Assembly (NCBI GenBank): GCA_902595845.1
Contig: CACJRN010000007.1
Location: 1 to 64,000, forward strand
DNA length: 64,000 bases
DNA from: an uncultured Gammaproteobacteria bacterium
Lineage (GTDB): Bacteria > Pseudomonadota > Gammaproteobacteria > Steroidobacterales > UBA11654
Reading direction: 5' to 3'
Position 1 is the stretch's first letter. The number at the start of each line of letters is the position of its first letter. The position numbers and the translations under genes were made by a program. Of the stretch, positions 1 to 64,000 are shown in pieces. The notes under the pieces were generated by a model, which saw only the letters and a program-made list of their open reading frames with translations, searched no databases and was not told the origin of the DNA.

Positions 1-2
1 TT

Positions 3-476
3 GAGCATGGCACATTTATGGATCTTGAGGCCATGGATCTGATGATTGAAAATGGGACTTACTATGTTCCAACTATTTCAGCGGGTGAATTCGTAGCAGA
101 GAAATCAAAGATAGATAACTTTTTTCCTGAAATTGTGAGACCAAAGGCTGCAAGTGTTGGTCCACAAATCAGCGACACTTTCAGAAAAGCTTATGAAAAA
201 GGAGTGAAAATTGCATTTGGGACAGATGCAGGAGTTCAAAAGCATGGCACCAATTGGAAAGAATTTGTCTATATGGTTGAAAATGGAATGCCAGCAATGA
301 AAGCCATTCAATCAGCAACCATGGAAACGGCAAAACTACTTCGAATTGAAGATAAGCTTGGTTCAATTGAATCAGGAAAGCTTGCAGATTTAATTGCAGT
401 CAAAGGAAATCCCATTGAAGACATCTCAGTATTAGAAAATGTTGATGTTGTCATTAAGGATGGTTTGCTTTACTAG
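3..476 (+). CDS. Amidohydrolase family protein, C-terminal part (cut by window edge)
   Basis: The open frame is already running at the left edge, so only the last 157 residues are present. It opens with an EHGTF stretch, the IEHG-type metal-binding histidine of imidazolonepropionase/prolidase-like amidohydrolases. About 65 residues later comes FGTDAG, which carries the metal-binding Asp of this TIM-barrel family. The end has the usual return to the small beta domain: [19 protein letters not shown] followed by a VxVVIKDG strand. Members hydrolyse cyclic amides, dipeptides or related C-N bonds; the substrate cannot be told from this part. A DUF1330 gene follows 14 bases downstream. Confidence 0.85.
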
Positions 477-490
477 AAATTGAGATTTCT

Positions 491-898
491 GTGAAAGTTA
501 AAAATAAACTCAGACCAAATGCTTTGGCCATGGCCGGTTTTCTTGTGGGTGATACCAAGTCGACTATCAAAATGGTGAACTTATTGAAGTTCAAGAAGAA
601 AGCATCTTATGAGGATGGAAGAGAGACTGATTTGACTGGAGAGGAAGCATATAGAATCTATGCCCATGAGGTGAGTTCGATTCACTTACCAAAAGTGGGA
701 GGGAGTATCATTTTTTCAGGTAAAGTCAGCAGACTTTTAATCGGTGAGGCTGAGGAGTTATGGGATATGGTTGCCATTGCAGAATATCCAAATAAAAAGG
801 CAATGCTAAAGATGATTTCAGATAAAGATTACAGAGAATCTGAAAAACATCGGGCAGCAGGCCTTGAAGGTCAGCTTAATATTGAAACCATGGATTAA
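491..898 (+). CDS. DUF1330 domain protein
   Basis: A 135-residue protein starting at GTG. It has the DUF1330 (dimeric alpha-beta barrel) pattern: a strand MVNLLKFK near residues 28-35, a middle strand around GGSIIFSGKV, and a final strand-helix AIAEYPNKKAMLKMISDKDY followed by HRAAGL. Members are small cytoplasmic proteins of unknown reaction, often next to catabolic genes. It sits 14 bases after the amidohydrolase and 15 bases before tadA, so the three are probably co-transcribed. The family call is firm; no function is inferred. Confidence 0.75.
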   Translation: MKVKNKLRPNALAMAGFLVGDTKSTIKMVNLLKFKKKASYEDGRETDLTGEEAYRIYAHEVSSIHLPKVGGSIIFSGKVSRLLIGEAEELWDMVAIAEYPNKKAMLKMISDKDYRESEKHRAAGLEGQLNIETMD

Positions 899-913
899 AG
901 TTTTCCACTAGAT

Positions 914-1363
914 TTGAAGACAGACGCAAAATCGCTCATGAAGCTTGCCTATGATCAGGCAATTAAAAGTGAGTCAAATGGAGAAGTGCCAGTTGGCGCT
1001 ATCTATCTTCATGATAATCAAATCATCGCAGAATCGGGTAATGTCACCATTTCTAATCATGATCCATCTGGCCATGCAGAAATTATGGTCTTGAGAAAGG
1101 CCTCGGAAATAAGAAAGAATCATAGGATTGGTGGAACTTTGGTTGTTACTTTAGAGCCTTGTGTGATGTGCATGGGAGCGATGATTCAAGCACGCATTGA
1201 AACATTGATTTTTGGTGCATTTGATCCACGATCAGGTGCCGCTGGGTCTGCATTTGATCTCTCTAACTCTCCTAAGTTGAATCATAAAATCAATGTAATT
1301 GGAGGAGTGATGGAGAATGAATGCAAGGATTTGATTCAGGGCTTCTTTCAATCAAAAAGATAG
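914..1363 (+). CDS. tadA: tRNA-specific adenosine deaminase TadA
   Basis: Zinc-dependent deaminase that converts A34 to inosine in tRNA-Arg(ACG). The catalytic HAE motif (about residues 54-56) supplies a zinc ligand and the proton-shuttle Glu, and PCVMC (about 92-96) supplies the two zinc cysteines. GEVPVGAIYL and the C-terminal FFQSKR segment are typical of the family. The frame opens with TTG at 914; an ATG at 938 gives a protein starting MKLAYDQA, which also matches the usual TadA N-terminus and may be the true start. It faces the alkylsulfatase-like gene, 7 bases between stops. Confidence 0.92.
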   Translation: MKTDAKSLMKLAYDQAIKSESNGEVPVGAIYLHDNQIIAESGNVTISNHDPSGHAEIMVLRKASEIRKNHRIGGTLVVTLEPCVMCMGAMIQARIETLIFGAFDPRSGAAGSAFDLSNSPKLNHKINVIGGVMENECKDLIQGFFQSKR

Positions 1364-1370
1364 AACGAAT

Positions 1371-3071
1371 TTATTCTGCAAATTTAGACAGAAAATTCAG
1401 AAAATTTGTCCTTTGCCCACCAGTTTCAATATCACCAGAAGCCACAGTCATAATTGGATTTCTAACTCCAGCAAGCGCTTCTTTTAAAATTTGTTCGCTT
1501 GTTTTCACCAGGATATCGCAATTTGTTTTTTCAGATGAGACTTCTGCAATTTGATTTCTCAAAGTTATTGTTTTGATATTTCCAGATTCGAATTCAAAAC
1601 ACACCCTTTGCTTGATACCTTTTGCTTTCTCTGGATTCAACCTTACAGAGAGAATATCAAAAAACATATCTATAGAAATCTCACTTAATAATTCACTGGT
1701 TTGTGGAAGCAACGGCTCTGCCTGATAATTGGCATTCAATTCATTGGCAGAGCTCAAAAAGTAGTTTCTCTTATTGGGATTGAGTGCACGATCTCCAATA
1801 TATTGTATGGCTTCTTGCCTTAATTTTTTTGTGGAATCAATTTTATAATTCAATGCCAGTAAGTTATCACTTAATTGCAATGCCCACTGCATATCTTCAC
1901 TTTCGACAGCTTTTTGCAGTGCTTCAAAAAGTTTTTCTTCGCCCCCTGAGAGGATAGCAAGTCTTCTTGCATAATCTTCAGATGGCAATGGGTCAAGATT
2001 AGAAACATTTCCATCAAACCATCCAAGGTAACCATTAAATATACTTTTTACGGACCAACGAACAGTCCCATAAAACTCTCTTACAAATGGCGATGAAGAG
2101 ACTTCCGGTGGCAATTGAATCATATGTGATATTTCATCTGGAGAATGACCCTTATTCATAAGCCTGATCGTTTGGTCATGAACAAACTGTATGGCATCCC
2201 TGTAGATTGTGAGCGTTTCCAATACCTCTTCACCCTCGAGAGGTTTCGTATGACTTGGCAATAGATAATCAGGTTTGAGTGAACGCATGTGATCAAGGCT
2301 TTTAACCCAACTTTTAACATCTCTGTGAGGTGTGCCACGAATGGTGTATAGGTTTGGAAAGGTTCTATAGATATTGTCACCAGGCATCAGAGCTTTGTGT
2401 TTTGGTAACCAGACGAATAATTGGTCATTGGTTTCACCTGGAGCATGATAGAGTTCGATGTCGACACCAGCAATATTGATTTTTAGTTCATCGGTGAAAG
2501 TAATATTTGGTTTTATATAACCAATTGGACTTTGTGAGACTCCCAGATATGGTCCAATTCCAACATTAATGACATCACCTGAAGGCAGTTCCGTACCGAA
2601 CATCCTTGAGCTTCTTTTTGAGATAATTGGATTTAAAATTCCCATGATTCTTTCAACATACTCGCTTGTCGACTCATGAGCGATGACCATGGGTTTCTCT
2701 TCACCAAGATTATAGTAATAGGCAGCACCAAAAGTATGGTCACCATGATTGTGTGTATAAATGATTGCCTTTATTGGATTTGAGTTGATTTTACTGAAGT
2801 GTGAATATACTTCCTCTGCCTCAGCAACACTATCAGATGCGTCAATGATGATATTTCCATCTATACCCTCGACCATGATCGAATTCGCGATACCATAACC
2901 AACAGCCAGATGAAGGCCATTGTCAAAAGAGTAAACTCGCTTATCAAATTCATTGCTGTGCTGAATCAGATCATCAAGGATGACTATATCAATTTCTCGA
3001 CTCAAGTCATCTTTAGAATCAGAACAACCCAATAAAAAAACAAGAGTGAAGAGGAAGAAAGATTTTTTCAT
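1371..3071 (-). CDS. Alkylsulfatase-like metallo-beta-lactamase lipoprotein (SdsA1/BDS1 type)
   Basis: About 566 residues. The N-terminus MKKSFFLFTLVFLLGC is a lipoprotein signal peptide with an LLGC lipobox, so export and lipidation are expected. The metallo-beta-lactamase domain has THNHGDHTFGA, the HxHxDH di-zinc motif of this fold, and a later YHAPGETNDQ segment typical of alkylsulfatases. An alpha-helical middle part follows (SPDEISHMIQLP), then a C-terminal SCP2-like domain. Known relatives such as Pseudomonas SdsA1 hydrolyse primary alkyl sulfates such as SDS to alcohol and sulfate. Start chosen at the ATG giving the classic lipoprotein signal; another ATG lies 18 bases upstream. It is convergent with tadA. 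Family call is strong, substrate is inference. Confidence 0.85.
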   Translation of the reverse strand: MKKSFFLFTLVFLLGCSDSKDDLSREIDIVILDDLIQHSNEFDKRVYSFDNGLHLAVGYGIANSIMVEGIDGNIIIDASDSVAEAEEVYSHFSKINSNPIKAIIYTHNHGDHTFGAAYYYNLGEEKPMVIAHESTSEYVERIMGILNPIISKRSSRMFGTELPSGDVINVGIGPYLGVSQSPIGYIKPNITFTDELKINIAGVDIELYHAPGETNDQLFVWLPKHKALMPGDNIYRTFPNLYTIRGTPHRDVKSWVKSLDHMRSLKPDYLLPSHTKPLEGEEVLETLTIYRDAIQFVHDQTIRLMNKGHSPDEISHMIQLPPEVSSSPFVREFYGTVRWSVKSIFNGYLGWFDGNVSNLDPLPSEDYARRLAILSGGEEKLFEALQKAVESEDMQWALQLSDNLLALNYKIDSTKKLRQEAIQYIGDRALNPNKRNYFLSSANELNANYQAEPLLPQTSELLSEISIDMFFDILSVRLNPEKAKGIKQRVCFEFESGNIKTITLRNQIAEVSSEKTNCDILVKTSEQILKEALAGVRNPIMTVASGDIETGGQRTNFLNFLSKFAE

Positions 3072-3140
3072 GGAAATATGTGAAAGCATTTATTGGATCA
3101 TAAACTTTATTTGATCCCATTAAAACTGAATCTCTTTAAT

Positions 3141-3722
3141 CTAGCGTCTTTTTGATATCGCGATTTCTTTAAAATCAAGATTATTAAACTCAAATCTTTC
3201 TGCAACAATGAGTTCTTTATCAACTGTATATCTCCAGTCATAGTGCATTCCAAGCTCATCATTCTTTGGTGGACGTATTTCAAAGATGACAGTATATAAC
3301 TCATCGATTTTTCCAGGCAGCTTGATGTTTTTAGCATAGTGCAAATTGTCAGACATATTGACATGAGGGGTAAGCTTGTGAGTATCCGAAGAACCTGTGG
3401 TTTCGTTGATTAATACCGCAGTAATATTCAGGTAAGCAACATGACCACCTTCTGGAGAGCCTTTTGGCGCATCACTTGACCAGTTTGCAAGAACTTCAAT
3501 ATGAACATCTGTTTCATTTTCACTGAGATAGTATTCTTCTGGCATGATTTCATCTTTGACTCCCCCTTCAAAAATCAAATCCACTCCTGGCTCAATAGAT
3601 CCTGTTCCAATGATCATCTCAGCTTGTATTTCATGGTTTTGAAATAAAACCAAGATGATAAAAAAGCCAATGAATTGATGTTTTAGTTTTTTGTCTAAGA
3701 TTTTTGACATAAATAAGCCCAT
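3141..3722 (-). CDS. P19/Tp34-like periplasmic iron-binding protein
   Basis: A 193-residue protein with an N-terminal signal segment (FIGFFIILVLF, ending near AQA/AEM at about residue 35). The body resembles the pfam Iron_transport family (Campylobacter P19, Treponema Tp34): TDVHIEV with a candidate metal His near 74, GGHVAYLNI near 92-100, and the hallmark DNLHYAKNIKLPG near 126-138, followed by a FEIRPP strand. Such proteins bind iron or copper in the periplasm and usually partner an FTR1-type permease, which is not visible here. A near-consensus Fur box lies just upstream. An in-frame ATG 12 bases downstream is an alternative start. Diverged from textbook members, so family call is moderately sure. 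Confidence 0.7.
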   Translation of the reverse strand: MGLFMSKILDKKLKHQFIGFFIILVLFQNHEIQAEMIIGTGSIEPGVDLIFEGGVKDEIMPEEYYLSENETDVHIEVLANWSSDAPKGSPEGGHVAYLNITAVLINETTGSSDTHKLTPHVNMSDNLHYAKNIKLPGKIDELYTVIFEIRPPKNDELGMHYDWRYTVDKELIVAERFEFNNLDFKEIAISKRR

Positions 3723-3744
3723 CTAAAATTTTAAGTTTTACCAT

Positions 3745-3763
3745 GATAGTGATAACCATTCTC
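3745..3763 (-). promoter_or_regulatory. Fur box upstream of the P19-like iron gene
   Basis: The 19 bases GATAGTGATAACCATTCTC match the Escherichia coli Fur consensus GATAATGATAATCATTATC at 16 of 19 positions by hand alignment. The site lies 23 bases before the ATG of the minus-strand iron-binding gene, where Fe-Fur would block transcription. It also lies about 70 bases before the -10 of the plus-strand DUF1820-purL side, so effects on that gene are less likely. A Fur homologue is encoded at 50790-51197. Confidence 0.75.
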
Positions 3764-3832
3764 ATTTTAAATCTTTTTTTGTGAATGACGTCTAACTGAA
3801 AAGATATTTCTTCAACGAGATTACAATCAGGG

Positions 3833-3838
3833 TATAAT
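3833..3838 (+). promoter_or_regulatory. Candidate -10 box for the DUF1820/purL transcript
   Basis: A perfect TATAAT lies 33 bases before the chosen DUF1820 ATG. The best -35 (TTCAAC at 3811-3816, 16-base spacer) is weak. Nothing else in the 3723-3870 divergent spacer looks like a promoter for this side. Confidence 0.45.
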
Positions 3839-3870
3839 TTGGATTCTTATCCAACATGTATTTCGGACAA

Positions 3871-4209
3871 ATGCCCTCGAAAAAAAAGTTATATAAAATA
3901 ACATTTAGCAATCAAGGGAAGCTCTATGAGCTTTATGCAAAAGAAGTCTCTAATAGCAATCTTCTTGGCTTTATTGAAATTGAATCACTCGTTTTTGGGG
4001 AAAAAACATCGCTTGTTGTAGATCCGTCAGAAGAAAAAATAAAAACAGAGTTTGAGGGAGTCAAGAGAACTTATGTCCCAATGCATTCTGTGCTAAGAAT
4101 CGATGAGGTTGATGAGCAAGGAGTCAGCAAAGTGAGTAAAGCAGAAGGAGATAATGTGACACAAATGCCCAATACTGTTTTTGTTCCCGATGATAAATCG
4201 AAAAGTTAA
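3871..4209 (+). CDS. DUF1820 family protein
   Basis: About 112 residues. The segments KLYKITFSNQGKLYELYAKEV, VVDPSEEKIKTEFEGVKRTY and VPMHSVLRIDEV are characteristic of DUF1820, a small cytoplasmic family largely confined to Gammaproteobacteria, of unknown function. The start is taken at the ATG at 3871 because similarity begins there (MPSKKKLYKI); an in-frame ATG lies 15 bases upstream. It precedes purL by 25 bases and is probably co-transcribed with it. Confidence 0.8.
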   Translation: MPSKKKLYKITFSNQGKLYELYAKEVSNSNLLGFIEIESLVFGEKTSLVVDPSEEKIKTEFEGVKRTYVPMHSVLRIDEVDEQGVSKVSKAEGDNVTQMPNTVFVPDDKSKS

Positions 4210-4234
4210 TAAAAGTTAATTTGGATATAGAAGG

Positions 4235-7200
4235 ATGATTGTAAAAGAGGGACCCGCATCGCATTCCCCATTCAAGCTTGAATCATTACTGAGACGTATC
4301 CAAAGTATTGATCAAAATATTGATGATTTGGGTGCAAGGTTTATCCATCTTATTGATTCAAAGAATGACCCTGATGAAGAACAGGACCGAATCTTAGATT
4401 CGATTTTAGAGTATGGCCCAGACTGGCCTTTTGGAAATGATGAAGGGTTTAAAGTTTTTACCTTACCTCGTTTTGGAACCACTTCCCCATGGTCTAGCAA
4501 GGCAACAGATATCGCAAAAGTATGTGGACTTACTTCTATTGAAAAAATAGAAAGAGGAGTCGTCTTTACTCTCGCATTAAAAGATAAAGATTCAGCACCA
4601 AGCAAAGAAGCAATAGAGATGCTTTATGATCGAATGACAGAGGTCGTAATCACAGATCTTAAGCAAGCAAAAGAAATTTTTTCTTCTCTAGAGCCGCAGC
4701 CATTTTCAGATGTGGATATATTATCTGATGGCAAGAAGTCTCTGGAGACTGCAAATATTGAGTTGGGATTGGCATTAAACAATGATGAGATTGATTACCT
4801 TTTGGAACAATTTACAAAATTGAATCGAAATCCAACCGATGCTGAACTCATGATGTTTGCACAGGCGAATTCAGAACATTGCAGGCATAAAGTCTTCAAT
4901 GCAGATTGGGTCATTGATGGTATTGATAAAGAAAGAAGTCTTTTTCAAATGATCAAAAATACTTATGAGGCCAGTTCTAGGAATGTTCTATCTGCTTATA
5001 AAGACAATGCTGCTGTTATCGCTGGACATAAAGCAGATTGGTTTTTGCCCCATCTCGATGATCAGAAATACGGAAGATTCCATGATGAGATTCATACGAT
5101 GATGAAGGTTGAGACGCATAATCATCCCACCGCAATTTCACCATATCCCGGAGCTGCTACTGGCTCAGGTGGGGAGATCAGAGATGAAGCAGCAACAGGC
5201 AGAGGAGCAATGCCAAAAGCCGGTTTAACTGGTTTTAGTGTTTCGCACCTATTTATACCAGGGGATCTTCAATCTTGGGAAAAGACAATCGGTAAACCCG
5301 ATCATATTGCATCAGCACTCGATATTATGCTCGATGGACCAATTGGTGGTGCTGCATACAATAACGAGTTTGGGCGACCCAATATTCTTGGTTATTTTAG
5401 AACCTTTGAGGAAGAAAATAAGGAAGAGTCGAATGCTTCTTGGGGTTTTCATAAGCCCATCATGATTGTTGGTGGGATGGGTAATATTTCAGATTCATCT
5501 GTCAAAAAAAATGACATTGAAGCTGGTTCTTTGATCATCGTTTTAGGTGGACCAGCCATGTTGATCGGATTGGGTGGCGGTTCTGCGTCATCTTTGAATG
5601 CCGGTAGCAGCGATAGCGAATTGGATTTTGCATCTGTGCAAAGAGACAATGCCGAACTGGAAAGGAGAGCACAGGAAGTCATTACTCGTTGTTTTGCAAT
5701 GGGTGTCCAAAATAAAGAAGACAATGCTAACCCAATCATACTCATTCATGATGTTGGAGCTGGAGGTCTTTCAAATGCCATTCCAGAAGTTGCTGATCAC
5801 AGCAAAATGTCAGCAGACATAAACTTGAGGGATATCGACAATGCTGAGTTTGGAATGAGCCCTTTGGAAATCTGGTGTAATGAGGCCCAAGAGAGATATG
5901 TTCTCTCCATTCACCCTGATGACTTGGAAGTTTTTGATCAGGTTTGTAAGAGAGAACGATGTCCATATGCTGTTGTTGGAGAAGTTGCAACACATGGCAA
6001 CTTAAGATTGAAAGACGAAGTTTATGATAATTATCCAATAGATATGCCAATGGATGTTTTATTCGGCAAGCCTCCCAAAACAAAACTAGAAATTACTTCA
6101 GAGCAAAAATCGATCATTGATGATGGTCTTGAAGGCATTGATATTGAGGAAGCAGCTTTAAAGATTTTAAGATTCCCAACTGTTTCAGATAAAACTTTTT
6201 TGATTCATATCGGAGACAGAACAGTTGGTGGTTTGGTCTCACAAGATCAGTTTGTTGGTCCATGGCAAGTACCTGTGAGTGATGTAGCGGTTACATTGAA
6301 AGATCACTTTGGTGTTCAAGGTGAAGCCATGGCAATGGGTGAAAGATCCCCAATCGCAGTTCATAACGCCGCAGCTTCAGGAAGGATTGCTGTGGGAGAA
6401 GCGATCACAAATATTCTCTCAGCGCCCATTTGTGATATTGCAGATATAAAGCTTTCTGCAAATTGGATGTCTTCAATCATGACAGACAGACTCAAGCAGG
6501 ATCTATATGAAACAGTCGAAGCCATTTCAGTTGATTTTTGTAGCAAAATTGGGATCACCATCCCTGTGGGAAAGGATTCACTCTCCATGCAAACATCATG
6601 GGTAAACGAAGAAAAACAATATAAAAACACTGCTCCACTCTCTTTAGTTATTTCAGCATTTTCTCCCATCGATGATGTGAATAATGTCATCACGCCACAA
6701 TTGAAAGATAAAAGTGAGAGCATCTTATTGTTGATTGATCTCGGACAAGGGCAAAATCGAATGGGTGGTTCATGCTTGTCTCAAATTTACAACCGCAGTC
6801 TAGGCGAAACGCCAGATATCGAGAACCCAGAGGTTCTTAAGAAATTTTTCAATGCAATTACAAAATTAAAATCCAGAATGCTGATTCAGGCATACCATGA
6901 TCGATCTGATGGAGGCCTTTTTGCATGTGTCTCAGAGATGGCGTTTGCTGGTAACATGGGCCTTGATTTGTCACTTGAAGCAACAAATCAAGAAGAGTTG
7001 CTTAAATTGTTATTTTCTGAAGAGTTGGGTTGCGTCATTCAGATTCAAAAAGGTGATCTAGATGATGTTTTAGATATTCTGAATGAAGCTTCTTTATCAA
7101 ATTCTATATATCCAATCGGAACAGTTGTAAAAGATAAGCAAATCAGTATTAAGAATAATGAATTTAATCATTCATTTGACCTAAAAACACTCCGGCAAGC

Positions 7201-8131
7201 TTGGTCAAAAATGTCTTATGAAATGCAAAAACTCAGAGATAACCCAGAGACCGCTGAGGAAGGATTTAAAAAAATATTAGATGTAAATGACCCAGGATTA
7301 AATCCTAAGATTAAATTTGGTCCAACTCAGATTGACTATAAACGTCTAACTAAATCGAGTCCAAAAGTAGCAATACTCAGGGATCAAGGGGTCAATAGCC
7401 AAATTGAGATGGCAGTGGCATTCAATAAAGCTGGTTTCAATGCATATGATATTCATATGACTGACATATTGAATGGTCAAGTCAATTTGGATGAATACAT
7501 TGGTTTGGTTGTATGTGGAGGATTTTCATATGGTGATGTTTTAGGTGCTGGAGGTGGCTGGGCAAAGTCAGTGTTATTCAATCAAAATGCACAAAATCAA
7601 TTTAAAACTTTCTTTCATAGGGAGGAAACATTCAGTCTTGGCATATGCAATGGTTGCCAGATGTTGTCTCAGTTGAAAGATCTGATTCCAGGTGCAGATC
7701 ACTGGCCCAGATTTGTCAGAAACCTGTCTGAGCAGTTTGAAGCAAGGCTGAATATGGTAGAAGTTTTAGAATCAAATTCAATTTTTCTGAATGGAATGGA
7801 AGGCTCAATGATTCCAATTGCAACATCACACGGAGAAGGACGCGTTCAGTATTCAAATGATGGCGATATGAATGCATTGATAGAGGCAAGCGGTGTGACC
7901 ATAAGGTATGTTGATAATTTTGGCCAACCAGCTATACATTATCCAGACAATCCCAATGGTTCAGAGTCAGGCTTTGCAGGATTTTGTTCCGATGATGGGC
8001 GATCTACAATCATGATGCCTCACCCTGAAAGAGTAATGAGAACAGAACAGTTTTCATGGTGTCCAGATGACTGGAAAGATCATGGACCTTGGGCTAGATT
8101 TTTTGTCAATGCAAGAGATTGGATCGGTTAG
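4235..8131 (+). CDS. purL: Phosphoribosylformylglycinamidine synthase (single-chain PurL)
   Basis: A 1298-residue enzyme catalysing FGAR + Gln + ATP to FGAM, the fourth step of purine synthesis. It has the large single-chain form of Proteobacteria: an N-terminal PurS-like domain, a linker with [15 protein letters not shown], two AIR-synthase-like halves ([20 protein letters not shown] in the first, [19 protein letters not shown] in the second) and a C-terminal class I glutaminase with the Cys nucleophile in [11 protein letters not shown] and the His in ATSHGEGR. Its N-terminus, [13 protein letters not shown], matches the MxxLRGAPALSxF start of homologues. purF, another purine gene, is at 31.8 kb. 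Confidence 0.98.
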
Positions 8132-8204
8132 CCAACTATTTTATAAAAATCATCGAACTATTTATGCGAAGTGAGTAGAATTTCTATTCTATGTGTGAGG
8201 AATT

Positions 8205-9458
8205 ATGACTTTTTCAGAAACATTATCAAAACTTGATTCAGAACTTGCTTCTGCAATTGAGTCAGAACAAAAGAGGCAAGAGGAGCATATCGAGCTGATT
8301 GCTTCTGAGAACTATACCTCTAAGGAGGTCATGGAGATCCAAGGCTCGGTTCTGACAAATAAATATGCAGAAGGTTACCCAGGTAGAAGATACTATGGTG
8401 GCTGCGTTCATGTTGATGAAGCTGAAGTGCTTGCAATTGAGAGAGTCAAGCAACTCTTCGATGCCGATTATGCAAATGTTCAACCGCATTCTGGCTCGCA
8501 GGCCAATATGGCTGTTTACATGTCTCTTCTTGATCATGGAGATAAAATTCTTGGCATGAGCCTTTCAGATGGAGGACATCTTACACACGGAGCAAAAGTT
8601 AACTTTTCTGGTCAAATGTATGAGTTTTTCTCATATGGAATCAATCCTGATACTGGAAGGATTGACTATGATCAAGTCTCTAAACTTGCCGAGACGCACC
8701 GTCCAAAAATGATTGTCGCTGGTTTTTCTGCATACTCAAGATTGGTCGACTGGAATGTTTTCAGAGATATTGCTGACTCTATTGGTGCTTATTTCATGGT
8801 AGATATGGCTCATGTCTCAGGGCTGATAGCTGGAGGTTGTTATCCAAATCCAGTTCCAATCGCTGATGTAACAACTTCAACTACCCATAAAACTCTGAGA
8901 GGGCCCAGAGGCGGAATCATTCTTGCGCGTAAAAATGAAGACATACAAAAGGCAATCAATAAGCAAGTATTCCCAGGTACACAGGGCGGACCTTTGATGC
9001 ATGTTATTGCTGCCAAAGCTCATGCATTCAATGAAGCGCTTAAACCAGAGTTCAAGACTTATCAAGAAGCTGTGGTAAAGAATGCAAAAGCCATGGCATC
9101 AAGGTTTCAAGAACATGGATATCAGATTGTATCCGATGGAACAGATTGTCATCTATTTTTGGTTGATCTAAGCAATACAGATATCACTGGCGCCGATGGT
9201 GAGAGAGTATTGGGAGAGGCAAATATCACTCTAAATAAAAATTCAGTTCCAAATGAACAAAGGTCACCGATGATAACCAGTGGGCTAAGAATTGGTTCAC
9301 CGGCCATTACAACAAGAGGATTTGGCGTTTCAGAGGCAGAGTATGTTGTAGATCTGATTCATGAAGTTCTGAGCGATATCAATAATCAAAGCAATATTTC
9401 TTCTGTGAAGAATAAAGTTAAGGATCTCTGTAAGGGTTTTCCAGTTTACCTTCAGTAA
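8205..9458 (+). CDS. glyA: Serine hydroxymethyltransferase
   Basis: 417 residues. PLP enzyme that interconverts serine and glycine while loading 5,10-methylene-tetrahydrofolate. It has [11 protein letters not shown] near residue 29, YPGRRYYGG near 58 and the PLP lysine in [14 protein letters not shown] (Lys229). Good ribosome site GAGGAATT before the ATG. The 73-base spacer from purL contains a small palindrome (TAGAAT-TTCT-ATTCTA at 8176-8191) of unknown meaning. nrdR follows 9 bases downstream, a typical gammaproteobacterial arrangement. It works with folD and fhs in this window for one-carbon supply. Confidence 0.98.
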
Positions 9459-9467
9459 GTCACTTCC

Positions 9468-9977
9468 ATGTATTGTCCTTTTTGTGGTCACCAAGAAACC
9501 AAAGTGGTTGATTCAAGGTTGGCCGGAGATGGATATCAAACCCGAAGAAGAAGAGAGTGTATTGCATGCAGCGAGAGGTTCACAACGTTTGAATCTGCTG
9601 AGTTGGTATTACCAAAATTAATTAAAAGAGATGAATCTAGAGAGCCTTTCAATGAGTCAAAACTGAGAGCGGGAATTCTTGTTGCAACAGAAAAAAGGCC
9701 AATCAGCAGCGAATCCATTGAAGAACTGATCTCAAGAATCATTCGAAAGGTTCAAAAATTAGGAGAAAGGGAGATACAATCGAGAACCTTGGGGGAAATT
9801 GTGATGCTTGAATTGAGAGAGATTGATGAGATTGCCTTTGTTCGGTATGCATCAGTCTATAGAAGATTCCAAGATATTGAGGAATTTGAGAAAGAAATTG
9901 AATCATTGAGAGATACACCATCTGCAGCAGACAGTCGCTCTCAAATTTCAATCTTTCCGGAAGAAGATGAATCATGA
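9468..9977 (+). CDS. nrdR: Transcriptional repressor NrdR
   Basis: 169 residues. Nucleotide-sensing repressor of ribonucleotide reductase genes. The N-terminal zinc ribbon has Cys3, Cys6, Cys31 and Cys34 (MYCPFCG and CIACSERF) with the basic RRRREC stretch between them. An ATP-cone follows ([19 protein letters not shown]). The C-terminus is acidic. It overlaps ribD by four bases (ATGA), so it is translationally coupled to the flavin operon. Confidence 0.97.
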
Positions 9978-10996
9978 GTCAGTTACAACAAAAAGAACAC
10001 ATGTATAGATGCATTGAGCTTGCGAAGAATGGAATACATACATGCAAGCCAAATCCCAGAGTTGGATGTGTAATCCTAAAAGATGAAAAGATAATTGGAG
10101 AGGGTTGGCACAAGAAAACTGGAGGAGATCATGCTGAAATAATGGCGCTCAAGAATTGCGAAGTGAATCCAGAGGGTTCAGTCGTTTTCATTTCTCTTGA
10201 GCCATGTACCCACAAAGGTAGAACTGCTCCATGCGTTGAGGCTTTAATTGATGCAAAGGTCTCAAAAGTAATTTTTTCCTCTTTGGATCCCAATCCCAAA
10301 GTCTCTGGAAAAAGCATTGATATTTTGAGTGCAGCAGGCATTGAAGTTTCACATGGGTTACTTGAAGAAGAATCCAGTGAGCTAAATATTGGATTCTTTC
10401 AAAGGATGAAACGCAATAGACCATTTATTAGAAGCAAGATTGGATCAAGTTTGGATGGAAAAATTGCACTTTCTAATGGAGAAAGCAAATGGATCACATC
10501 AGCAGAATCTCGTGAAGATGTTCAGAATCTCAGAGCGAGAAGCTGTGCGATGATGACCTCAAATCAAACGGTTCTTTTAGATGACCCATCTTTAAATGTG
10601 AGAATCAATAATTTTTCGGATGATGATCAACCACTTAGAGTTGTGATCGATTCGACTATGCAGTGCACTGGCAATGAGAAGATCTTTCAATTGCCTGGTG
10701 AGACAATGATTCACTCTAAAAGAGTCGATGAAGCATTGTTTGAGCATCTTGCATCGATAGAGATCAATAATGTCCTCGTAGAAGCTGGGCCCAGAATGAA
10801 TGGAGCTCTTCTTAAGTTAAATTTGATTGATGAGTTAATAATCTATATGGCCCCATGTATACTTGGCCCCGATGCAATTGATATGTTTGGTTCACCAGTG
10901 ATCAAAAAACTATCGGATCGATATTCTTTTGCTGTTAAAGATCTAACTTCAATTGGACCTGATATGAAAATAACTTTAAGGAAAGAGAATGTTTAG
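9974..10996 (+). CDS. ribD: Bifunctional pyrimidine deaminase/reductase RibD
   Basis: 340 residues carrying out the second and third steps of riboflavin synthesis. The N-terminal deaminase has HAEIMAL and the zinc cysteines in [11 protein letters not shown] (about residues 74-84). The C-terminal reductase starts at about [18 protein letters not shown] and includes ESKWITS and a [12 protein letters not shown] segment that binds NADPH/substrate. It overlaps nrdR by 4 and ribE by 8 bases. Length is slightly shorter than the 360-370 residues of most homologues. Confidence 0.95.
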
Positions 10997-11576
10997 TGGA
11001 ATAGTCCAGGGCCAGGCCATTTTGTCTTCCAAGGAAGATAAGGAGTCGATCGTGACAATGGAATTTGCAACCACTGCATTAAACCCGGTCGATTTAGATC
11101 TGGGAGCCAGTATTGCAATCAATGGAGTTTGCTTGACTGCCACATCATTGAATAAAGATTCTTTCTCAGTTGATGTTTCAACAGAAACGCTAAAATGCAC
11201 CAATATTGGTGAGCTTGAGTTAGCGGATGTGGTTAATATTGAACAATCGCTTAAGCTCGGTGATAGCATTGATGGCCACTTTGTTTTCGGCCATGTGGAT
11301 GAGGTATCCACAGTTCAGAAGATAGAGGAATTGGATCAAACAAGAATACTTCATTTTTCATTGAGTGAAGAGGGCATGAAATTTGTTGTTAAAAAAGGAT
11401 CAATAGCAATTAATGGGGTGAGTTTGACAGTCAATGCGGTTAATGATTCTGGCTTTGAGGTGATGATCATTCCTCATACTTTAGAGAAAACAACATTCAA
11501 TGAATTTAAAAAGGGTACTCGAGCGAACATAGAATATGATATGTTGGCACGCTATGTTCAAAATCTGAAGGATTGA
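10989..11576 (+). CDS. ribE: Riboflavin synthase (alpha subunit)
   Basis: 195 residues. Dismutates two 6,7-dimethyl-8-ribityllumazine molecules to riboflavin. It starts MFSGIVQG, the usual N-terminus, and has the two lumazine-binding repeats: INGVCLTA near residues 44-51 and INGVSLTV near 140-147. [14 protein letters not shown] lies between them. It overlaps ribD by eight bases and is four bases from ribBX. Confidence 0.97.
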
Positions 11577-11580
11577 CTGA

Positions 11581-12729
11581 ATGACCGATACATTAAAAAA
11601 GACTGAAGCAGAGTCAGCATTAGAATTTTCCTCAGTGGAGGAAATTGTTGCCGATCTTCGCATTGGCAAGATGGTTATTATTGTTGATGATGAAGAAAGA
11701 GAGAATGAAGGCGACCTTCTCATGGCTGCAGACAAGGTCACACCAGAAGACATCAACTTTATGGCCAAATATGGCAGAGGATTGATTTGTTTAACGCTCA
11801 CTCAATCAAGATGCAATCTTCTCAGGCTTCCCTTGATGGCAACTCAGAATACAGGCTTGGAAGAAACCAATTTCACGGTTTCAATTGAGGCAAGCGAAGG
11901 AGTCACGACTGGAATATCAGCTCATGATAGGGCTCGAACCATCAGGGTAGCAACTGCTCCAGGTGCTCAACCTTCAGATATCAAACAACCAGGACATATT
12001 TTTCCTCTGATGGCTAAGCCAGGTGGGGTTTTGACTAGAGCAGGACACACAGAAGCAGGATGTGACTTTACTAGGCTTGCAGGATTGAGTCCGGCTGCTG
12101 TGATTGTAGAGATTCTCAATGATGATGGGACAATGGCTAGGAGACCAGACTTAATAGAGTTCTCAAAACATCATGATATTAAGATTGGCACAATAGCTGA
12201 TCTAATTCGATATCGGGTTGCAAATGAGCAATCCATCGAGAGAATCAGTGAGCAGGAAGTAGAAACAGAATTTGGGAAATTCAAGCTACTTACATTTGAA
12301 GACCATATCAATCGAGATGTTCATTTTGCATTGGTTAAAGGAGATATCACTGATCAATCAAGCCCACTTGTTAGGGTGCATGTTGAGAATTCTCTTCGCG
12401 ATTCGATTGGAATTGATCATCAATCACTGGGTTGGCCAATGAAATCTGCTTTAAAGCAGTTATCAAAAGAAGAAGAGTCTATATTGGTAGCACTCTGTTA
12501 TTCATCTCAACCGAAAGACTTCATAGAAATGGTCAAAGCCATTCAGGCAGAAGATTCTGATGATGAGGAGGCACAGGCTGAATCATCAGTTCTCAGAACT
12601 TATGGCACAGGTTCACAAATATTAAGAGATATTGGTGTTAGAAGAATGAGGGTTTTGAGTGAACCTAAAAAAATGCAAGCAATATCTGGTTTTGACCTTG
12701 AGATAACAGAATATGTTGACAAGGAATAA
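11581..12729 (+). CDS. ribB: DHBP synthase fused to a degenerate GTP cyclohydrolase II domain (RibBX)
   Basis: 382 residues. The N-terminal two thirds are an intact 3,4-dihydroxy-2-butanone 4-phosphate synthase: [11 protein letters not shown] (metal/substrate loop), TTGISAHDR and [11 protein letters not shown]. The C-terminal part aligns with GTP cyclohydrolase II but the zinc site is gone: where active enzymes have a Cys-x10-Cys-x-Cys pattern after RVHSE, this protein reads [16 protein letters not shown] with no cysteine. This matches the RibBX hybrids described in Proteobacteria, in which only the RibB half is active. A separate ribA should exist elsewhere. Ends seven bases before ribH. Confidence 0.92.
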
Positions 12730-12736
12730 CTGAGTA

Positions 12737-13174
12737 ATGGATAAATCATCAATCAAGATCTGCATTGTCGCCTCTCAATTCAATGAGCTCATTGTTGATA
12801 GCTTGATCAAGAGTTCAATTCAAACTTTAGAAAAAAATGGATATCAATCTGATCCTGAGATTTTCAAAGTACCCGGAGCATATGAGTTACCTCTGGCAGT
12901 CAAGAATGTTGCAGAAAAGAAAAAGCCAGATGGAATCATCGCTTTGGGTGCAATTGTAAGAGGTGCAACACCACACTTTGATTATATTGCCACAGAGACA
13001 GCGGCCGGTCTAACTAAGGTCAGTCTAGAATATAATATTCCAGTGGGCTTTGGTGTGCTCACATGCGACACAATGGAGCAGGCCATAGAGAGATCTGGTG
13101 AGGGCACAGGCAATAAAGGCATTGAGTCAACTGAAGCTGTTATTGGCATGATAGAATTTTTACATAATCTATAA
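12737..13174 (+). CDS. ribH: 6,7-dimethyl-8-ribityllumazine synthase
   Basis: 145 residues. Condenses the RibB and RibD-branch products to lumazine, the penultimate riboflavin step; family members assemble as pentamers or 60-mers. Visible motifs are SQFNELI (substrate phenyl stacking), KVPGAYELP, and GAIVRGATPHFDYIA with the catalytic His. VGFGVLTCDT and the C-terminal TEAVIGMIEF are also typical. Follows ribBX closely in the operon. Confidence 0.97.
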   Translation: MDKSSIKICIVASQFNELIVDSLIKSSIQTLEKNGYQSDPEIFKVPGAYELPLAVKNVAEKKKPDGIIALGAIVRGATPHFDYIATETAAGLTKVSLEYNIPVGFGVLTCDTMEQAIERSGEGTGNKGIESTEAVIGMIEFLHNL

Positions 13175-13191
13175 GTATTGATCTAAAAATT

Positions 13192-13611
13192 GTGCCAAAG
13201 CCACTAGAAAAATTATTAAACCTTCTTTTAGCTCTCATTGCTTTTTATGCAATAACTGCAGCCATTGTCCCTGTATTTGGTTACCAGCTCTTCATATTCC
13301 CAATAAAATTCGAAGTAATTCAGAATATTAGTTTTGATTATGTGAGGCTGCTTCTCTTGAGATCTTGCGTCTTTCTGACGATGGCAGTATTTATACTCAA
13401 TTATGCTCTATATAAAAGGCCATACTCAGCTTTAGCCCCTGTGGCTGTATTCTGTTATTCGCTTTCGATTTTTGAGTTCCTTGCTCAATTCACCATTGCT
13501 CAAATAACAGATTATTCAATTAGCACATCTGGTATAGTTTTTTTTCTTACATTAGCCATACTTGCACATTACAAAAATTCAAAAAGTGCAAAGTTATTGT
13601 TTAAGAAATAA
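13192..13611 (+). CDS. Predicted four-helix membrane protein between ribH and ribF
   Basis: 139 residues from a GTG start, not recognised. Four hydrophobic helices can be seen: about residues 7-29 (LLLALIAFYAITAAIVPVFG), 50-67, 79-100 and 110-124, with a lysine-rich tail KNSKSAKLLFKK. It is 17 bases after ribH and 47 before ribF, same strand, so it is part of the flavin operon. No motif of the known riboflavin carriers (RibU, RibN, ImpX) was recognised. A flavin-related job is only suggested by position. Confidence 0.6.
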   Translation: MPKPLEKLLNLLLALIAFYAITAAIVPVFGYQLFIFPIKFEVIQNISFDYVRLLLLRSCVFLTMAVFILNYALYKRPYSALAPVAVFCYSLSIFEFLAQFTIAQITDYSISTSGIVFFLTLAILAHYKNSKSAKLLFKK

Positions 13612-13658
13612 ACGCTTAGCTAGCTTTCTGTATATCTCTTTAGGAAAAGAAGATTAGA

Positions 13659-14597
13659 ATGAAAATTTCAAGAACCATCAATTCTGAAATGAATGAATTT
13701 TCGAAAGGTTCCTCAGTTTGTATTGGAGTTTTCGATGGCATTCACCTGGGCCATCAAGATTTGATTAGGAGAACAACCCAGTTTGCTAGAGAGAAAGATC
13801 TCTCATCCATCTTGTTTACATTTGAGCCTTCTCCAAATGAGTATTTCAGCAAAGGCAAACCTCAACCCAAATTGACCACACTAGAGGAAAAGAATCAATA
13901 TCTTAGAAAGAGTGGAATTGATTGTCTCTATTGTCCACCATTTGATCAGGATATGGAAAATTTGTCTCCATTGGAATTTGTAAAACAACACCTCATAGAA
14001 AAACTAAATGCAAAACATATTGTAGTAGGGGTAGATTTTCATTTTGCTAAGAATAGGACTGGTACTGTAGAAACTCTTATAGATCTGGGTCTTGAGTATG
14101 ACTTTACAGTTGAGCCAGTTGAATTCATTACACAACAAGGCATCAAGATTTCAAGCACATCTATAAGGGAGGCATTACTTGATCAAAATATTGAGAATGC
14201 CAACAAAATACTTGGAAGAAGTTACTCGGTTTTGGGTAAAGTCATGAAAGGAAAGCAAATTGGACGAACGATTGGCTATCCAACTGCCAACATCGATATT
14301 TCCAAGCGAGATATACTCTTAAGAGGTGTTTTCTGTATCAAAGCAGCTATTGAAGATGACACAAAAGAATACAATGGCTTGGCAAATATAGGATTTAAAC
14401 CAACTGTCGATGGAACTGAACTGACTCTAGAAGTCCATTTACTAGACTTTAATAAAGACATATATGGCTCTGACATTCAAATTGATTTCATGCATCGAAT
14501 TCGAGGAGAAAAGAAATTTAAAGATTTGGATGAGCTTTCTAATCAAATCAATGAAGATGCAAAAAAAGCAGATGAATTTTTTGCAATGAATCAGTGA
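13659..14597 (+). CDS. ribF: Bifunctional riboflavin kinase/FAD synthetase
   Basis: 312 residues. The N-terminal adenylyltransferase domain has GVFDGIHLGHQ (HxGH-like nucleotide motif) and the SSTSIRE signature. The C-terminal riboflavin kinase domain has GRTIGYPTANI and EVHLLDF with the catalytic Glu. It makes FMN then FAD from riboflavin. In many Gammaproteobacteria ribF sits beside ileS-lspA; here it lies in the rib operon, so one transcript can cover nearly the whole flavin pathway. nusB follows after 10 bases. Confidence 0.97.
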   Translation: MKISRTINSEMNEFSKGSSVCIGVFDGIHLGHQDLIRRTTQFAREKDLSSILFTFEPSPNEYFSKGKPQPKLTTLEEKNQYLRKSGIDCLYCPPFDQDMENLSPLEFVKQHLIEKLNAKHIVVGVDFHFAKNRTGTVETLIDLGLEYDFTVEPVEFITQQGIKISSTSIREALLDQNIENANKILGRSYSVLGKVMKGKQIGRTIGYPTANIDISKRDILLRGVFCIKAAIEDDTKEYNGLANIGFKPTVDGTELTLEVHLLDFNKDIYGSDIQIDFMHRIRGEKKFKDLDELSNQINEDAKKADEFFAMNQ

Positions 14598-14607
14598 TAA
14601 TAAAATC

Positions 14608-15042
14608 ATGCCCAATAAAAAAAATGAAAAGCGTTTTGAAGGTAAGGGGAGAGTAGGCTCCAGACAACTTTTGCTTCAAGTTTTGTATCAGCATCAAAAA
14701 AACGATGATGATGTTGCCACATTGATGAAACAGTCATCTCATTTGAAGGAATATAAAAGAATCGATCAAGATTATTTCAAACTATTGCTTGAAGGCATTG
14801 TTTTATCAAAAGATGATCTTGAGAAAATGATCACCCCGCATATTGATAGACCAATTGATCAAATTGATTCAATTGAAAGAGCGATTATCTGGATTTCAGT
14901 CTATGAGATCTCCAATACTGATATTCCCAATTCGGTCGCTATTAATGAAGCAATAGAGTTAGCAAAGTCATTTGGAGCAGAAACCAGTTTTCAATATATC
15001 AATGCTGTTCTCGACTCTTATTGTCAATCAATCAAGACCTAA
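14608..15042 (+). CDS. nusB: Transcription antitermination protein NusB
   Basis: 144 residues, all-helical. Binds boxA RNA with S10 (NusE) in rRNA antitermination. It has the N-terminal SRQLLLQVLYQHQ segment, the DQIDSIERAIIWISVYEI helix and NEAIELAKSFG near the end, all standard in NusB. The lysine-rich first 15 residues are typical. Five bases separate it from the thiL ATG. Confidence 0.95.
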   Translation: MPNKKNEKRFEGKGRVGSRQLLLQVLYQHQKNDDDVATLMKQSSHLKEYKRIDQDYFKLLLEGIVLSKDDLEKMITPHIDRPIDQIDSIERAIIWISVYEISNTDIPNSVAINEAIELAKSFGAETSFQYINAVLDSYCQSIKT

Positions 15043-15047
15043 TAAAC

Positions 15048-15989
15048 ATGAAAGAGGATGACGTAATAACTCTGATCAGGGATACGTTTTCTTCTGTTTC
15101 AGAAGATGTGAAGCTTTCAGTTGGAGATGATGGTTCGGTTGTTGAGGTTGAAGAAGGAATGGAATTGGTTACGGTTTTAGACACCATAACAGTTGGGACA
15201 CATTATCTTCCCGAAACCTCATCAGACTCAATTGGGCATAAAGCCATTGCAGTTAACTTGAGTGATATGGCAGCCATGGGTGCACAGCCAAAGTGGGCAC
15301 ATCTCAGTTTAAGTATTCCCGAGGCAGAAAAAGTATGGATTGAGAAATTTATCGAGGGCGCCAAAGCTTTGGCATCAAAACATGGTTTGGTAATTATTGG
15401 CGGGGATACAATTAAGGGGCCTGAGATGGTTGCATTATCTGTTCAGGGTTTGGTCAGAAAAGACAGATACGTCACACGCAAAAACGCAAATATTGGAGAT
15501 CTAATATATGTAACGGGTTATCTTGGAAGTGCTGCTTTTGGTTTGCATTTATTGAAGTCTGGTCTGAATGAACCAAAACAGTGCATTAAAGACTTTAATT
15601 TTCCTGTGCCAAGAGTCAGTGAGGGGCTCTTCCTATCGGATTATGCATCTTCAATGATCGATATATCAGATGGATTACAAACGGATTTATCAAAGTTAGC
15701 AAAAGCATCAAATGTGGGCTTCAGTTTAAATATCGATCAATTGCCTATCAGGAGAGAAATGCTTGAAATTGATTCTGAAGATGCCATTTCAATGGCTCTA
15801 TTTGGCGGTGATGATTATGAATTATGTTTTACGATTCCAAAAGAGAAGAGGGATGAGTTTGAGCAAAAATGGCATGTTAGATTCAATACCAAGCTCAGTT
15901 ATGTCGGAATGGTTACCAAATCATTGGAGCAGTATAAATATAATGGGCAGGACTATATGATTGAAAATAGAAATTTTGAACACTTCTGA
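15048..15989 (+). CDS. thiL: Thiamine-monophosphate kinase
   Basis: 313 residues. Phosphorylates thiamine monophosphate to thiamine diphosphate with ATP. It belongs to the PurM/AIR-synthase-like fold: GDDGSVV, the AVNLSDMAAMGAQP magnesium/ATP segment, VIIGGDTIKGP and DISDGLQTDLSKL. The frame extends upstream to a TTG inside nusB, but the ATG at 15048, directly after the nusB stop, gives the usual length and start. Confidence 0.95.
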   Translation: MKEDDVITLIRDTFSSVSEDVKLSVGDDGSVVEVEEGMELVTVLDTITVGTHYLPETSSDSIGHKAIAVNLSDMAAMGAQPKWAHLSLSIPEAEKVWIEKFIEGAKALASKHGLVIIGGDTIKGPEMVALSVQGLVRKDRYVTRKNANIGDLIYVTGYLGSAAFGLHLLKSGLNEPKQCIKDFNFPVPRVSEGLFLSDYASSMIDISDGLQTDLSKLAKASNVGFSLNIDQLPIRREMLEIDSEDAISMALFGGDDYELCFTIPKEKRDEFEQKWHVRFNTKLSYVGMVTKSLEQYKYNGQDYMIENRNFEHF

Positions 15990-15995
15990 ACTCAT

Positions 15996-16469
15996 ATGAA
16001 GCTAAACGATTTAAAAAATCCATATATATTGTTTTCAAGTGGCTTCGGGATAGGTTTGATTCCAATGGCACCTGGTACATTTGGCTCTGGTTTTGGCTTG
16101 TGTCTCTATATCTACTTGGCACATTTCTATCTTCCAGCCTTATTTGTTTATCTTTTTCTTTTGGCTTTATTATTGGTCGCTTGGTTTGCAATCAATGAAA
16201 GTTTAAAGACTATTGGCAAAGGAGATCATCCTGCAATTGTGATCGATGAAATCATTGGCATGATGTTTGTTGCGACTGTCCTACCTGCGGATCCTTACTG
16301 GGCTGTTACCGCTTTTCTGATATTTCGTTTCTTTGACATCGTGAAACCCTTTCCAATCAACGTAGTCGATAGAAAATTCAAGAATGCATTTGGGATTCTA
16401 CTCGACGACATCATTGCTTCAGGCTATTCAATCGCACTGATAATGATTGCAAGAAAATTACTGGGATAG
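15996..16469 (+). CDS. pgpA: Phosphatidylglycerophosphatase A
   Basis: 157 residues, inner-membrane enzyme that removes the phosphate from phosphatidylglycerophosphate. Typical features are PMAPGTFGS near residues 23-31, VIDEIIGMM near 82-90 and RFFDIVKPFPI near 113-123, with three to four hydrophobic helices. Last gene of the rib-nusB-thiL-pgpA run. Its last 12 bases overlap the end of xseB on the other strand. Confidence 0.95.
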   Translation: MKLNDLKNPYILFSSGFGIGLIPMAPGTFGSGFGLCLYIYLAHFYLPALFVYLFLLALLLVAWFAINESLKTIGKGDHPAIVIDEIIGMMFVATVLPADPYWAVTAFLIFRFFDIVKPFPINVVDRKFKNAFGILLDDIIASGYSIALIMIARKLLG

Positions 16470-16691
16470 GGTCTCGTCAGAATCTTTTAACTCATCACCC
16501 ATTAAGACTTTTATTTTCAGCTCAGCTTCCTCAAGGGTCTTTTGACACTCTCTTGAGAGTTTTATACCTTTCTCAAATTTCTTGAGTGCATCATCTAGAT
16601 CTAATTCACCAGACTCTAATTCTTCTAGAATACCTTCTAGTTCATGCAATTTTGATTCTATGTTTGTATTGGATTTTTTAGGCGGTGTCAT
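16458..16691 (-). CDS. xseB: Exodeoxyribonuclease VII small subunit
   Basis: 77 residues. Small subunit that packs as helices on XseA to form the single-strand nuclease. The core is visible: KLHELEGILEELESGELDLDDALKKFEKGIKL followed by a CQKTLEEAELKIK helix. In many relatives xseB is followed by ispA and dxs; here it is alone and ends inside pgpA (12-base tail-to-tail overlap). The 104-base spacer to katG must contain both promoters. Confidence 0.92.
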   Translation of the reverse strand: MTPPKKSNTNIESKLHELEGILEELESGELDLDDALKKFEKGIKLSRECQKTLEEAELKIKVLMGDELKDSDETLSQ

Positions 16692-16754
16692 TTGTTCTAA
16701 TTATAGCTAAATGTGATGAATTTAATATTGTTCATTTTGGTATTTTTATATAAA

Positions 16755-16771
16755 ATTAGAACCATTCTAAT
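16755..16771. promoter_or_regulatory. Palindromic operator candidate before katG
   Basis: A perfect 7-3-7 inverted repeat, ATTAGAA-CCA-TTCTAAT. It lies one base after a possible -10 (TATAAA, 16749-16754) and about 24 bases before the katG ATG, a position expected for a repressor. It does not fit the Fur consensus well and its spacing differs from PerR boxes (7-1-7). The bound protein is unknown. Confidence 0.5.
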
Positions 16772-16777
16772 AGTTAG

Positions 16778-18925
<2,148 letters not shown>

Positions 18926-18941
18926 ACTCAAAAAACCATGC

Positions 18942-18980
18942 AAAAAAAAGGGGGATGCATTAATGCAACCCCTTTTTTTA
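18942..18980 (+). terminator. Rho-independent terminator after katG
   Basis: AAAAAAAAGGGG, a short GATGCATTAATGCAA middle (itself able to pair GCAT/ATGC), then CCCCTTTTTTT. The stem pairs across the whole element and ends in a T run, 17 bases after the katG stop. Confidence 0.85.
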
Positions 18981-19075
18981 TTTAACAAATGCTTAATTTT
19001 TTTAGATAGCCAGAATAAATAAGCTCAAATACATGCCAATGCTCTTGATTCAACTTACTTTCTCACGAATAATGA

Positions 19076-20968
<1,893 letters not shown>

Positions 20969-23257
20969 ATGGGTAAACAAGAAGAAATGGATTTTAATAA
21001 AACCGGAGGAGGATCAAAATCTGATTCTCAACCACTCAGTGAGTTTGTAGAGAAGGCATACCTTGACTATTCAATGTATGTCATTCTTGATCGTGCACTC
21101 CCGTTCATAGGAGATGGCCTAAAACCTGTCCAGAGGAGAATTATATTTGCCATGTCTGAGCTGGGCCTATCTGCTCAATCAAAGCCGAAGAAGTCTGCAA
21201 GAACCGTAGGAGATGTTCTTGGAAAATATCATCCACACGGAGACACTGCATGTTATGAGGCAATGGTCAATATGGCACAAGACTTCTCATATCGATATCC
21301 ATTGATCATTGGCCAAGGAAACTGGGGCTCATATGATGATCCAAAATCATTTGCTGCCATGAGGTATACCGAAGCAAAGCTGAGCGCATATACAAAGTTG
21401 ATGTTGAGCGAGCTTGGCCAAGGGACAACCGATTGGAAACCGAACTTCGACGGCACACTCAAGGAGCCTGAATTCCTTCCTTCCAGATTACCCAACCTCA
21501 TTCTCAATGGTGTAACCGGTATTGCTGTGGGTATGTCAACCGATATTCCACCACATAACATCAAGGAAATAGCTTATCTATTAGATAAATTGATTAAAAA
21601 TCCAGATATTTCATTGGGTCAGCTCACAAGGATTACAAAGAATTTTCAAGGACCTGATTTCCCATCTGGCGGAGAGATGATTTCTTCACCAGAGGAGCTT
21701 AAACAGATTTACACCACTGGGAATGGAAGTGTCAAAATCAGAGCCAAGTATAAAAAAGAAAAAAATCAGATTGTCATCACTCAGCTTCCTTACCAAGTGT
21801 CTGGCAATAAGATCATTGAGCAAATTGCCACACAAATGAAAGACAAGAAGTTGCCATTGATTACAGATATCAATGATGAATCTGATCACGAAACGCCTAT
21901 CCGAATTGTCCTTACACCCAAATCCAATAGAGTGAACACCGATGAATTGATGGGTCATCTTTTTGCAACCACAGATCTAGAAAAGAATGTCAGAGTGAAT
22001 ATGAATTTGATTGGCCTCGATGGAAGACCAAGGGTCTTTGATCTCAAAGCACTGTTGTCAGAATGGATAGAATTCAGAACACAAACTGTGACCAGAAGGC
22101 TTCAGTTCAGATTAGATGAAGTAGAGTCAAGGCTTCATATATTAGAAGGACTCATGGTCGCCTATTTAAATCTTGATGAAGTCATTAGGATCATCCGTGA
22201 GGAGGATGATCCAAAATCAAAGTTGATCAAGAAGTTCAAACTTTCAGAGATACAAGCTGAGGCAATTTTGAACTTAAGACTTAGGAATTTAGCCAAGCTG
22301 GAAGAGGAGAAAATTCTCACAGAAAAAAATGATCTTGAGAAAGAACAAAGTGAGTTGAAAAAAATACTCAAGAGCAAGAAAAAAATAAATGAACTCATTC
22401 AAAATGAGATCAAGCAAGACACAAAAGATTTCGGCGATGATCGAAGAACAACCCTAAACGAATCAGCGATCACCTCACAAGCACTTGATCAAACTCAACT
22501 TGCGAGCAGTGATCCAGTGACGATTGTCTTATCAAAGGCTGGTTGGGTTAGAGCTGCAAAAGGGACACTTGATGACCCTCGTTCTCTCAATTATAAATCT
22601 GGAGATGATTACTTATCTTCAGTCCCTGGTAGAAGCAACCAGTTTGCAGTATTTATAGATAGCACGGGTAGAGTATATAGTATTGTTGCCGATACCCTTC
22701 CTTCAGCCAGAAGCAATGGCGAGCCTTTGTCCAGTAGGCTCAATCCACCCGATGGCGCTTATTTTGCAGGCGTGATTTCAGGTGATTCAGGCCAACATTG
22801 GCTATTGTCTTCGAGCGCCGGATATGGTTTTTTTGTTAAATTGGAAGATCTTTATACCAAAAATAGAAAAGGCAAGACATGTCTCAGTGTAAAAGGCTCT
22901 GAAGTATTGACCCCTTCGAATGCGACCTCAGTTGGATATCCAGAAGAAACATATGTTGCAGCTGCAAATTCAGCTGGTAAATTGCTTATTTTTAAAAGCA
23001 ATGAATTGATGGAGATGAGCAAAGGAAAGGGATTGAAAATCATTGGGATTAATTCAAAGAAATTTAAAGAAGGAAAAGAAAAGATGGTTTCAGCCATTGT
23101 CATTGGACCAAAAGATTCGATTCGGGTTTATAGCGGTAAAAAACCCAAAATCATCAGGCCCGATGAATTCGAAAATTATATGAGTGAAAGAGGGAAAAGA
23201 GGACGATCGGTTCCTCCATTTAAGAAAATTGATTCCCTTGAAGTTGAGCCAAGATAA
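20969..23257 (+). CDS. parC: DNA topoisomerase IV subunit A
   Basis: 762 residues. Colinear with E. coli ParC throughout, including [12 protein letters not shown], the quinolone-region [15 protein letters not shown] and the active-site tyrosine in [11 protein letters not shown]. The position equal to E. coli Ser80 is Thr93, and Glu84 is kept. The C-terminal domain is short as in ParC rather than GyrA. The N-terminus has about 13 extra residues. Immediately follows parE; ends 10 bases before efp. Confidence 0.96.
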
Positions 23258-23267
23258 GGAGTATCCA

Positions 23268-23834
23268 ATGGTGATGTACAATAGCGGAGACTTAAAGTCA
23301 GGACTAAAGGTTCTCATAGATGGTGAGCCCTACAATATTGTGGAAAGTGACTTTCATAAGCCAGGCAAAGGTCAAGCATTCAACAAGGTTAAGCTAAAGA
23401 ATCTTAAAAATGGAAAAGTTCTAGAAAAAACAGTCAAGATAGGTGTATCACTTGAGGCAGCAGACGTCATGATCAGGGAGATGCAATACTTATACAATGA
23501 CGGAGATCAGTGGCACTTCATGGATACAGATAGTTATGAGCAGATTGGCATAGCTAAATCAGTTCTGGATGAGATACTTATTTGGCTCAAAGAAGAAAGT
23601 ATTTGCGAGGTCACGATTTGGAACGAACAAGCAATTGCAGTGGAGCCTCCCAATAATATCGATGTAAAGGTTACAGAAACTGATCCTGGACTCAGAGGTG
23701 ATACAGCACAGGGCGGTGTTAAACCGGCTATTGTTGAAACAGGTGCTTCGATCCGTGTTCCATTGTTTATCGAGGAGGGCGAGATTATTAAAGTCGATAC
23801 CAGAACGGGTGAATATTTATCGAGGGTGAAATAA
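23268..23834 (+). CDS. efp: Elongation factor P
   Basis: 188 residues, the same length as E. coli EF-P. Rescues ribosomes stalled at polyproline. The KPGKGQAF loop holds Lys34, the residue beta-lysylated by EpmA/EpmB in Gammaproteobacteria; TDPGLRGDTA and VDTRTGEYLSRVK are typical of domains II-III. The frame is open upstream into parC, but the ATG at 23268 has a TAAGGAG ribosome site six bases before it. Its stop overlaps the next start (TAATG). Confidence 0.96.
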   Translation: MVMYNSGDLKSGLKVLIDGEPYNIVESDFHKPGKGQAFNKVKLKNLKNGKVLEKTVKIGVSLEAADVMIREMQYLYNDGDQWHFMDTDSYEQIGIAKSVLDEILIWLKEESICEVTIWNEQAIAVEPPNNIDVKVTETDPGLRGDTAQGGVKPAIVETGASIRVPLFIEEGEIIKVDTRTGEYLSRVK

Positions 23835-23926
23835 TGAGTTCACAAAAGATAATTTACTATCTCATTGTTGCCTTAATGGTGATATCGATTCTTTTCGGAA
23901 TTAAGAATATTTTTCAGCCCTTTTAA
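23834..23926 (+). CDS. Candidate 30-residue membrane microprotein after efp
   Basis: Thirty residues, MSSQKIIYYLIVALMVISIL then FGIKNIFQPF: a polar start, one hydrophobic helix of about 18 residues and a positively charged end, as in small single-pass inner-membrane proteins. The ATG overlaps the efp stop codon by one base, so it could be translated by termination-reinitiation. Its last four bases overlap the end of another microprotein on the minus strand. No homology recognised; the frame is short enough that chance is possible. Confidence 0.45.
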   Translation: MSSQKIIYYLIVALMVISILFGIKNIFQPF

Positions 23927-24039
23927 TTCCCTTTTCTGTCGTCTTTCTTTTCAGAAGGGGAGACTCGATTGCTGAAATATTTAAATGATTTCACCAAGAA
24001 AATTACAATAATGATGATTATGATTATTAAGCCGTCCAT
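23923..24039 (-). CDS. Candidate 38-residue membrane microprotein after psd
   Basis: MDGLIIIIIIIVIFLVKSF followed by a charged tail KYFSNRVSPSEKKDDRKGN: one strongly hydrophobic helix of 13-14 residues and a hydrophilic C-terminus. A strong ribosome site, CGAGGAGAAG, sits just before the ATG, 12 bases after the psd stop on the same strand, so it is probably co-transcribed with psd. Ends tail-to-tail with the efp-side microprotein (four shared bases). Confidence 0.55.
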   Translation of the reverse strand: MDGLIIIIIIIVIFLVKSFKYFSNRVSPSEKKDDRKGN

Positions 24040-24050
24040 TCTTCTCCTCG

Positions 24051-24842
24051 TTACTTGATCTTACTGAGTTGGGCTATTTTTTCACCCATTTTTACATCTT
24101 TCTCGATTGAGACATGATGCTCCCATTCTGCTTGAACATCATTGGGTAGAAGAACAACAACGGTTGATCCCAGATTAAAACATCCAATCTCATCCCCTTT
24201 TTCATAGTTTTGATTTATTTCTTTATGGGTCATTGAAGCCACGTTTCTTGCAGCAACCATAATCATGATGCAATCAGATAGAGAGTCATTAAACTCAGTG
24301 ATCAATCTCTGATTTTTGATGTAAAGGTTTTCAATATTGGACAAGGCATTTTGATCCACTCTATGCATTTCCCCTGGAACCATATTTGCCAGTTTGAGAT
24401 CGCCTTTGATCGGTGCATGTACGCGGTGATAGTTATAAGGTGCAAGATAAATACTGATATATGAACCGTTTTCATAATTCTGGGTCAGCGTTTCATTGCC
24501 ATCGAGCAATCCATATAATTCGTATTGCATGCCTTTAATTTGAAACAAACGGCCTTCTTCAATTTTTCCAAATTCAACAATCTTTCCATCGACTGGAGAG
24601 ATCAAGCTATTATGATTATCATCAATTGGTCTTTTGCTTGGGTCTATTTCTCGAGTAAAAAAATCATTGAAATGCTTGTAATCTAGATGAGATTTCCTGG
24701 GGTAGTCATCAATTTCTATCTGGTAATTCTTCAAAAATGTCCTTATCAAAAGATTTTTAATGGCGTTTATCTCAATCAAAGATACTTTTATCACTGTCCT
24801 TTGAAGTAGGTCACTTAGAAAATTTTGAATCAGATTAAACAT
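24051..24842 (-). CDS. psd: Phosphatidylserine decarboxylase proenzyme
   Basis: 263 residues. Makes phosphatidylethanolamine from phosphatidylserine in the inner membrane. It has SPVDGKIVEFG near residues 83-93, YNYHRVHAPIKG near 135-146 and the self-cleavage site LGSTVVVLLP near 227-236, where cleavage before Ser yields the pyruvoyl group. Divergent from prmB; a microprotein follows it. Confidence 0.95.
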   Translation of the reverse strand: MFNLIQNFLSDLLQRTVIKVSLIEINAIKNLLIRTFLKNYQIEIDDYPRKSHLDYKHFNDFFTREIDPSKRPIDDNHNSLISPVDGKIVEFGKIEEGRLFQIKGMQYELYGLLDGNETLTQNYENGSYISIYLAPYNYHRVHAPIKGDLKLANMVPGEMHRVDQNALSNIENLYIKNQRLITEFNDSLSDCIMIMVAARNVASMTHKEINQNYEKGDEIGCFNLGSTVVVLLPNDVQAEWEHHVSIEKDVKMGEKIAQLSKIK

Positions 24843-24889
24843 TATTTATTTAGTTAGAGGCAATATTAGAAATCTAATGTAACATCGAT

Positions 24890-25792
24890 GTGATGATGGA
24901 CACCAGATTTGAATTGATCGATCGATGCACAACTTTTAATGAGCTTTTGCATGATATGGAACTCATACTAAACAAAGAGCATCTTTTTTATGGTCATGGA
25001 ACCGGAAATGCCATGGATGAATCAATGGCAATCCTTATGTATCTATCAGAATCTAATGATGTTCTAGATGAAGAGCAACTCAAAACATCAATTAGTGATC
25101 AAGTACAAGAAAAAGCAAAAGAAGTGTTGTATCAGAGAGTTACTGAATCGAAGCCTTTGCCATATATAACCAATGAGGCTTACTTTTGTGGAAAGAAGTT
25201 TTATGTCGATGAACGTGTTCTTATCCCAAGATCCCCGATAGCTGAACTCATAAATAACCGCTTTGAGCCTTGGTTGAATCCAAACTCCATCAATCGTGTG
25301 CTTGAGATTGGAACAGGATCCGGTTGTATTGCTTTGAGTATTGCAGAAGCTTTTTCAGATATTGAAGTGGTTGCAACGGACATCTCTCCAGATGCAATCG
25401 ATGTGGCTAGACTGAACACAAAAGCCCATGGCTTAGAGCAACAGGTGGAGATCATAGAGTCAGATTTATTTGAGAATGTGAGCGGTTTGTTTGACTTAAT
25501 CATCACCAATCCACCATATGTTCCAGATAAAATCATGCTTGATTTGCCAAAAGAATATCTTCATGAGCCACATATGGCTTTGGCCGCAGGGGAGAAGGGA
25601 CTGGATTTTATCTCCAGGATATTGCATGATGCACCTCCTTTTTTAACCGACAACGGTATAGTGATAATAGAGGCAGGGGTTGCCTCAGAGAACATGGAAA
25701 AAGGATTTAATATGCCTTTTATTTGGATTGATTTTGAAATAGGAGGCGAGGGTGTTGCACTCATAGAAGCATCACACCTAAAATTTGACTAA
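24890..25792 (+). CDS. prmB: Ribosomal protein L3 glutamine N5-methyltransferase
   Basis: 300 residues. SAM-dependent methyltransferase with the PrmB/PrmC architecture: an N-terminal helical domain (FYGHGTGNAMDE, ITNEAYFCGKKFYVDERVLIPRS), the SAM loop LEIGTGSGCIALSIA and the catalytic NPPYVPD. PrmB rather than PrmC is inferred because it lies directly upstream of aroC and from the IPRSPIAELI segment. Start is ambiguous among GTG 24890, ATG 24893 and ATG 24896. Confidence 0.92.
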   Translation: MMMDTRFELIDRCTTFNELLHDMELILNKEHLFYGHGTGNAMDESMAILMYLSESNDVLDEEQLKTSISDQVQEKAKEVLYQRVTESKPLPYITNEAYFCGKKFYVDERVLIPRSPIAELINNRFEPWLNPNSINRVLEIGTGSGCIALSIAEAFSDIEVVATDISPDAIDVARLNTKAHGLEQQVEIIESDLFENVSGLFDLIITNPPYVPDKIMLDLPKEYLHEPHMALAAGEKGLDFISRILHDAPPFLTDNGIVIIEAGVASENMEKGFNMPFIWIDFEIGGEGVALIEASHLKFD

Positions 25793-25819
25793 AATAAGAA
25801 GCAGATAAAGAGATCGTTA

Positions 25820-26902
25820 ATGGCTGGCAATACAATTGGAAAATTATTTACTGTGACAACGTCTGGGGAGAGTCATGGCCCTGGATTGTCAGCTATTATT
25901 GATGGATGTCCTCCAGGTCTTGCCATCAGTGAGACTGATATTCAGAAAGAATTGAATAAAAGAAGACCCGGTCAATCCAGATTCACCTCTCAAAGAAAAG
26001 AGACGGATGAAGTAAGCATTATGTCTGGCGTTTTCGAGGGGGTTACAACAGGTACGCCAATCAATCTGGTTGTTCAAAATGTAGACCAAAAATCAAAAGA
26101 TTACACTGCCATTAAGGATAAATTCAGACCCGGTCATGCTGATTTTACTTATTACCATAAATACGGAATCAGAGATTACAGAGGAGGAGGCAGATCTTCT
26201 GCTCGTGAAACTGTCATGAGGGTTGCAGCAGGCGCAATCGCAAGAAAATATTTATTTGAAAAAGCGGGAATAGAGATATTTGGTTTTCTAGGTCAGTTGG
26301 GACCGATTCATCTTGAAATGAAGGACAGATCATTTATTGAAACAAACCCCTTTTTCTGTGGCGATCCTGAAAAAATCTCAGAATTGGAGTCATATATGGA
26401 TCAATTGAGAAAAGAGGGCGATTCCATTGGCGCCAGAATTAACTTGGTAGCGACGAATGTCCCAGTTGGATTGGGCGAACCAGTTTTTGACAAACTCGAA
26501 GCAGATATCGCTCATGGATTGATGAGTATCAATGCGGTCAAAGGAGTTGAGATTGGCGCTGGATTCTCTGTAGTGAATCAAAAAGGCAGCGAGCATAGAG
26601 ATGAGATTGATACCGATGGCTTTAAACAGAATAACTCTGGCGGCACATTAGGCGGTATCTCAAGTGGGCAGGATATTTTTGCAAGCATTGCTTTGAAGCC
26701 TACATCCAGCATTATCAAGCCGGCTGAGACAATCGATAAAACAGGTGAAAAGACTGAAATTGTAACCAAAGGAAGGCATGATCCTTGTGTAGGCCTTAGG
26801 GCAACACCCATAGGTGAAGCCATGCTGGCAATTGTTTTAATGGATCATTTTTTGAGAAATCGAGCCCAAAATGCTGATGTCTCAATAGAAGAAAAAGGCT
26901 AA
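25820..26902 (+). CDS. aroC: Chorismate synthase
   Basis: 360 residues. Converts EPSP to chorismate, needing reduced FMN. Visible signatures: [18 protein letters not shown] near residues 15-32, [25 protein letters not shown] (split) near 102-127 and the C-terminal [13 protein letters not shown]. Second gene of the prmB-aroC-asd-truA-accD-folC run; asd follows after 6 bases. Confidence 0.97.
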
Positions 26903-26908
26903 TAAATC

Positions 26909-27904
26909 GTGTCAAATCGTGTAGCAATTGTCGGTGCAACGGGATTGGTGGGTGAAGCGCTTCTTCGGATTCTCCAGCAACGTTCTTTTCCCATCAGTGA
27001 ACTGGTTCTTCTGGCAAGCGAGAGATCTGCTGGACAGATAATTGAATTCAATGAACAAGAGCATGAAGTCAGACTCTTAGATGATTTTGATTTTGAAAAT
27101 ATTGATTTTTCTTTCTTCTCTGCAGGCGCCAACGTATCAAGAGTCTTTGCACCCAAAGCAGCAAATTCTGGATCAATCGTTATTGATAACACCTCTGAAT
27201 TCAGATATGACGATCATATTCCACTCATCGTACCCGAGGTTAATGCTCATGCTTTAAAGGATTTCAGAAAAAGCAATATTATTGCCAATCCAAATTGTTC
27301 AACCATACAAATGCTTGTAGCACTCAACCCCATACATCAGGCTGCAAGAATCAAATCCATCAATGTATCTACCTATCAATCAATATCTGGAGCTGGGCGA
27401 TCAATGCTCAATGAATACGATCGCCAGGTTCTCGATTCAAACTACCCTCAACATGAGGAAAGCTTATTCGCACACAACGTCGTACCTCAGATTGGTTCAT
27501 TTGAAAACAATGGATATACATTGGAAGAAATGAAGATGGTTTGGGAAACACATAAGATTTTTGAAGATAAAAGTATTGAGGTAAACCCAACTGCTGTGAG
27601 GGTGCCAGTGAGATATGGTCATTCTGAATCAATAGGTATTATCACTGAGAGTTATCTCAGTATTGGTGAAGTCAGAGAGTTGCTCTCAGGGTCTCTTGGT
27701 ATCCATTTGATGCAAGATGATGAATCATACCCCATGCCATTAAAGGAGGGCGAAGGGACAGACGATGTCTATATTGGAAGGATACGAGCAGACTTGAATC
27801 ATTCGAATGGAATCAATTTGTGGGTTGTAGCAGACAATATAAGAAAAGGCGCAGCACTGAATTCAATTCAGATTGCTGAGACCATCATTGAATCAGATTA
27901 TTAA
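26909..27904 (+). CDS. asd: Aspartate-semialdehyde dehydrogenase
   Basis: 331 residues from a GTG start. Makes aspartate semialdehyde for lysine, threonine, methionine and diaminopimelate. The NADP loop is VGATGLVGEALL; the catalytic Cys130 is in NPNCSTIQM, and RVPVRYGHSES contains the general-base His. The Cys is present, so this is an active enzyme, not the Usg paralogue that lacks it. Its stop overlaps the truA start by one base. Confidence 0.94.
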   Translation: MSNRVAIVGATGLVGEALLRILQQRSFPISELVLLASERSAGQIIEFNEQEHEVRLLDDFDFENIDFSFFSAGANVSRVFAPKAANSGSIVIDNTSEFRYDDHIPLIVPEVNAHALKDFRKSNIIANPNCSTIQMLVALNPIHQAARIKSINVSTYQSISGAGRSMLNEYDRQVLDSNYPQHEESLFAHNVVPQIGSFENNGYTLEEMKMVWETHKIFEDKSIEVNPTAVRVPVRYGHSESIGIITESYLSIGEVRELLSGSLGIHLMQDDESYPMPLKEGEGTDDVYIGRIRADLNHSNGINLWVVADNIRKGAALNSIQIAETIIESDY

Positions 27905-28689
27905 TGATGCCAGCTGTTTTAACTAAATATGCATGTGGAGTTGAATATTTAGGATCTCATTACAAAGGATGGCAATCTCAAGACTCTCAGGAGACCATTC
28001 AAGATCAAATCGAAAGCGCCTTATCAAATGTAGCAAACGAAAAGCTACGAATTTATTCAGCGGGAAGAACGGATTCTGGGGTTCATGCATTGGGTCAAGT
28101 TTTTCACTTTTCAACAAATGCTAATCGGACTGAAAATCAATGGTTGGATGGCATCAATTCTCATTTACCATCTGATATCAGCATTCAGTGGATTAAAATT
28201 GTTGACGAAGAATTTGATGCAAGATACTCAGCTGTTTCTAGAACCTATATTTATCTTATTAATAATAAAAAATTTGATGTATTCAGCGACCAAAGATCCC
28301 TTTTTGTTAGACAAAAGCTAAATACAGAACATATGAGAGAGGCATGTCAGTATCTAATTGGGAGGCATGACTTTTCATCATTCAGGGCTTCAAGTTGCCA
28401 ATCCAATAATCCCGTCAGAGATATGATTAGCATTGAGCTGGAAGTTGATAAATTCATATCCATAAGATTCACTGCAAATGCATTCTTACATCACATGATT
28501 AGAAATATTGTGGGAACGCTTTTGGACGTTGGAACTGAAAAGATTTCACCAAAGGATCTCTTGAGAATACTTCACGCAAAAGACAGAAATGCTGCTTCAA
28601 AAACTGCATCTGCGAAAGGCTTATATTTGGCCAGAGTCAATTATCCTGAAAAATATGCTTTCCCTTCTCATGCACATGAGATGATATGA
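27904..28689 (+). CDS. truA: tRNA pseudouridine(38-40) synthase
   Basis: 261 residues. The catalytic Asp57 lies in AGRTDSGVHALGQV, and FRASSCQSNNPVR and HHMIRNIVGTLLDVG are typical later motifs. Modifies the anticodon arm of tRNAs. Starts on the last base of the asd stop. The trpF gene found between truA and accD in some Gammaproteobacteria is absent. Confidence 0.96.
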   Translation: MMPAVLTKYACGVEYLGSHYKGWQSQDSQETIQDQIESALSNVANEKLRIYSAGRTDSGVHALGQVFHFSTNANRTENQWLDGINSHLPSDISIQWIKIVDEEFDARYSAVSRTYIYLINNKKFDVFSDQRSLFVRQKLNTEHMREACQYLIGRHDFSSFRASSCQSNNPVRDMISIELEVDKFISIRFTANAFLHHMIRNIVGTLLDVGTEKISPKDLLRILHAKDRNAASKTASAKGLYLARVNYPEKYAFPSHAHEMI

Positions 28690-28711
28690 TGAGAGCTGAT
28701 TATGAGGTCAT

Positions 28712-29566
28712 ATGAATTGGTTTAAGAAATTAGTTCCGTCAAGGATCACGACAAAAAAAAAGCAAAGGGTTAAGTCTGTGCCTGAAGGCGTTTGGGTCAC
28801 TTGTGACTCTTGTGGCGCTCAGTTGTATAGAGCTGAGCTTGAAAGAAATTTACATGTCTGTATCAAATGCGATCACCACATGAGAATAGCTGCCAGAGAA
28901 AGACTTGAGAGTTTTTTTGATCCATCGTCATCTACGGAGTATTTTGCGAACCTTACAGCCAATGATCCACTGAAATTTAGAGACACAAAAAGATATAGAG
29001 ACCGCATCTCTGAGTCGACAAAGAAATCAGGAGAAAAGGATGCCCTGATTGTTATGTCTGGAAAGGTTAATGAGATTGAAATGATCGCATGTGCTTTTGA
29101 GTTCAAGTTTTTAGGCGGATCCATGGGCTCAGTGGTAGGAGAGAAATTTGTTCGAGCAGTTAATTTAAGCATTGAGAAAAATGCACCACTGGTCAGTTTT
29201 TCATCAAGCGGTGGCGCTAGGATGCAAGAAGCATTCTTGTCTTTGATGCAATTGGCAAAAACAACATCTGCTTTGGTTGAGTTGGATGCAAAACGCATCC
29301 CATATATTTCAGTTCTTACTGACCCAACGACTGGGGGTGTCTCAGCGAGTATAGCAATGCTTGGCGATATAAATCTGGCCGAGCCAGGCGCACTGATAGG
29401 ATTTGCTGGACCCAGAGTCATTGAGCAAACCGTTGGGGAAACATTGCCTGAAGGATTTCAAAGAAGTGATTTCTTATTAGAAAAAGGTGCCATTGATATG
29501 ATTGTTGATCGTCGCCAAATGAGGGATACCATTTCTACTTTGATTTCTAATTTAATGAATCATTAA
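28712..29566 (+). CDS. accD: Acetyl-CoA carboxylase carboxyltransferase subunit beta
   Basis: 284 residues. The N-terminal zinc ribbon has four cysteines (CDSCGAQL and CIKCDHH, about residues 30-53). The carboxyltransferase crotonase-like domain has [27 protein letters not shown] and [11 protein letters not shown]. With AccA it transfers carboxyl from biotin to acetyl-CoA, the first step of fatty acid synthesis. Followed by folC after 18 bases, a conserved pairing. Confidence 0.97.
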
Positions 29567-29584
29567 ATTTAATAAAAATTAATC

Positions 29585-30859
29585 ATGAGCTTTTCCACAT
29601 TAAATGAATGGCTTGAATTTCAGCAAGGCATCAATCCCAAAGAAATTGACCTGAGTCTAGAGAGGGTTAAAACGGTATTTGAGAGACTTCAAATTAATAT
29701 CCCAGAAAAGAATGTTTTTTTGATCGGCGGCACAAACGGTAAAGGCACAACCACTTCAATACTTGAGCAATTGTTCCACAAGAGCGGTTACAAAACTGGA
29801 GCATTCACATCACCCCATCTGACTCAATACAATGAAAGGGTCAGAATCAATTTAAATGATTCATCAGACAAAGATTGGATATCAGCTTTTGAAACCATAG
29901 AAAATGTCAGAGGCGATATTCCTTTGACTTACTTTGAATTCAGTGCACTCGCAGCATTTCAAATGCTATCTAATTATGATTGTGATGTATGGCTCATTGA
30001 AGTTGGCCTGGGTGGTCGACTGGATGCAACAAATATCATCGAATCATCTGTTTCACTATTGACCAGTATTGCTATGGATCATGAGGAATGGCTGGGTGAC
30101 AGCATTGATAAAATTGCGAAGGAAAAAGTTGGCATAGCGAAAATGAACAGACCCTTGATCTTTGGTGATGTGGTGGCGGTCGATGAAATTGAGAAAGGAT
30201 GTTTTGAGAAAGGAGCTGAGTTGAGGAGAAAAGAGCATGATTTCAAAGGTTTTGTTGATCAGAATCATTTCTCTTTTAAAGGGGTTAGCCAAAGGATTAA
30301 TGACATTGTTATACCTAAGAGTTGGGGTGATGGTGAGATTGATAACCTAACCACAGCTTTGGCAGCGATGGAGGCCAATGAGGAATTTTTTCCATCCAAT
30401 AATTTACTCCAAGAAGTCCTGGATGAATTCAATTTACCCGGAAGATTTGAAATATTAGATATGGGTCAAAAATGGATCTTGGATGTGGCTCACAATCCAT
30501 CTGCAGCGAATAATCTGCGACAAAGGATTGATCGATCAAATATTCATTCAGATTATGCAATGATTTTTAGCATGATGAAAGATAAGCAACTCGAGTTGTA
30601 TCTTAATGCCTTTAAAGATCTCATTCATACATGGATTATTTGTGAGATGGAAACTGAGCGCTCATTTAAAGTAGAAAAAATAAAAAATGAGATGAGCAAA
30701 ATGGGAATTGAAAACGTTTATTCTGCAACATCACCTCTAGATGCGATAAAGACCCTAGAAAAAAATGCGAGCATAAGTAACAATGTGATTGTCTCTGGGT
30801 CATTTGAATTGGTCGGACCCATCAGAGAGTTCTTATTAAACTCTCAGGGAAGATTATGA
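29585..30859 (+). CDS. folC: Bifunctional folylpolyglutamate synthase/dihydrofolate synthase
   Basis: 424 residues. Mur-ligase fold with the P-loop GTNGKGTTTS near residues 49-58, TSPHLTQYNERVRI near 78-91, EVGLGGRLDATN near 141-152 and DVAHNPSAANNL near 300. Adds glutamate to dihydropteroate and to folates, keeping them in the cell for GlyA, FolD and Fhs. Overlaps the SPOR gene by four bases. Confidence 0.95.
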   Translation: MSFSTLNEWLEFQQGINPKEIDLSLERVKTVFERLQINIPEKNVFLIGGTNGKGTTTSILEQLFHKSGYKTGAFTSPHLTQYNERVRINLNDSSDKDWISAFETIENVRGDIPLTYFEFSALAAFQMLSNYDCDVWLIEVGLGGRLDATNIIESSVSLLTSIAMDHEEWLGDSIDKIAKEKVGIAKMNRPLIFGDVVAVDEIEKGCFEKGAELRRKEHDFKGFVDQNHFSFKGVSQRINDIVIPKSWGDGEIDNLTTALAAMEANEEFFPSNNLLQEVLDEFNLPGRFEILDMGQKWILDVAHNPSAANNLRQRIDRSNIHSDYAMIFSMMKDKQLELYLNAFKDLIHTWIICEMETERSFKVEKIKNEMSKMGIENVYSATSPLDAIKTLEKNASISNNVIVSGSFELVGPIREFLLNSQGRL

Positions 30860-31251
30860 AAGAAAGAATAATAGGAATGTCAACAATTGTTGCTGTAATT
30901 ACAGTGATTTCTTTTATATATCTAAAAGGCGATGGTCTTGCTGAGATTGAAAAGAGAATTGAAGCCAGACAATCTGTGATAGTAGAAGAGGCATCTATAC
31001 AATCTGACCTGATATACCCATGGGTCATCCAGTTAGAAGCCTTTCAAGATTTAGAAGATGCCAAAGCTTTGACCAAGCAATTTGAAAGAAAAGGCTACAA
31101 TGCCTACATCAGTTCAAAAGACTTTTCGGGTAAAAAAATTTACAGAGTTCGAATAAGGCCCTCAAATGAAGATGAGGAGGCTGCCCCCATTATCAAGAAG
31201 CTTGAGAGAGGTGATCATGAATTTCAAGTTTTAGGTAAAGGGCAACAATGA
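30856..31251 (+). CDS. SPOR-domain inner-membrane protein (DedD-like)
   Basis: 131 residues: a short cytoplasmic start, one membrane helix (IIGMSTIVAVITVISFIYL, about residues 4-22), a linker, then a SPOR domain from about residue 54 (YPWVIQLEAFQDLEDAKALT ... KIYRVRIRPS). SPOR domains bind denuded septal peptidoglycan. Position between folC and cvpA matches dedD, but the protein is shorter than E. coli DedD (220), with a reduced linker, so the symbol is left out. Confidence 0.85.
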   Translation: MKERIIGMSTIVAVITVISFIYLKGDGLAEIEKRIEARQSVIVEEASIQSDLIYPWVIQLEAFQDLEDAKALTKQFERKGYNAYISSKDFSGKKIYRVRIRPSNEDEEAAPIIKKLERGDHEFQVLGKGQQ

Positions 31252-31784
31252 TCTATCACATACCTTTCCCTTTTCCAGTCACATTCCCCATTCATATCTT
31301 TGGCAGCGAAGAAGTCGTTTCAATTCTGGATTTTATATTGATTCTTATTTTGGGGATGTCTAGCATTTATGGTTTTTTTAAAGGTTTTCTAACAGAAGTT
31401 CTTTCTCTTCTCACATGGATCATTGCAGTTTCAGTTGCATACGCCCTCGGCGGTCAATTTGAAATCATTTTTGAGCCAATTTTGACATCAGAGGTAATGA
31501 GGTTATGGGTCTCAAGATTGCTTATACTAGCATTGATATTGTTTATTGGCGGTCTAGCAAGTCGCAAAGTTGCAAAAGCCGTTGGTTCGAGTATTTCAGG
31601 CGATATGTTGATTGGTCTTGGCTTTGGTTTTCTAAGAGGTCTTGTTTTGATTTGTTTATTGATGTTGATTTTAGAAGATACAGAATTGTACGCTGAACCG
31701 ATCATACAAGACGCAGTATTTTTGGAAGAAGCTGAGCAAGTGAAAGAGTTTTTCTATAATTTATTTTTACAGTATTATAAATAG
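31248..31784 (+). CDS. cvpA: CvpA family membrane protein
   Basis: 178 residues with four hydrophobic helices (about 23-42, 48-66, 81-103, 116-139). It has the CvpA core [27 protein letters not shown]. Known from colicin V secretion and purine-linked phenotypes in E. coli; molecular role unclear. Overlaps the SPOR gene by four bases and precedes purF, the classic cvpA-purF order. The N-terminus has about 20 more residues than usual, so a later start is possible. Confidence 0.88.
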
Positions 31785-31819
31785 TAATCTATCGAAGGAT
31801 TAATCAGGGGAAATATCAT

Positions 31820-33343
31820 ATGTGCGGAGTCGTAGGCATTATCAGCAGTAGGCCCGTTAACCAAGAAATATATGATGCTTTAACAGTGCTGCAACACCGT
31901 GGGCAGGACTCAGCAGGAATCATGACGGATAACAACGGTGTGCTTTGTCTTAGAAAAAGCAATGGTTTGGTCAATGATGTTTTTTCAAATGAACACATGA
32001 CTAGACTGAGAGGCAATATGGGCATCGGTCATGTACGCTATCCAACCGCAGGAACACTCAGTTCATCGGAGGCACAACCTTTTTATGTGAACTCTCCATT
32101 TGGAATCTGCTTGGCTCACAATGGGAATCTTGTTAACAATGAGGAGCTTAGAAAGCATCTAAGTGAAGTCGATCGAAGACATTTAAATACTGAATCTGAT
32201 ACAGAGGCTTTATTGAATCTATTTGCCCATGAACTACAGGAAAATTTCGATGGGAGCCTCTCTCCTGAAATTATTTTCAAAGCTGCAACTCATCTTTTTA
32301 ATAAATCCTCAGGCGGTTATGCCGTTGTTTCAATGATCTTGAATGAGGGACTGGTTGCCATGAGAGATCCAAATGGAATTCGTCCTCTGATACTGGGAAA
32401 GAGAGAAGTTGGGCAAGGTACAGAATATATGATTGCTTCTGAAAGTGTGGCATTGGACATCGCTGATTTTGAAATCATGAGAGATGTTAAGCCTGGTGAA
32501 GTGATTTACATCACCAAGGAAGGAGAATTGTTTTCTAAGCAATGCGTGAAACCAAAATCATACACGCCTTGTATATTTGAGTTTGTATATTTTGCAAGGC
32601 CAGATTCGATCATTGATGGCATGTCAGTTTATAAATCTAGACTCAGAATGGGTGAGTATTTGGCACAGAGTATCATAAAAAAAGGTCTGCATCACGATGT
32701 GGATGTAGTGATTCCAATTCCTGATACCAGTCGATCAACTGCGCTCCAAGTCGCCCATCATCTGGGTGTCAAATACAGAGAAGGCTTTATTAAGAATCGA
32801 TACATTGGACGAACATTCATTATGCCTGGACAGGAAATCAGGAAAAAATCCGTGAAACAGAAACTCAATCCAATTGATCTGGAAATTCGAGATAAAAATG
32901 TATTATTGATTGATGACTCAATAGTCAGAGGGACAACTTCAAAGAAGATAATACAAATGGCTCGAAATGCGGGTGCAAACAAAGTATTTTTTGCCTCTGC
33001 AGCGCCACCGGTTAAGTATCCAAATGTTTATGGCATTGATATGCCTTCAACAGCAGAGCTTTTGGCAAGCAACAGAACAGAGGAGGAGCTTGCAAGATAT
33101 ATCGGTGCAGATTGGTTGATCTATCAAGACCTTGATGATCTCATTTCAGCGGTTCAGTTTGATGAATCAGATGCAGAGGCTTTTGATACCTCTTGTTTCT
33201 CTGGAGAGTATGTCACTGGAGATGTGACACCAAATTATCTGGATTTCATTGAGAACAAGAGAAATGATGCTGCTAAGGCAAAAAAAGAGATAGAAAGAAA
33301 ACAGATTGAAATACACGATCAGTCTTCAATGACTGTCAGCTAA
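31820..33343 (+). CDS. purF: Amidophosphoribosyltransferase
   Basis: 507 residues. First committed step of purine synthesis (PRPP + Gln to phosphoribosylamine). MCGVVGI puts the Ntn nucleophile Cys2 at the processed N-terminus; GHVRYPTAG and LAHNGNLVN complete the glutaminase site. The PRPP loop is [17 protein letters not shown] near residue 365. SD is AGGGGAAA before the ATG. The last 18 bases overlap the end of lpxH on the opposite strand. Confidence 0.97.
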
Positions 33344-34054
33344 ATCCAATAATTCAATTCCAGTTTCATCCCACTTCAATATGATGGCACTCTCTTTACT
33401 CCAGTCACCCAGAACATATCGAGTGAGCTTATTTTGATCATTTGATATTTTATGAACATTTGGTCGATGGGTATGACCATGAATCATGATTTCTACAGCA
33501 TTCTCCTTGAAAGCTTTTAAAATAGCATCGGGATTGACATCCATGATCTCCATTGTTTTTTGGACCTTAGATTGTTTGCTTGCATCTTTTGTTTCACCGG
33601 CAATTTTTTCACGTTTAGAAATCGGAAAATTCAGAAAATCTTTTTGCCAAATAGGATTTCTAACGACTGAGCGAAACGCCTGATATTCATGGTCATCTGT
33701 GCATAATTGATCTCCGTGTGTCAGCATTGCTTTTTCCCCATTGATCTCAATGATGTAAGGATCATTGATTAATTCGATCGAAGCAGCATCACAAAAATCA
33801 TGCCCAATTAAAAAATCTCTATTGCCATGCATGAGTCTAATACGGATTCCTTTATTAGAAAGCGTATTCAGTTGATCGATCACGAATTGGCTCAGTTCAG
33901 ATACATTGTCATCACCAATCCAAGACTCAAAAAGGTCGCCCAATATATAAAGCGTATCGTTCTGATTCAGGTGTTTAAGGAATTCTGAAAAAGTATTCGC
34001 TATTGGTGACTCGATCTTTTCCATATGGAGATCAGAAATGAAATAAGTCGTCAT
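33326..34054 (-). CDS. lpxH: UDP-2,3-diacylglucosamine diphosphatase LpxH
   Basis: 242 residues. Calcineurin-like phosphoesterase of lipid A synthesis: SDLHMEK near residue 6, [11 protein letters not shown] near 40, HGNRDFLIG near 80, [10 protein letters not shown] near 114 and HGHTHRPNV near 195 supply the two-metal site. Its presence shows an LPS-bearing outer membrane. Third gene of folD-ppi-lpxH. Confidence 0.95.
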
Positions 34055-34062
34055 ATAGGCTT

Positions 34063-34626
34063 TCAGTCTATTCGTTTGACTTCAAGAATAATGATTGGTG
34101 CAACAGGCACATCTTGAAACCCCTTTGTGCTTTGTGTTGCATTACTCGCAATATCGTCAACAACAGAAAAGCCATCAATGACATCACCGAATACTGCATA
34201 ACCCCATCTCGTCGGCATTGGATCAAGAGAAAAGTTATCATTTAGATTGATATAGAATTGAGATGATGCGGAGTGTGGTTCATTGGTTCTTGCCATACCC
34301 AAAGACATCCTTTGGTTTTTTAAACCATTTCCAGATTCATTGATGATCTCAGGTAGTGTTTCAATCTCATCAAGATTGACATCATACCCTCCTGTTTGAA
34401 TGACAAAACCGGGTATGACTCGATGAAAGATTGTTCCAATATAAGCTCCTGACTCAACATAATTTAGAAAATTCTCAACAGTCTTTGGAGCTCTATTGCG
34501 ATCAAGCTCAACCACAATGGTGCCGGATGTTGTTACGATCTCGATTTGTGGATAATTCTCAGAGGCATCTATTCTGATTGTCATCAAACCGATAAGGCAT
34601 GCAATGAATATGTAAGTTCTGTTCAT
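34063..34626 (-). CDS. Exported cyclophilin-type peptidyl-prolyl isomerase
   Basis: 187 residues with a signal peptide ([18 protein letters not shown], about residues 5-22), then a cyclophilin domain: [33 protein letters not shown] and [13 protein letters not shown]. Likely periplasmic, like PpiA. A second, cytoplasmic-type cyclophilin is at 48551. Overlaps the folD stop by four bases and is eight bases before lpxH. Confidence 0.9.
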
Positions 34627-35486
34627 AATTCAGATTCTAAAATTAATTCTCTGGCAAGTAGAGTATTTTTTATCAGCATTGCAACAGTCATGGGTCCGAC
34701 GCCACCAGGCACTGGAGAAATCCAAGAAGCTCGTTCTTTTGCTGATTCAAAATCAACATCTCCAGTTAATGTTCCATCTTCATTCCGGTTGATGCCCACA
34801 TCAAAAACTATAGCACCTTCTTTGATCCATTCTCCTGGTATGAAGTTTGCTTTACCTACAGCGACAGCAAGGATATCAGCTTGCTTTACATGTGATTGAA
34901 GATCTTCAGTGTATTTGTGGCAAACAGTGGTTGTTGAGCCTTTGAGTAAGAATTCAAGATTGAGCGGTCTTCCAACTAAGTTTGAAGCTCCTACAATCAC
35001 TACATGCTTCCCAATCGGATCAATGCCAATTTCTTCTAGCATGGTAACCACACCAATTGCAGTGCAAGGTCTCAATAAGGGTATCCGTTGCATGAGCCTC
35101 CCTATTGTATATGGGTGAAATCCATCCACGTCTTTTTTGGGGTCAATGGCCTCAATCACAATCGTTTCATTGATGTGATCGGGGAGAGGGAGTTGGACCA
35201 ATATCCCAGTGACCTCATCGTTGTCATTGAGATCATTTATGATTGACAGCAACTCTTCTTGAGAAATATCTTCTTCTAAATCGTAATTAAATGAATTCAT
35301 TCCGACTTCTTCGCAAGCCATTCGTTTATTTTTAACATAAACACTTGAGGCAGGATCTTGTCCAACTTGAATGACAGCTAAGCCTGGTGCCTGGCTACCT
35401 TGATTGACTATTGCTGAGACCTGATCTTTGATTTCTGATCTGATCTTTTGGGCAATAGCTTTACCATCAATTATATTCGCTGTCAT
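34623..35486 (-). CDS. folD: Methylenetetrahydrofolate dehydrogenase/cyclohydrolase
   Basis: 287 residues. Converts 5,10-methylene-THF to 10-formyl-THF via methenyl-THF with NADP. Motifs: [13 protein letters not shown] with the catalytic Lys near 56, VQLPLPDH near 100, and the NADP segment [13 protein letters not shown] near 165; [16 protein letters not shown] near the end. The frame extends 17 codons upstream, but the ATG at 35486 ([13 protein letters not shown]) has an AGGAG site and the expected start. Works with fhs and glyA. Confidence 0.95.
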
Positions 35487-35581
35487 TTTGGCTCCTTTTG
35501 AGTCGATCCATGATATCAAAGTTTGAGATTGCAACACTCAGATAATTTAAAAAATCTTAATGGAATTTAGATTTTGATCAG

Positions 35582-35587
35582 TATAAT
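35582..35587 (+). promoter_or_regulatory. -10 box for tRNA-Pro
   Basis: Perfect TATAAT, 25 bases before the mature 5' end of tRNA-Pro. No good -35 was found at standard spacing. Confidence 0.5.
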
Positions 35588-35612
35588 ACCTTTCACTTAT
35601 CTGAAGTTTAAT

Positions 35613-35689
35613 CGGGGCATAGCGCAGCCTGGTAGCGCATCTGCTTTGGGAGCAGAGGGTCGGGGGTTCAAATCCCTCTGCCCCGACCA
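35613..35689 (+). tRNA. tRNA-Pro (anticodon TGG)
   Basis: 77 bases with encoded CCA. Acceptor CGGGGCA pairs with TGCCCCG; anticodon stem TCTGC/GCAGA encloses the loop TTTGGGA, giving anticodon TGG. T loop GTTCAAATC is standard. Starts with C1, as proline tRNAs of Bacteria do. Confidence 0.97.
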
Positions 35690-35735
35690 CTTAAACGATC
35701 TAGAAAATTAAATATTTATATGCTTTCATAATGAG

Positions 35736-36782
35736 ATGGCAGAAATATATGATTTACAACCAGATATGTATCTCAGCAAGAAAGATGTTGAGGAAATCAC
35801 GGAAATCTTTCATACCCCTTTAACCGGATCCTACAATTGGGATTACTCTGCGGCTGACGACAAAATCAATCGACTTTATCAATTGGCAAAAAAACGTCAG
35901 TGGGATGTAGAGATTGACTTGGATTGGTCAAAGAAATGGGATATTAATTCGGCAACTTTGGATGATTACAGCATCAATCATCATTCTTATATGGGATATG
36001 AACCTTATGCCAATTTGAGTGACTCAGATAAGCTCGAGATCCAGCATAAGTTTGCGACATGGTCTTTGAGCCAGTTTCTGCATGGAGAGCAGGGGGCACT
36101 TCTGGTCGCAAGTCAATTGTGTTCTTGTGCGCCTACATACAACGCCAAGCTATATGCCGCAACACAGACTTACGATGAAGCAAGGCATGTTGAAGCATTT
36201 AATAAATATATCCAGACACGCCAAAAGCAGATGTATCCCATTACTCCTGATCTGAAGATCCTTTTGGATAAGATCCTTACAGACGAGCGTTGGGATCTAA
36301 AATTCATAGGCATGCAATTGATCATCGAAGGTCTCGCTTTGGGTGCATTCAAGGCTTTCCAGATGACACACCCAGACAAACTGTTACATCAGCTAATAGA
36401 AAAAATTGTTCAGGATGAATCACGCCATGTGACATTCGGTGTTCATTACCTTGAGCAACATGTCAAAGGACTGAGCGAGGAAGAAATAGAAGAAAGAGCA
36501 GAGTTCGCCTATGAGGCATGCTTGGTTATGCGGCAACGTTTCCATGCAGTTGAGATTTTTGAAGAATATGGCTGGGATATTGACGAAACAATAAATTACG
36601 ATGAAAGCGTTAAGGTTCGAAGAGATTTTCAAGAATTCATGTTTCAAAGAGTGATACCAAGTCTCAAACGAGTCGGCTTGTTAACGGAGTCTATCAGACC
36701 AAAGTTTGAAAAGCTGGGCATTCTCAAATGGGAAGATTTTGATGATGAAGATGTAAGTTGGAGAGAAGCACAATCTGCTTAA
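35736..36782 (+). CDS. Ferritin-like di-iron protein (unknown oxidase/oxygenase)
   Basis: 348 residues. It carries a full carboxylate-bridged di-iron set: Glu118 (HGEQGAL), Glu148-x-x-His151 (DEARH), Glu198 (IIEGLALGAF) and Glu228-x-x-His231 (DESRHVTFG), i.e. E...ExxH...E...ExxH. This is the layout of ribonucleotide reductase R2-like oxidases, AurF-like N-oxygenases and related enzymes. No R2 tyrosine or partner reductase is evident, and no signal peptide. It stands alone between two tRNA genes. The ferritin-like superfamily is certain; the reaction is not known. Confidence 0.75.
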   Translation: MAEIYDLQPDMYLSKKDVEEITEIFHTPLTGSYNWDYSAADDKINRLYQLAKKRQWDVEIDLDWSKKWDINSATLDDYSINHHSYMGYEPYANLSDSDKLEIQHKFATWSLSQFLHGEQGALLVASQLCSCAPTYNAKLYAATQTYDEARHVEAFNKYIQTRQKQMYPITPDLKILLDKILTDERWDLKFIGMQLIIEGLALGAFKAFQMTHPDKLLHQLIEKIVQDESRHVTFGVHYLEQHVKGLSEEEIEERAEFAYEACLVMRQRFHAVEIFEEYGWDIDETINYDESVKVRRDFQEFMFQRVIPSLKRVGLLTESIRPKFEKLGILKWEDFDDEDVSWREAQSA

Positions 36783-36789
36783 ATAGTCT

Positions 36790-36816
36790 TTGATTCAATT
36801 TTTCAGGCGCTATAAT
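36790..36816 (+). promoter_or_regulatory. Promoter for tRNA-Arg
   Basis: TTGATT (36790-36795), 15-base spacer, perfect TATAAT (36811-36816), 17 bases before the mature tRNA-Arg. Overlaps the end region just past the ferritin-like gene. Confidence 0.55.
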
Positions 36817-36833
36817 GCAATCTACTATTTCTT

Positions 36834-36910
<77 letters not shown>

Positions 36911-36983
36911 GAAAATCACTATATCTCCTAGAAGGCAATTTGTTTGCTTTAAAAGTTTCTCAATAAAGAGTATAAAAATAAGT

Positions 36984-37376
36984 ATGAATGAGAAAAAATT
37001 CATCCTCATATCAGCACTATTGTTCAGCTTTAATGGTTGGTCAGTATCAAGTTATGAATGTTATGAATTGGATGGGGCTAAGATCATTGCGGAAGACGGG
37101 ACTTTTCTAGGAAGGCTGGGTGACAGTTACGAGTCCGATTCCATCTATAATGAATACAGTGATTACGGAAGCACTTATGACTCTGAAAGTATTTGGAACG
37201 AATACTCTGATTACGGAAGCGATTACTCCAGTCAGTCTCCATTTAATAATTATTCCTCAGCTCCACCAGTTTTATTGAAACATGGTGAGATTGTGGGTAA
37301 ATTGACCACTGACCCTTATGAATATGAGGGCGTTAATCCAGAGTCCATAGGAAAAGATTGTGGATGGTCTGAATAA
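36984..37376 (+). CDS. Exported tyrosine-rich repeat protein
   Basis: 130 residues with a signal peptide (KKFILISALLFSFNGWSVSS). The middle has imperfect 16-residue repeats beginning SIYNEYSDYGSTY (about 53-68) and SIWNEYSDYGSDY (about 69-84), then a shorter SPFNNYSS. After them comes PPVLLKHGEIVGKLT. Similar repeats ending in a GxxxGxLT segment are found in short secreted proteins of unknown function in several bacterial groups. Only two Cys (26 and 126) lie in the mature part and could pair. Upstream of the TM2-SHOCT gene by 21 bases, probably one operon. Confidence 0.65.
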   Translation: MNEKKFILISALLFSFNGWSVSSYECYELDGAKIIAEDGTFLGRLGDSYESDSIYNEYSDYGSTYDSESIWNEYSDYGSDYSSQSPFNNYSSAPPVLLKHGEIVGKLTTDPYEYEGVNPESIGKDCGWSE

Positions 37377-37397
37377 ATATAATGTAAGGAAAATCAA

Positions 37398-38285
37398 ATG
37401 CCTTTAGCATATTTTGGTTATGTAAGTTATGAGCTTAATTTTGTTCTAAGCTTAATAATCTTTGGTTCATTGTCTCTTTTTATTTCTTATAAATTCTTCC
37501 GTGTGGATCTTAGAAATATCCTAGATGATAAGAGGGGATTGATAGGAATTCACGCCATTTTTAGTCTCTTTTATGTTCCTATGCTTATCGTATATTCTTT
37601 CACAGATGAATTTTATGACTGGCGTGATCTTGTTGTTTACTACATCTTGCCTATATTTTTCAGTATTGCACTATTTGCCTCTTGGTACCTTCATTTCCAG
37701 AAAAAAAATGAGCCAGTAAGATTTATCATTTACTTGTCTGCAATATATTTTTTGGTTGAACGCATTTATTACCTAATCTGGGACTGGGATGATTTTCGAA
37801 CTGGCAATGTTCATTCCTTTTACTTTCTTTTTGTAACTATAATTCAATTGACTATTTTAGGTATCCTGATTAGAGGAGTGTATTTGATGACAAAATCTGA
37901 GAAAGGCTTAGAAAATAAAAGTACATATCAGCCCAATAATGAAATAAGCGAAAAAGAGTTTCTTCCAACTTTTTTATTATGTTTTTTCTTTGGCGGTCTT
38001 GGCATCCATAGATTTTATGTTGGAAAGATAGGCACTGGTGTGCTGATGATATTAACTTTAGGTGGCCTTGGTCTCTGGATCATCATTGATCTGATCATGA
38101 TTCTGATTGGATCATTCAGGGATATCAATGGACGAATTGTGAAATATAACTCAGGAAGTAAATCATCTTCAGGCGAAAATAAAATTGGTGTTGCGGCAGA
38201 AATTGAGCAATTGGCGAACCTCAGAGATAAAGGAATTATCACAGAAGAAGAGTTCAGCAAGAAAAAAGAAGAGTTGCTTCAGTAA
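37398..38285 (+). CDS. Multi-helix membrane protein with TM2 and SHOCT domains
   Basis: 295 residues. The N-terminal half has about five hydrophobic helices with no known family. From about residue 191 there is a TM2 domain: [21 protein letters not shown] then a second helix ([21 protein letters not shown]). The last 30 residues form a SHOCT domain ([26 protein letters not shown]), a short C-terminal module common in membrane-linked small proteins. Function unknown. Follows the repeat protein closely; the pairing may be functional. Confidence 0.7.
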
Positions 38286-38392
38286 AGAAATAACCAGAAT
38301 TCTTTCTTTTTAAAAAAATTAAGATACCGCTTGATTATCTTCTCACAAACAATACTATGGATTCTCGAAATAACTTAACTGGATAAATAAAC

Positions 38393-38590
38393 ATGGCAAC
38401 AGGAAAAGTAAAATGGTTTAACCCTACAAAAGGTTATGGATTCATCAAACCAGACGACGGCGGTGAAGACCTTTTTGTTCATCATTCATCAATTCAAGGT
38501 GAAGGTTATAAATCATTAAAAGAAGATCAAAGTGTTACTTTTGATGTTGAAGATGGCGAAAAAGGCCCTCAAGCAACAAACGTAAGTTAA
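38393..38590 (+). CDS. Cold-shock domain protein
   Basis: 65 residues, one cold-shock domain. RNP1 is KGYGFI and RNP2 is DLFVHHS; it starts [14 protein letters not shown]. Binds single-stranded RNA/DNA and acts as an RNA chaperone in the cytoplasm. The 107-base upstream spacer is AT-rich and may be a long leader as in E. coli cspA, but no defined structure was recognised. Which csp paralogue cannot be told. Confidence 0.93.
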
Positions 38591-38685
38591 GTTTTCCATT
38601 AATCTTGAATGAAGATCAGCTTAGTGGCTGAGGAATCTCATTTGTCTCCTATCAGGTCTATAAAACTTCTGATATTCTTATTTGA

Positions 38686-40068
38686 ATGAAAATTCTAATA
38701 ATCTTATTTCTGGTTTTCAGTACTAGCGCATTAGCCGAAAAGAAACCGAATATTGTATTGGTCCTAATGGACAACTTCGGCTATGGGGAAGTTGGAGTCT
38801 ATGGTGGCGGTGAACTAAGAGGTGCTCCAACTCCAAATATTGACAGCATCGCTGCTGAAGGCTTTCAATTGACAAATTACAACGTTGAAGCAGAGTGTAC
38901 ACCCTCTAGATCTGCGCTCATGACTGGTCGATATGGAATAAGAACGAGGCAGAGACCTGATCAACCACCAAGAGGGGTATGGTATGGCATTACAAAGTGG
39001 GAGATTACACTCGCTGAGATGCTGACCGATGAAGGCTATACCACTGGGATGTTTGGCAAGTGGCATCTTGGAGATACTGAAGGTAGATATCCAACAGATC
39101 AGGGCTTTGATGAGTGGAATGGAATCCCAAGGTCTTCAGACAGGGCATTTTGGCCAGACAGTAATAGTTTTCAGCCTGACGCACACCCAGATATGAAGTT
39201 CGCACATGTCATGTCATCGTTCCGAGGTCAGAAACCAGAAGAATTGGAAGTATTTGATCGAGCCAAGAGAGCAACCATTGACAGAGAGATTACTAATCAT
39301 GCAATCGACTTCATTAAAAGGAAGGCGAAATCGGAAAAGCCATTTTTTGCATATCTTCCTTATACACAAACTCATGAACCCGTCGATCCTCATCCTGATT
39401 TTTATGGTAAGACTGGAAATGGAAGTTTTGCAGATGTTCTAGCACAGACAGATGTTTATATTGGAGAGTTGCTCGATACAATCGAAGAACTCGGACTTAA
39501 AGAAGACACCATATTTATTTTTACTTCTGACAATGGAAGAGAAGGCGTTCCAAGATCATTCGGTTTTACTGGGCCTTGGAGAAGCGGAATGTTTTCACCA
39601 TATGAAGGTTCACTGAGAGTCCCTTTCTTGATTCGATGGCCTGGAAAGATTCCCCAAAAGCAAGTCTCAAATGAGATCGTACATCAGATTGATATCTTTC
39701 CAACAATAGCAAGTTTCATAGGTGCTGAGATTCCAACTGATCGAGTCATAGATGGAGTTGATCAATCTGACTTCTTTATGGGTAAAACAAGTAAATCAGC
39801 CAGAGAGTCTCTTGTTATATACATTGGTAATGAGTTATTTGGGGCCAAATGGAGAAATTGGAAGATACTTCTGAAAGAATTAGACGAAGATGGTTACGGT
39901 ATAAAAGAGATGGCCTATCCCTCAGTATATAATCTCATTGTGGATCCAAAAGAAGAAGTGCCAGAGCTCAATTATCTCAATGATACTTGGGTCGACTTTC
40001 CTCTTTATCAGGTGCTTGAAGATCATGAGTGGTCAATAGAAAACGATTCTGGTTCACCAGGCCCATAA
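38686..40068 (+). CDS. Exported type I sulfatase (arylsulfatase-like)
   Basis: 460 residues with a signal peptide (ILIILFLVFSTSALA). The active-site signature is CTPSR at Cys71-Arg75, the CxPxR motif whose Cys is converted to formylglycine by a separate FGE or anSME enzyme not seen here. Metal residues appear in VLMDNFGYGEVGVYG (an MDN variant of the usual DD) and FTSDNGREG near residue 279. HLGDTEGRYPTDQGFDEW is typical of the family. Followed 22 bases later by an MFS carrier. Substrate unknown. Confidence 0.88.
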   Translation: MKILIILFLVFSTSALAEKKPNIVLVLMDNFGYGEVGVYGGGELRGAPTPNIDSIAAEGFQLTNYNVEAECTPSRSALMTGRYGIRTRQRPDQPPRGVWYGITKWEITLAEMLTDEGYTTGMFGKWHLGDTEGRYPTDQGFDEWNGIPRSSDRAFWPDSNSFQPDAHPDMKFAHVMSSFRGQKPEELEVFDRAKRATIDREITNHAIDFIKRKAKSEKPFFAYLPYTQTHEPVDPHPDFYGKTGNGSFADVLAQTDVYIGELLDTIEELGLKEDTIFIFTSDNGREGVPRSFGFTGPWRSGMFSPYEGSLRVPFLIRWPGKIPQKQVSNEIVHQIDIFPTIASFIGAEIPTDRVIDGVDQSDFFMGKTSKSARESLVIYIGNELFGAKWRNWKILLKELDEDGYGIKEMAYPSVYNLIVDPKEEVPELNYLNDTWVDFPLYQVLEDHEWSIENDSGSPGP

Positions 40069-40090
40069 TATATAAATTCAAAACAAGATC

Positions 40091-41299
40091 ATGACAGAAA
40101 AAAAGGGAATAGCATTAGCATTGGAAGATTGGAAAATCCTATTTGAGGACGATTGGAAATCACTGATTATTGCTCTTTATATGGTCTTAGTTGGTTATGG
40201 TGTGCTGGTTGGAATACCTGTAATCAGCACCGCTTGGGTTACAAAGCTGGGTTTCACAGAAGTTGAGGTGGGCAGAGTTGCCGGAATGGATTTGGGTGGC
40301 CTTGCCGCGGGATCAGTTTTTACTGCATGGATCATTCAAAGAGTTAATAGAAGAATACTGGTCTTCTTTGGAATCATTATTGCAGTGGCTGCAAATGCAC
40401 TTTGTATCAGATACGTTGATTATGAAACGGTACTCTATCTGAGATTTATATCTGGTTTTGGGAGTGGGATATACACCTCAGTGGCTGTTGCTGTCTTTGG
40501 AATGTCGATAAGACCTGCACTTGCATATAACCTGATGCTTTTTAGTTTCGCATTTTCTCAAGCATTAGAGATGCAAGTATTGCCACAATTATCCATGAAT
40601 GGAATTTACACAGCATTTATTGTTTGTTTTTTAATTACCATTCCTTTCCTTGGTTGGCTGCAGAGTTATCCAGTAACTAAAAATAGTGATCAAACCCATG
40701 CTCAACCTCAGAGGAAAAATAAGAAACTCTCATTGGTGCCATGGATTTGTTTATTCGCCATATTCTTGACCTATATCAATATCGGTGCCTACTGGACCTA
40801 TATCGAGCTCGCGGCTTTGGATGCGAATACGAATGCAGATCTTGTAGGCAGTACACTCGTGTGGGCTTCTTTTTGTTCGCTGTTGGGCTGTTTCATTGCC
40901 ACATTACTTAGTAACCGATTTGGCCTGATTCGACCACTCTTGATCGCCTTGATTACGATGGCAACTGGGGTCGGACTGCTCTCATTTGGCATCACAGAAC
41001 CCAAATTCTTAATGAGTGTTTTTACATTTAATATACTTTGGATATTTACCGATGTTTATCAAATGGGTTCACTCGCAAATTTTGATGATGGAGGGCGTTA
41101 TTCAGCATATCTGCCAGCATCTCAAGGACTCGGTCAAATTGTAGGCCCGAATTTAGCTGCATCAATATTGTCATTTAATCTGGGATATGAGAGCGTATTC
41201 ATGATGTGCTGGGCTGCTGCTATGTTAGCAATGGTTATTTATTGGTTGCTGCATCGATATCTTAGAGCAACTGACCCAGAATTGGCCGATGCATCCTAA
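40091..41299 (+). CDS. MFS transporter
   Basis: 402 residues with about 12 hydrophobic segments and a charged central loop (QTHAQPQRKNKK, about 200-215), the major facilitator layout. The loop after helix 2 has WIIQRVNRRILVFFG, similar to the GxxxDRxGRR region. N- and C-terminal tails are charged. Directly after the sulfatase and before the hydrolase-like gene, same strand, so uptake of the sulfatase product is plausible. Substrate unknown. Confidence 0.8.
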   Translation: MTEKKGIALALEDWKILFEDDWKSLIIALYMVLVGYGVLVGIPVISTAWVTKLGFTEVEVGRVAGMDLGGLAAGSVFTAWIIQRVNRRILVFFGIIIAVAANALCIRYVDYETVLYLRFISGFGSGIYTSVAVAVFGMSIRPALAYNLMLFSFAFSQALEMQVLPQLSMNGIYTAFIVCFLITIPFLGWLQSYPVTKNSDQTHAQPQRKNKKLSLVPWICLFAIFLTYINIGAYWTYIELAALDANTNADLVGSTLVWASFCSLLGCFIATLLSNRFGLIRPLLIALITMATGVGLLSFGITEPKFLMSVFTFNILWIFTDVYQMGSLANFDDGGRYSAYLPASQGLGQIVGPNLAASILSFNLGYESVFMMCWAAAMLAMVIYWLLHRYLRATDPELADAS

Positions 41300-41319
41300 A
41301 AATATTTAAATGGAGAAAA

Positions 41320-42207
41320 ATGATGTTTGTGAGAATCTTTAACAAATTTCCGATCTTTATACTGATTATGATTTTGACTTTTGATGTCAGTGCTGAAATG
41401 CCAGGCATGTCTGGAGAAATTAGAAGGGACTATACGGATACCAGTTTTGGAAGAGTGCACTTTTGGACAATTGGTGATGGTCCTGCTTTATTATTACTCC
41501 ACCAGTCAGGTCAAACTTCAGCAGAGTATCTGACATTGGGACCAGTGCTTGCTGATAGTTTTAAGGTGATTGGTATTGATTTACCCAACCATGGTCAATC
41601 AGATTCTTCTAAACACGAAATGAATGCAGATGAATACGCAGACTCAATCTTACAAGTTATGGATAATATTGGTGTCGATGATTTTCATTTCCTAGGCCAG
41701 CATGGCGGTGCAGCAATTGGCATCAATCTTGGTATTCGACATCCAGAAAGGATTGGAAAACTGATTCTCTCAGGAGCTGGTAGAGAAGAGAATTTAACTG
41801 AAGAGCAAATTCAGGAACTCATCGATAGACCAATGACCAGAGATCTACCAGTTGATGCAGATGGTGAGTTTCTTGATAAAACATGGGATGTATATCGACA
41901 TATGAGTGCAAGCTCCACATCACCTGAGATGACATTTAGGCCTTTCTTAACAAGCCTGATAAATCGCCAGAGAAAGTTTGATATGCATTATGCAATCTTT
42001 CGATATCAGCCAAATCTAGATGATTTAGATAAAGAAACCCTTCTTCTTGAGGGAGAGGAAGATATTTATGCTGGTGATGTTGCAGGATTGCAGAAAAGGA
42101 TCAAAGGCAGCACGATTGTAAAACTTCCAGGTGTTGGCAGTTGGCAGTTTTATGAAGATCCAGAATTACATGATGAGGTCATCACTGAATTTTTACTCAC
42201 AAATTGA
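41320..42207 (+). CDS. Exported alpha/beta-hydrolase-like protein lacking the usual Ser and His
   Basis: 295 residues with a signal peptide (IFILIMILTFDVSA). Clear alpha/beta-hydrolase fold: LLLLHQSGQTSAEY oxyanion region, VIGIDLPNHGQSD, and the nucleophile elbow FLGQHGGAAIGINLG. The elbow reads G126-Q-His128-G-G130, with His where Ser, Cys or Asp is expected. The late segment PGVGSWQFYEDPEL lacks the usual catalytic His as well. The acid-region EGEEDIYAGD is kept. It may use another mechanism, bind ligand only, or be a non-hydrolytic enzyme. Fourth-gene partner of sulfatase and MFS. Confidence 0.75.
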   Translation: MMFVRIFNKFPIFILIMILTFDVSAEMPGMSGEIRRDYTDTSFGRVHFWTIGDGPALLLLHQSGQTSAEYLTLGPVLADSFKVIGIDLPNHGQSDSSKHEMNADEYADSILQVMDNIGVDDFHFLGQHGGAAIGINLGIRHPERIGKLILSGAGREENLTEEQIQELIDRPMTRDLPVDADGEFLDKTWDVYRHMSASSTSPEMTFRPFLTSLINRQRKFDMHYAIFRYQPNLDDLDKETLLLEGEEDIYAGDVAGLQKRIKGSTIVKLPGVGSWQFYEDPELHDEVITEFLLTN

Positions 42208-42233
42208 AATTAAAATGTTAAGTTAAATACTGG

Positions 42234-42262
42234 AGGAGGGTTAAAAATGACCCTCCTTTTTT
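42234..42262 (+). terminator. Rho-independent terminator after the hydrolase-like gene
   Basis: AGGAGGGT (42234-42241), loop TAAAAATG, ACCCTCCT (42250-42257) and a T run. Ends the sulfatase-MFS-hydrolase transcript, 26 bases after the stop, while the next gene begins 17 bases downstream. Confidence 0.85.
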
Positions 42263-42278
42263 ATTTCAGGAGAAAGAT

Positions 42279-42701
42279 ATGAAAAAAATTATATTCACGT
42301 TAATGATAATAATTGGGTCTTCCAATGTTTATAGCCTTGATATCAGGGGAGATGCCAATGAATTCAAGGGTGAGATTACCTCAGTGACTTTGACCAATGA
42401 GGGCGGAGTTATTAATGTAGTTGGTAATACTGGGCAATATGGAAAGGTATGGCTCACTTATAACTTAAAACTAGACAACCCGAATGTAGCAACACAGGGT
42501 TCTTTTTCAGGAAGAGCGACTGCCATCAATGAGAATGGCGAGAGAAACGCTGCCAGTCGTCAGGGTGTTTGGGAAAGGAAAGGAAATATTCTTCATTTTT
42601 ACTCTTTGGATGATGTAACAGATGGGAATTTTTATCTCTGTATTACCGAGATGAATTTAACCACTGACAAATTAGACATGAAATTTTATTCAGTGAAATA
42701 G
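42279..42701 (+). CDS. Exported protein of unknown function
   Basis: 140 residues. The signal peptide (IIFTLMIIIGSSNVYS, about residues 4-19) precedes a beta-rich 120-residue body (ITSVTLTNEGGVINVVG, KVWLTYNLKL, GNILHFYSLDD) with one Cys. The body looks like a small beta-sandwich or barrel; no family was recognised. Ribosome site AGGAGAAAG. It lies just past a terminator, so it may depend on read-through or on a promoter inside the terminator region. The Rid gene follows after 12 bases. Confidence 0.65.
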   Translation: MKKIIFTLMIIIGSSNVYSLDIRGDANEFKGEITSVTLTNEGGVINVVGNTGQYGKVWLTYNLKLDNPNVATQGSFSGRATAINENGERNAASRQGVWERKGNILHFYSLDDVTDGNFYLCITEMNLTTDKLDMKFYSVK

Positions 42702-42713
42702 CTTGGAGATCAA

Positions 42714-43154
42714 ATGAGCAAGAAAATATTAATCTTATTGACTTTCTTTCTTATCAATCCTTCTGTTGCTGAGGAAATAGAGCACTATTCCTCTGCTGAG
42801 GCATTAAAAAAAGATTATCCATTCTCTCAGGCAGTTAGAGTGGAGAATATTCTTTATATTTCAGGAATAGTTGCTCAGGGAAATGATGGAAAGATAATTA
42901 AGGGTGGCATTATTGAGGAATCCCATTTCGTTTTAAAAAGTATGGGAGAGATTCTTGCTCATTTCGATTTAGGGTATGAGGATGTATTTAAATGCTTAGT
43001 GATGATTGATGATATTGGAGAATGGCCAGATTTTAATTCAGTTTATACCCAGTATTTTGAGAAACCATATCCTGCAAGGAGTGCATTTGGTGCAGATGGC
43101 CTAGCTTTAGAGGCATCTTTAGAATTGGAGTGTTTGGCTTATTTCAAAGATTGA
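42714..43154 (+). CDS. Exported Rid (YjgF/RidA-like) family protein
   Basis: 146 residues. A hydrophobic start (ILILLTFFLINPSVA) looks like a signal peptide, unusual because classic RidA is cytoplasmic. The body has ALKKDYPFSQAVRVENILYISGIV, a DDIGEWPDFNSVY helix and PARSAFGADGLALEASLELECLAY, matching the RidA core with its active-site Arg in PARSAF. RidA hydrolyses reactive imines/enamines; this exported version may do so elsewhere or bind ligands. Last gene of the accessory run. Confidence 0.75.
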   Translation: MSKKILILLTFFLINPSVAEEIEHYSSAEALKKDYPFSQAVRVENILYISGIVAQGNDGKIIKGGIIEESHFVLKSMGEILAHFDLGYEDVFKCLVMIDDIGEWPDFNSVYTQYFEKPYPARSAFGADGLALEASLELECLAYFKD

Positions 43155-43160
43155 GAGATT

Positions 43161-44192
43161 TCAATCTGAGTAAGTGCAATGTCTAACTTGGCAGAGTGCT
43201 ACTCCATGATTTGATCCATCATATAGTTGTGCCAATCCCTCTGGCATTGACATAAATCCATCCACAACGTGTTCAACAGATTTGATTTTTTCATCCTTAA
43301 TCCATCTGACTAATTGTTCTTCTGCTGAATCAATTTCATGAAGGTGGTTGTAGATAAAGAATCCTTTGAGCGATGAATTTGTTCTTCTTAAATTGGTATA
43401 GTTTTTGAGCCCAAAGGGTTCATCTAAGAGGTACTCAGATATAGAGCCACAGTGCACAATTCTCGAATTCATGGCCAAATTCTCCATGCATGCAGACAAA
43501 ATATCACCTCCAACATTATCAAAATAAAGATCGATGCCATTTGGAGCTGCTTCTTTGATTCGATTCACAATATCACCAGATTTATAATCAATGCTTTCAT
43601 CGCAACCTAGGGACTCAATAAAATTGCATTTCTCTTCACCGCCGGCAATACCAATAACATAACAGTCCAACATCTTCGCAAATTGAACAACGGTTGAACC
43701 GACACCACCTGCAGCACCTGAAATTACCACAGTCTCCCCTCTGTTTGGGTTTCCATGGCTGAAATATCCAAAATAAGCAGATAAACCAGTCATTCCCAAT
43801 AGACTCAAACCAAGTGAGTAAGGCGCACCCATGTCAGGAATCTTTCTGAACTTTTCTTTGTCAGTCATTTTTGATGCCTTATAGGTTTGCCAACCCATCT
43901 GGCCTTGCACTATCTCGCCTTCTTTATAATCTGAATGTTTTGATTCAATAATTTCTGCGACGCCTCTGCCATGAATCACATCACCTATATCAAGTGATTG
44001 TTCCCCAGCCGCTGATTCACCTGACATATACATTCTCATTACTGGAGCCAGATTGAGATATAGCGTTTTAAGCAAAACCTCACCATCTTGAATGTCAGGT
44101 ATATCAATTTCCATGTATTCAAAATCCTTCCTGACAACATTGCCTTCCGGTCGTCTGGCTACTCTCCACTGACAATTTTTAGCTTCGTTCAT
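43161..44192 (-). CDS. NADP-dependent zinc-independent MDR oxidoreductase (alkenal/curcumin reductase type)
   Basis: 343 residues. Medium-chain dehydrogenase without zinc ligands: N-terminal GroES-like domain (LKTLYLNLAPVMRMYMSG), Rossmann loop SGAAGGVGSTVVQFAK near residues 151-166, and FDNVGGDIL typical of leukotriene B4 dehydrogenase/curcumin reductase relatives. Reduces alpha,beta-unsaturated carbonyls with NADPH. Convergent with the Rid gene (6-base gap). Confidence 0.88.
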   Translation of the reverse strand: MNEAKNCQWRVARRPEGNVVRKDFEYMEIDIPDIQDGEVLLKTLYLNLAPVMRMYMSGESAAGEQSLDIGDVIHGRGVAEIIESKHSDYKEGEIVQGQMGWQTYKASKMTDKEKFRKIPDMGAPYSLGLSLLGMTGLSAYFGYFSHGNPNRGETVVISGAAGGVGSTVVQFAKMLDCYVIGIAGGEEKCNFIESLGCDESIDYKSGDIVNRIKEAAPNGIDLYFDNVGGDILSACMENLAMNSRIVHCGSISEYLLDEPFGLKNYTNLRRTNSSLKGFFIYNHLHEIDSAEEQLVRWIKDEKIKSVEHVVDGFMSMPEGLAQLYDGSNHGVALCQVRHCTYSD

Positions 44193-44289
44193 CTCGAGGA
44201 TTTTATCAGATGTAAGTAAAAAATATTTTTTCTATGCTTTGGTCAAAACAAAGTATTGTTTGCACAAAATATTTTGATAGGATGAATGT

Positions 44290-44982
44290 ATGAAGAAATT
44301 CATTCTGATACTCTGCCTTTTCACCATTACAACAAACATTTCCGCTCAATCATCCACAGTGACTGTCGAGGGGAAAGCCGAATTGAGCGTCACTCCTGAT
44401 CAAGCAATCTTAAATCTTGGAGTAGAAATGGAAGGACGTGATTTATCAGCGATGACAAAAAGGGTTGCTGAGGCAACCAATGCTTTCCTGATATTAACGG
44501 ATGATATGAATATCAAAAGAAATGATGTAATGACTTCAGGTGTGAATATCAATCCCAAATATCGTTATGAGAATAAAACAGGCAGGAGAATTTTTGATGG
44601 CTACAGTATTTCAAGGTCAATTCAGGTTGATATAAAAAATATCAATCAACTTGGAAGCATCATAGAACGCTCTGTTGAACAAGGGATTAATAATATTTCA
44701 GCTCCGATATTTCGAGTCAGTCAAGAAGATCAGATTATACAAAGTCTTCACTCGTTAGCAGTCAAGGATGCCTTAAAAAGAGCAGGGGCTTTGGCCGATC
44801 CTTTGAATGCTACTGTCGGGAAGGCACTGAAAATTGATGCATCATCAGTGCAATCGATTGCTCCACCAATGATGGAGATGAGAGCGCTTGATATGAGCAG
44901 TTCAGTAGCAGAACAAAGCTATTCGGTTGGACAAATCAAATTTAATCAGAGTGTTTTAGCAACATTCGAAATTGAAAATTAA
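44290..44982 (+). CDS. SIMPL-domain (DUF541/YggE-like) exported protein
   Basis: 230 residues with a signal peptide (FILILCLFTITTNISA). The body starts STVTVEGKAELSVTPDQAILNLGV, the SIMPL/DUF541 opening, followed by alternating strands and helices (GYSISRSIQVDIKNINQLG; KDALKRAGALADPLNATVGK). Periplasmic or outer-membrane linked; E. coli YggE relates to oxidative stress but the mechanism is unclear. A 51-residue basic reading frame begins on the base after its stop. Confidence 0.85.
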   Translation: MKKFILILCLFTITTNISAQSSTVTVEGKAELSVTPDQAILNLGVEMEGRDLSAMTKRVAEATNAFLILTDDMNIKRNDVMTSGVNINPKYRYENKTGRRIFDGYSISRSIQVDIKNINQLGSIIERSVEQGINNISAPIFRVSQEDQIIQSLHSLAVKDALKRAGALADPLNATVGKALKIDASSVQSIAPPMMEMRALDMSSSVAEQSYSVGQIKFNQSVLATFEIEN

Positions 44983-45138
44983 ATGAGTAGAGAATCACGT
45001 ATTGAGAAATCAGATAGAGCAAGAAGTCGAAGAAAGACTGTTCGAGAAATAAGAAAGAAGCTTTTAAAAAGGCTATATGCTCACAATAAACACTTGAGGG
45101 AAAAGACAAAAAAAATCAGAAAAAGACAGGCTCATTGA
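44983..45138 (+). CDS. Candidate 51-residue very basic small protein
   Basis: Starts right after the stop of the SIMPL gene (TAA-ATG). Of 51 residues about 22 are Arg or Lys, with few acids, and the sequence looks helical (VREIRKKLLKRLYAHNKHL). That suggests nucleic-acid or membrane binding. No family recognised and no own ribosome site beyond the upstream gene end. It is too short to be flagged by typical length limits, yet the coding-like amino-acid bias across the whole frame supports it. Confidence 0.55.
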   Translation: MSRESRIEKSDRARSRRKTVREIRKKLLKRLYAHNKHLREKTKKIRKRQAH

Positions 45139-45146
45139 TCCCCATC

Positions 45147-45344
45147 TTATTCCTGATCTAGTTTTTTGAAGCTTTCTCCAAATGCTTTTTGTTTTGCCTC
45201 TTTCCAGACACAATAGTCTTCATACATTGATTTAATTTTTATCGATACATCTTCAGCGCTTAAGCCTTCATGAAACCAGTCATGAAATTGTTCTTCAATT
45301 GTAAACTGCCGCTCATCTCCAATTGTTTTTCCGTCAACTTTCAT
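45147..45344 (-). CDS. Small acidic/aromatic protein of unknown function
   Basis: 65 residues, cytoplasmic, helical, rich in Glu, Lys and aromatic residues (QFHDWFHEGLSAEDV, MYEDYCVWKEAKQKAFGESF). The ATG has a GGAGAA ribosome site at good spacing. Not recognised. Converges with the basic small protein, eight bases between stops. Confidence 0.6.
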   Translation of the reverse strand: MKVDGKTIGDERQFTIEEQFHDWFHEGLSAEDVSIKIKSMYEDYCVWKEAKQKAFGESFKKLDQE

Positions 45345-45410
45345 ATTGATTCTCCAAAAAATATATAGTCAATGAGTATAATTTAAAAAAGTGTTAAATC
45401 AGATATCATC

Positions 45411-45878
45411 ATGAATAAAATTCTTCCAACAGAAATAAGAAATATATACCAAGGTCATCCCATCGCACTATGGGGGTTTGTTGCTTTTTTGGCTTTAATG
45501 ACATGGCGCTCTATCATTCATCTTATTTATCAGGAGTATGGCCTTCACCAGATTGCAAACTTCATTGTGTTGACTGGAGATCCAGATCCGATGCCAATGA
45601 TATATCTTTTCTTTTCTCTTTGGGGACTGGCCCAGTTGATATTATGCATGGTTTGTTGGATTGTAATTCTTAGATATAGAGAATTGATTTCTTTGATGTA
45701 CATTTTATTTATTTTTGAGTGGGCAATACGCTTGATACTTTATCCTCTGACAGATTTAGCGTTGGCAAATAATGAACTCTATAACAATGGTTCAACACCA
45801 GGTTCTGATTTAGCTCTGGGTATGGTGATTGTTCTGGTTGTCTTATTCTTGCTTTCCTTAAAAGAATCAAAATCCTAG
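45411..45878 (+). CDS. Predicted membrane protein of unknown function
   Basis: 155 residues with four hydrophobic segments (about 18-40, 62-83, 89-108, 130-150). Mostly loops of DPDP and NNGSTPGSD type between them. No domain recognised. Ends eight bases from the end of the convergent DoxX gene. Confidence 0.6.
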   Translation: MNKILPTEIRNIYQGHPIALWGFVAFLALMTWRSIIHLIYQEYGLHQIANFIVLTGDPDPMPMIYLFFSLWGLAQLILCMVCWIVILRYRELISLMYILFIFEWAIRLILYPLTDLALANNELYNNGSTPGSDLALGMVIVLVVLFLLSLKESKS

Positions 45879-45886
45879 AATTCTGA

Positions 45887-46354
45887 CTACCTAAAAATTC
45901 TATAATTGGGAAATCGTCTGCTTAGTATGGCATCCAGACCAAACCATTGCCCTGTAGGGTATTTAATGAAGAGCAAAACCAAAATAAAGAATGGCAAAAG
46001 TGAGGCATCATAGTAACCACCAATCGCAAAATTAAATAATATAAATAAACTAACCAGAGCCGATGATCTTGTTGTTAAGCCAATTAACAATCCAATCGCA
46101 CTGTATATTTCTCCAATCGTGATAAACCAGCCAATGGGCTGATAAAATGGAATTGCAAAATTTGTAAGATAGAAAACTGCAAAACTATCCGGAGGTAGCT
46201 CGGTTAATCTTTGCAAAAATATATTTTCCAAAATTGGGCTTGTCATCCATTGATCATTGACCTTATTGATCCCAGCCAATAACCAAAATAAGCCAAATAG
46301 CAACCTGAAAGTAACCAGCAAGAAACCCAAGATAATGTGGATCAATTTACTCAT
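45887..46354 (-). CDS. DoxX family membrane protein
   Basis: 155 residues, four helices. The start SKLIHIILGFLLVTFRLLFGLFWLLAGINKV, then a GEIYSAIGLLIGLTTRSSALVSLF helix pair, match the DoxX/DoxD-like family (four-helix quinone-linked or oxidase-associated proteins). The start ATG at 46354 lies eight bases inside the upstream gene; the frame runs 22 codons further upstream but those are not membrane-like. Translation is coupled to the CxxC protein. Confidence 0.75.
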   Translation of the reverse strand: MSKLIHIILGFLLVTFRLLFGLFWLLAGINKVNDQWMTSPILENIFLQRLTELPPDSFAVFYLTNFAIPFYQPIGWFITIGEIYSAIGLLIGLTTRSSALVSLFILFNFAIGGYYDASLLPFFILVLLFIKYPTGQWFGLDAILSRRFPNYRIFR

Positions 46355-46880
46355 TGTCTTCACTTTTTTGTAGTTTCTGATCAATGTATGTAAGTGTCTC
46401 CCACAATGGCAGTCTCTCACAGGAGCCTATGATCTCTTCTTTGTGGTTAACCCAATCTTGATTCTCTCTATCAATCAGAAATTGATTTATTTTGATTAGA
46501 TTTGGATCGACAGATATCTGTGCAGTTGTGATTTCAAAATCAAACCAATTTCCCTTCTCACTGGAATAGATTTTAGCAGGCCTTGAGTGACCTTTGATTT
46601 GATAGCCATCAAAGTTTCTTATAAAAAATTCCCATATGGTGGATATTTGAGACCAAAATGTTCGCGTTTGTAAATGAATGAGTAAATATGATTCTCGATC
46701 CAGGAAGGTATCATCGATATTACTTTCACCCTCAGTACAGACCAGTGTTGCTTCACACATAGTGCAAAATTCACCAAATTGCGAATAAAGCAAGAGTTCA
46801 TTATTTTTACTTTTCATTTCCTGAGCTTGTGCATCAAGAGCAACTATGAAAAAGATTAGAACAAAGTATTTCTTAGTCAT
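46347..46880 (-). CDS. Exported CxxC protein of unknown function (paired with DoxX)
   Basis: About 177 residues. The ATG at 46880 (MTKKYFVLIFFIVALDAQAQ) gives a good signal peptide; 14 more codons lie upstream in frame. The mature part has EFCTMCEATLVC, a CxxC near the N-terminus plus a third Cys, and one further Cys near the end (GSCERL). That could bind metal or haem or act in thiol redox, but no family was recognised. Overlaps the DoxX gene by eight bases. Confidence 0.6.
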   Translation of the reverse strand: MTKKYFVLIFFIVALDAQAQEMKSKNNELLLYSQFGEFCTMCEATLVCTEGESNIDDTFLDRESYLLIHLQTRTFWSQISTIWEFFIRNFDGYQIKGHSRPAKIYSSEKGNWFDFEITTAQISVDPNLIKINQFLIDRENQDWVNHKEEIIGSCERLPLWETLTYIDQKLQKSEDNE

Positions 46881-46941
46881 TGATAAATTATATGATAAAA
46901 AAAACTTATTAAATTGAGTCAATTCTACGGTGTGTTCGATT

Positions 46942-47559
46942 ATGTATGATAAATATATCCTTCCATATCTTCTAAATTATACCTGCGGACAAAAGCCTTT
47001 CATTAAACAGAGGCAAAAGATAGTTCCAATGGCCAAAGGCAAAGTCCTTGAGGTTGGAATTGGATCAGGTCTGAATATGCCATTCCTGAATATTAATAAA
47101 ATTAATTCTTTGATTGGGATTGACCCATCAGAGGAACTGATTCAACTTGCAGAAAAGAGGGTTGATGACTCAATGCCAAATATTGATTTGGTTATTTCAA
47201 AGGCTGAAGAGATGCAATTCAATGACGATACATTTGATACGGTTTTAATGACTTACACTTTGTGCACGGTTGAAGATGTTCATGCTTCATTGAGTGAAAT
47301 AAAACGAGTCTTGAAGCCAGAAGGTCAACTTTTATTTTGCGAGCATGGTCTTGCGCCAGAAGAGAAGACGGCTGAATGGCAGAATCGAATCAATTATATC
47401 TGGCCCCATATTTCTGGAGGCTGTAATCTCAATAAAGATATCCCTCATCTAATAGGAAAGGCAGGATTCAATATTTCAAATATGGAACAAATGTACTTAC
47501 CCAAGACTCCAAAAATCCTCGGCTATAATTACTGGGGGACTGCTATAAAGGCAGATTAA
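46942..47559 (+). CDS. Class I SAM-dependent methyltransferase
   Basis: 205 residues. Motif I VLEVGIGSGLNMPF, motif II around IGIDPSEELIQLAEKR, and KRVLKPEGQLLFCEHG are typical of the UbiE/METTL7-like group, which methylates small molecules, quinones or lipids. Start at ATG 46942 (MYDKYILPYLLNYTC) fits the family; the frame also opens at a GTG 12 bases upstream. Followed by AhpD-like and arsC-like genes on the same strand. Substrate unknown. Confidence 0.8.
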   Translation: MYDKYILPYLLNYTCGQKPFIKQRQKIVPMAKGKVLEVGIGSGLNMPFLNINKINSLIGIDPSEELIQLAEKRVDDSMPNIDLVISKAEEMQFNDDTFDTVLMTYTLCTVEDVHASLSEIKRVLKPEGQLLFCEHGLAPEEKTAEWQNRINYIWPHISGGCNLNKDIPHLIGKAGFNISNMEQMYLPKTPKILGYNYWGTAIKAD

Positions 47560-47581
47560 ATCTCAAAGCAAGGAAAAAATT

Positions 47582-48139
47582 ATGTCACGAATAAATCCAG
47601 CAGATAGATCTGAGCTCAGCAAAGAAATTCAAACACTCATGGATCAATCAGAAACAATGATGGGATTTGTACCAAATGATGCACTCATTATGGCGAAGAA
47701 TCCTGAACTGCTTCAATCTGTAAGTCAGCTTATAAATACCATTTATTCTTTCAGGAGCATTTCAGAAGAAATAAGATCTTTGGTGGGATTGATGGCCAGT
47801 CAAGCATCGGGTTGTCATTATTGCATTGCTCACACAAGCAATAGTGCGCTTGAGAAAAATATTTCAATAGAGAAGTTAAAAAAAATATGGGAATTTGAAA
47901 GTTCGGAATGTTTTTCTGAGAGTGAAAAAGCTGCATTGAGAATTGCTCTGAACGCAGCTCAGACTCCCAACCTCATCTCTGATGAAGATTACAGTCAATT
48001 TAAGAAATGCTTCGATGAAAATCAGCAAATCGAGATACTTGCAATTATTTCATTATTTGGTTTTCTCAATCGTTGGAACAGTAGTTTAATGACAGAAATT
48101 GAGTCATTGCCCTTAAATCGAATCAAGGAGCTAGAATGA
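47582..48139 (+). CDS. AhpD-like carboxymuconolactone-decarboxylase family protein
   Basis: 185 residues, helical. The CMD/AhpD core is seen in EEIRSLVGLMASQASGCHYC with a CxxC (Cys78, Cys81) followed by IAHTSNSAL. Members with this CxxC are thiol peroxidase or alkylhydroperoxidase D-like. The C-terminal half (SESEKAALRIALNAAQTPN) matches peroxidase-related relatives. Overlaps the arsC-like start by four bases. Confidence 0.8.
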   Translation: MSRINPADRSELSKEIQTLMDQSETMMGFVPNDALIMAKNPELLQSVSQLINTIYSFRSISEEIRSLVGLMASQASGCHYCIAHTSNSALEKNISIEKLKKIWEFESSECFSESEKAALRIALNAAQTPNLISDEDYSQFKKCFDENQQIEILAIISLFGFLNRWNSSLMTEIESLPLNRIKELE

Positions 48140-48543
48140 AGACGATTGTTTTTTTGTGTGTTGAGAACTCTTGTAGAAGTCAAATGGCTGAAGCATTTGG
48201 CAAAATGATCGGAGCCGATAGATATCAATTTTTCAGTGCAGGCTCAAAACCCAGCGGCAAAGTAAACCCCAAAGCAATAAAATTCATGTCAGATATTGGT
48301 TATGTCATGAGTGATCATCAATCCAAGGGTATTGATTCTTTACCACAAGAGGGGGTAACCGCAATGATATCAATGGGCTGTGGAGACGCATGCCCTCAGA
48401 TACCTGCATTGATTCGATTGGAGTGGGAAATCCCTGACCCTAAAAATATGGATGATCAGGGTTTTAAGAAGGTAAGAGATGAAATTGGTCTTCATGTGGA
48501 AAAATTAATTAAACAAATGGATAATGACGATTCAAAAAATTGA
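48136..48543 (+). CDS. Arsenate reductase-like low-molecular-weight phosphatase fold protein
   Basis: 135 residues. The phosphatase loop is [14 protein letters not shown] (Cys8 ... Arg14, CX5R), and [17 protein letters not shown] gives the Asp-Pro acid loop. [11 protein letters not shown] near 78-88 resembles the motif of mycothiol-type actinobacterial ArsC rather than the CxxxxxxC of the Staphylococcus thioredoxin type. Reduces arsenate or may act as a phosphatase. No ArsR or arsenite pump nearby, so the role is uncertain. Overlaps the ppiB start region. Confidence 0.8.
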
Positions 48544-48550
48544 GGTGACT

Positions 48551-48976
48551 ATGACACAAGTAATGATGAAAACAGCAAAAGGCGATATCCGAATTGATCT
48601 ATTCGATGAAGATGCGCCAAATACTGTAAAAAACTTCACTGATCTAATAGAAAAAGGATTCTATGACGGACTTAATTTTCACAGGGTGATCCCAAACTTT
48701 GTCATCCAAGGTGGTTGTCCGCAAGGAACTGGTACAGGAGGCCCTGGCTACCATATTGATTGTGAAATTAATCCCAATCGGCATCAAGCTGGAACCCTAT
48801 CAATGGCTCATGCAGGAAAAAATACTGGCGGAAGCCAATTCTTCATCTGCCACAGTCCGCAGCCTCATTTAGATGGGGTACATACAGTTTTTGGACATAC
48901 CGCAAACATGGATGTGGTAAATTCAATTGAACAGGGTGATGAGATAATCTCTGCCGAGATTATTTCTGGTGACTGA
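48551..48976 (+). CDS. ppiB: Cytoplasmic-type peptidyl-prolyl cis-trans isomerase B
   Basis: 141 residues, cyclophilin without signal peptide. [25 protein letters not shown] and [15 protein letters not shown] carry the catalytic Arg, Gln and peptide-binding residues. The frame is open nine codons upstream into the arsC-like gene; ATG 48551 has GAGGTG before it. After the stop, GAGAAAA/TTTTCTC could pair but there is no T tract. Confidence 0.93.
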
Positions 48977-48982
48977 GAAAAT

Positions 48983-49010
48983 TTGACTAAGCAGTTTTCT
49001 CGGGCAAAAT
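48983..49010 (+). promoter_or_regulatory. Candidate promoter for tRNA-His
   Basis: TTGACT, 16-base spacer, CAAAAT (4 of 6 to consensus), 17 bases before the tRNA. Weak -10; the -35 is good. Confidence 0.4.
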
Positions 49011-49027
49011 ACTCTTTCGAAACAATG

Positions 49028-49103
49028 GTGGACGTAGCTCAGTTGGTAGAGCCCCTGATTGTGGTTCAGGTGGTCGTGGGTTCGAGCCCCATCGTCCACC
49101 CCA
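49028..49103 (+). tRNA. tRNA-His (anticodon GTG)
   Basis: 76 bases with encoded CCA. Acceptor GTGGACG/CGTCCAC; a G at 49027 (position -1) faces discriminator C73, the identity mark of tRNA-His. Anticodon stem CCTGA/TCAGG, loop TTGTGGT, anticodon GTG. Confidence 0.97.
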
Positions 49104-49119
49104 TTATTTTGAGTGATAG

Positions 49120-50793
49120 ATGAAAACAGATATAGAAATAGCAAGAGAAGCAGAACCCAAAACGATTGATAAAATTGCAGATCAATTGGGTATTGGAGAG
49201 GAGTATCTTGAGCGCTATGGCAAATTTAAGTCCAAGATTGACTTATCAATCAATCAGGAACAATTAAAGGGTTCTAAGAACGGTAAACTAATCTTGGTTA
49301 CCGCCATCTCCCCCACGCCTGCAGGAGAAGGAAAAACCACTACAAGTGTTGGCCTCGTCGATGGGCTATGCCACATCGGAAAAAAAGCAATGATTTGCCT
49401 TAGAGAACCGAGCCTAGGACCTTGCTTTGGTATGAAAGGTGGTGCAGCTGGAGGAGGTCATGCTCAAGTGATCCCCATGACAGACATTAATCTACATTTT
49501 ACAGGTGATTTTCATGCCATTGGAGCAGCTCATAATCTTCTTTCTGCATTAATTGATAATCATATACATTGGGACAATGAATTGGATATTGATCCCAGAA
49601 GAATCACTTGGAAGAGAGTGGTCGATATGAATGATCGATCATTAAGAGATATCACCTGCGGTCTTGGTGGGGTTGGGAATGGTATTCCTAGACAGAGTGG
49701 TTTCGATATCACAGTTGCTTCAGAAATCATGGCTATTTTTTGTCTTGCATCAGACATTGATGATCTAAAAAAGAGGATTGGAAATATTGTCATAGGTTAT
49801 TCCAGATCCAACGAACCCATAAGAGCAAAGCAACTCAATGCCGATGGCGCAATAACTGCTTTGTTGAAAGACGCATTCCAGCCAAATTTAGTACAAACAC
49901 TTGAAAATAATCCAGCATTTATACACGGTGGACCATTCGCAAATATTGCACATGGTTGTAATACAGTCGTTGCAACTAAGCTTGCATTAAAACTTGCTGA
50001 TTATGTTGTTACCGAAGCCGGATTTGGAGCAGACCTAGGCGCTGAGAAATTTTTTGATATCAAATGCAGAAAATCAGGTCTCAAACCAGACGCAGTTGTT
50101 CTGGTGGCAACCACAAAAGCTTTAAAAATGCATGGTGGCGTGACAAAGGATAACCTTGGTGCAGAGAATGTAGATGCAGTAACCAAAGGTTGTAAGAATC
50201 TCAAAAGACACATTGAAAATATCAAGAAGTTTGGAGTCCCTGTGATGGTTGCGATCAATGACTATGTGACCGATACAAAAGATGAACATGCTGCGATAAT
50301 TCAATATTGTAAGGAGATTGGTGTTGAGTGCAGAATTTCATCTCACTGGGAAAAAGGAGGCAAAGGTGCATCAGAACTAGCAGAAGAGGTTGTTAAAATT
50401 GCTGACTCTAATTCTTCTGATTTCAAACCTTTGTATGACAATAAAATGTCTCTATGGGATAAGACCCAATTCATTGCAAAAAACATATATGGTGCCTCAG
50501 AAATCATTGCAGATAAAAAGGTAAGAAATCAGTTTAAGAAATTAGAAGATGATGGATTTGGTGAGTACCCAATTTGCATGGCAAAAACTCAGTATAGCTT
50601 TTCAACGGACCCATTGCTGATGGGTGCTCCATCAGGTCATGACGTCCCCATTCGAGAAGTAAGACTATCCGCTGGCGCTGAGTTTATTGTGGTTGTTTGC
50701 GGTGAAATTATGACAATGCCAGGCCTGCCAAGGGTGCCTGCATCAGAGGGTATCGATGTAGATGATGAGGGACTGATTCAAGGACTTTTCTAA
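49120..50793 (+). CDS. fhs: Formate-tetrahydrofolate ligase
   Basis: 557 residues. ATP-dependent synthesis of 10-formyl-THF from formate. The P-loop is [14 protein letters not shown] near residues 62-75; [35 protein letters not shown] and [10 protein letters not shown] follow in order. With FolD and GlyA in the same window it can load one-carbon units from formate as well as serine. Many Gammaproteobacteria lack fhs. Overlaps fur by three bases, tail to tail. Confidence 0.97.
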
Positions 50794-51197
50794 TCGTCGA
50801 TTGGTTCTACGAATAGCACTAGAGAGTGATCTACAATTCTATATCCATTTTGCTTGGCTAATTGATCTTGCCTTTCCTCGATTAATTCATCTTCAAACTC
50901 AATGACTTTTCCAGTTTTGACACAAACCATATGATCATGGTGATGCGAAGGTGTGAGCTCAAAAACAGCTTGGCCTGAATCAAAGTTATGTTTGATGCAT
51001 ATGCCTGCATCGACGAATTGATTTAGAACGCGATAAACTGTTGCAACGCCAACCTCATCATTATTTTTTATAAGGATCTTGTTGATATCATCAGCACTCA
51101 AGTGAGACTTTTTGCTTGTCTCTAGGACCTCTAGAATCCTCTTTCTTGCGTGAGTGACTTTAAGCCCAGCTGATCTAATTTCATTATTCTTACTCAT
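50790..51197 (-). CDS. fur: Ferric uptake regulator Fur
   Basis: 135 residues. Winged-helix domain with [15 protein letters not shown] and [12 protein letters not shown], then the metal domain HHHDHMVC and [14 protein letters not shown]. This matches Fur proper rather than Zur or PerR. Compared with E. coli Fur, the second Cys of CxxC (Cys96) is Thr here (MVCVKTGK) and the C-terminal His/Cys tail is missing, so there is no structural zinc pair of that type. Likely controls the Fur box at 3745. Confidence 0.9.
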
Positions 51198-51226
51198 TCT
51201 TTGTATCTTATATGTGGTGCATCAAA

Positions 51227-51239
51227 TATCAAGTTGATA
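51227..51239. promoter_or_regulatory. 13-base palindrome between fur and the Ddn-like gene
   Basis: TATCAA-G-TTGATA, perfect inverted repeat in a 55-base divergent spacer, 29 bases before the fur start and 12 bases before the Ddn-like ATG. Its half-site order differs from the Fur box. Could be an operator; no direct support. Confidence 0.35.
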
Positions 51240-51251
51240 ACATCTATACAT

Positions 51252-51695
51252 ATGTATCCATGGCGAAAACCTGAATTATTTAAACCGCTAATCAAGTCTT
51301 TGAATCGATTTCATATTTGGATTTATGAAAAATATGATGGAAGATTCATCGGGCAATACAATGGATTGCCGTTTTGTTTGATGAAAGTGAAGGGAAGAAG
51401 AACAGGCAATATAATTACTATTGCCTTGCTTACAATTCCGCATGGAGATGATTACATACTTGTCGCTTCACAGGGAGGAGCAAAGACGAATCCGCTTTGG
51501 TATTACAATCTCAAAGAGAATCCAGAAATTGAGATGCAAGTTTTCTCAGATATATTCAAAATGAGAGCAATAGAGTTATCCAATGATGAAAAGAATGATC
51601 TATGGCCTACCATCATAGAGGCATATCCTGGATATGAGAATTATCAAAAAGTAACGAATAGAAACATCCCCGTTTTTATTTGCAAGAAAATCTAA
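51252..51695 (+). CDS. Deazaflavin (F420)-type nitroreductase family protein (Ddn-like)
   Basis: 147 residues. The core KVKGRRTGNIITIALLTIPHGDDYILVASQGGAKTNP (split beta-barrel) followed by LWYYNLKENPEIEMQV matches the Ddn/F420-dependent quinone reductase family (pfam04075), best known in actinobacteria. The start at ATG 51252 (MYPWRKPE) fits; 17 codons upstream are open in frame. No F420 biosynthesis gene is in the window, so cofactor use is uncertain. Divergent from fur. Confidence 0.75.
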   Translation: MYPWRKPELFKPLIKSLNRFHIWIYEKYDGRFIGQYNGLPFCLMKVKGRRTGNIITIALLTIPHGDDYILVASQGGAKTNPLWYYNLKENPEIEMQVFSDIFKMRAIELSNDEKNDLWPTIIEAYPGYENYQKVTNRNIPVFICKKI

Positions 51696-52019
51696 ATCTT
51701 GCGCTAAAAATTTTTGTGAAACATTATTTTGTTGTTTTTTTGTAACAGTGTCATCAAAACTATGGAATATTTGATGGCAAATACACGATTGCAAACATCA
51801 TGACCTGAAAATATTATTTCTTCATTTTCAATATTTTAGAACTGAATATTAGGGTACTGATTTAAACAATAAATCCATTTTCAAAATATGAATATAAATT
51901 TGTGAATTCGTAATCATCTTGTAATAACAAGGGAATAGTTTTAGCATTTGATTAATCGGGCAGCAATGCCCATAAACATGTTTAAAATAAAGAAATTTAC
52001 TAAGTAAATGAGGAATAAA
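51696..52019. other. AT-rich spacer before the TonB-dependent receptor gene
   Basis: 324 bases without a gene. It contains a small hairpin GGGCA-GCAA-TGCCC (51958-51971), and a weak candidate promoter TTGTGA (51900-51905), 16 bases, TAATAA (51922-51927). No Fur box, riboswitch or RNA gene was recognised. The long leader suggests regulation of the receptor. Confidence 0.4.
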
Positions 52020-55000
52020 ATGCCTAGAAAACTATATGCATTTGTACTCTCTGCTCTATTTGTATTCTCAACATCGACTTTTGCTGAAGTGGAAACCACT
52101 TCGTCTATAAGAGGTATTGTGAATGTTTCTGGAGCTGAAGTTACAGTGACACACGTACCAACAGGTACAACAAAAACTAGAACTGCCAATGAAGATGGCC
52201 TATTTTTTGTTTCTGACTTGCTAATTGGTGGTCCATACGAGATCAATGCAAGCGCTTCAGGTTATCAAACACAGTCTCAGTCTGGCCTATACCTAGTCTT
52301 AAATAAGACTGCTGCTATAGAAATTACTTTGGTTTCCAACAACATGGAGGAAATTGGTGTAACTGCTTCAGCAACGAGTGGAATGATCAGAATGGGCGGA
52401 GGCATCTCTCTTGGAGAAGATGCGATTGCTGGTGTACCAACAATCAACAGATCCATAGCTGATTATGCAAAATTTGATCCAAGAGTCAGTATCAATACTG
52501 AGAACAGCAAAAATAGCTCAATCACAGTAATGGGTGCTCACGAGCGTTTCAACGACTTCTCTGTAGATGGAGTCAGCTTTAATGATCCATTTGGCTTGAA
52601 TGACAATGGATTTGGTAGCATGAGAAATCCAATCAGTATGGAATTTGTAGATCAGATTTCAGTCGATATTACCCCTTATGATGTTTCAAGAGGGAATACA
52701 ACGGGCGGATCGATTGCAACAGTTACAAAATCGGGATCCAATGATTTCCACGGAAGCGTATTCTTCATTGAGCGTGATGAAGATGATGTCGGTGAACTTT
52801 TTGGTCAAGATTTTGCAGAATTCTCTGAAGAGACCAAAGGTTTTACTTTCAGTGGGCCAATCATTGAAGACAAGCTATTCTTTTTCGTAGGTTACGAAGA
52901 GTTTGAATCAGGTCTTCCTGCTTTATACGGTGCTGCTGACAGCAATTTCCCAAATAAAGCTGAAAGTGCAACTGAAGCTGATATCGCTGAGTTGGTAAGA
53001 ATCAGTAAAGATCGATATGGATTTGATCCAGGCCAATTCACTGGATTTACAGCTCCAGAGACTGGTGAGAAAACCATCATAAAATTGAATGCAAATATCA
53101 ATGATATGCATAGAGCGGTTTTCCTATATCAAAGTGATGAAGACAGCCTTCCAGCAGGAGGTTACAACCGATTCAGTAGTAACTGGGTTTACTATGCTCC
53201 GGAAATTGAAAGAAATTCAATCACGCTTTACAGCGATTGGAATGATCGGCTTTCAACAAAGGTTAGATACTCTACATACGAATACTTGAGTGATCCTTAT
53301 TCACCAGGACTAACTATTCCTGAGATGACAGTCGAAGTTGGAGACGACAATATTCGACTCGGTGGTGAGCGTTATAGAGCAGCCAATAAAATTGAGACTA
53401 AATCAGATTACATCAGCTTCAAGGCGACTTATGATCTTGGGAATCACGTTGTGACTGCAGGTATTGATTTTGAAGACACCAGTCTTTATAACCTATTCAT
53501 CTCAAGATACAACGGTGAAGTCAGATTTGATTCAATTGCGGACTATGAAGCAGGCACATACAGCTATTTGAGAGCTCATGTTCCTCAAGGAGGTATACTG
53601 GATGTTGATCCTGTTGCAGCAAATTTCAATCTAGAAAAAACAACTCTTTATATTGGCGATAAGATCTATTTAGGTGATTTAACCTTAAATGTTGGTGTGA
53701 GATATGACAATGTTGAAACACCAGATGCGCCAAGAGAGAACCCTAAATTTGTTGCCAGAAATGGTTTCAGCAATGCTCAAAGGTTTGATATGAGCGTTGT
53801 TCAACCAAGAATTGGGTTTAACTACGATGCGTCTGAGTCTCTTTTTGGTAATGTCGATAGAGTCATCAGTGCTGAAATCAGAGGTGGGTATGGACTCTTC
53901 ATGGGTCGTATTCCAAATGTCTGGTATGGAAATGCATACAGTCGTTCTGGAGGAGCTTCTGACTATTGGAGAATTTATGGATGGGATGACACTCTTCCTT
54001 CATTCAGATGTGGCGGAACAGTTGGCCCAATGCCAGCTGGAGATCCGACCTTTTTCTGGGTTGGACCAACCAGTGATTACTGTATTCCATCATCTCCTTA
54101 CTTCAATGATGCACAAACCACAGATCCTGACTTTGAGGCGCCGAGTAGTTGGAGAGGAAATATCGCACTTGATATCACAACTGAGGGCGGATATGAACTC
54201 ACACTTGAGTACAACAAAGACAGTACCAATGAAGGTGTTTTCTATAGAGAACTTGGTATGGAGCTAGAAGGTTATCTGGCTGATGGTAGAGGTCGTTACT
54301 CTCATGGCCCGGGTGACTATTTACTCACAAACACCGATGAAGGTGGTGCTGAAGCATGGTCTGCTTCGATCAGAAAGTCATTTGATAATGGCTTTAGCTA
54401 CTTTGCTTCATGGGCATCAGTTGATGCTGAAGATGTGTATGCATTGACATCATCACAAGCTGAATCATCTTATGGATATACACAGCGTTGGGATGGTGAA
54501 AATGTACCTGCAGCAAGATCATCTTTTATGACTTCTAGAAAGATCATAGCTGGTCTTGAATACAGGAAAATGTTCTTTGGAGATAATGAGACCAGAATTT
54601 CAGCAATTTATGTTAGAAAATCTGGAGAGCCTTACAGTATTACATTCGATGAGCCTTCATATAGACCAGTTGGTGGTTGTGAAGGAAGCAGTGGACGTTG
54701 TTACAGTAAGTTCTATGCTGATTATAGTCTTGCGTATGTTCCTTCTGGCGCAAATGATCCTAATGTAGTATTTACGAGTGCTGATGCAGCCGCAGAAGTC
54801 ATGGCTCACATCAACAGTGGACCGCTTGCACAATACAAAGGAACCTATGCCCCAAGAAATGCGTTCACAACTCCTGGGTACAGCAGGCTTGATGTAAGAG
54901 TCACTCAAGAGCTACCAAGCCCAATGGATGGTCATAAGTTCATATTCTTCTTAGACCTTCTTAATGTCTTGAATATGCTTGATGACGAAGATGGTCACGT

Positions 55001-55166
55001 ATATGAGTACAACTACAACAACAGTAGACAAATACTTGTTAACGGTACCGACGATCAAGGTCGATTCATCATCAGAGGCGTGGATCCAGATGATAGTTAT
55101 TTCATCAGAGATAACTCTGGACAGTCCAGATGGCAAATACAAATGGGACTTAAGTACCAATTCTAA
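52020..55166 (+). CDS. TonB-dependent receptor with N-terminal carboxypeptidase-regulatory-like domain (Oar-like)
   Basis: 1048 residues. Signal peptide (LYAFVLSALFVFSTSTFA), then a carboxypeptidase-D regulatory-like beta domain (SIRGIVNVSGAEVTVTHVPTG to AAIEITL, about residues 30-105), a plug (TINRSIADYAKFDPRVSI, MGAHERFNDFSVDGVSFND) and a long beta-barrel ending in KYQF with a terminal Phe, the outer-membrane insertion signal. The Oar-like layout (regulatory domain plus plug without a clear TonB box) occurs in proteins binding peptides or large polymers. Start at ATG 52020 has GAGG at good spacing; ATG 52008 is also in frame. Stand-alone, no adjacent substrate enzymes. Confidence 0.9.
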   Translation: MPRKLYAFVLSALFVFSTSTFAEVETTSSIRGIVNVSGAEVTVTHVPTGTTKTRTANEDGLFFVSDLLIGGPYEINASASGYQTQSQSGLYLVLNKTAAIEITLVSNNMEEIGVTASATSGMIRMGGGISLGEDAIAGVPTINRSIADYAKFDPRVSINTENSKNSSITVMGAHERFNDFSVDGVSFNDPFGLNDNGFGSMRNPISMEFVDQISVDITPYDVSRGNTTGGSIATVTKSGSNDFHGSVFFIERDEDDVGELFGQDFAEFSEETKGFTFSGPIIEDKLFFFVGYEEFESGLPALYGAADSNFPNKAESATEADIAELVRISKDRYGFDPGQFTGFTAPETGEKTIIKLNANINDMHRAVFLYQSDEDSLPAGGYNRFSSNWVYYAPEIERNSITLYSDWNDRLSTKVRYSTYEYLSDPYSPGLTIPEMTVEVGDDNIRLGGERYRAANKIETKSDYISFKATYDLGNHVVTAGIDFEDTSLYNLFISRYNGEVRFDSIADYEAGTYSYLRAHVPQGGILDVDPVAANFNLEKTTLYIGDKIYLGDLTLNVGVRYDNVETPDAPRENPKFVARNGFSNAQRFDMSVVQPRIGFNYDASESLFGNVDRVISAEIRGGYGLFMGRIPNVWYGNAYSRSGGASDYWRIYGWDDTLPSFRCGGTVGPMPAGDPTFFWVGPTSDYCIPSSPYFNDAQTTDPDFEAPSSWRGNIALDITTEGGYELTLEYNKDSTNEGVFYRELGMELEGYLADGRGRYSHGPGDYLLTNTDEGGAEAWSASIRKSFDNGFSYFASWASVDAEDVYALTSSQAESSYGYTQRWDGENVPAARSSFMTSRKIIAGLEYRKMFFGDNETRISAIYVRKSGEPYSITFDEPSYRPVGGCEGSSGRCYSKFYADYSLAYVPSGANDPNVVFTSADAAAEVMAHINSGPLAQYKGTYAPRNAFTTPGYSRLDVRVTQELPSPMDGHKFIFFLDLLNVLNMLDDEDGHVYEYNYNNSRQILVNGTDDQGRFIIRGVDPDDSYFIRDNSGQSRWQIQMGLKYQF

Positions 55167-55187
55167 GTTCGTTTGTTAGAAATAAAG

Positions 55188-55219
55188 AAAGCCGCCTTTA
55201 TCGGCGGCTTTTTTTTATT
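55188..55219 (+). terminator. Rho-independent terminator after the TonB-dependent receptor
   Basis: AAAGCCGCC, six-base loop, GGCGGCTTT then a long T run; 21 bases after the stop. Strong GC stem. Confidence 0.92.
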
Positions 55220-55275
55220 TTTTTTCACGTTTCTGATGATTGAATCAGAACTGGTTAAATTTCTTAGATTTATTG

Positions 55276-55281
55276 TATAAT
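55276..55281 (+). promoter_or_regulatory. -10 box for tRNA-Leu (and tig operon)
   Basis: Perfect TATAAT, 24 bases before the mature tRNA-Leu. The -35 is weak (TTAAAT-like). tig starts 19 bases after the tRNA, so the tRNA and tig may share this promoter. Confidence 0.5.
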
Positions 55282-55305
55282 CACCCGCCTTAAACAATTC
55301 TTCAT

Positions 55306-55390
<85 letters not shown>

Positions 55391-55409
55391 TTAATAAGGT
55401 GATAGATAA

Positions 55410-56720
55410 ATGGCAGGACTGACTGTAAAAGTAAAAAAACAAAAAGATTTAAAAAGGGAAGTGAAGGTCTCAGTGCCTGCATCTCTTGTGGAAGCAAAGA
55501 AGATGCAACGTTTTGAACAGATTGCAAAAACTGCAAAGCTTCCAGGCTTCAGACCCGGAAAAGCCCCAATCAATATAATTCAAAGTCAATATGGTAATCA
55601 GGTCAATCAGGAAATACTGAGCGATGTGCTCGAATCATCATATGCTGAAGCCATTACAGAAAAAGAACTAAAACCTGCTGGTCCTCCTGAAGTCAGTATT
55701 GATCAATTCGTAGATGGAAGTGACTTCAAATACACTGCAAATATTGAGATTTTTCCTGAATTTGAATTAAAAGGACTGGACAAGATTAAACTTGAGAGAC
55801 CATCTGCAACGGTAAAACAAAGTGACATCAATGAAATGGTTGAAAATCTTCAAAAGCAGAGGGGCGAGTGGAAATCTGTAGAAAGGAATGCAACAGATAC
55901 AGATCAACTTTTGATCGATTTTAAAGGCACTTTGGATGGAGAGGTTTTTGAAGGAGGAAGCGCTGAAGATTTTGTAATGCAGCTAGGCGGTGGGCAAATG
56001 CTGCCTGAATTCGAAGAGGCATTAAAAGATTCAAAGCCAAATGATGAAAAAGATTTTGAGGTCACATTTCCTGAAGAATACCATCAACCTGATTTATCTG
56101 GTAAAACTGCCAACTTCAATGTCAAAGTAAAAGAAGTGAGAGAGTTGACATTAGCTGAGGTAACAGAAGACTTTGTCAAAGGTTTTGGCATTGAGAGTGG
56201 GAAATATGATGATTTGGTCAAAGAAATATCTGACAGCATGGAAAAAGAGAAAGATGTAAAGATTAAGGAACAAGTCAGAATTGGATTGATGAATTATCTA
56301 AGAGAAAAAAATCAGATCAAGATTCCTGAGGTGATGGTTAGAAATGAAGCAACTTCAATGCAGAAGGATTGGATGAAAAGATCAGGCGTTGAAGATGAAT
56401 CTAAGGCACCAGAATTAGAAAACTTTAATCAAATTGCAACCGAGAGAGTTCACCTAGGTTTGCTTGTCAATGAGTTGGTTCTCTCCAGAGAGATGAAGCT
56501 CGATGAAGAAAGGGTGAAAACTAAACTTGGTGAAATAACGAATGCATATCCTAATGGGGATGAGATTAAGAAAATGTATGAGCAAACGCCTGAACTAATG
56601 GATCAGTTAAGATCTATGGTTATGGAAGACCAAGTGGTAGATTGGTTAATAGATAAAACAACATTTAAAGATAAAGATATAGAATTTAAGGAACTCATTA
56701 ACAACCAAGCATCAAAATGA
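55410..56720 (+). CDS. tig: Trigger factor
   Basis: 436 residues. Ribosome-bound chaperone with PPIase activity. N-terminal ribosome-binding domain with [15 protein letters not shown] near 47-61; FKBP-like domain ([18 protein letters not shown], about 168-185); long helical C-terminal chaperone arms. Stop overlaps the clpP ATG (ATGA). Confidence 0.96.
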
Positions 56721-57328
56721 ATGAAGAAATAAACAGTCTAATACCTATGGTAGTTGAGCAAACCCCAAGAGGAGAGAGGGCGTTTGATATCTTTTCAAGA
56801 CTGCTCAAAGACAACGTCATATTTGCTGTTGGACCGATTGAAGACCACATGGCAAATCTGATCATTGCACAAATGTTATTTCTCGAAAGTGAGAATCCCA
56901 ATAAAGACATCTACTTGTATATAAATTCTCCTGGGGGATCAATTACATCAGGATTATCGATATATGACACCATGCAATTCATTAAACCTGATGTGAGCAC
57001 AATTTGCGTTGGTCAAGCGGCCAGTATGGGTGCCATACTTTTAGCTGGCGGAGCACAATCAAAACGTTTTTCTTTGCCTAATTCAAGAATGATGATTCAT
57101 CAGCCAATCTCTGGTTTTCAGGGTCAGGCGAGTGACATTGATATTCATGCTAAAGAGGTTCTCAAGATGAAATCGTTGGTTAATTCAATATTATCCAAAC
57201 ACACTGGCAAAACTGAAAAGCAAATTGCAAAAGACACTGACAGAGATAACTTCATGGATGCAAAATCTGCATTAGATTATGGTCTAATTGATCAGATCCT
57301 TGAAGAAAGAAGTGAGGCTCTAGAATAA
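56717..57328 (+). CDS. clpP: ATP-dependent Clp protease proteolytic subunit
   Basis: 203 residues. Serine protease of the ClpXP/ClpAP barrel. Catalytic Ser103 in GQAASMGA, His128 in MMIHQP; the Asp lies in the DTDRDNFM segment. The processing region precedes [17 protein letters not shown]. Overlaps tig by four bases; clpX starts one base after its stop, the standard operon. Confidence 0.97.
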
Positions 57329-57329
57329 A

Positions 57330-58661
57330 ATGGCTGATAAAGACAAAAAAGGCACTGGAAGCAAAGAGAATAAGATTCTCTATTGTTCGTTCTGTGGCAA
57401 AGGGCAAAATGAGGTCAGAAAATTGATTGCTGGCCCGTCTGTCTATATTTGTGACGAGTGTGTTGACCTTTGTAACAACATCATAGAGGAAGAGCTCAGT
57501 GGTGATGAGGAAAATCAAGACCTTGTTCTCTACAAGCCCAAAGAAATTAAATCGATGCTTGACGACTATGTTATTGATCAAGATATCGCGAAGAAAGTCC
57601 TATCGGTAGCTGTCTATAATCACTACAAAAGGTTACAGGATAAACCAAAACCAAGAGATGATGATTATGTCGAGGTTGGTAAGAGTAATATTCTTCTGAT
57701 TGGACCCACTGGATCAGGTAAAACGCTACTGGCGCAAACACTAGCACGCATATTAAATGTTCCATTTGCAATTGCTGATGCGACAACACTGACTGAGGCA
57801 GGGTATGTAGGAGAAGATGTTGAGAACATCGTACAGAAGCTTCTACAGAATTGTGATTATGATGTAGAGAGAGCTGAGAAAGGGATTATATATATCGATG
57901 AGATAGACAAGATCTCAAGGAAAACTGACAATCCATCGATCACTCGCGATGTTTCTGGAGAAGGTGTTCAGCAAGCCTTATTAAAATTGATTGAAGGGAC
58001 TACAGCATCCGTTCCTCCTCAAGGCGGTAGAAAGCATCCTCAGCAGGAATTCATTCAGGTTGATACTTCAAACATTCTATTTATCTGTGGTGGTGCATTT
58101 TCCGGTCTAGAAAAAGTCATTGAGTACAGAACCAATAAATCTGGCATTGGTTTTCTTGCTGAGGTTAAAGATTCAGAAGAGCAAATAGATCTCGGTGAAA
58201 CATTTGAGAAGGTTGAGCCAGAAGATCTAATTAAATATGGCTTGATTCCTGAATTTGTTGGGCGATTACCAATCGTTTCAACTCTCCATGAACTGAATAA
58301 AGAAGCATTGGTAAGGATTCTAACTGAACCAAAGAATGCTTTAATAAAGCAGTATCAAAAACTTTTTTCTATGGAAGATACAAAACTAGAATTCCTTCCA
58401 GAAGCGTTAATCAAGATTGCTGAACTAGCAATGTTGAGAAAAGCAGGTGCCAGAGGGCTCAGAACCATTCTGGAAGAGACATTACTCGATACAATGTATG
58501 AGATCCCATCTCACGAAAAGAAATTAGATAAAGTGGTTGTAAATGAGCAGTTTGTCGTGAATAAATCGAAACCATTTGTTGTTATATCTAATGACTCTGA
58601 GCTATCAAGTAAGAAGGAAAAAATCAAAACAGAGCCTGCCAAAAGAACTGGCACAAAGTAA
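57330..58661 (+). CDS. clpX: ATP-dependent Clp protease ATPase subunit ClpX
   Basis: 443 residues. Zinc domain Cys19, Cys22, Cys41, Cys44 ([15 protein letters not shown]), Walker A GPTGSGKT near residue 128, Walker [11 protein letters not shown], and the IGF loop for ClpP docking at KSGIGFLAE. Unfolds tagged substrates. Charged tail ends [11 protein letters not shown]. Confidence 0.97.
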
Positions 58662-58697
58662 TTAATTAGCCGCGATATCAAATAACCTGAATGAAGG

Positions 58698-58723
58698 CTT
58701 GAAAAAGCTATTTTTGGCCATAT
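58698..58723 (+). promoter_or_regulatory. Sigma-32-type heat-shock promoter before lon
   Basis: CTTGAAA (58698-58704), 11-base spacer, GGCCATAT (58716-58723). The -35 is identical to the sigma-32 consensus CTTGAAA, and the -10 matches CCCCATNT at the CCATnT part. It ends 32 bases before the lon ATG, as expected for a heat-shock gene. Confidence 0.65.
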
Positions 58724-58755
58724 AAATAAATTATGATGAGAAAAGAAGATTGAAC

Positions 58756-61173
58756 ATGGTTGAAAACAAAGAAAACATATCATTAGACGTTGTAATGGAT
58801 AAGCCTCTTCTGCCCCTTAGAGATGTCGTCGTTTATCCACACATGGTAATCCCTCTATTTGTCGGCAGAGAGAAATCAAAACTCGCTTTAGAAGAAGCCA
58901 TGAGCGACGATAAGAAGATTCTTCTCTCATCACAAAAAAGATCTGATATTGATGATCCATCAATTAAAGACGTCAATACGGTTGGTACACTTGCAAATAT
59001 TTTGCAATTGGTGACATTGCCAGATGGGACAGTTAAGTTGCTTGTAGAGGGCGTATCAAGGGTTGATCTTTTGGACATCCGTTCAGATGAATATTTTAAG
59101 GCAGACTATTGCCCACTAGATGAGTTTGGTGATGAAAGTGATAAGGATATACAGGCATTAAGAAGAACGATGATTTCGCAGGTAGAGAGTTATGTGCGAA
59201 TTACTAAAAAAGTCCCAGCTGAGGTAGTGAATACTCTTGCAAGTATCAAAGAAAGCGGAAGATTGGTAGATACCATAGTGGCCCATATGTCATTGAAGCT
59301 TGATGAGAAGCAGAAGATCTTGGAACAAATCAACATCAAAGAGAGACTTGAATATGTCATTGGCCTGATAGAAGTTGAAATAGACATGATTGAAGTTGAG
59401 CAGAAAGTGAGAGGTCGTGTTAAAGATCAGATGGAAAAGAGCCAGAAAGAGTACTATCTAAATGAGCAGATGAAAGCGATCCAAAAGGAGCTCGGTGATT
59501 TAGATAATGCCAATAATGAATTTGATGAACTTGAAGAAAAGATTAAGAAATCAGGAATGACAAAAGAGGCTGATGAAAAAGCATCATCAGAACTCAAAAA
59601 ACTTCAAATGATGTCTCCCATGTCAGCAGAAGCAACTGTGGTTAGAAACTTTCTTGATGTTTTGGTTTCTGCACCATGGAAAAAGAAAACAAAAGCAAAA
59701 GTATCATTGGACCAGGCACATGAAATTCTAGATGAGGATCATTATGGACTTAAAACAGTCAAAGAAAGGATTATCGAGTATCTAGCTGTCCAAAAAAGAG
59801 TGAAAAAACTCAAAGGGCCAATACTATGCTTGGTAGGTCCACCAGGAGTTGGAAAAACCTCATTGGGAGCAAGTATTGCGAGAGCAACCGGCAGGAAATT
59901 TGTAAGAATGTCTCTTGGTGGTGTAAGAGATGAAGCGGAGATCAGAGGTCACAGAAGAACTTACATCGGAGCCATGCCAGGAAAGATCATGCAGAATCTA
60001 AATAAAGTAGGAGTAAGGAACCCACTTTTTCTTCTTGATGAGATTGATAAAATGTCGATGGATTTTAGAGGAGACCCATCTTCTGCGCTTTTAGAAGTTC
60101 TAGATCCAGAGCAAAACACGACTTTCAATGATCACTATATGGAAGTTGATTTTGATCTCTCTGATGTAATGTTTATTTGTACAGCCAACACTCTTAATAT
60201 ACCCCCACCTTTATTGGATAGAATGGAAGTCATTCGCATAGAGGGTTATACAGAAGATGAAAAAATGAATATCGCTGAGAAGTATTTAGTGAAGAAGCAA
60301 ACAGAAGCAAATGGTCTCAAAGATTCTGAGATTAAAATCACAAATAGCGCAATTCTCTCAATTATTCGTCACTATACCCGTGAAGCAGGAGTCAGAAACT
60401 TGGATCGTGAAATCGCAAAAATTGCCAGGAAAGTAGTGAAATCATTGGTGATGAAGTCTAAAGATGAAACAGTTCATGTTAGACCAGGTAGCCTTGAAAA
60501 ATATCTTGGCGTTCAAAAATTCAAATATGGCATTGCTGAGAAAGATAATCAAATCGGTCAAGTGACTGGTTTAGCTTGGACTCAGGTGGGCGGAGAATTG
60601 CTAACAATTGAATCAACAGCGATTCCAGGTAAAGGCAAGTTAATCAATACAGGACAGCTTGGTGATGTCATGAAGGAGTCAATTCAAGCAGCTACAACTG
60701 TTGTCAGAAGCCGTTCCAAAGCACTAGGTATAAAAGAGGATTTTCATCAGAAAATGGATATGCATATTCACGTCCCAGAGGGCGCCACGCCTAAGGATGG
60801 GCCGAGTGCAGGTATTGGAATGTGCACTGCTCTAATCTCCTCTTTGACCGATATTCCTGTAAAAGCAAACGTTGCTATGACAGGAGAGATCACGCTCAGA
60901 GGTGAGGTACTTCCAATCGGTGGATTAAAAGAGAAATTACTCGCAGCACATAGAGGTGGTATCGAGGTTGTCATCATTCCAGAAGAGAACAAGAAGGACC
61001 TCACTGAGATACCAAAGAATATCAAGGATAAGCTTGAAATTATTCCAGTTCAATGGATTGATCAAGTGCTAGAAATTGCACTTGAAAGGATGCCAGAAAT
61101 CAAGCTTGAGGGTTCAAAATCAAGGCAATCAGCGAAGTCTAAGCCTACTTCAGAAAAGAATCTACCCCATTAA
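58756..61173 (+). CDS. lon: ATP-dependent protease Lon
   Basis: 805 residues. N-terminal substrate domain (LPLRDVVVYPHMVIPLFVGRE), AAA+ domain with GPPGVGKTSLGASIARATGR and LLDEIDKM, and a C-terminal protease domain with the catalytic Ser in KDGPSAGIGMC and Lys in LKEKLLAAHR. The frame opens at TTG 58750; ATG 58756 preferred. Degrades misfolded proteins. Fourth gene after tig-clpP-clpX, with its own promoter. Confidence 0.97.
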   Translation: MVENKENISLDVVMDKPLLPLRDVVVYPHMVIPLFVGREKSKLALEEAMSDDKKILLSSQKRSDIDDPSIKDVNTVGTLANILQLVTLPDGTVKLLVEGVSRVDLLDIRSDEYFKADYCPLDEFGDESDKDIQALRRTMISQVESYVRITKKVPAEVVNTLASIKESGRLVDTIVAHMSLKLDEKQKILEQINIKERLEYVIGLIEVEIDMIEVEQKVRGRVKDQMEKSQKEYYLNEQMKAIQKELGDLDNANNEFDELEEKIKKSGMTKEADEKASSELKKLQMMSPMSAEATVVRNFLDVLVSAPWKKKTKAKVSLDQAHEILDEDHYGLKTVKERIIEYLAVQKRVKKLKGPILCLVGPPGVGKTSLGASIARATGRKFVRMSLGGVRDEAEIRGHRRTYIGAMPGKIMQNLNKVGVRNPLFLLDEIDKMSMDFRGDPSSALLEVLDPEQNTTFNDHYMEVDFDLSDVMFICTANTLNIPPPLLDRMEVIRIEGYTEDEKMNIAEKYLVKKQTEANGLKDSEIKITNSAILSIIRHYTREAGVRNLDREIAKIARKVVKSLVMKSKDETVHVRPGSLEKYLGVQKFKYGIAEKDNQIGQVTGLAWTQVGGELLTIESTAIPGKGKLINTGQLGDVMKESIQAATTVVRSRSKALGIKEDFHQKMDMHIHVPEGATPKDGPSAGIGMCTALISSLTDIPVKANVAMTGEITLRGEVLPIGGLKEKLLAAHRGGIEVVIIPEENKKDLTEIPKNIKDKLEIIPVQWIDQVLEIALERMPEIKLEGSKSRQSAKSKPTSEKNLPH

Positions 61174-61189
61174 TTAGTAGAAAAATATT

Positions 61190-61214
61190 GAAACCCTTTA
61201 TTGACAAGGGTTTC
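61190..61214. repeat. Inverted repeat overlapping the hup promoter -35
   Basis: GAAACCCTT, seven-base loop, AAGGGTTTC, a perfect 9-base stem. No T tract follows, so it is not a clear terminator for lon. It overlaps the -35 box TTGACA at 61201-61206. Confidence 0.6.
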
Positions 61215-61230
61215 AAAGGACTGGTATAAA
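61201..61230 (+). promoter_or_regulatory. Sigma-70 promoter for hup
   Basis: Consensus TTGACA, 18-base spacer, TATAAA. It leaves a 5' leader of about 90 bases before the HU ATG. Confidence 0.75.
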
Positions 61231-61329
61231 TTGTATGTTCCAGGTGATTAAAAACTTTGAACAGGGGATCTTCGGTAAACACTAGTTTTCAGAGGATTTA
61301 ATAAAAAAACATATATAGGATGTAACAAC

Positions 61330-61602
61330 ATGAATAAAGGTGAACTTATTGATGCAGTAGCAGCAAGCACAGGACTCTCTAAAGCAGATGCTGGACGAGC
61401 CATTGACGCAACTACATCAGCAATTGCTGGTGAACTTGCAAGCGGTGGATCTTGTGCATTAGTTGGTTTTGGTACTTTCTCTGTAAGCCACAGAGCAGCC
61501 AGAGCTGGACGTAATCCTGCAACTGGTGAAACAATCCAAATTAAAGCAAGCAATGTGCCTAAATTTAAGGCTGGTAAAGCTCTTAAGGATGCTTGTAACT
61601 AA
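61330..61602 (+). CDS. hupB: HU family DNA-binding protein
   Basis: 90 residues. Nucleoid protein that binds and bends DNA as a dimer. [21 protein letters not shown] at the start and [21 protein letters not shown] at the beta arm tip, where the Pro inserts into DNA, are the HU signature; ends [11 protein letters not shown]. hupB rather than hupA is inferred from the clp-lon neighbourhood. Confidence 0.96.
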
Positions 61603-61621
61603 GAATAAACATCACGTTTTT

Positions 61622-61649
61622 AAAGGGGCTGCAAAGCCCCTTTTTTTTA
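61622..61649 (+). terminator. Rho-independent terminator after hup
   Basis: AAAGGGGCT-GCAA-AGCCCCTTT followed by T run, 19 bases after the hup stop. Confidence 0.93.
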
Positions 61650-61684
61650 TCCTTATATAATAAAATCTGATACCGTATTCACTT

Positions 61685-62773
61685 ATGCTTGATGGTATAA
61701 GAATTATAGAAATCGAGGGGCTGGGACCAACACCTTTTGCAGGTATGATGCTATCTGATCTCGGTGCAGATGTGATCGTAATTCATCGAAAAAATAAAAC
61801 ATCTTTCTCAAATCCAAAAAATTTACTAGATCGGGGCAAGCGCTCAATAGAACTGGATCTAAAAGAACCTAAAGATCTAGAGTTAGCTAAAAGGATCATA
61901 TACAGTTCTGACGCTTTAATAGAAGGTTTTAGACCAGGCGTAATGGAGAATCTGGGTTTGGGACCGGATGAATTAATGGAAGAGCATCCTTCGCTCATAT
62001 ATGGTCGAATGACCGGTTGGGGACAATCTGGCCCAAGGTCCAAACAAGCAGGCCATGACTTAAATTATATTGGTCTATCAGGTGCCCTTTGGTATGCGTC
62101 CCATCCTGAGACACCACCATTTACACCTCCTGCATTGGTTGGTGATGTTGGAGGTGGAGCATTATATCTAGTAATAGGTATTCTCTCGGCATTATTGGAC
62201 TCAAAAGAATCAAAGAAGGGAACTGTTATAGATGCAGCTATAGTTGATGGCTCTGCTCATATGATGAACTTATTTATGTCATTGCAGAATACTGGAATGT
62301 TTAGCACAGAAAGAGGCGGAAGCCTATTGGATGGTCCACCGTGGAGTAGATGTTACAAGACATCGGATGGTCTATGGATGTCTGTTCAGTGTTTAGAGCT
62401 AAAGTTTTATCAAGAATTCTTAGAAAAGATGGGACTATCTGAGAATCCATTATTCCAAAATCAACTCAATACTGAAAATTGGCCAGAGATGATCATAACC
62501 CTTGAGGCCATGTTCTTAGAAAAATCCTTAGCAGAGTGGGCCAATGAATTCGATCATTCTGATGCTTGTGTTGGACCGGTTTTAGATCCAATAAGCTCTA
62601 TGAAAGATCCACATCTGAGTCATAGAGAGACATGGGTAGAGAAGGATGGACTCATTCAGGCTGCACCCTCACCTCGTTTTGACAAAGAATCCAATCAGAA
62701 AATCGGTAAAGTACCTGAGAGAGGAGAGCATATGCAAGAAATATTGTCCGAAATAAGCAATGAGAAATTATGA
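61685..62773 (+). CDS. CaiB/BaiF family CoA-transferase, alpha-methylacyl-CoA racemase-like
   Basis: 362 residues. Class III CoA-transferase fold: GPTPFAGMMLSDLGADVI, LDRGKRSIELDLK. The racemase features are AGHDLNYIGLSG with the His and ALVGDVGGGA with the Asp of the proton-transfer pair of AMACR. Interconverts 2-methylacyl-CoA epimers, needed to degrade branched lipids such as phytol or sterol side chains. No other beta-oxidation gene is adjacent. The AMACR call is by motif. Confidence 0.85.
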   Translation: MLDGIRIIEIEGLGPTPFAGMMLSDLGADVIVIHRKNKTSFSNPKNLLDRGKRSIELDLKEPKDLELAKRIIYSSDALIEGFRPGVMENLGLGPDELMEEHPSLIYGRMTGWGQSGPRSKQAGHDLNYIGLSGALWYASHPETPPFTPPALVGDVGGGALYLVIGILSALLDSKESKKGTVIDAAIVDGSAHMMNLFMSLQNTGMFSTERGGSLLDGPPWSRCYKTSDGLWMSVQCLELKFYQEFLEKMGLSENPLFQNQLNTENWPEMIITLEAMFLEKSLAEWANEFDHSDACVGPVLDPISSMKDPHLSHRETWVEKDGLIQAAPSPRFDKESNQKIGKVPERGEHMQEILSEISNEKL

Positions 62774-62821
62774 TGTTATCTTTTCTAAACTGGGATAATA
62801 TACAACGTCATTAAGGAGCAT

Positions 62822-62897
62822 GGGTGCTTAGCTCAGCTGGTAGAGCGTCGCCCTTACAAGGCGAATGTCGGCGGTTCGATCCCGTCAGCACCCACCA
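62822..62897 (+). tRNA. tRNA-Val (anticodon TAC)
   Basis: 76 bases with encoded CCA. Acceptor GGGTGCT/AGCACCC; anticodon stem TCGCC/GGCGA, loop CTTACAA, anticodon TAC. T arm GTTCGATCC is standard. Confidence 0.96.
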
Positions 62898-62920
62898 CCA
62901 TTCTTCTCTATGAGGACATT

Positions 62921-63766
62921 ATGAAAAAAATCTTTTTTGCTTTAATTTGCTTATTGTCAACTCCTAATATTCTTGCCCATGGCATGTCCGAGGCAGATAA
63001 AGCAAAAGCACTTGAGGCAAGTAACTGGGAATATGTAGAGTTGGGCGCAACCCACATGATCACTGGTTACGATCACCTGCTTTTTTTATTTGGTGTGATC
63101 TTTTTTATCACCAGCTTTAAGGAAATCGTTAAATTCATTACTGCCTTTACCATTGGTCATTCCATAACACTTGTTTTTGCAACCCTTTATGAAATTCAAG
63201 CCAATTACTATCTTATTGATGCGGTTATAGCCTTAACGGTAATTTATAAGGCTTTTGATAATCTTGATGGATTTAAGCGGTATCTAAATACGAATTCACC
63301 AAACCTGCTAGGGATGGTTTTTGCTTTTGGGCTTATACATGGATTTGGTTTATCAACGAGACTACAAATGTTGCCACTGGCAGATGAAGGGTTGGTATTA
63401 AGAATTCTCTCCTTTAATGTGGGTGTTGAGCTCGGACAGATTGCTGCTCTGAGTATCATGCTTATTTTTCTTTCTTCTTGGAGAAAAATGGAGTCATTTC
63501 AAAGACTCAGTAATGCTTCGAATGTTCTATTGATGTTGGCTGGATTCTTTCTTCTGAATATGCAATTACATGGCTATCAACACAGCACATATGTCGAAGA
63601 ATTCCCATTCAATGAAGATGCTCACACTCATGTTCATGAGGATTGGGAGTATGATCAATCAGCAGAAGATCTGGAGACAAATGATTCTATGTCAGAACTA
63701 CAAAAAACTTTATCAGAAGCGTCCAAGATGCACAGACATGGCGATGGTGAACTCCACAGCCATTAA
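62921..63766 (+). CDS. HupE/UreJ-2-like membrane protein with His-rich tail
   Basis: 281 residues. Signal-like start (IFFALICLLSTPNILAHG), six or so helices, and the family motifs HMITGYDHLLFLFGVIFF, FTIGHSITL and GLIHGFGLS. C-terminal 70 residues are hydrophilic, with HTHVHEDWEYD and many acids, ending MHRHGDGELHSH, likely metal binding. Relatives HupE and UreJ are nickel permeases or metallocentre helpers; no urease or hydrogenase is in the window. Confidence 0.82.
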   Translation: MKKIFFALICLLSTPNILAHGMSEADKAKALEASNWEYVELGATHMITGYDHLLFLFGVIFFITSFKEIVKFITAFTIGHSITLVFATLYEIQANYYLIDAVIALTVIYKAFDNLDGFKRYLNTNSPNLLGMVFAFGLIHGFGLSTRLQMLPLADEGLVLRILSFNVGVELGQIAALSIMLIFLSSWRKMESFQRLSNASNVLLMLAGFFLLNMQLHGYQHSTYVEEFPFNEDAHTHVHEDWEYDQSAEDLETNDSMSELQKTLSEASKMHRHGDGELHSH

Positions 63767-63795
63767 TTCATTTAAATTAAGAAGGAGAAACTAAA

Positions 63796-64000
63796 ATGCC
63801 AGAAATTAAATCACAACATCAGTGTGTCAATTTAGATGATCTGAAGGAAGCAGAGTCATTTGGAGAGCCAATAGGTGAGCTTCCAAAACAAATGGATTCA
63901 GGATTTCTTGATCGCGAGGATATCTTTGCAGGCACTTGGGAATGTGAGCCTGGTGTATTGAAATTAGATCTCGATGTCACTGAATTTTGCCACATCCTCA
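63796..64000 (+). CDS. Cupin-domain protein, N-terminal part (cut by window edge)
   Basis: 68 residues are present from an ATG with an AAGGAGAAA ribosome site. The last part, FAGTWECEPGVLKLDLDVTE then FCHIL, matches the Cupin_3 (DUF861) family, whose typical continuation is a short EGE turn in a beta-barrel. Starts 29 bases after the HupE-like gene. Function unknown; the right end is missing. Confidence 0.7.
   Translation, partial: MPEIKSQHQCVNLDDLKEAESFGEPIGELPKQMDSGFLDREDIFAGTWECEPGVLKLDLDVTEFCHIL

Follow-up and report, generated by a model that had tools for sequence, protein, structure and literature searches.

Alpha/beta hydrolases belong to the most studied enzymes. A passage in PMC7034887 sets out the acid-base-nucleophile scheme by which they work. 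Section 2.7 of a 2024 classification (PMC11878206) describes the residue at the nucleophile elbow as always Ser and then goes on to Asp, Cys and Ser-less exceptions; His is not listed in that section. The gene we consider here lies in a 64,000-nucleotide stretch of DNA, which we call the window, and it encodes a protein of this fold with the elbow G-Q-H-G-G. The question is whether a His in this place is an error, the mark of a protein that has lost its activity, or the sign of an enzyme that works by another chemistry.

The fold itself is well kept, as the original prediction had stated. The window protein scores 62.6 bits with Abhydrolase_1 (PF00561), above the Pfam gathering score of 25.8, and an AlphaFold2 model that was computed from this protein and 39 relatives has a mean pLDDT of 85.4 and a pTM of 0.85. 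Solved hydrolases align with the model along its entire domain, the best match being the enol-lactonase 2xua (Z 29.4, rmsd 2.4, 245 residues aligned) and with Z of about 27-29 for many esterases, perhydrolases and dehalogenases. Based on the Pfam score and the structural match, membership in the alpha/beta-hydrolase superfamily by fold stands. In the model, a strand at residues 122-127 leads to residue 128 and then to a helix at residues 129-140, which is the nucleophile-elbow turn, and His128 was indeed found in it (residues 126-130) in place of the nucleophile Ser. The usual C-terminal catalytic His is missing as well, as had been proposed from the translation: the beta8 position is Ser274 in this protein and in its orthologues, while 24 of the 26 homologues of the Ser or Asp type have His there (the other two are gaps). 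So the window protein has His128 rather than a Ser, Cys or Asp nucleophile and has no beta8-loop His, but it does have the acid after beta7, Asp248, which the original prediction did not mention. A hydrophobic N-terminal stretch similar to that of the window protein is seen in all five full-length orthologues, and by its sequence the protein is probably exported. The features are collected in Table 1. A pattern scan of the region counted no more terminator-like sites than were counted in shuffles.

Table 1. Features of the hydrolase gene, its predicted active site and its neighbors, in window coordinates.
Feature	Coordinates	Strand	Basis or remark
Arylsulfatase-like gene, upstream	38686..40068	+	absent beside the orthologue in genome G006
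MFS transporter gene, ends 20 bp upstream of the hydrolase gene	40091..41299	+	adjoins the orthologue in G006 too
CDS, alpha/beta-hydrolase-fold protein with His at the nucleophile elbow	41320..42207	+	ATG start, 295 aa
Putative Sec-type leader, residues 1-25 (...DVSA/E)	41320..41394	+	hydrophobic N terminus
His61-Gln62, oxyanion-loop motif HQ (HG in most Ser/Asp types)	41500..41505	+	alignment
Nucleophile elbow G126-Q-H128-G-G130	41695..41709	+	translation, orthologues, model
Codon of His128 (cat), nucleophile position	41701..41703	+	translation, alignment
Asp181-Gly182, cap-region DG motif of the His-elbow family	41860..41865	+	alignment
Asp248, catalytic acid position after beta7	42061..42063	+	alignment
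Ser274-Trp275 at the canonical beta8-loop His position, G-S-W	42139..42144	+	alignment
Terminator-like hairpin directly 3' of the hydrolase gene	42232..42259	+	fold z-score -3.8
Rid-family gene, downstream	42714..43154	+	kept near the orthologue in G006

An unexpected residue in an active site may be a sequencing error or a local mutation of an ordinary serine hydrolase, and Ser or Cys at the elbow of close homologues would have pointed that way. Neither was found; the elbow residue is His instead. GQHGG is present in all five full-length orthologues of the same genus (60-88% identity) and in a partial orthologue (L007, in G002), and it is visible in another frame of a frameshifted orthologue in G009. 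The G009 gene (L098, G009:C1:534000-545541) is broken by several frameshifts, which may stem from sequencing error or from decay. Every orthologue whose elbow can be read has His and, counting the more distant relatives, so do 85 of 113 homologous rows, from independent genomes. Because the elbow His is kept in relatives, the substitution is due neither to chance nor to error; no evidence that would support a sequencing error or a local mutation was found, and we regard this explanation as ruled out. Between orthologues, omega ranges from 0.03 to 0.15 (NG86, Nei-Gojobori; 9 of the 15 pairs had a defined dS, many of them near saturation), and by this measure the orthologues are under purifying selection.

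The next relatives, at 38% identity or less, have a GHHTG, GHHSG or GYHTG elbow, and the wider relatives have G-x-H-[TSG]-G. The 113 distinct homologous rows are open reading frames of fetched loci that were scored with a family profile, with those shorter than 150 aa and duplicate sequences dropped, and their elbow residue is H in 85, S in 22, D in 4, G in one and N in one. Among the His rows, D248 is kept in 82/85, Q62 in 76/85 and the beta8 His in 41/85, and of the 44 His rows that have no beta8 His, 41 keep D248. D248 is missing from three His rows, namely a paralogue in G007 and two second domains that are degenerate. The Ser/Asp rows (n=26) have D248 in 24 cases and G62, which makes the HG motif, in 21. 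With the family profile, all Ser/Asp rows score at or below 114.4 bits and all His rows except three score at least 169 bits; high scores for the His rows are expected because the profile was built with the window protein and its relatives, so the informative part is the gap to the Ser/Asp rows. The window protein has the His elbow, HQ motif and D248 of this His-elbow (GHHTG) family.

In a 40-row alignment of the family (A4), the invariant positions are G44, H47, H61, Q62, D87, P89, G92, S94, H128, G130, G152, D181, G182 and D248, and among the functional sites it is H128 and Q62 that set these rows apart from the Ser/Asp rows. Larger sets of rows have a few departures at D181, H61 or Q62, and within the clade of the window protein (the query clade) residue 181 is D, N or E. 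Three His residues that are the same in 40/40 rows could be taken to indicate a metal or cofactor site, in which His128, the conserved H47 and H61, and Asp residues bind a metal ion. However, H61 is the His of the HG motif of ordinary Ser/Asp hydrolases and H47 is found in many of them too, so only H128 is special, and we consider a metal site very unlikely.

In this family the elbow His and the acid are retained, while the canonical His is not. Most simply, this would mean that the base has shifted to the elbow, where Asp248 is its partner. We would put the probability that a His128-Asp248 dyad acts as the base (or the nucleophile) without any Ser at roughly 0.5. From the geometry of the fold, it is plausible that His128 reaches Asp248. 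The elbow, and not the beta8 loop, would then carry the catalytic base, with His128 oriented directly by Asp248. His128 would deprotonate water, or a C-H or O-H group of the substrate, the oxyanion hole (the backbone NH of residue 129 and the loop after HQ) would stabilize a negatively charged intermediate, and, no Ser ester being formed, the outcome would be a single-displacement hydrolysis or a lyase- or isomerase-type step. A small organic molecule of the periplasm is the probable substrate. As a counterpoint, D248 is equally conserved in the Ser and Asp types, so its retention alone could be structural.

His128 might also work as a covalent nucleophile, forming an acyl-imidazole (or phospho-His) that is then hydrolyzed by water with the help of Asp248 and any beta8 His. 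Residue 128 sits exactly at the nucleophile position in the model, and the beta8 His that a nucleophile triad would need is kept in close to half of the His rows (41/85), but the same activating His is absent from the other 44 and from the whole query clade. In addition, on chemical grounds, C-halogen or epoxide substrates would leave the enzyme as a dead-end alkyl-imidazole. For these reasons, we think that covalent catalysis by His128 is unlikely.

The original prediction had named a pseudoenzyme, a binding protein or another chemistry as possible outcomes. Both the Ser and the canonical His are gone, and an exported-looking protein whose gene adjoins that of an MFS transporter could have a pocket that binds a small molecule for sensing, transport or carriage with no turnover. 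Yet D248 and the elbow His are conserved together, and the neighborhoods of relatives are rich in enzymes. As the elbow His and the acid are the constant pair, an active enzyme fits better than a pseudoenzyme. Another chemistry is thus the favored outcome, based on the joint conservation of His and acid, the expansion of these genes in the genus, and the omega values given above, and a pseudoenzyme or binding protein is in our opinion rather doubtful. What the pattern of conservation suggests is not a broken gene but a little-noticed enzyme lineage with a different chemistry.

In a quick tree of 100 rows, which left out 24 loci (duplicates, redundant or partial) and rows shorter than 200 aa, 77 His rows fall on one side of a branch with an SH-aLRT of 97, the six query-clade rows being placed beside the other 71. 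Inside the His side of this tree, the beta8 His changes at least three times. We also made a careful tree of 70 rows, with the elbow, oxyanion and beta8 columns removed and with rows shorter than 215 aa and near-copies (at least 75% identity) left out. There the 46 His rows outside the query clade form a supported clade (98/98), but their grouping with the query clade is no longer firm: all His rows, meaning the query clade and the other 46, form one clade in 27% of the bootstrap trees. Forcing all of them together costs 0.64 log units with a p-AU of 0.457, so one clade is not rejected, and a single origin of the query clade and the GHHTG clade is allowed by these alignments.

Genes of this kind are abundant in the genus. 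All ten of its genomes, including the window's own, have 5-8 strong matches (1e-40) in genomes of 1.1-1.6 Mb, and of the 18 PF00561 loci in the window genome (1.44 Mb, 25 contigs), 7 are His-elbow genes. At the level of the order, matches of at least this strength (1e-40) occur in 63 of 147 genomes, and the elbow is GHHTG in 29/29 of the top new loci of that search. In the phylum, 55 of 249 genomes pass 1e-20 and, among the matches listed, scores of at least 169 bits occur in the window's own genome and three others. A profile of the query clade searched against 274 genomes of the class matched the own genome and one other at 1e-20, and the two matches in the other genome are GHHTG types; no member of the query clade was seen outside its genus in this search.

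GHHTG members are also found in Rhodospirillaceae, Lysobacter, Parahaliea and other contigs, which came from a peptide scan with two short patterns; the 37 loci it yielded are therefore a biased sample of GHHTG genes. Among plasmids, 12 loci were opened of 696 records with a match. A His-elbow domain is present in five of them (Streptomyces L129, Azospirillum L130, Shinella L132, Novosphingobium L133 and L138); the remaining seven (L131, L134-L137, L139 and L140) are of the Ser type. With His-elbow loci on plasmids of such hosts, the family, as recognized by sequence, spans at least Pseudomonadota and Actinomycetota. One GHHTG member, L068:5326-6243, carries a leader of the twin-arginine-like type, which may mean that His-elbow proteins became exported on more than one occasion.

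We did not find a stable operon partner for the gene. Only G006 retains the order MFS-hydrolase-hypothetical-Rid; in G001, G005, G007 and G008, the orthologues adjoin SDR, DUF885, glyoxalase, Cons_hypoth698, FAD amine oxidase and other genes. The Rid-family protein of the window has a hydrophobic N-terminal leader and looks exported, and export is unusual for a Rid protein. Also within the window, at 35736-36782, there is an AurF-like gene (N-oxygenase, ferritin-like).

Some neighbor types of the wider family recur in unlike subclades, with the recurrence being a raw tally among loci that were fetched by homology and of which many are closely related. FAD_binding_4 oxidases are near the family genes of L049-L055 and L176 and also of L057, L065, L079, L102, L130 and L181. 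Amdase-like genes (Asp/Glu-racemase superfamily) are beside the genes of L058-L064 and near that of L181, and another racemase-like type is beside or near those of L132, L100 and L101. Luciferase-like monooxygenases are found beside the orthologue in G007 and in L170 and L129, and DUF1838 genes in L178, L133, L079 and L096. The FAD oxidase, Asp/Glu-racemase-like and luciferase-like neighbors of these relatives suggest a role for the family in small-molecule catabolism or metabolism.

Tandem His-elbow genes, two or three at a time, occur in eight Rhodospirillaceae and other alphaproteobacterial loci, and in 7/8 of these the stretch has a type III polyketide synthase gene. L066, L069 and L073 each have three tandem, nearly overlapping His-elbow genes whose paralogues vary at the beta8 position (H or F), and L069 and L073 hold ICMT-type methyltransferase genes as well as the type III polyketide synthase genes. 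In L178 (G000:C1:211000-227500), an MFS gene is flanked by two His-elbow genes, with DUF1838 and Rieske/VanA_C nearby, and a 551-aa His-elbow protein of this locus has a second, degenerate alpha/beta-hydrolase stretch.

We found no description of a His-elbow alpha/beta hydrolase in the literature, although our search covered mostly openly readable papers and its wording was in part narrow, so this is weak evidence of absence. For many members of the family the annotation says no more than 'alpha/beta hydrolase', and functions are therefore likely to be transferred to them wrongly. A conserved family whose elbow His is constant and whose canonical His is optional would be a natural test of whether the fold can work with a relocated base, and the members that differ at the beta8 position provide ready-made comparisons.

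The window protein resembles the Abhydrolase_1 (PF00561) superfamily in its fold, the position of its elbow, the acid after beta7 and a Pfam score above the cut-off, and differs from it in having an elbow His that is not Ser, Cys or Asp and in having no beta8 His. No NCBIfam family could be assigned: all 25 models listed for the protein were far below their cut-offs, and for 40 members of A4 the six models that matched at 1e-15 were all of other alpha/beta hydrolases. We also saw no solved structure of a His-elbow member; the best profile match was 3qyj with 97.2 bits, compared with at least 169 for nearly all His rows. The 3-oxoadipate enol-lactonases of the PcaD type share the fold, as the match to 2xua indicates, and there is a weak match to TIGR02427, at 53.2 bits against a cut-off of 255.85. 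PcaD has a canonical triad. The best single-sequence PDB matches are fluoroacetate dehalogenase and other enzymes with an Asp nucleophile. Enzymes of the fluoroacetate dehalogenase type have an Asp nucleophile and a beta8 His, whereas the window protein has His128 at the elbow and no beta8 His, and we rejected a haloalkane or fluoroacetate dehalogenase because there is no Asp at the nucleophile position.

E. coli RutD also combines an alpha/beta-hydrolase fold with a Ser-less elbow (GHALG), and its operon includes a Rid protein. In contrast to the window protein, RutD has Ala at the elbow and retains the beta8 His (GGHA), and it scores 44.5 bits with the His-elbow profile. Conversely, the window protein scores 36.6 bits with the RutD model (TIGR03611), for which the cut-off is 238.5. 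According to a passage in the RutC paper (PMC8113886), the role of RutD is unclear and it is dispensable in the laboratory. The genes annotated as 'alpha/beta hydrolase' on the Streptomyces, Shinella and Novosphingobium plasmids (L129, L132 and L133) have other neighbors than the window gene, but they have the same type of active site, with a His elbow (GHHTG), HQ, D248 and no beta8 His.
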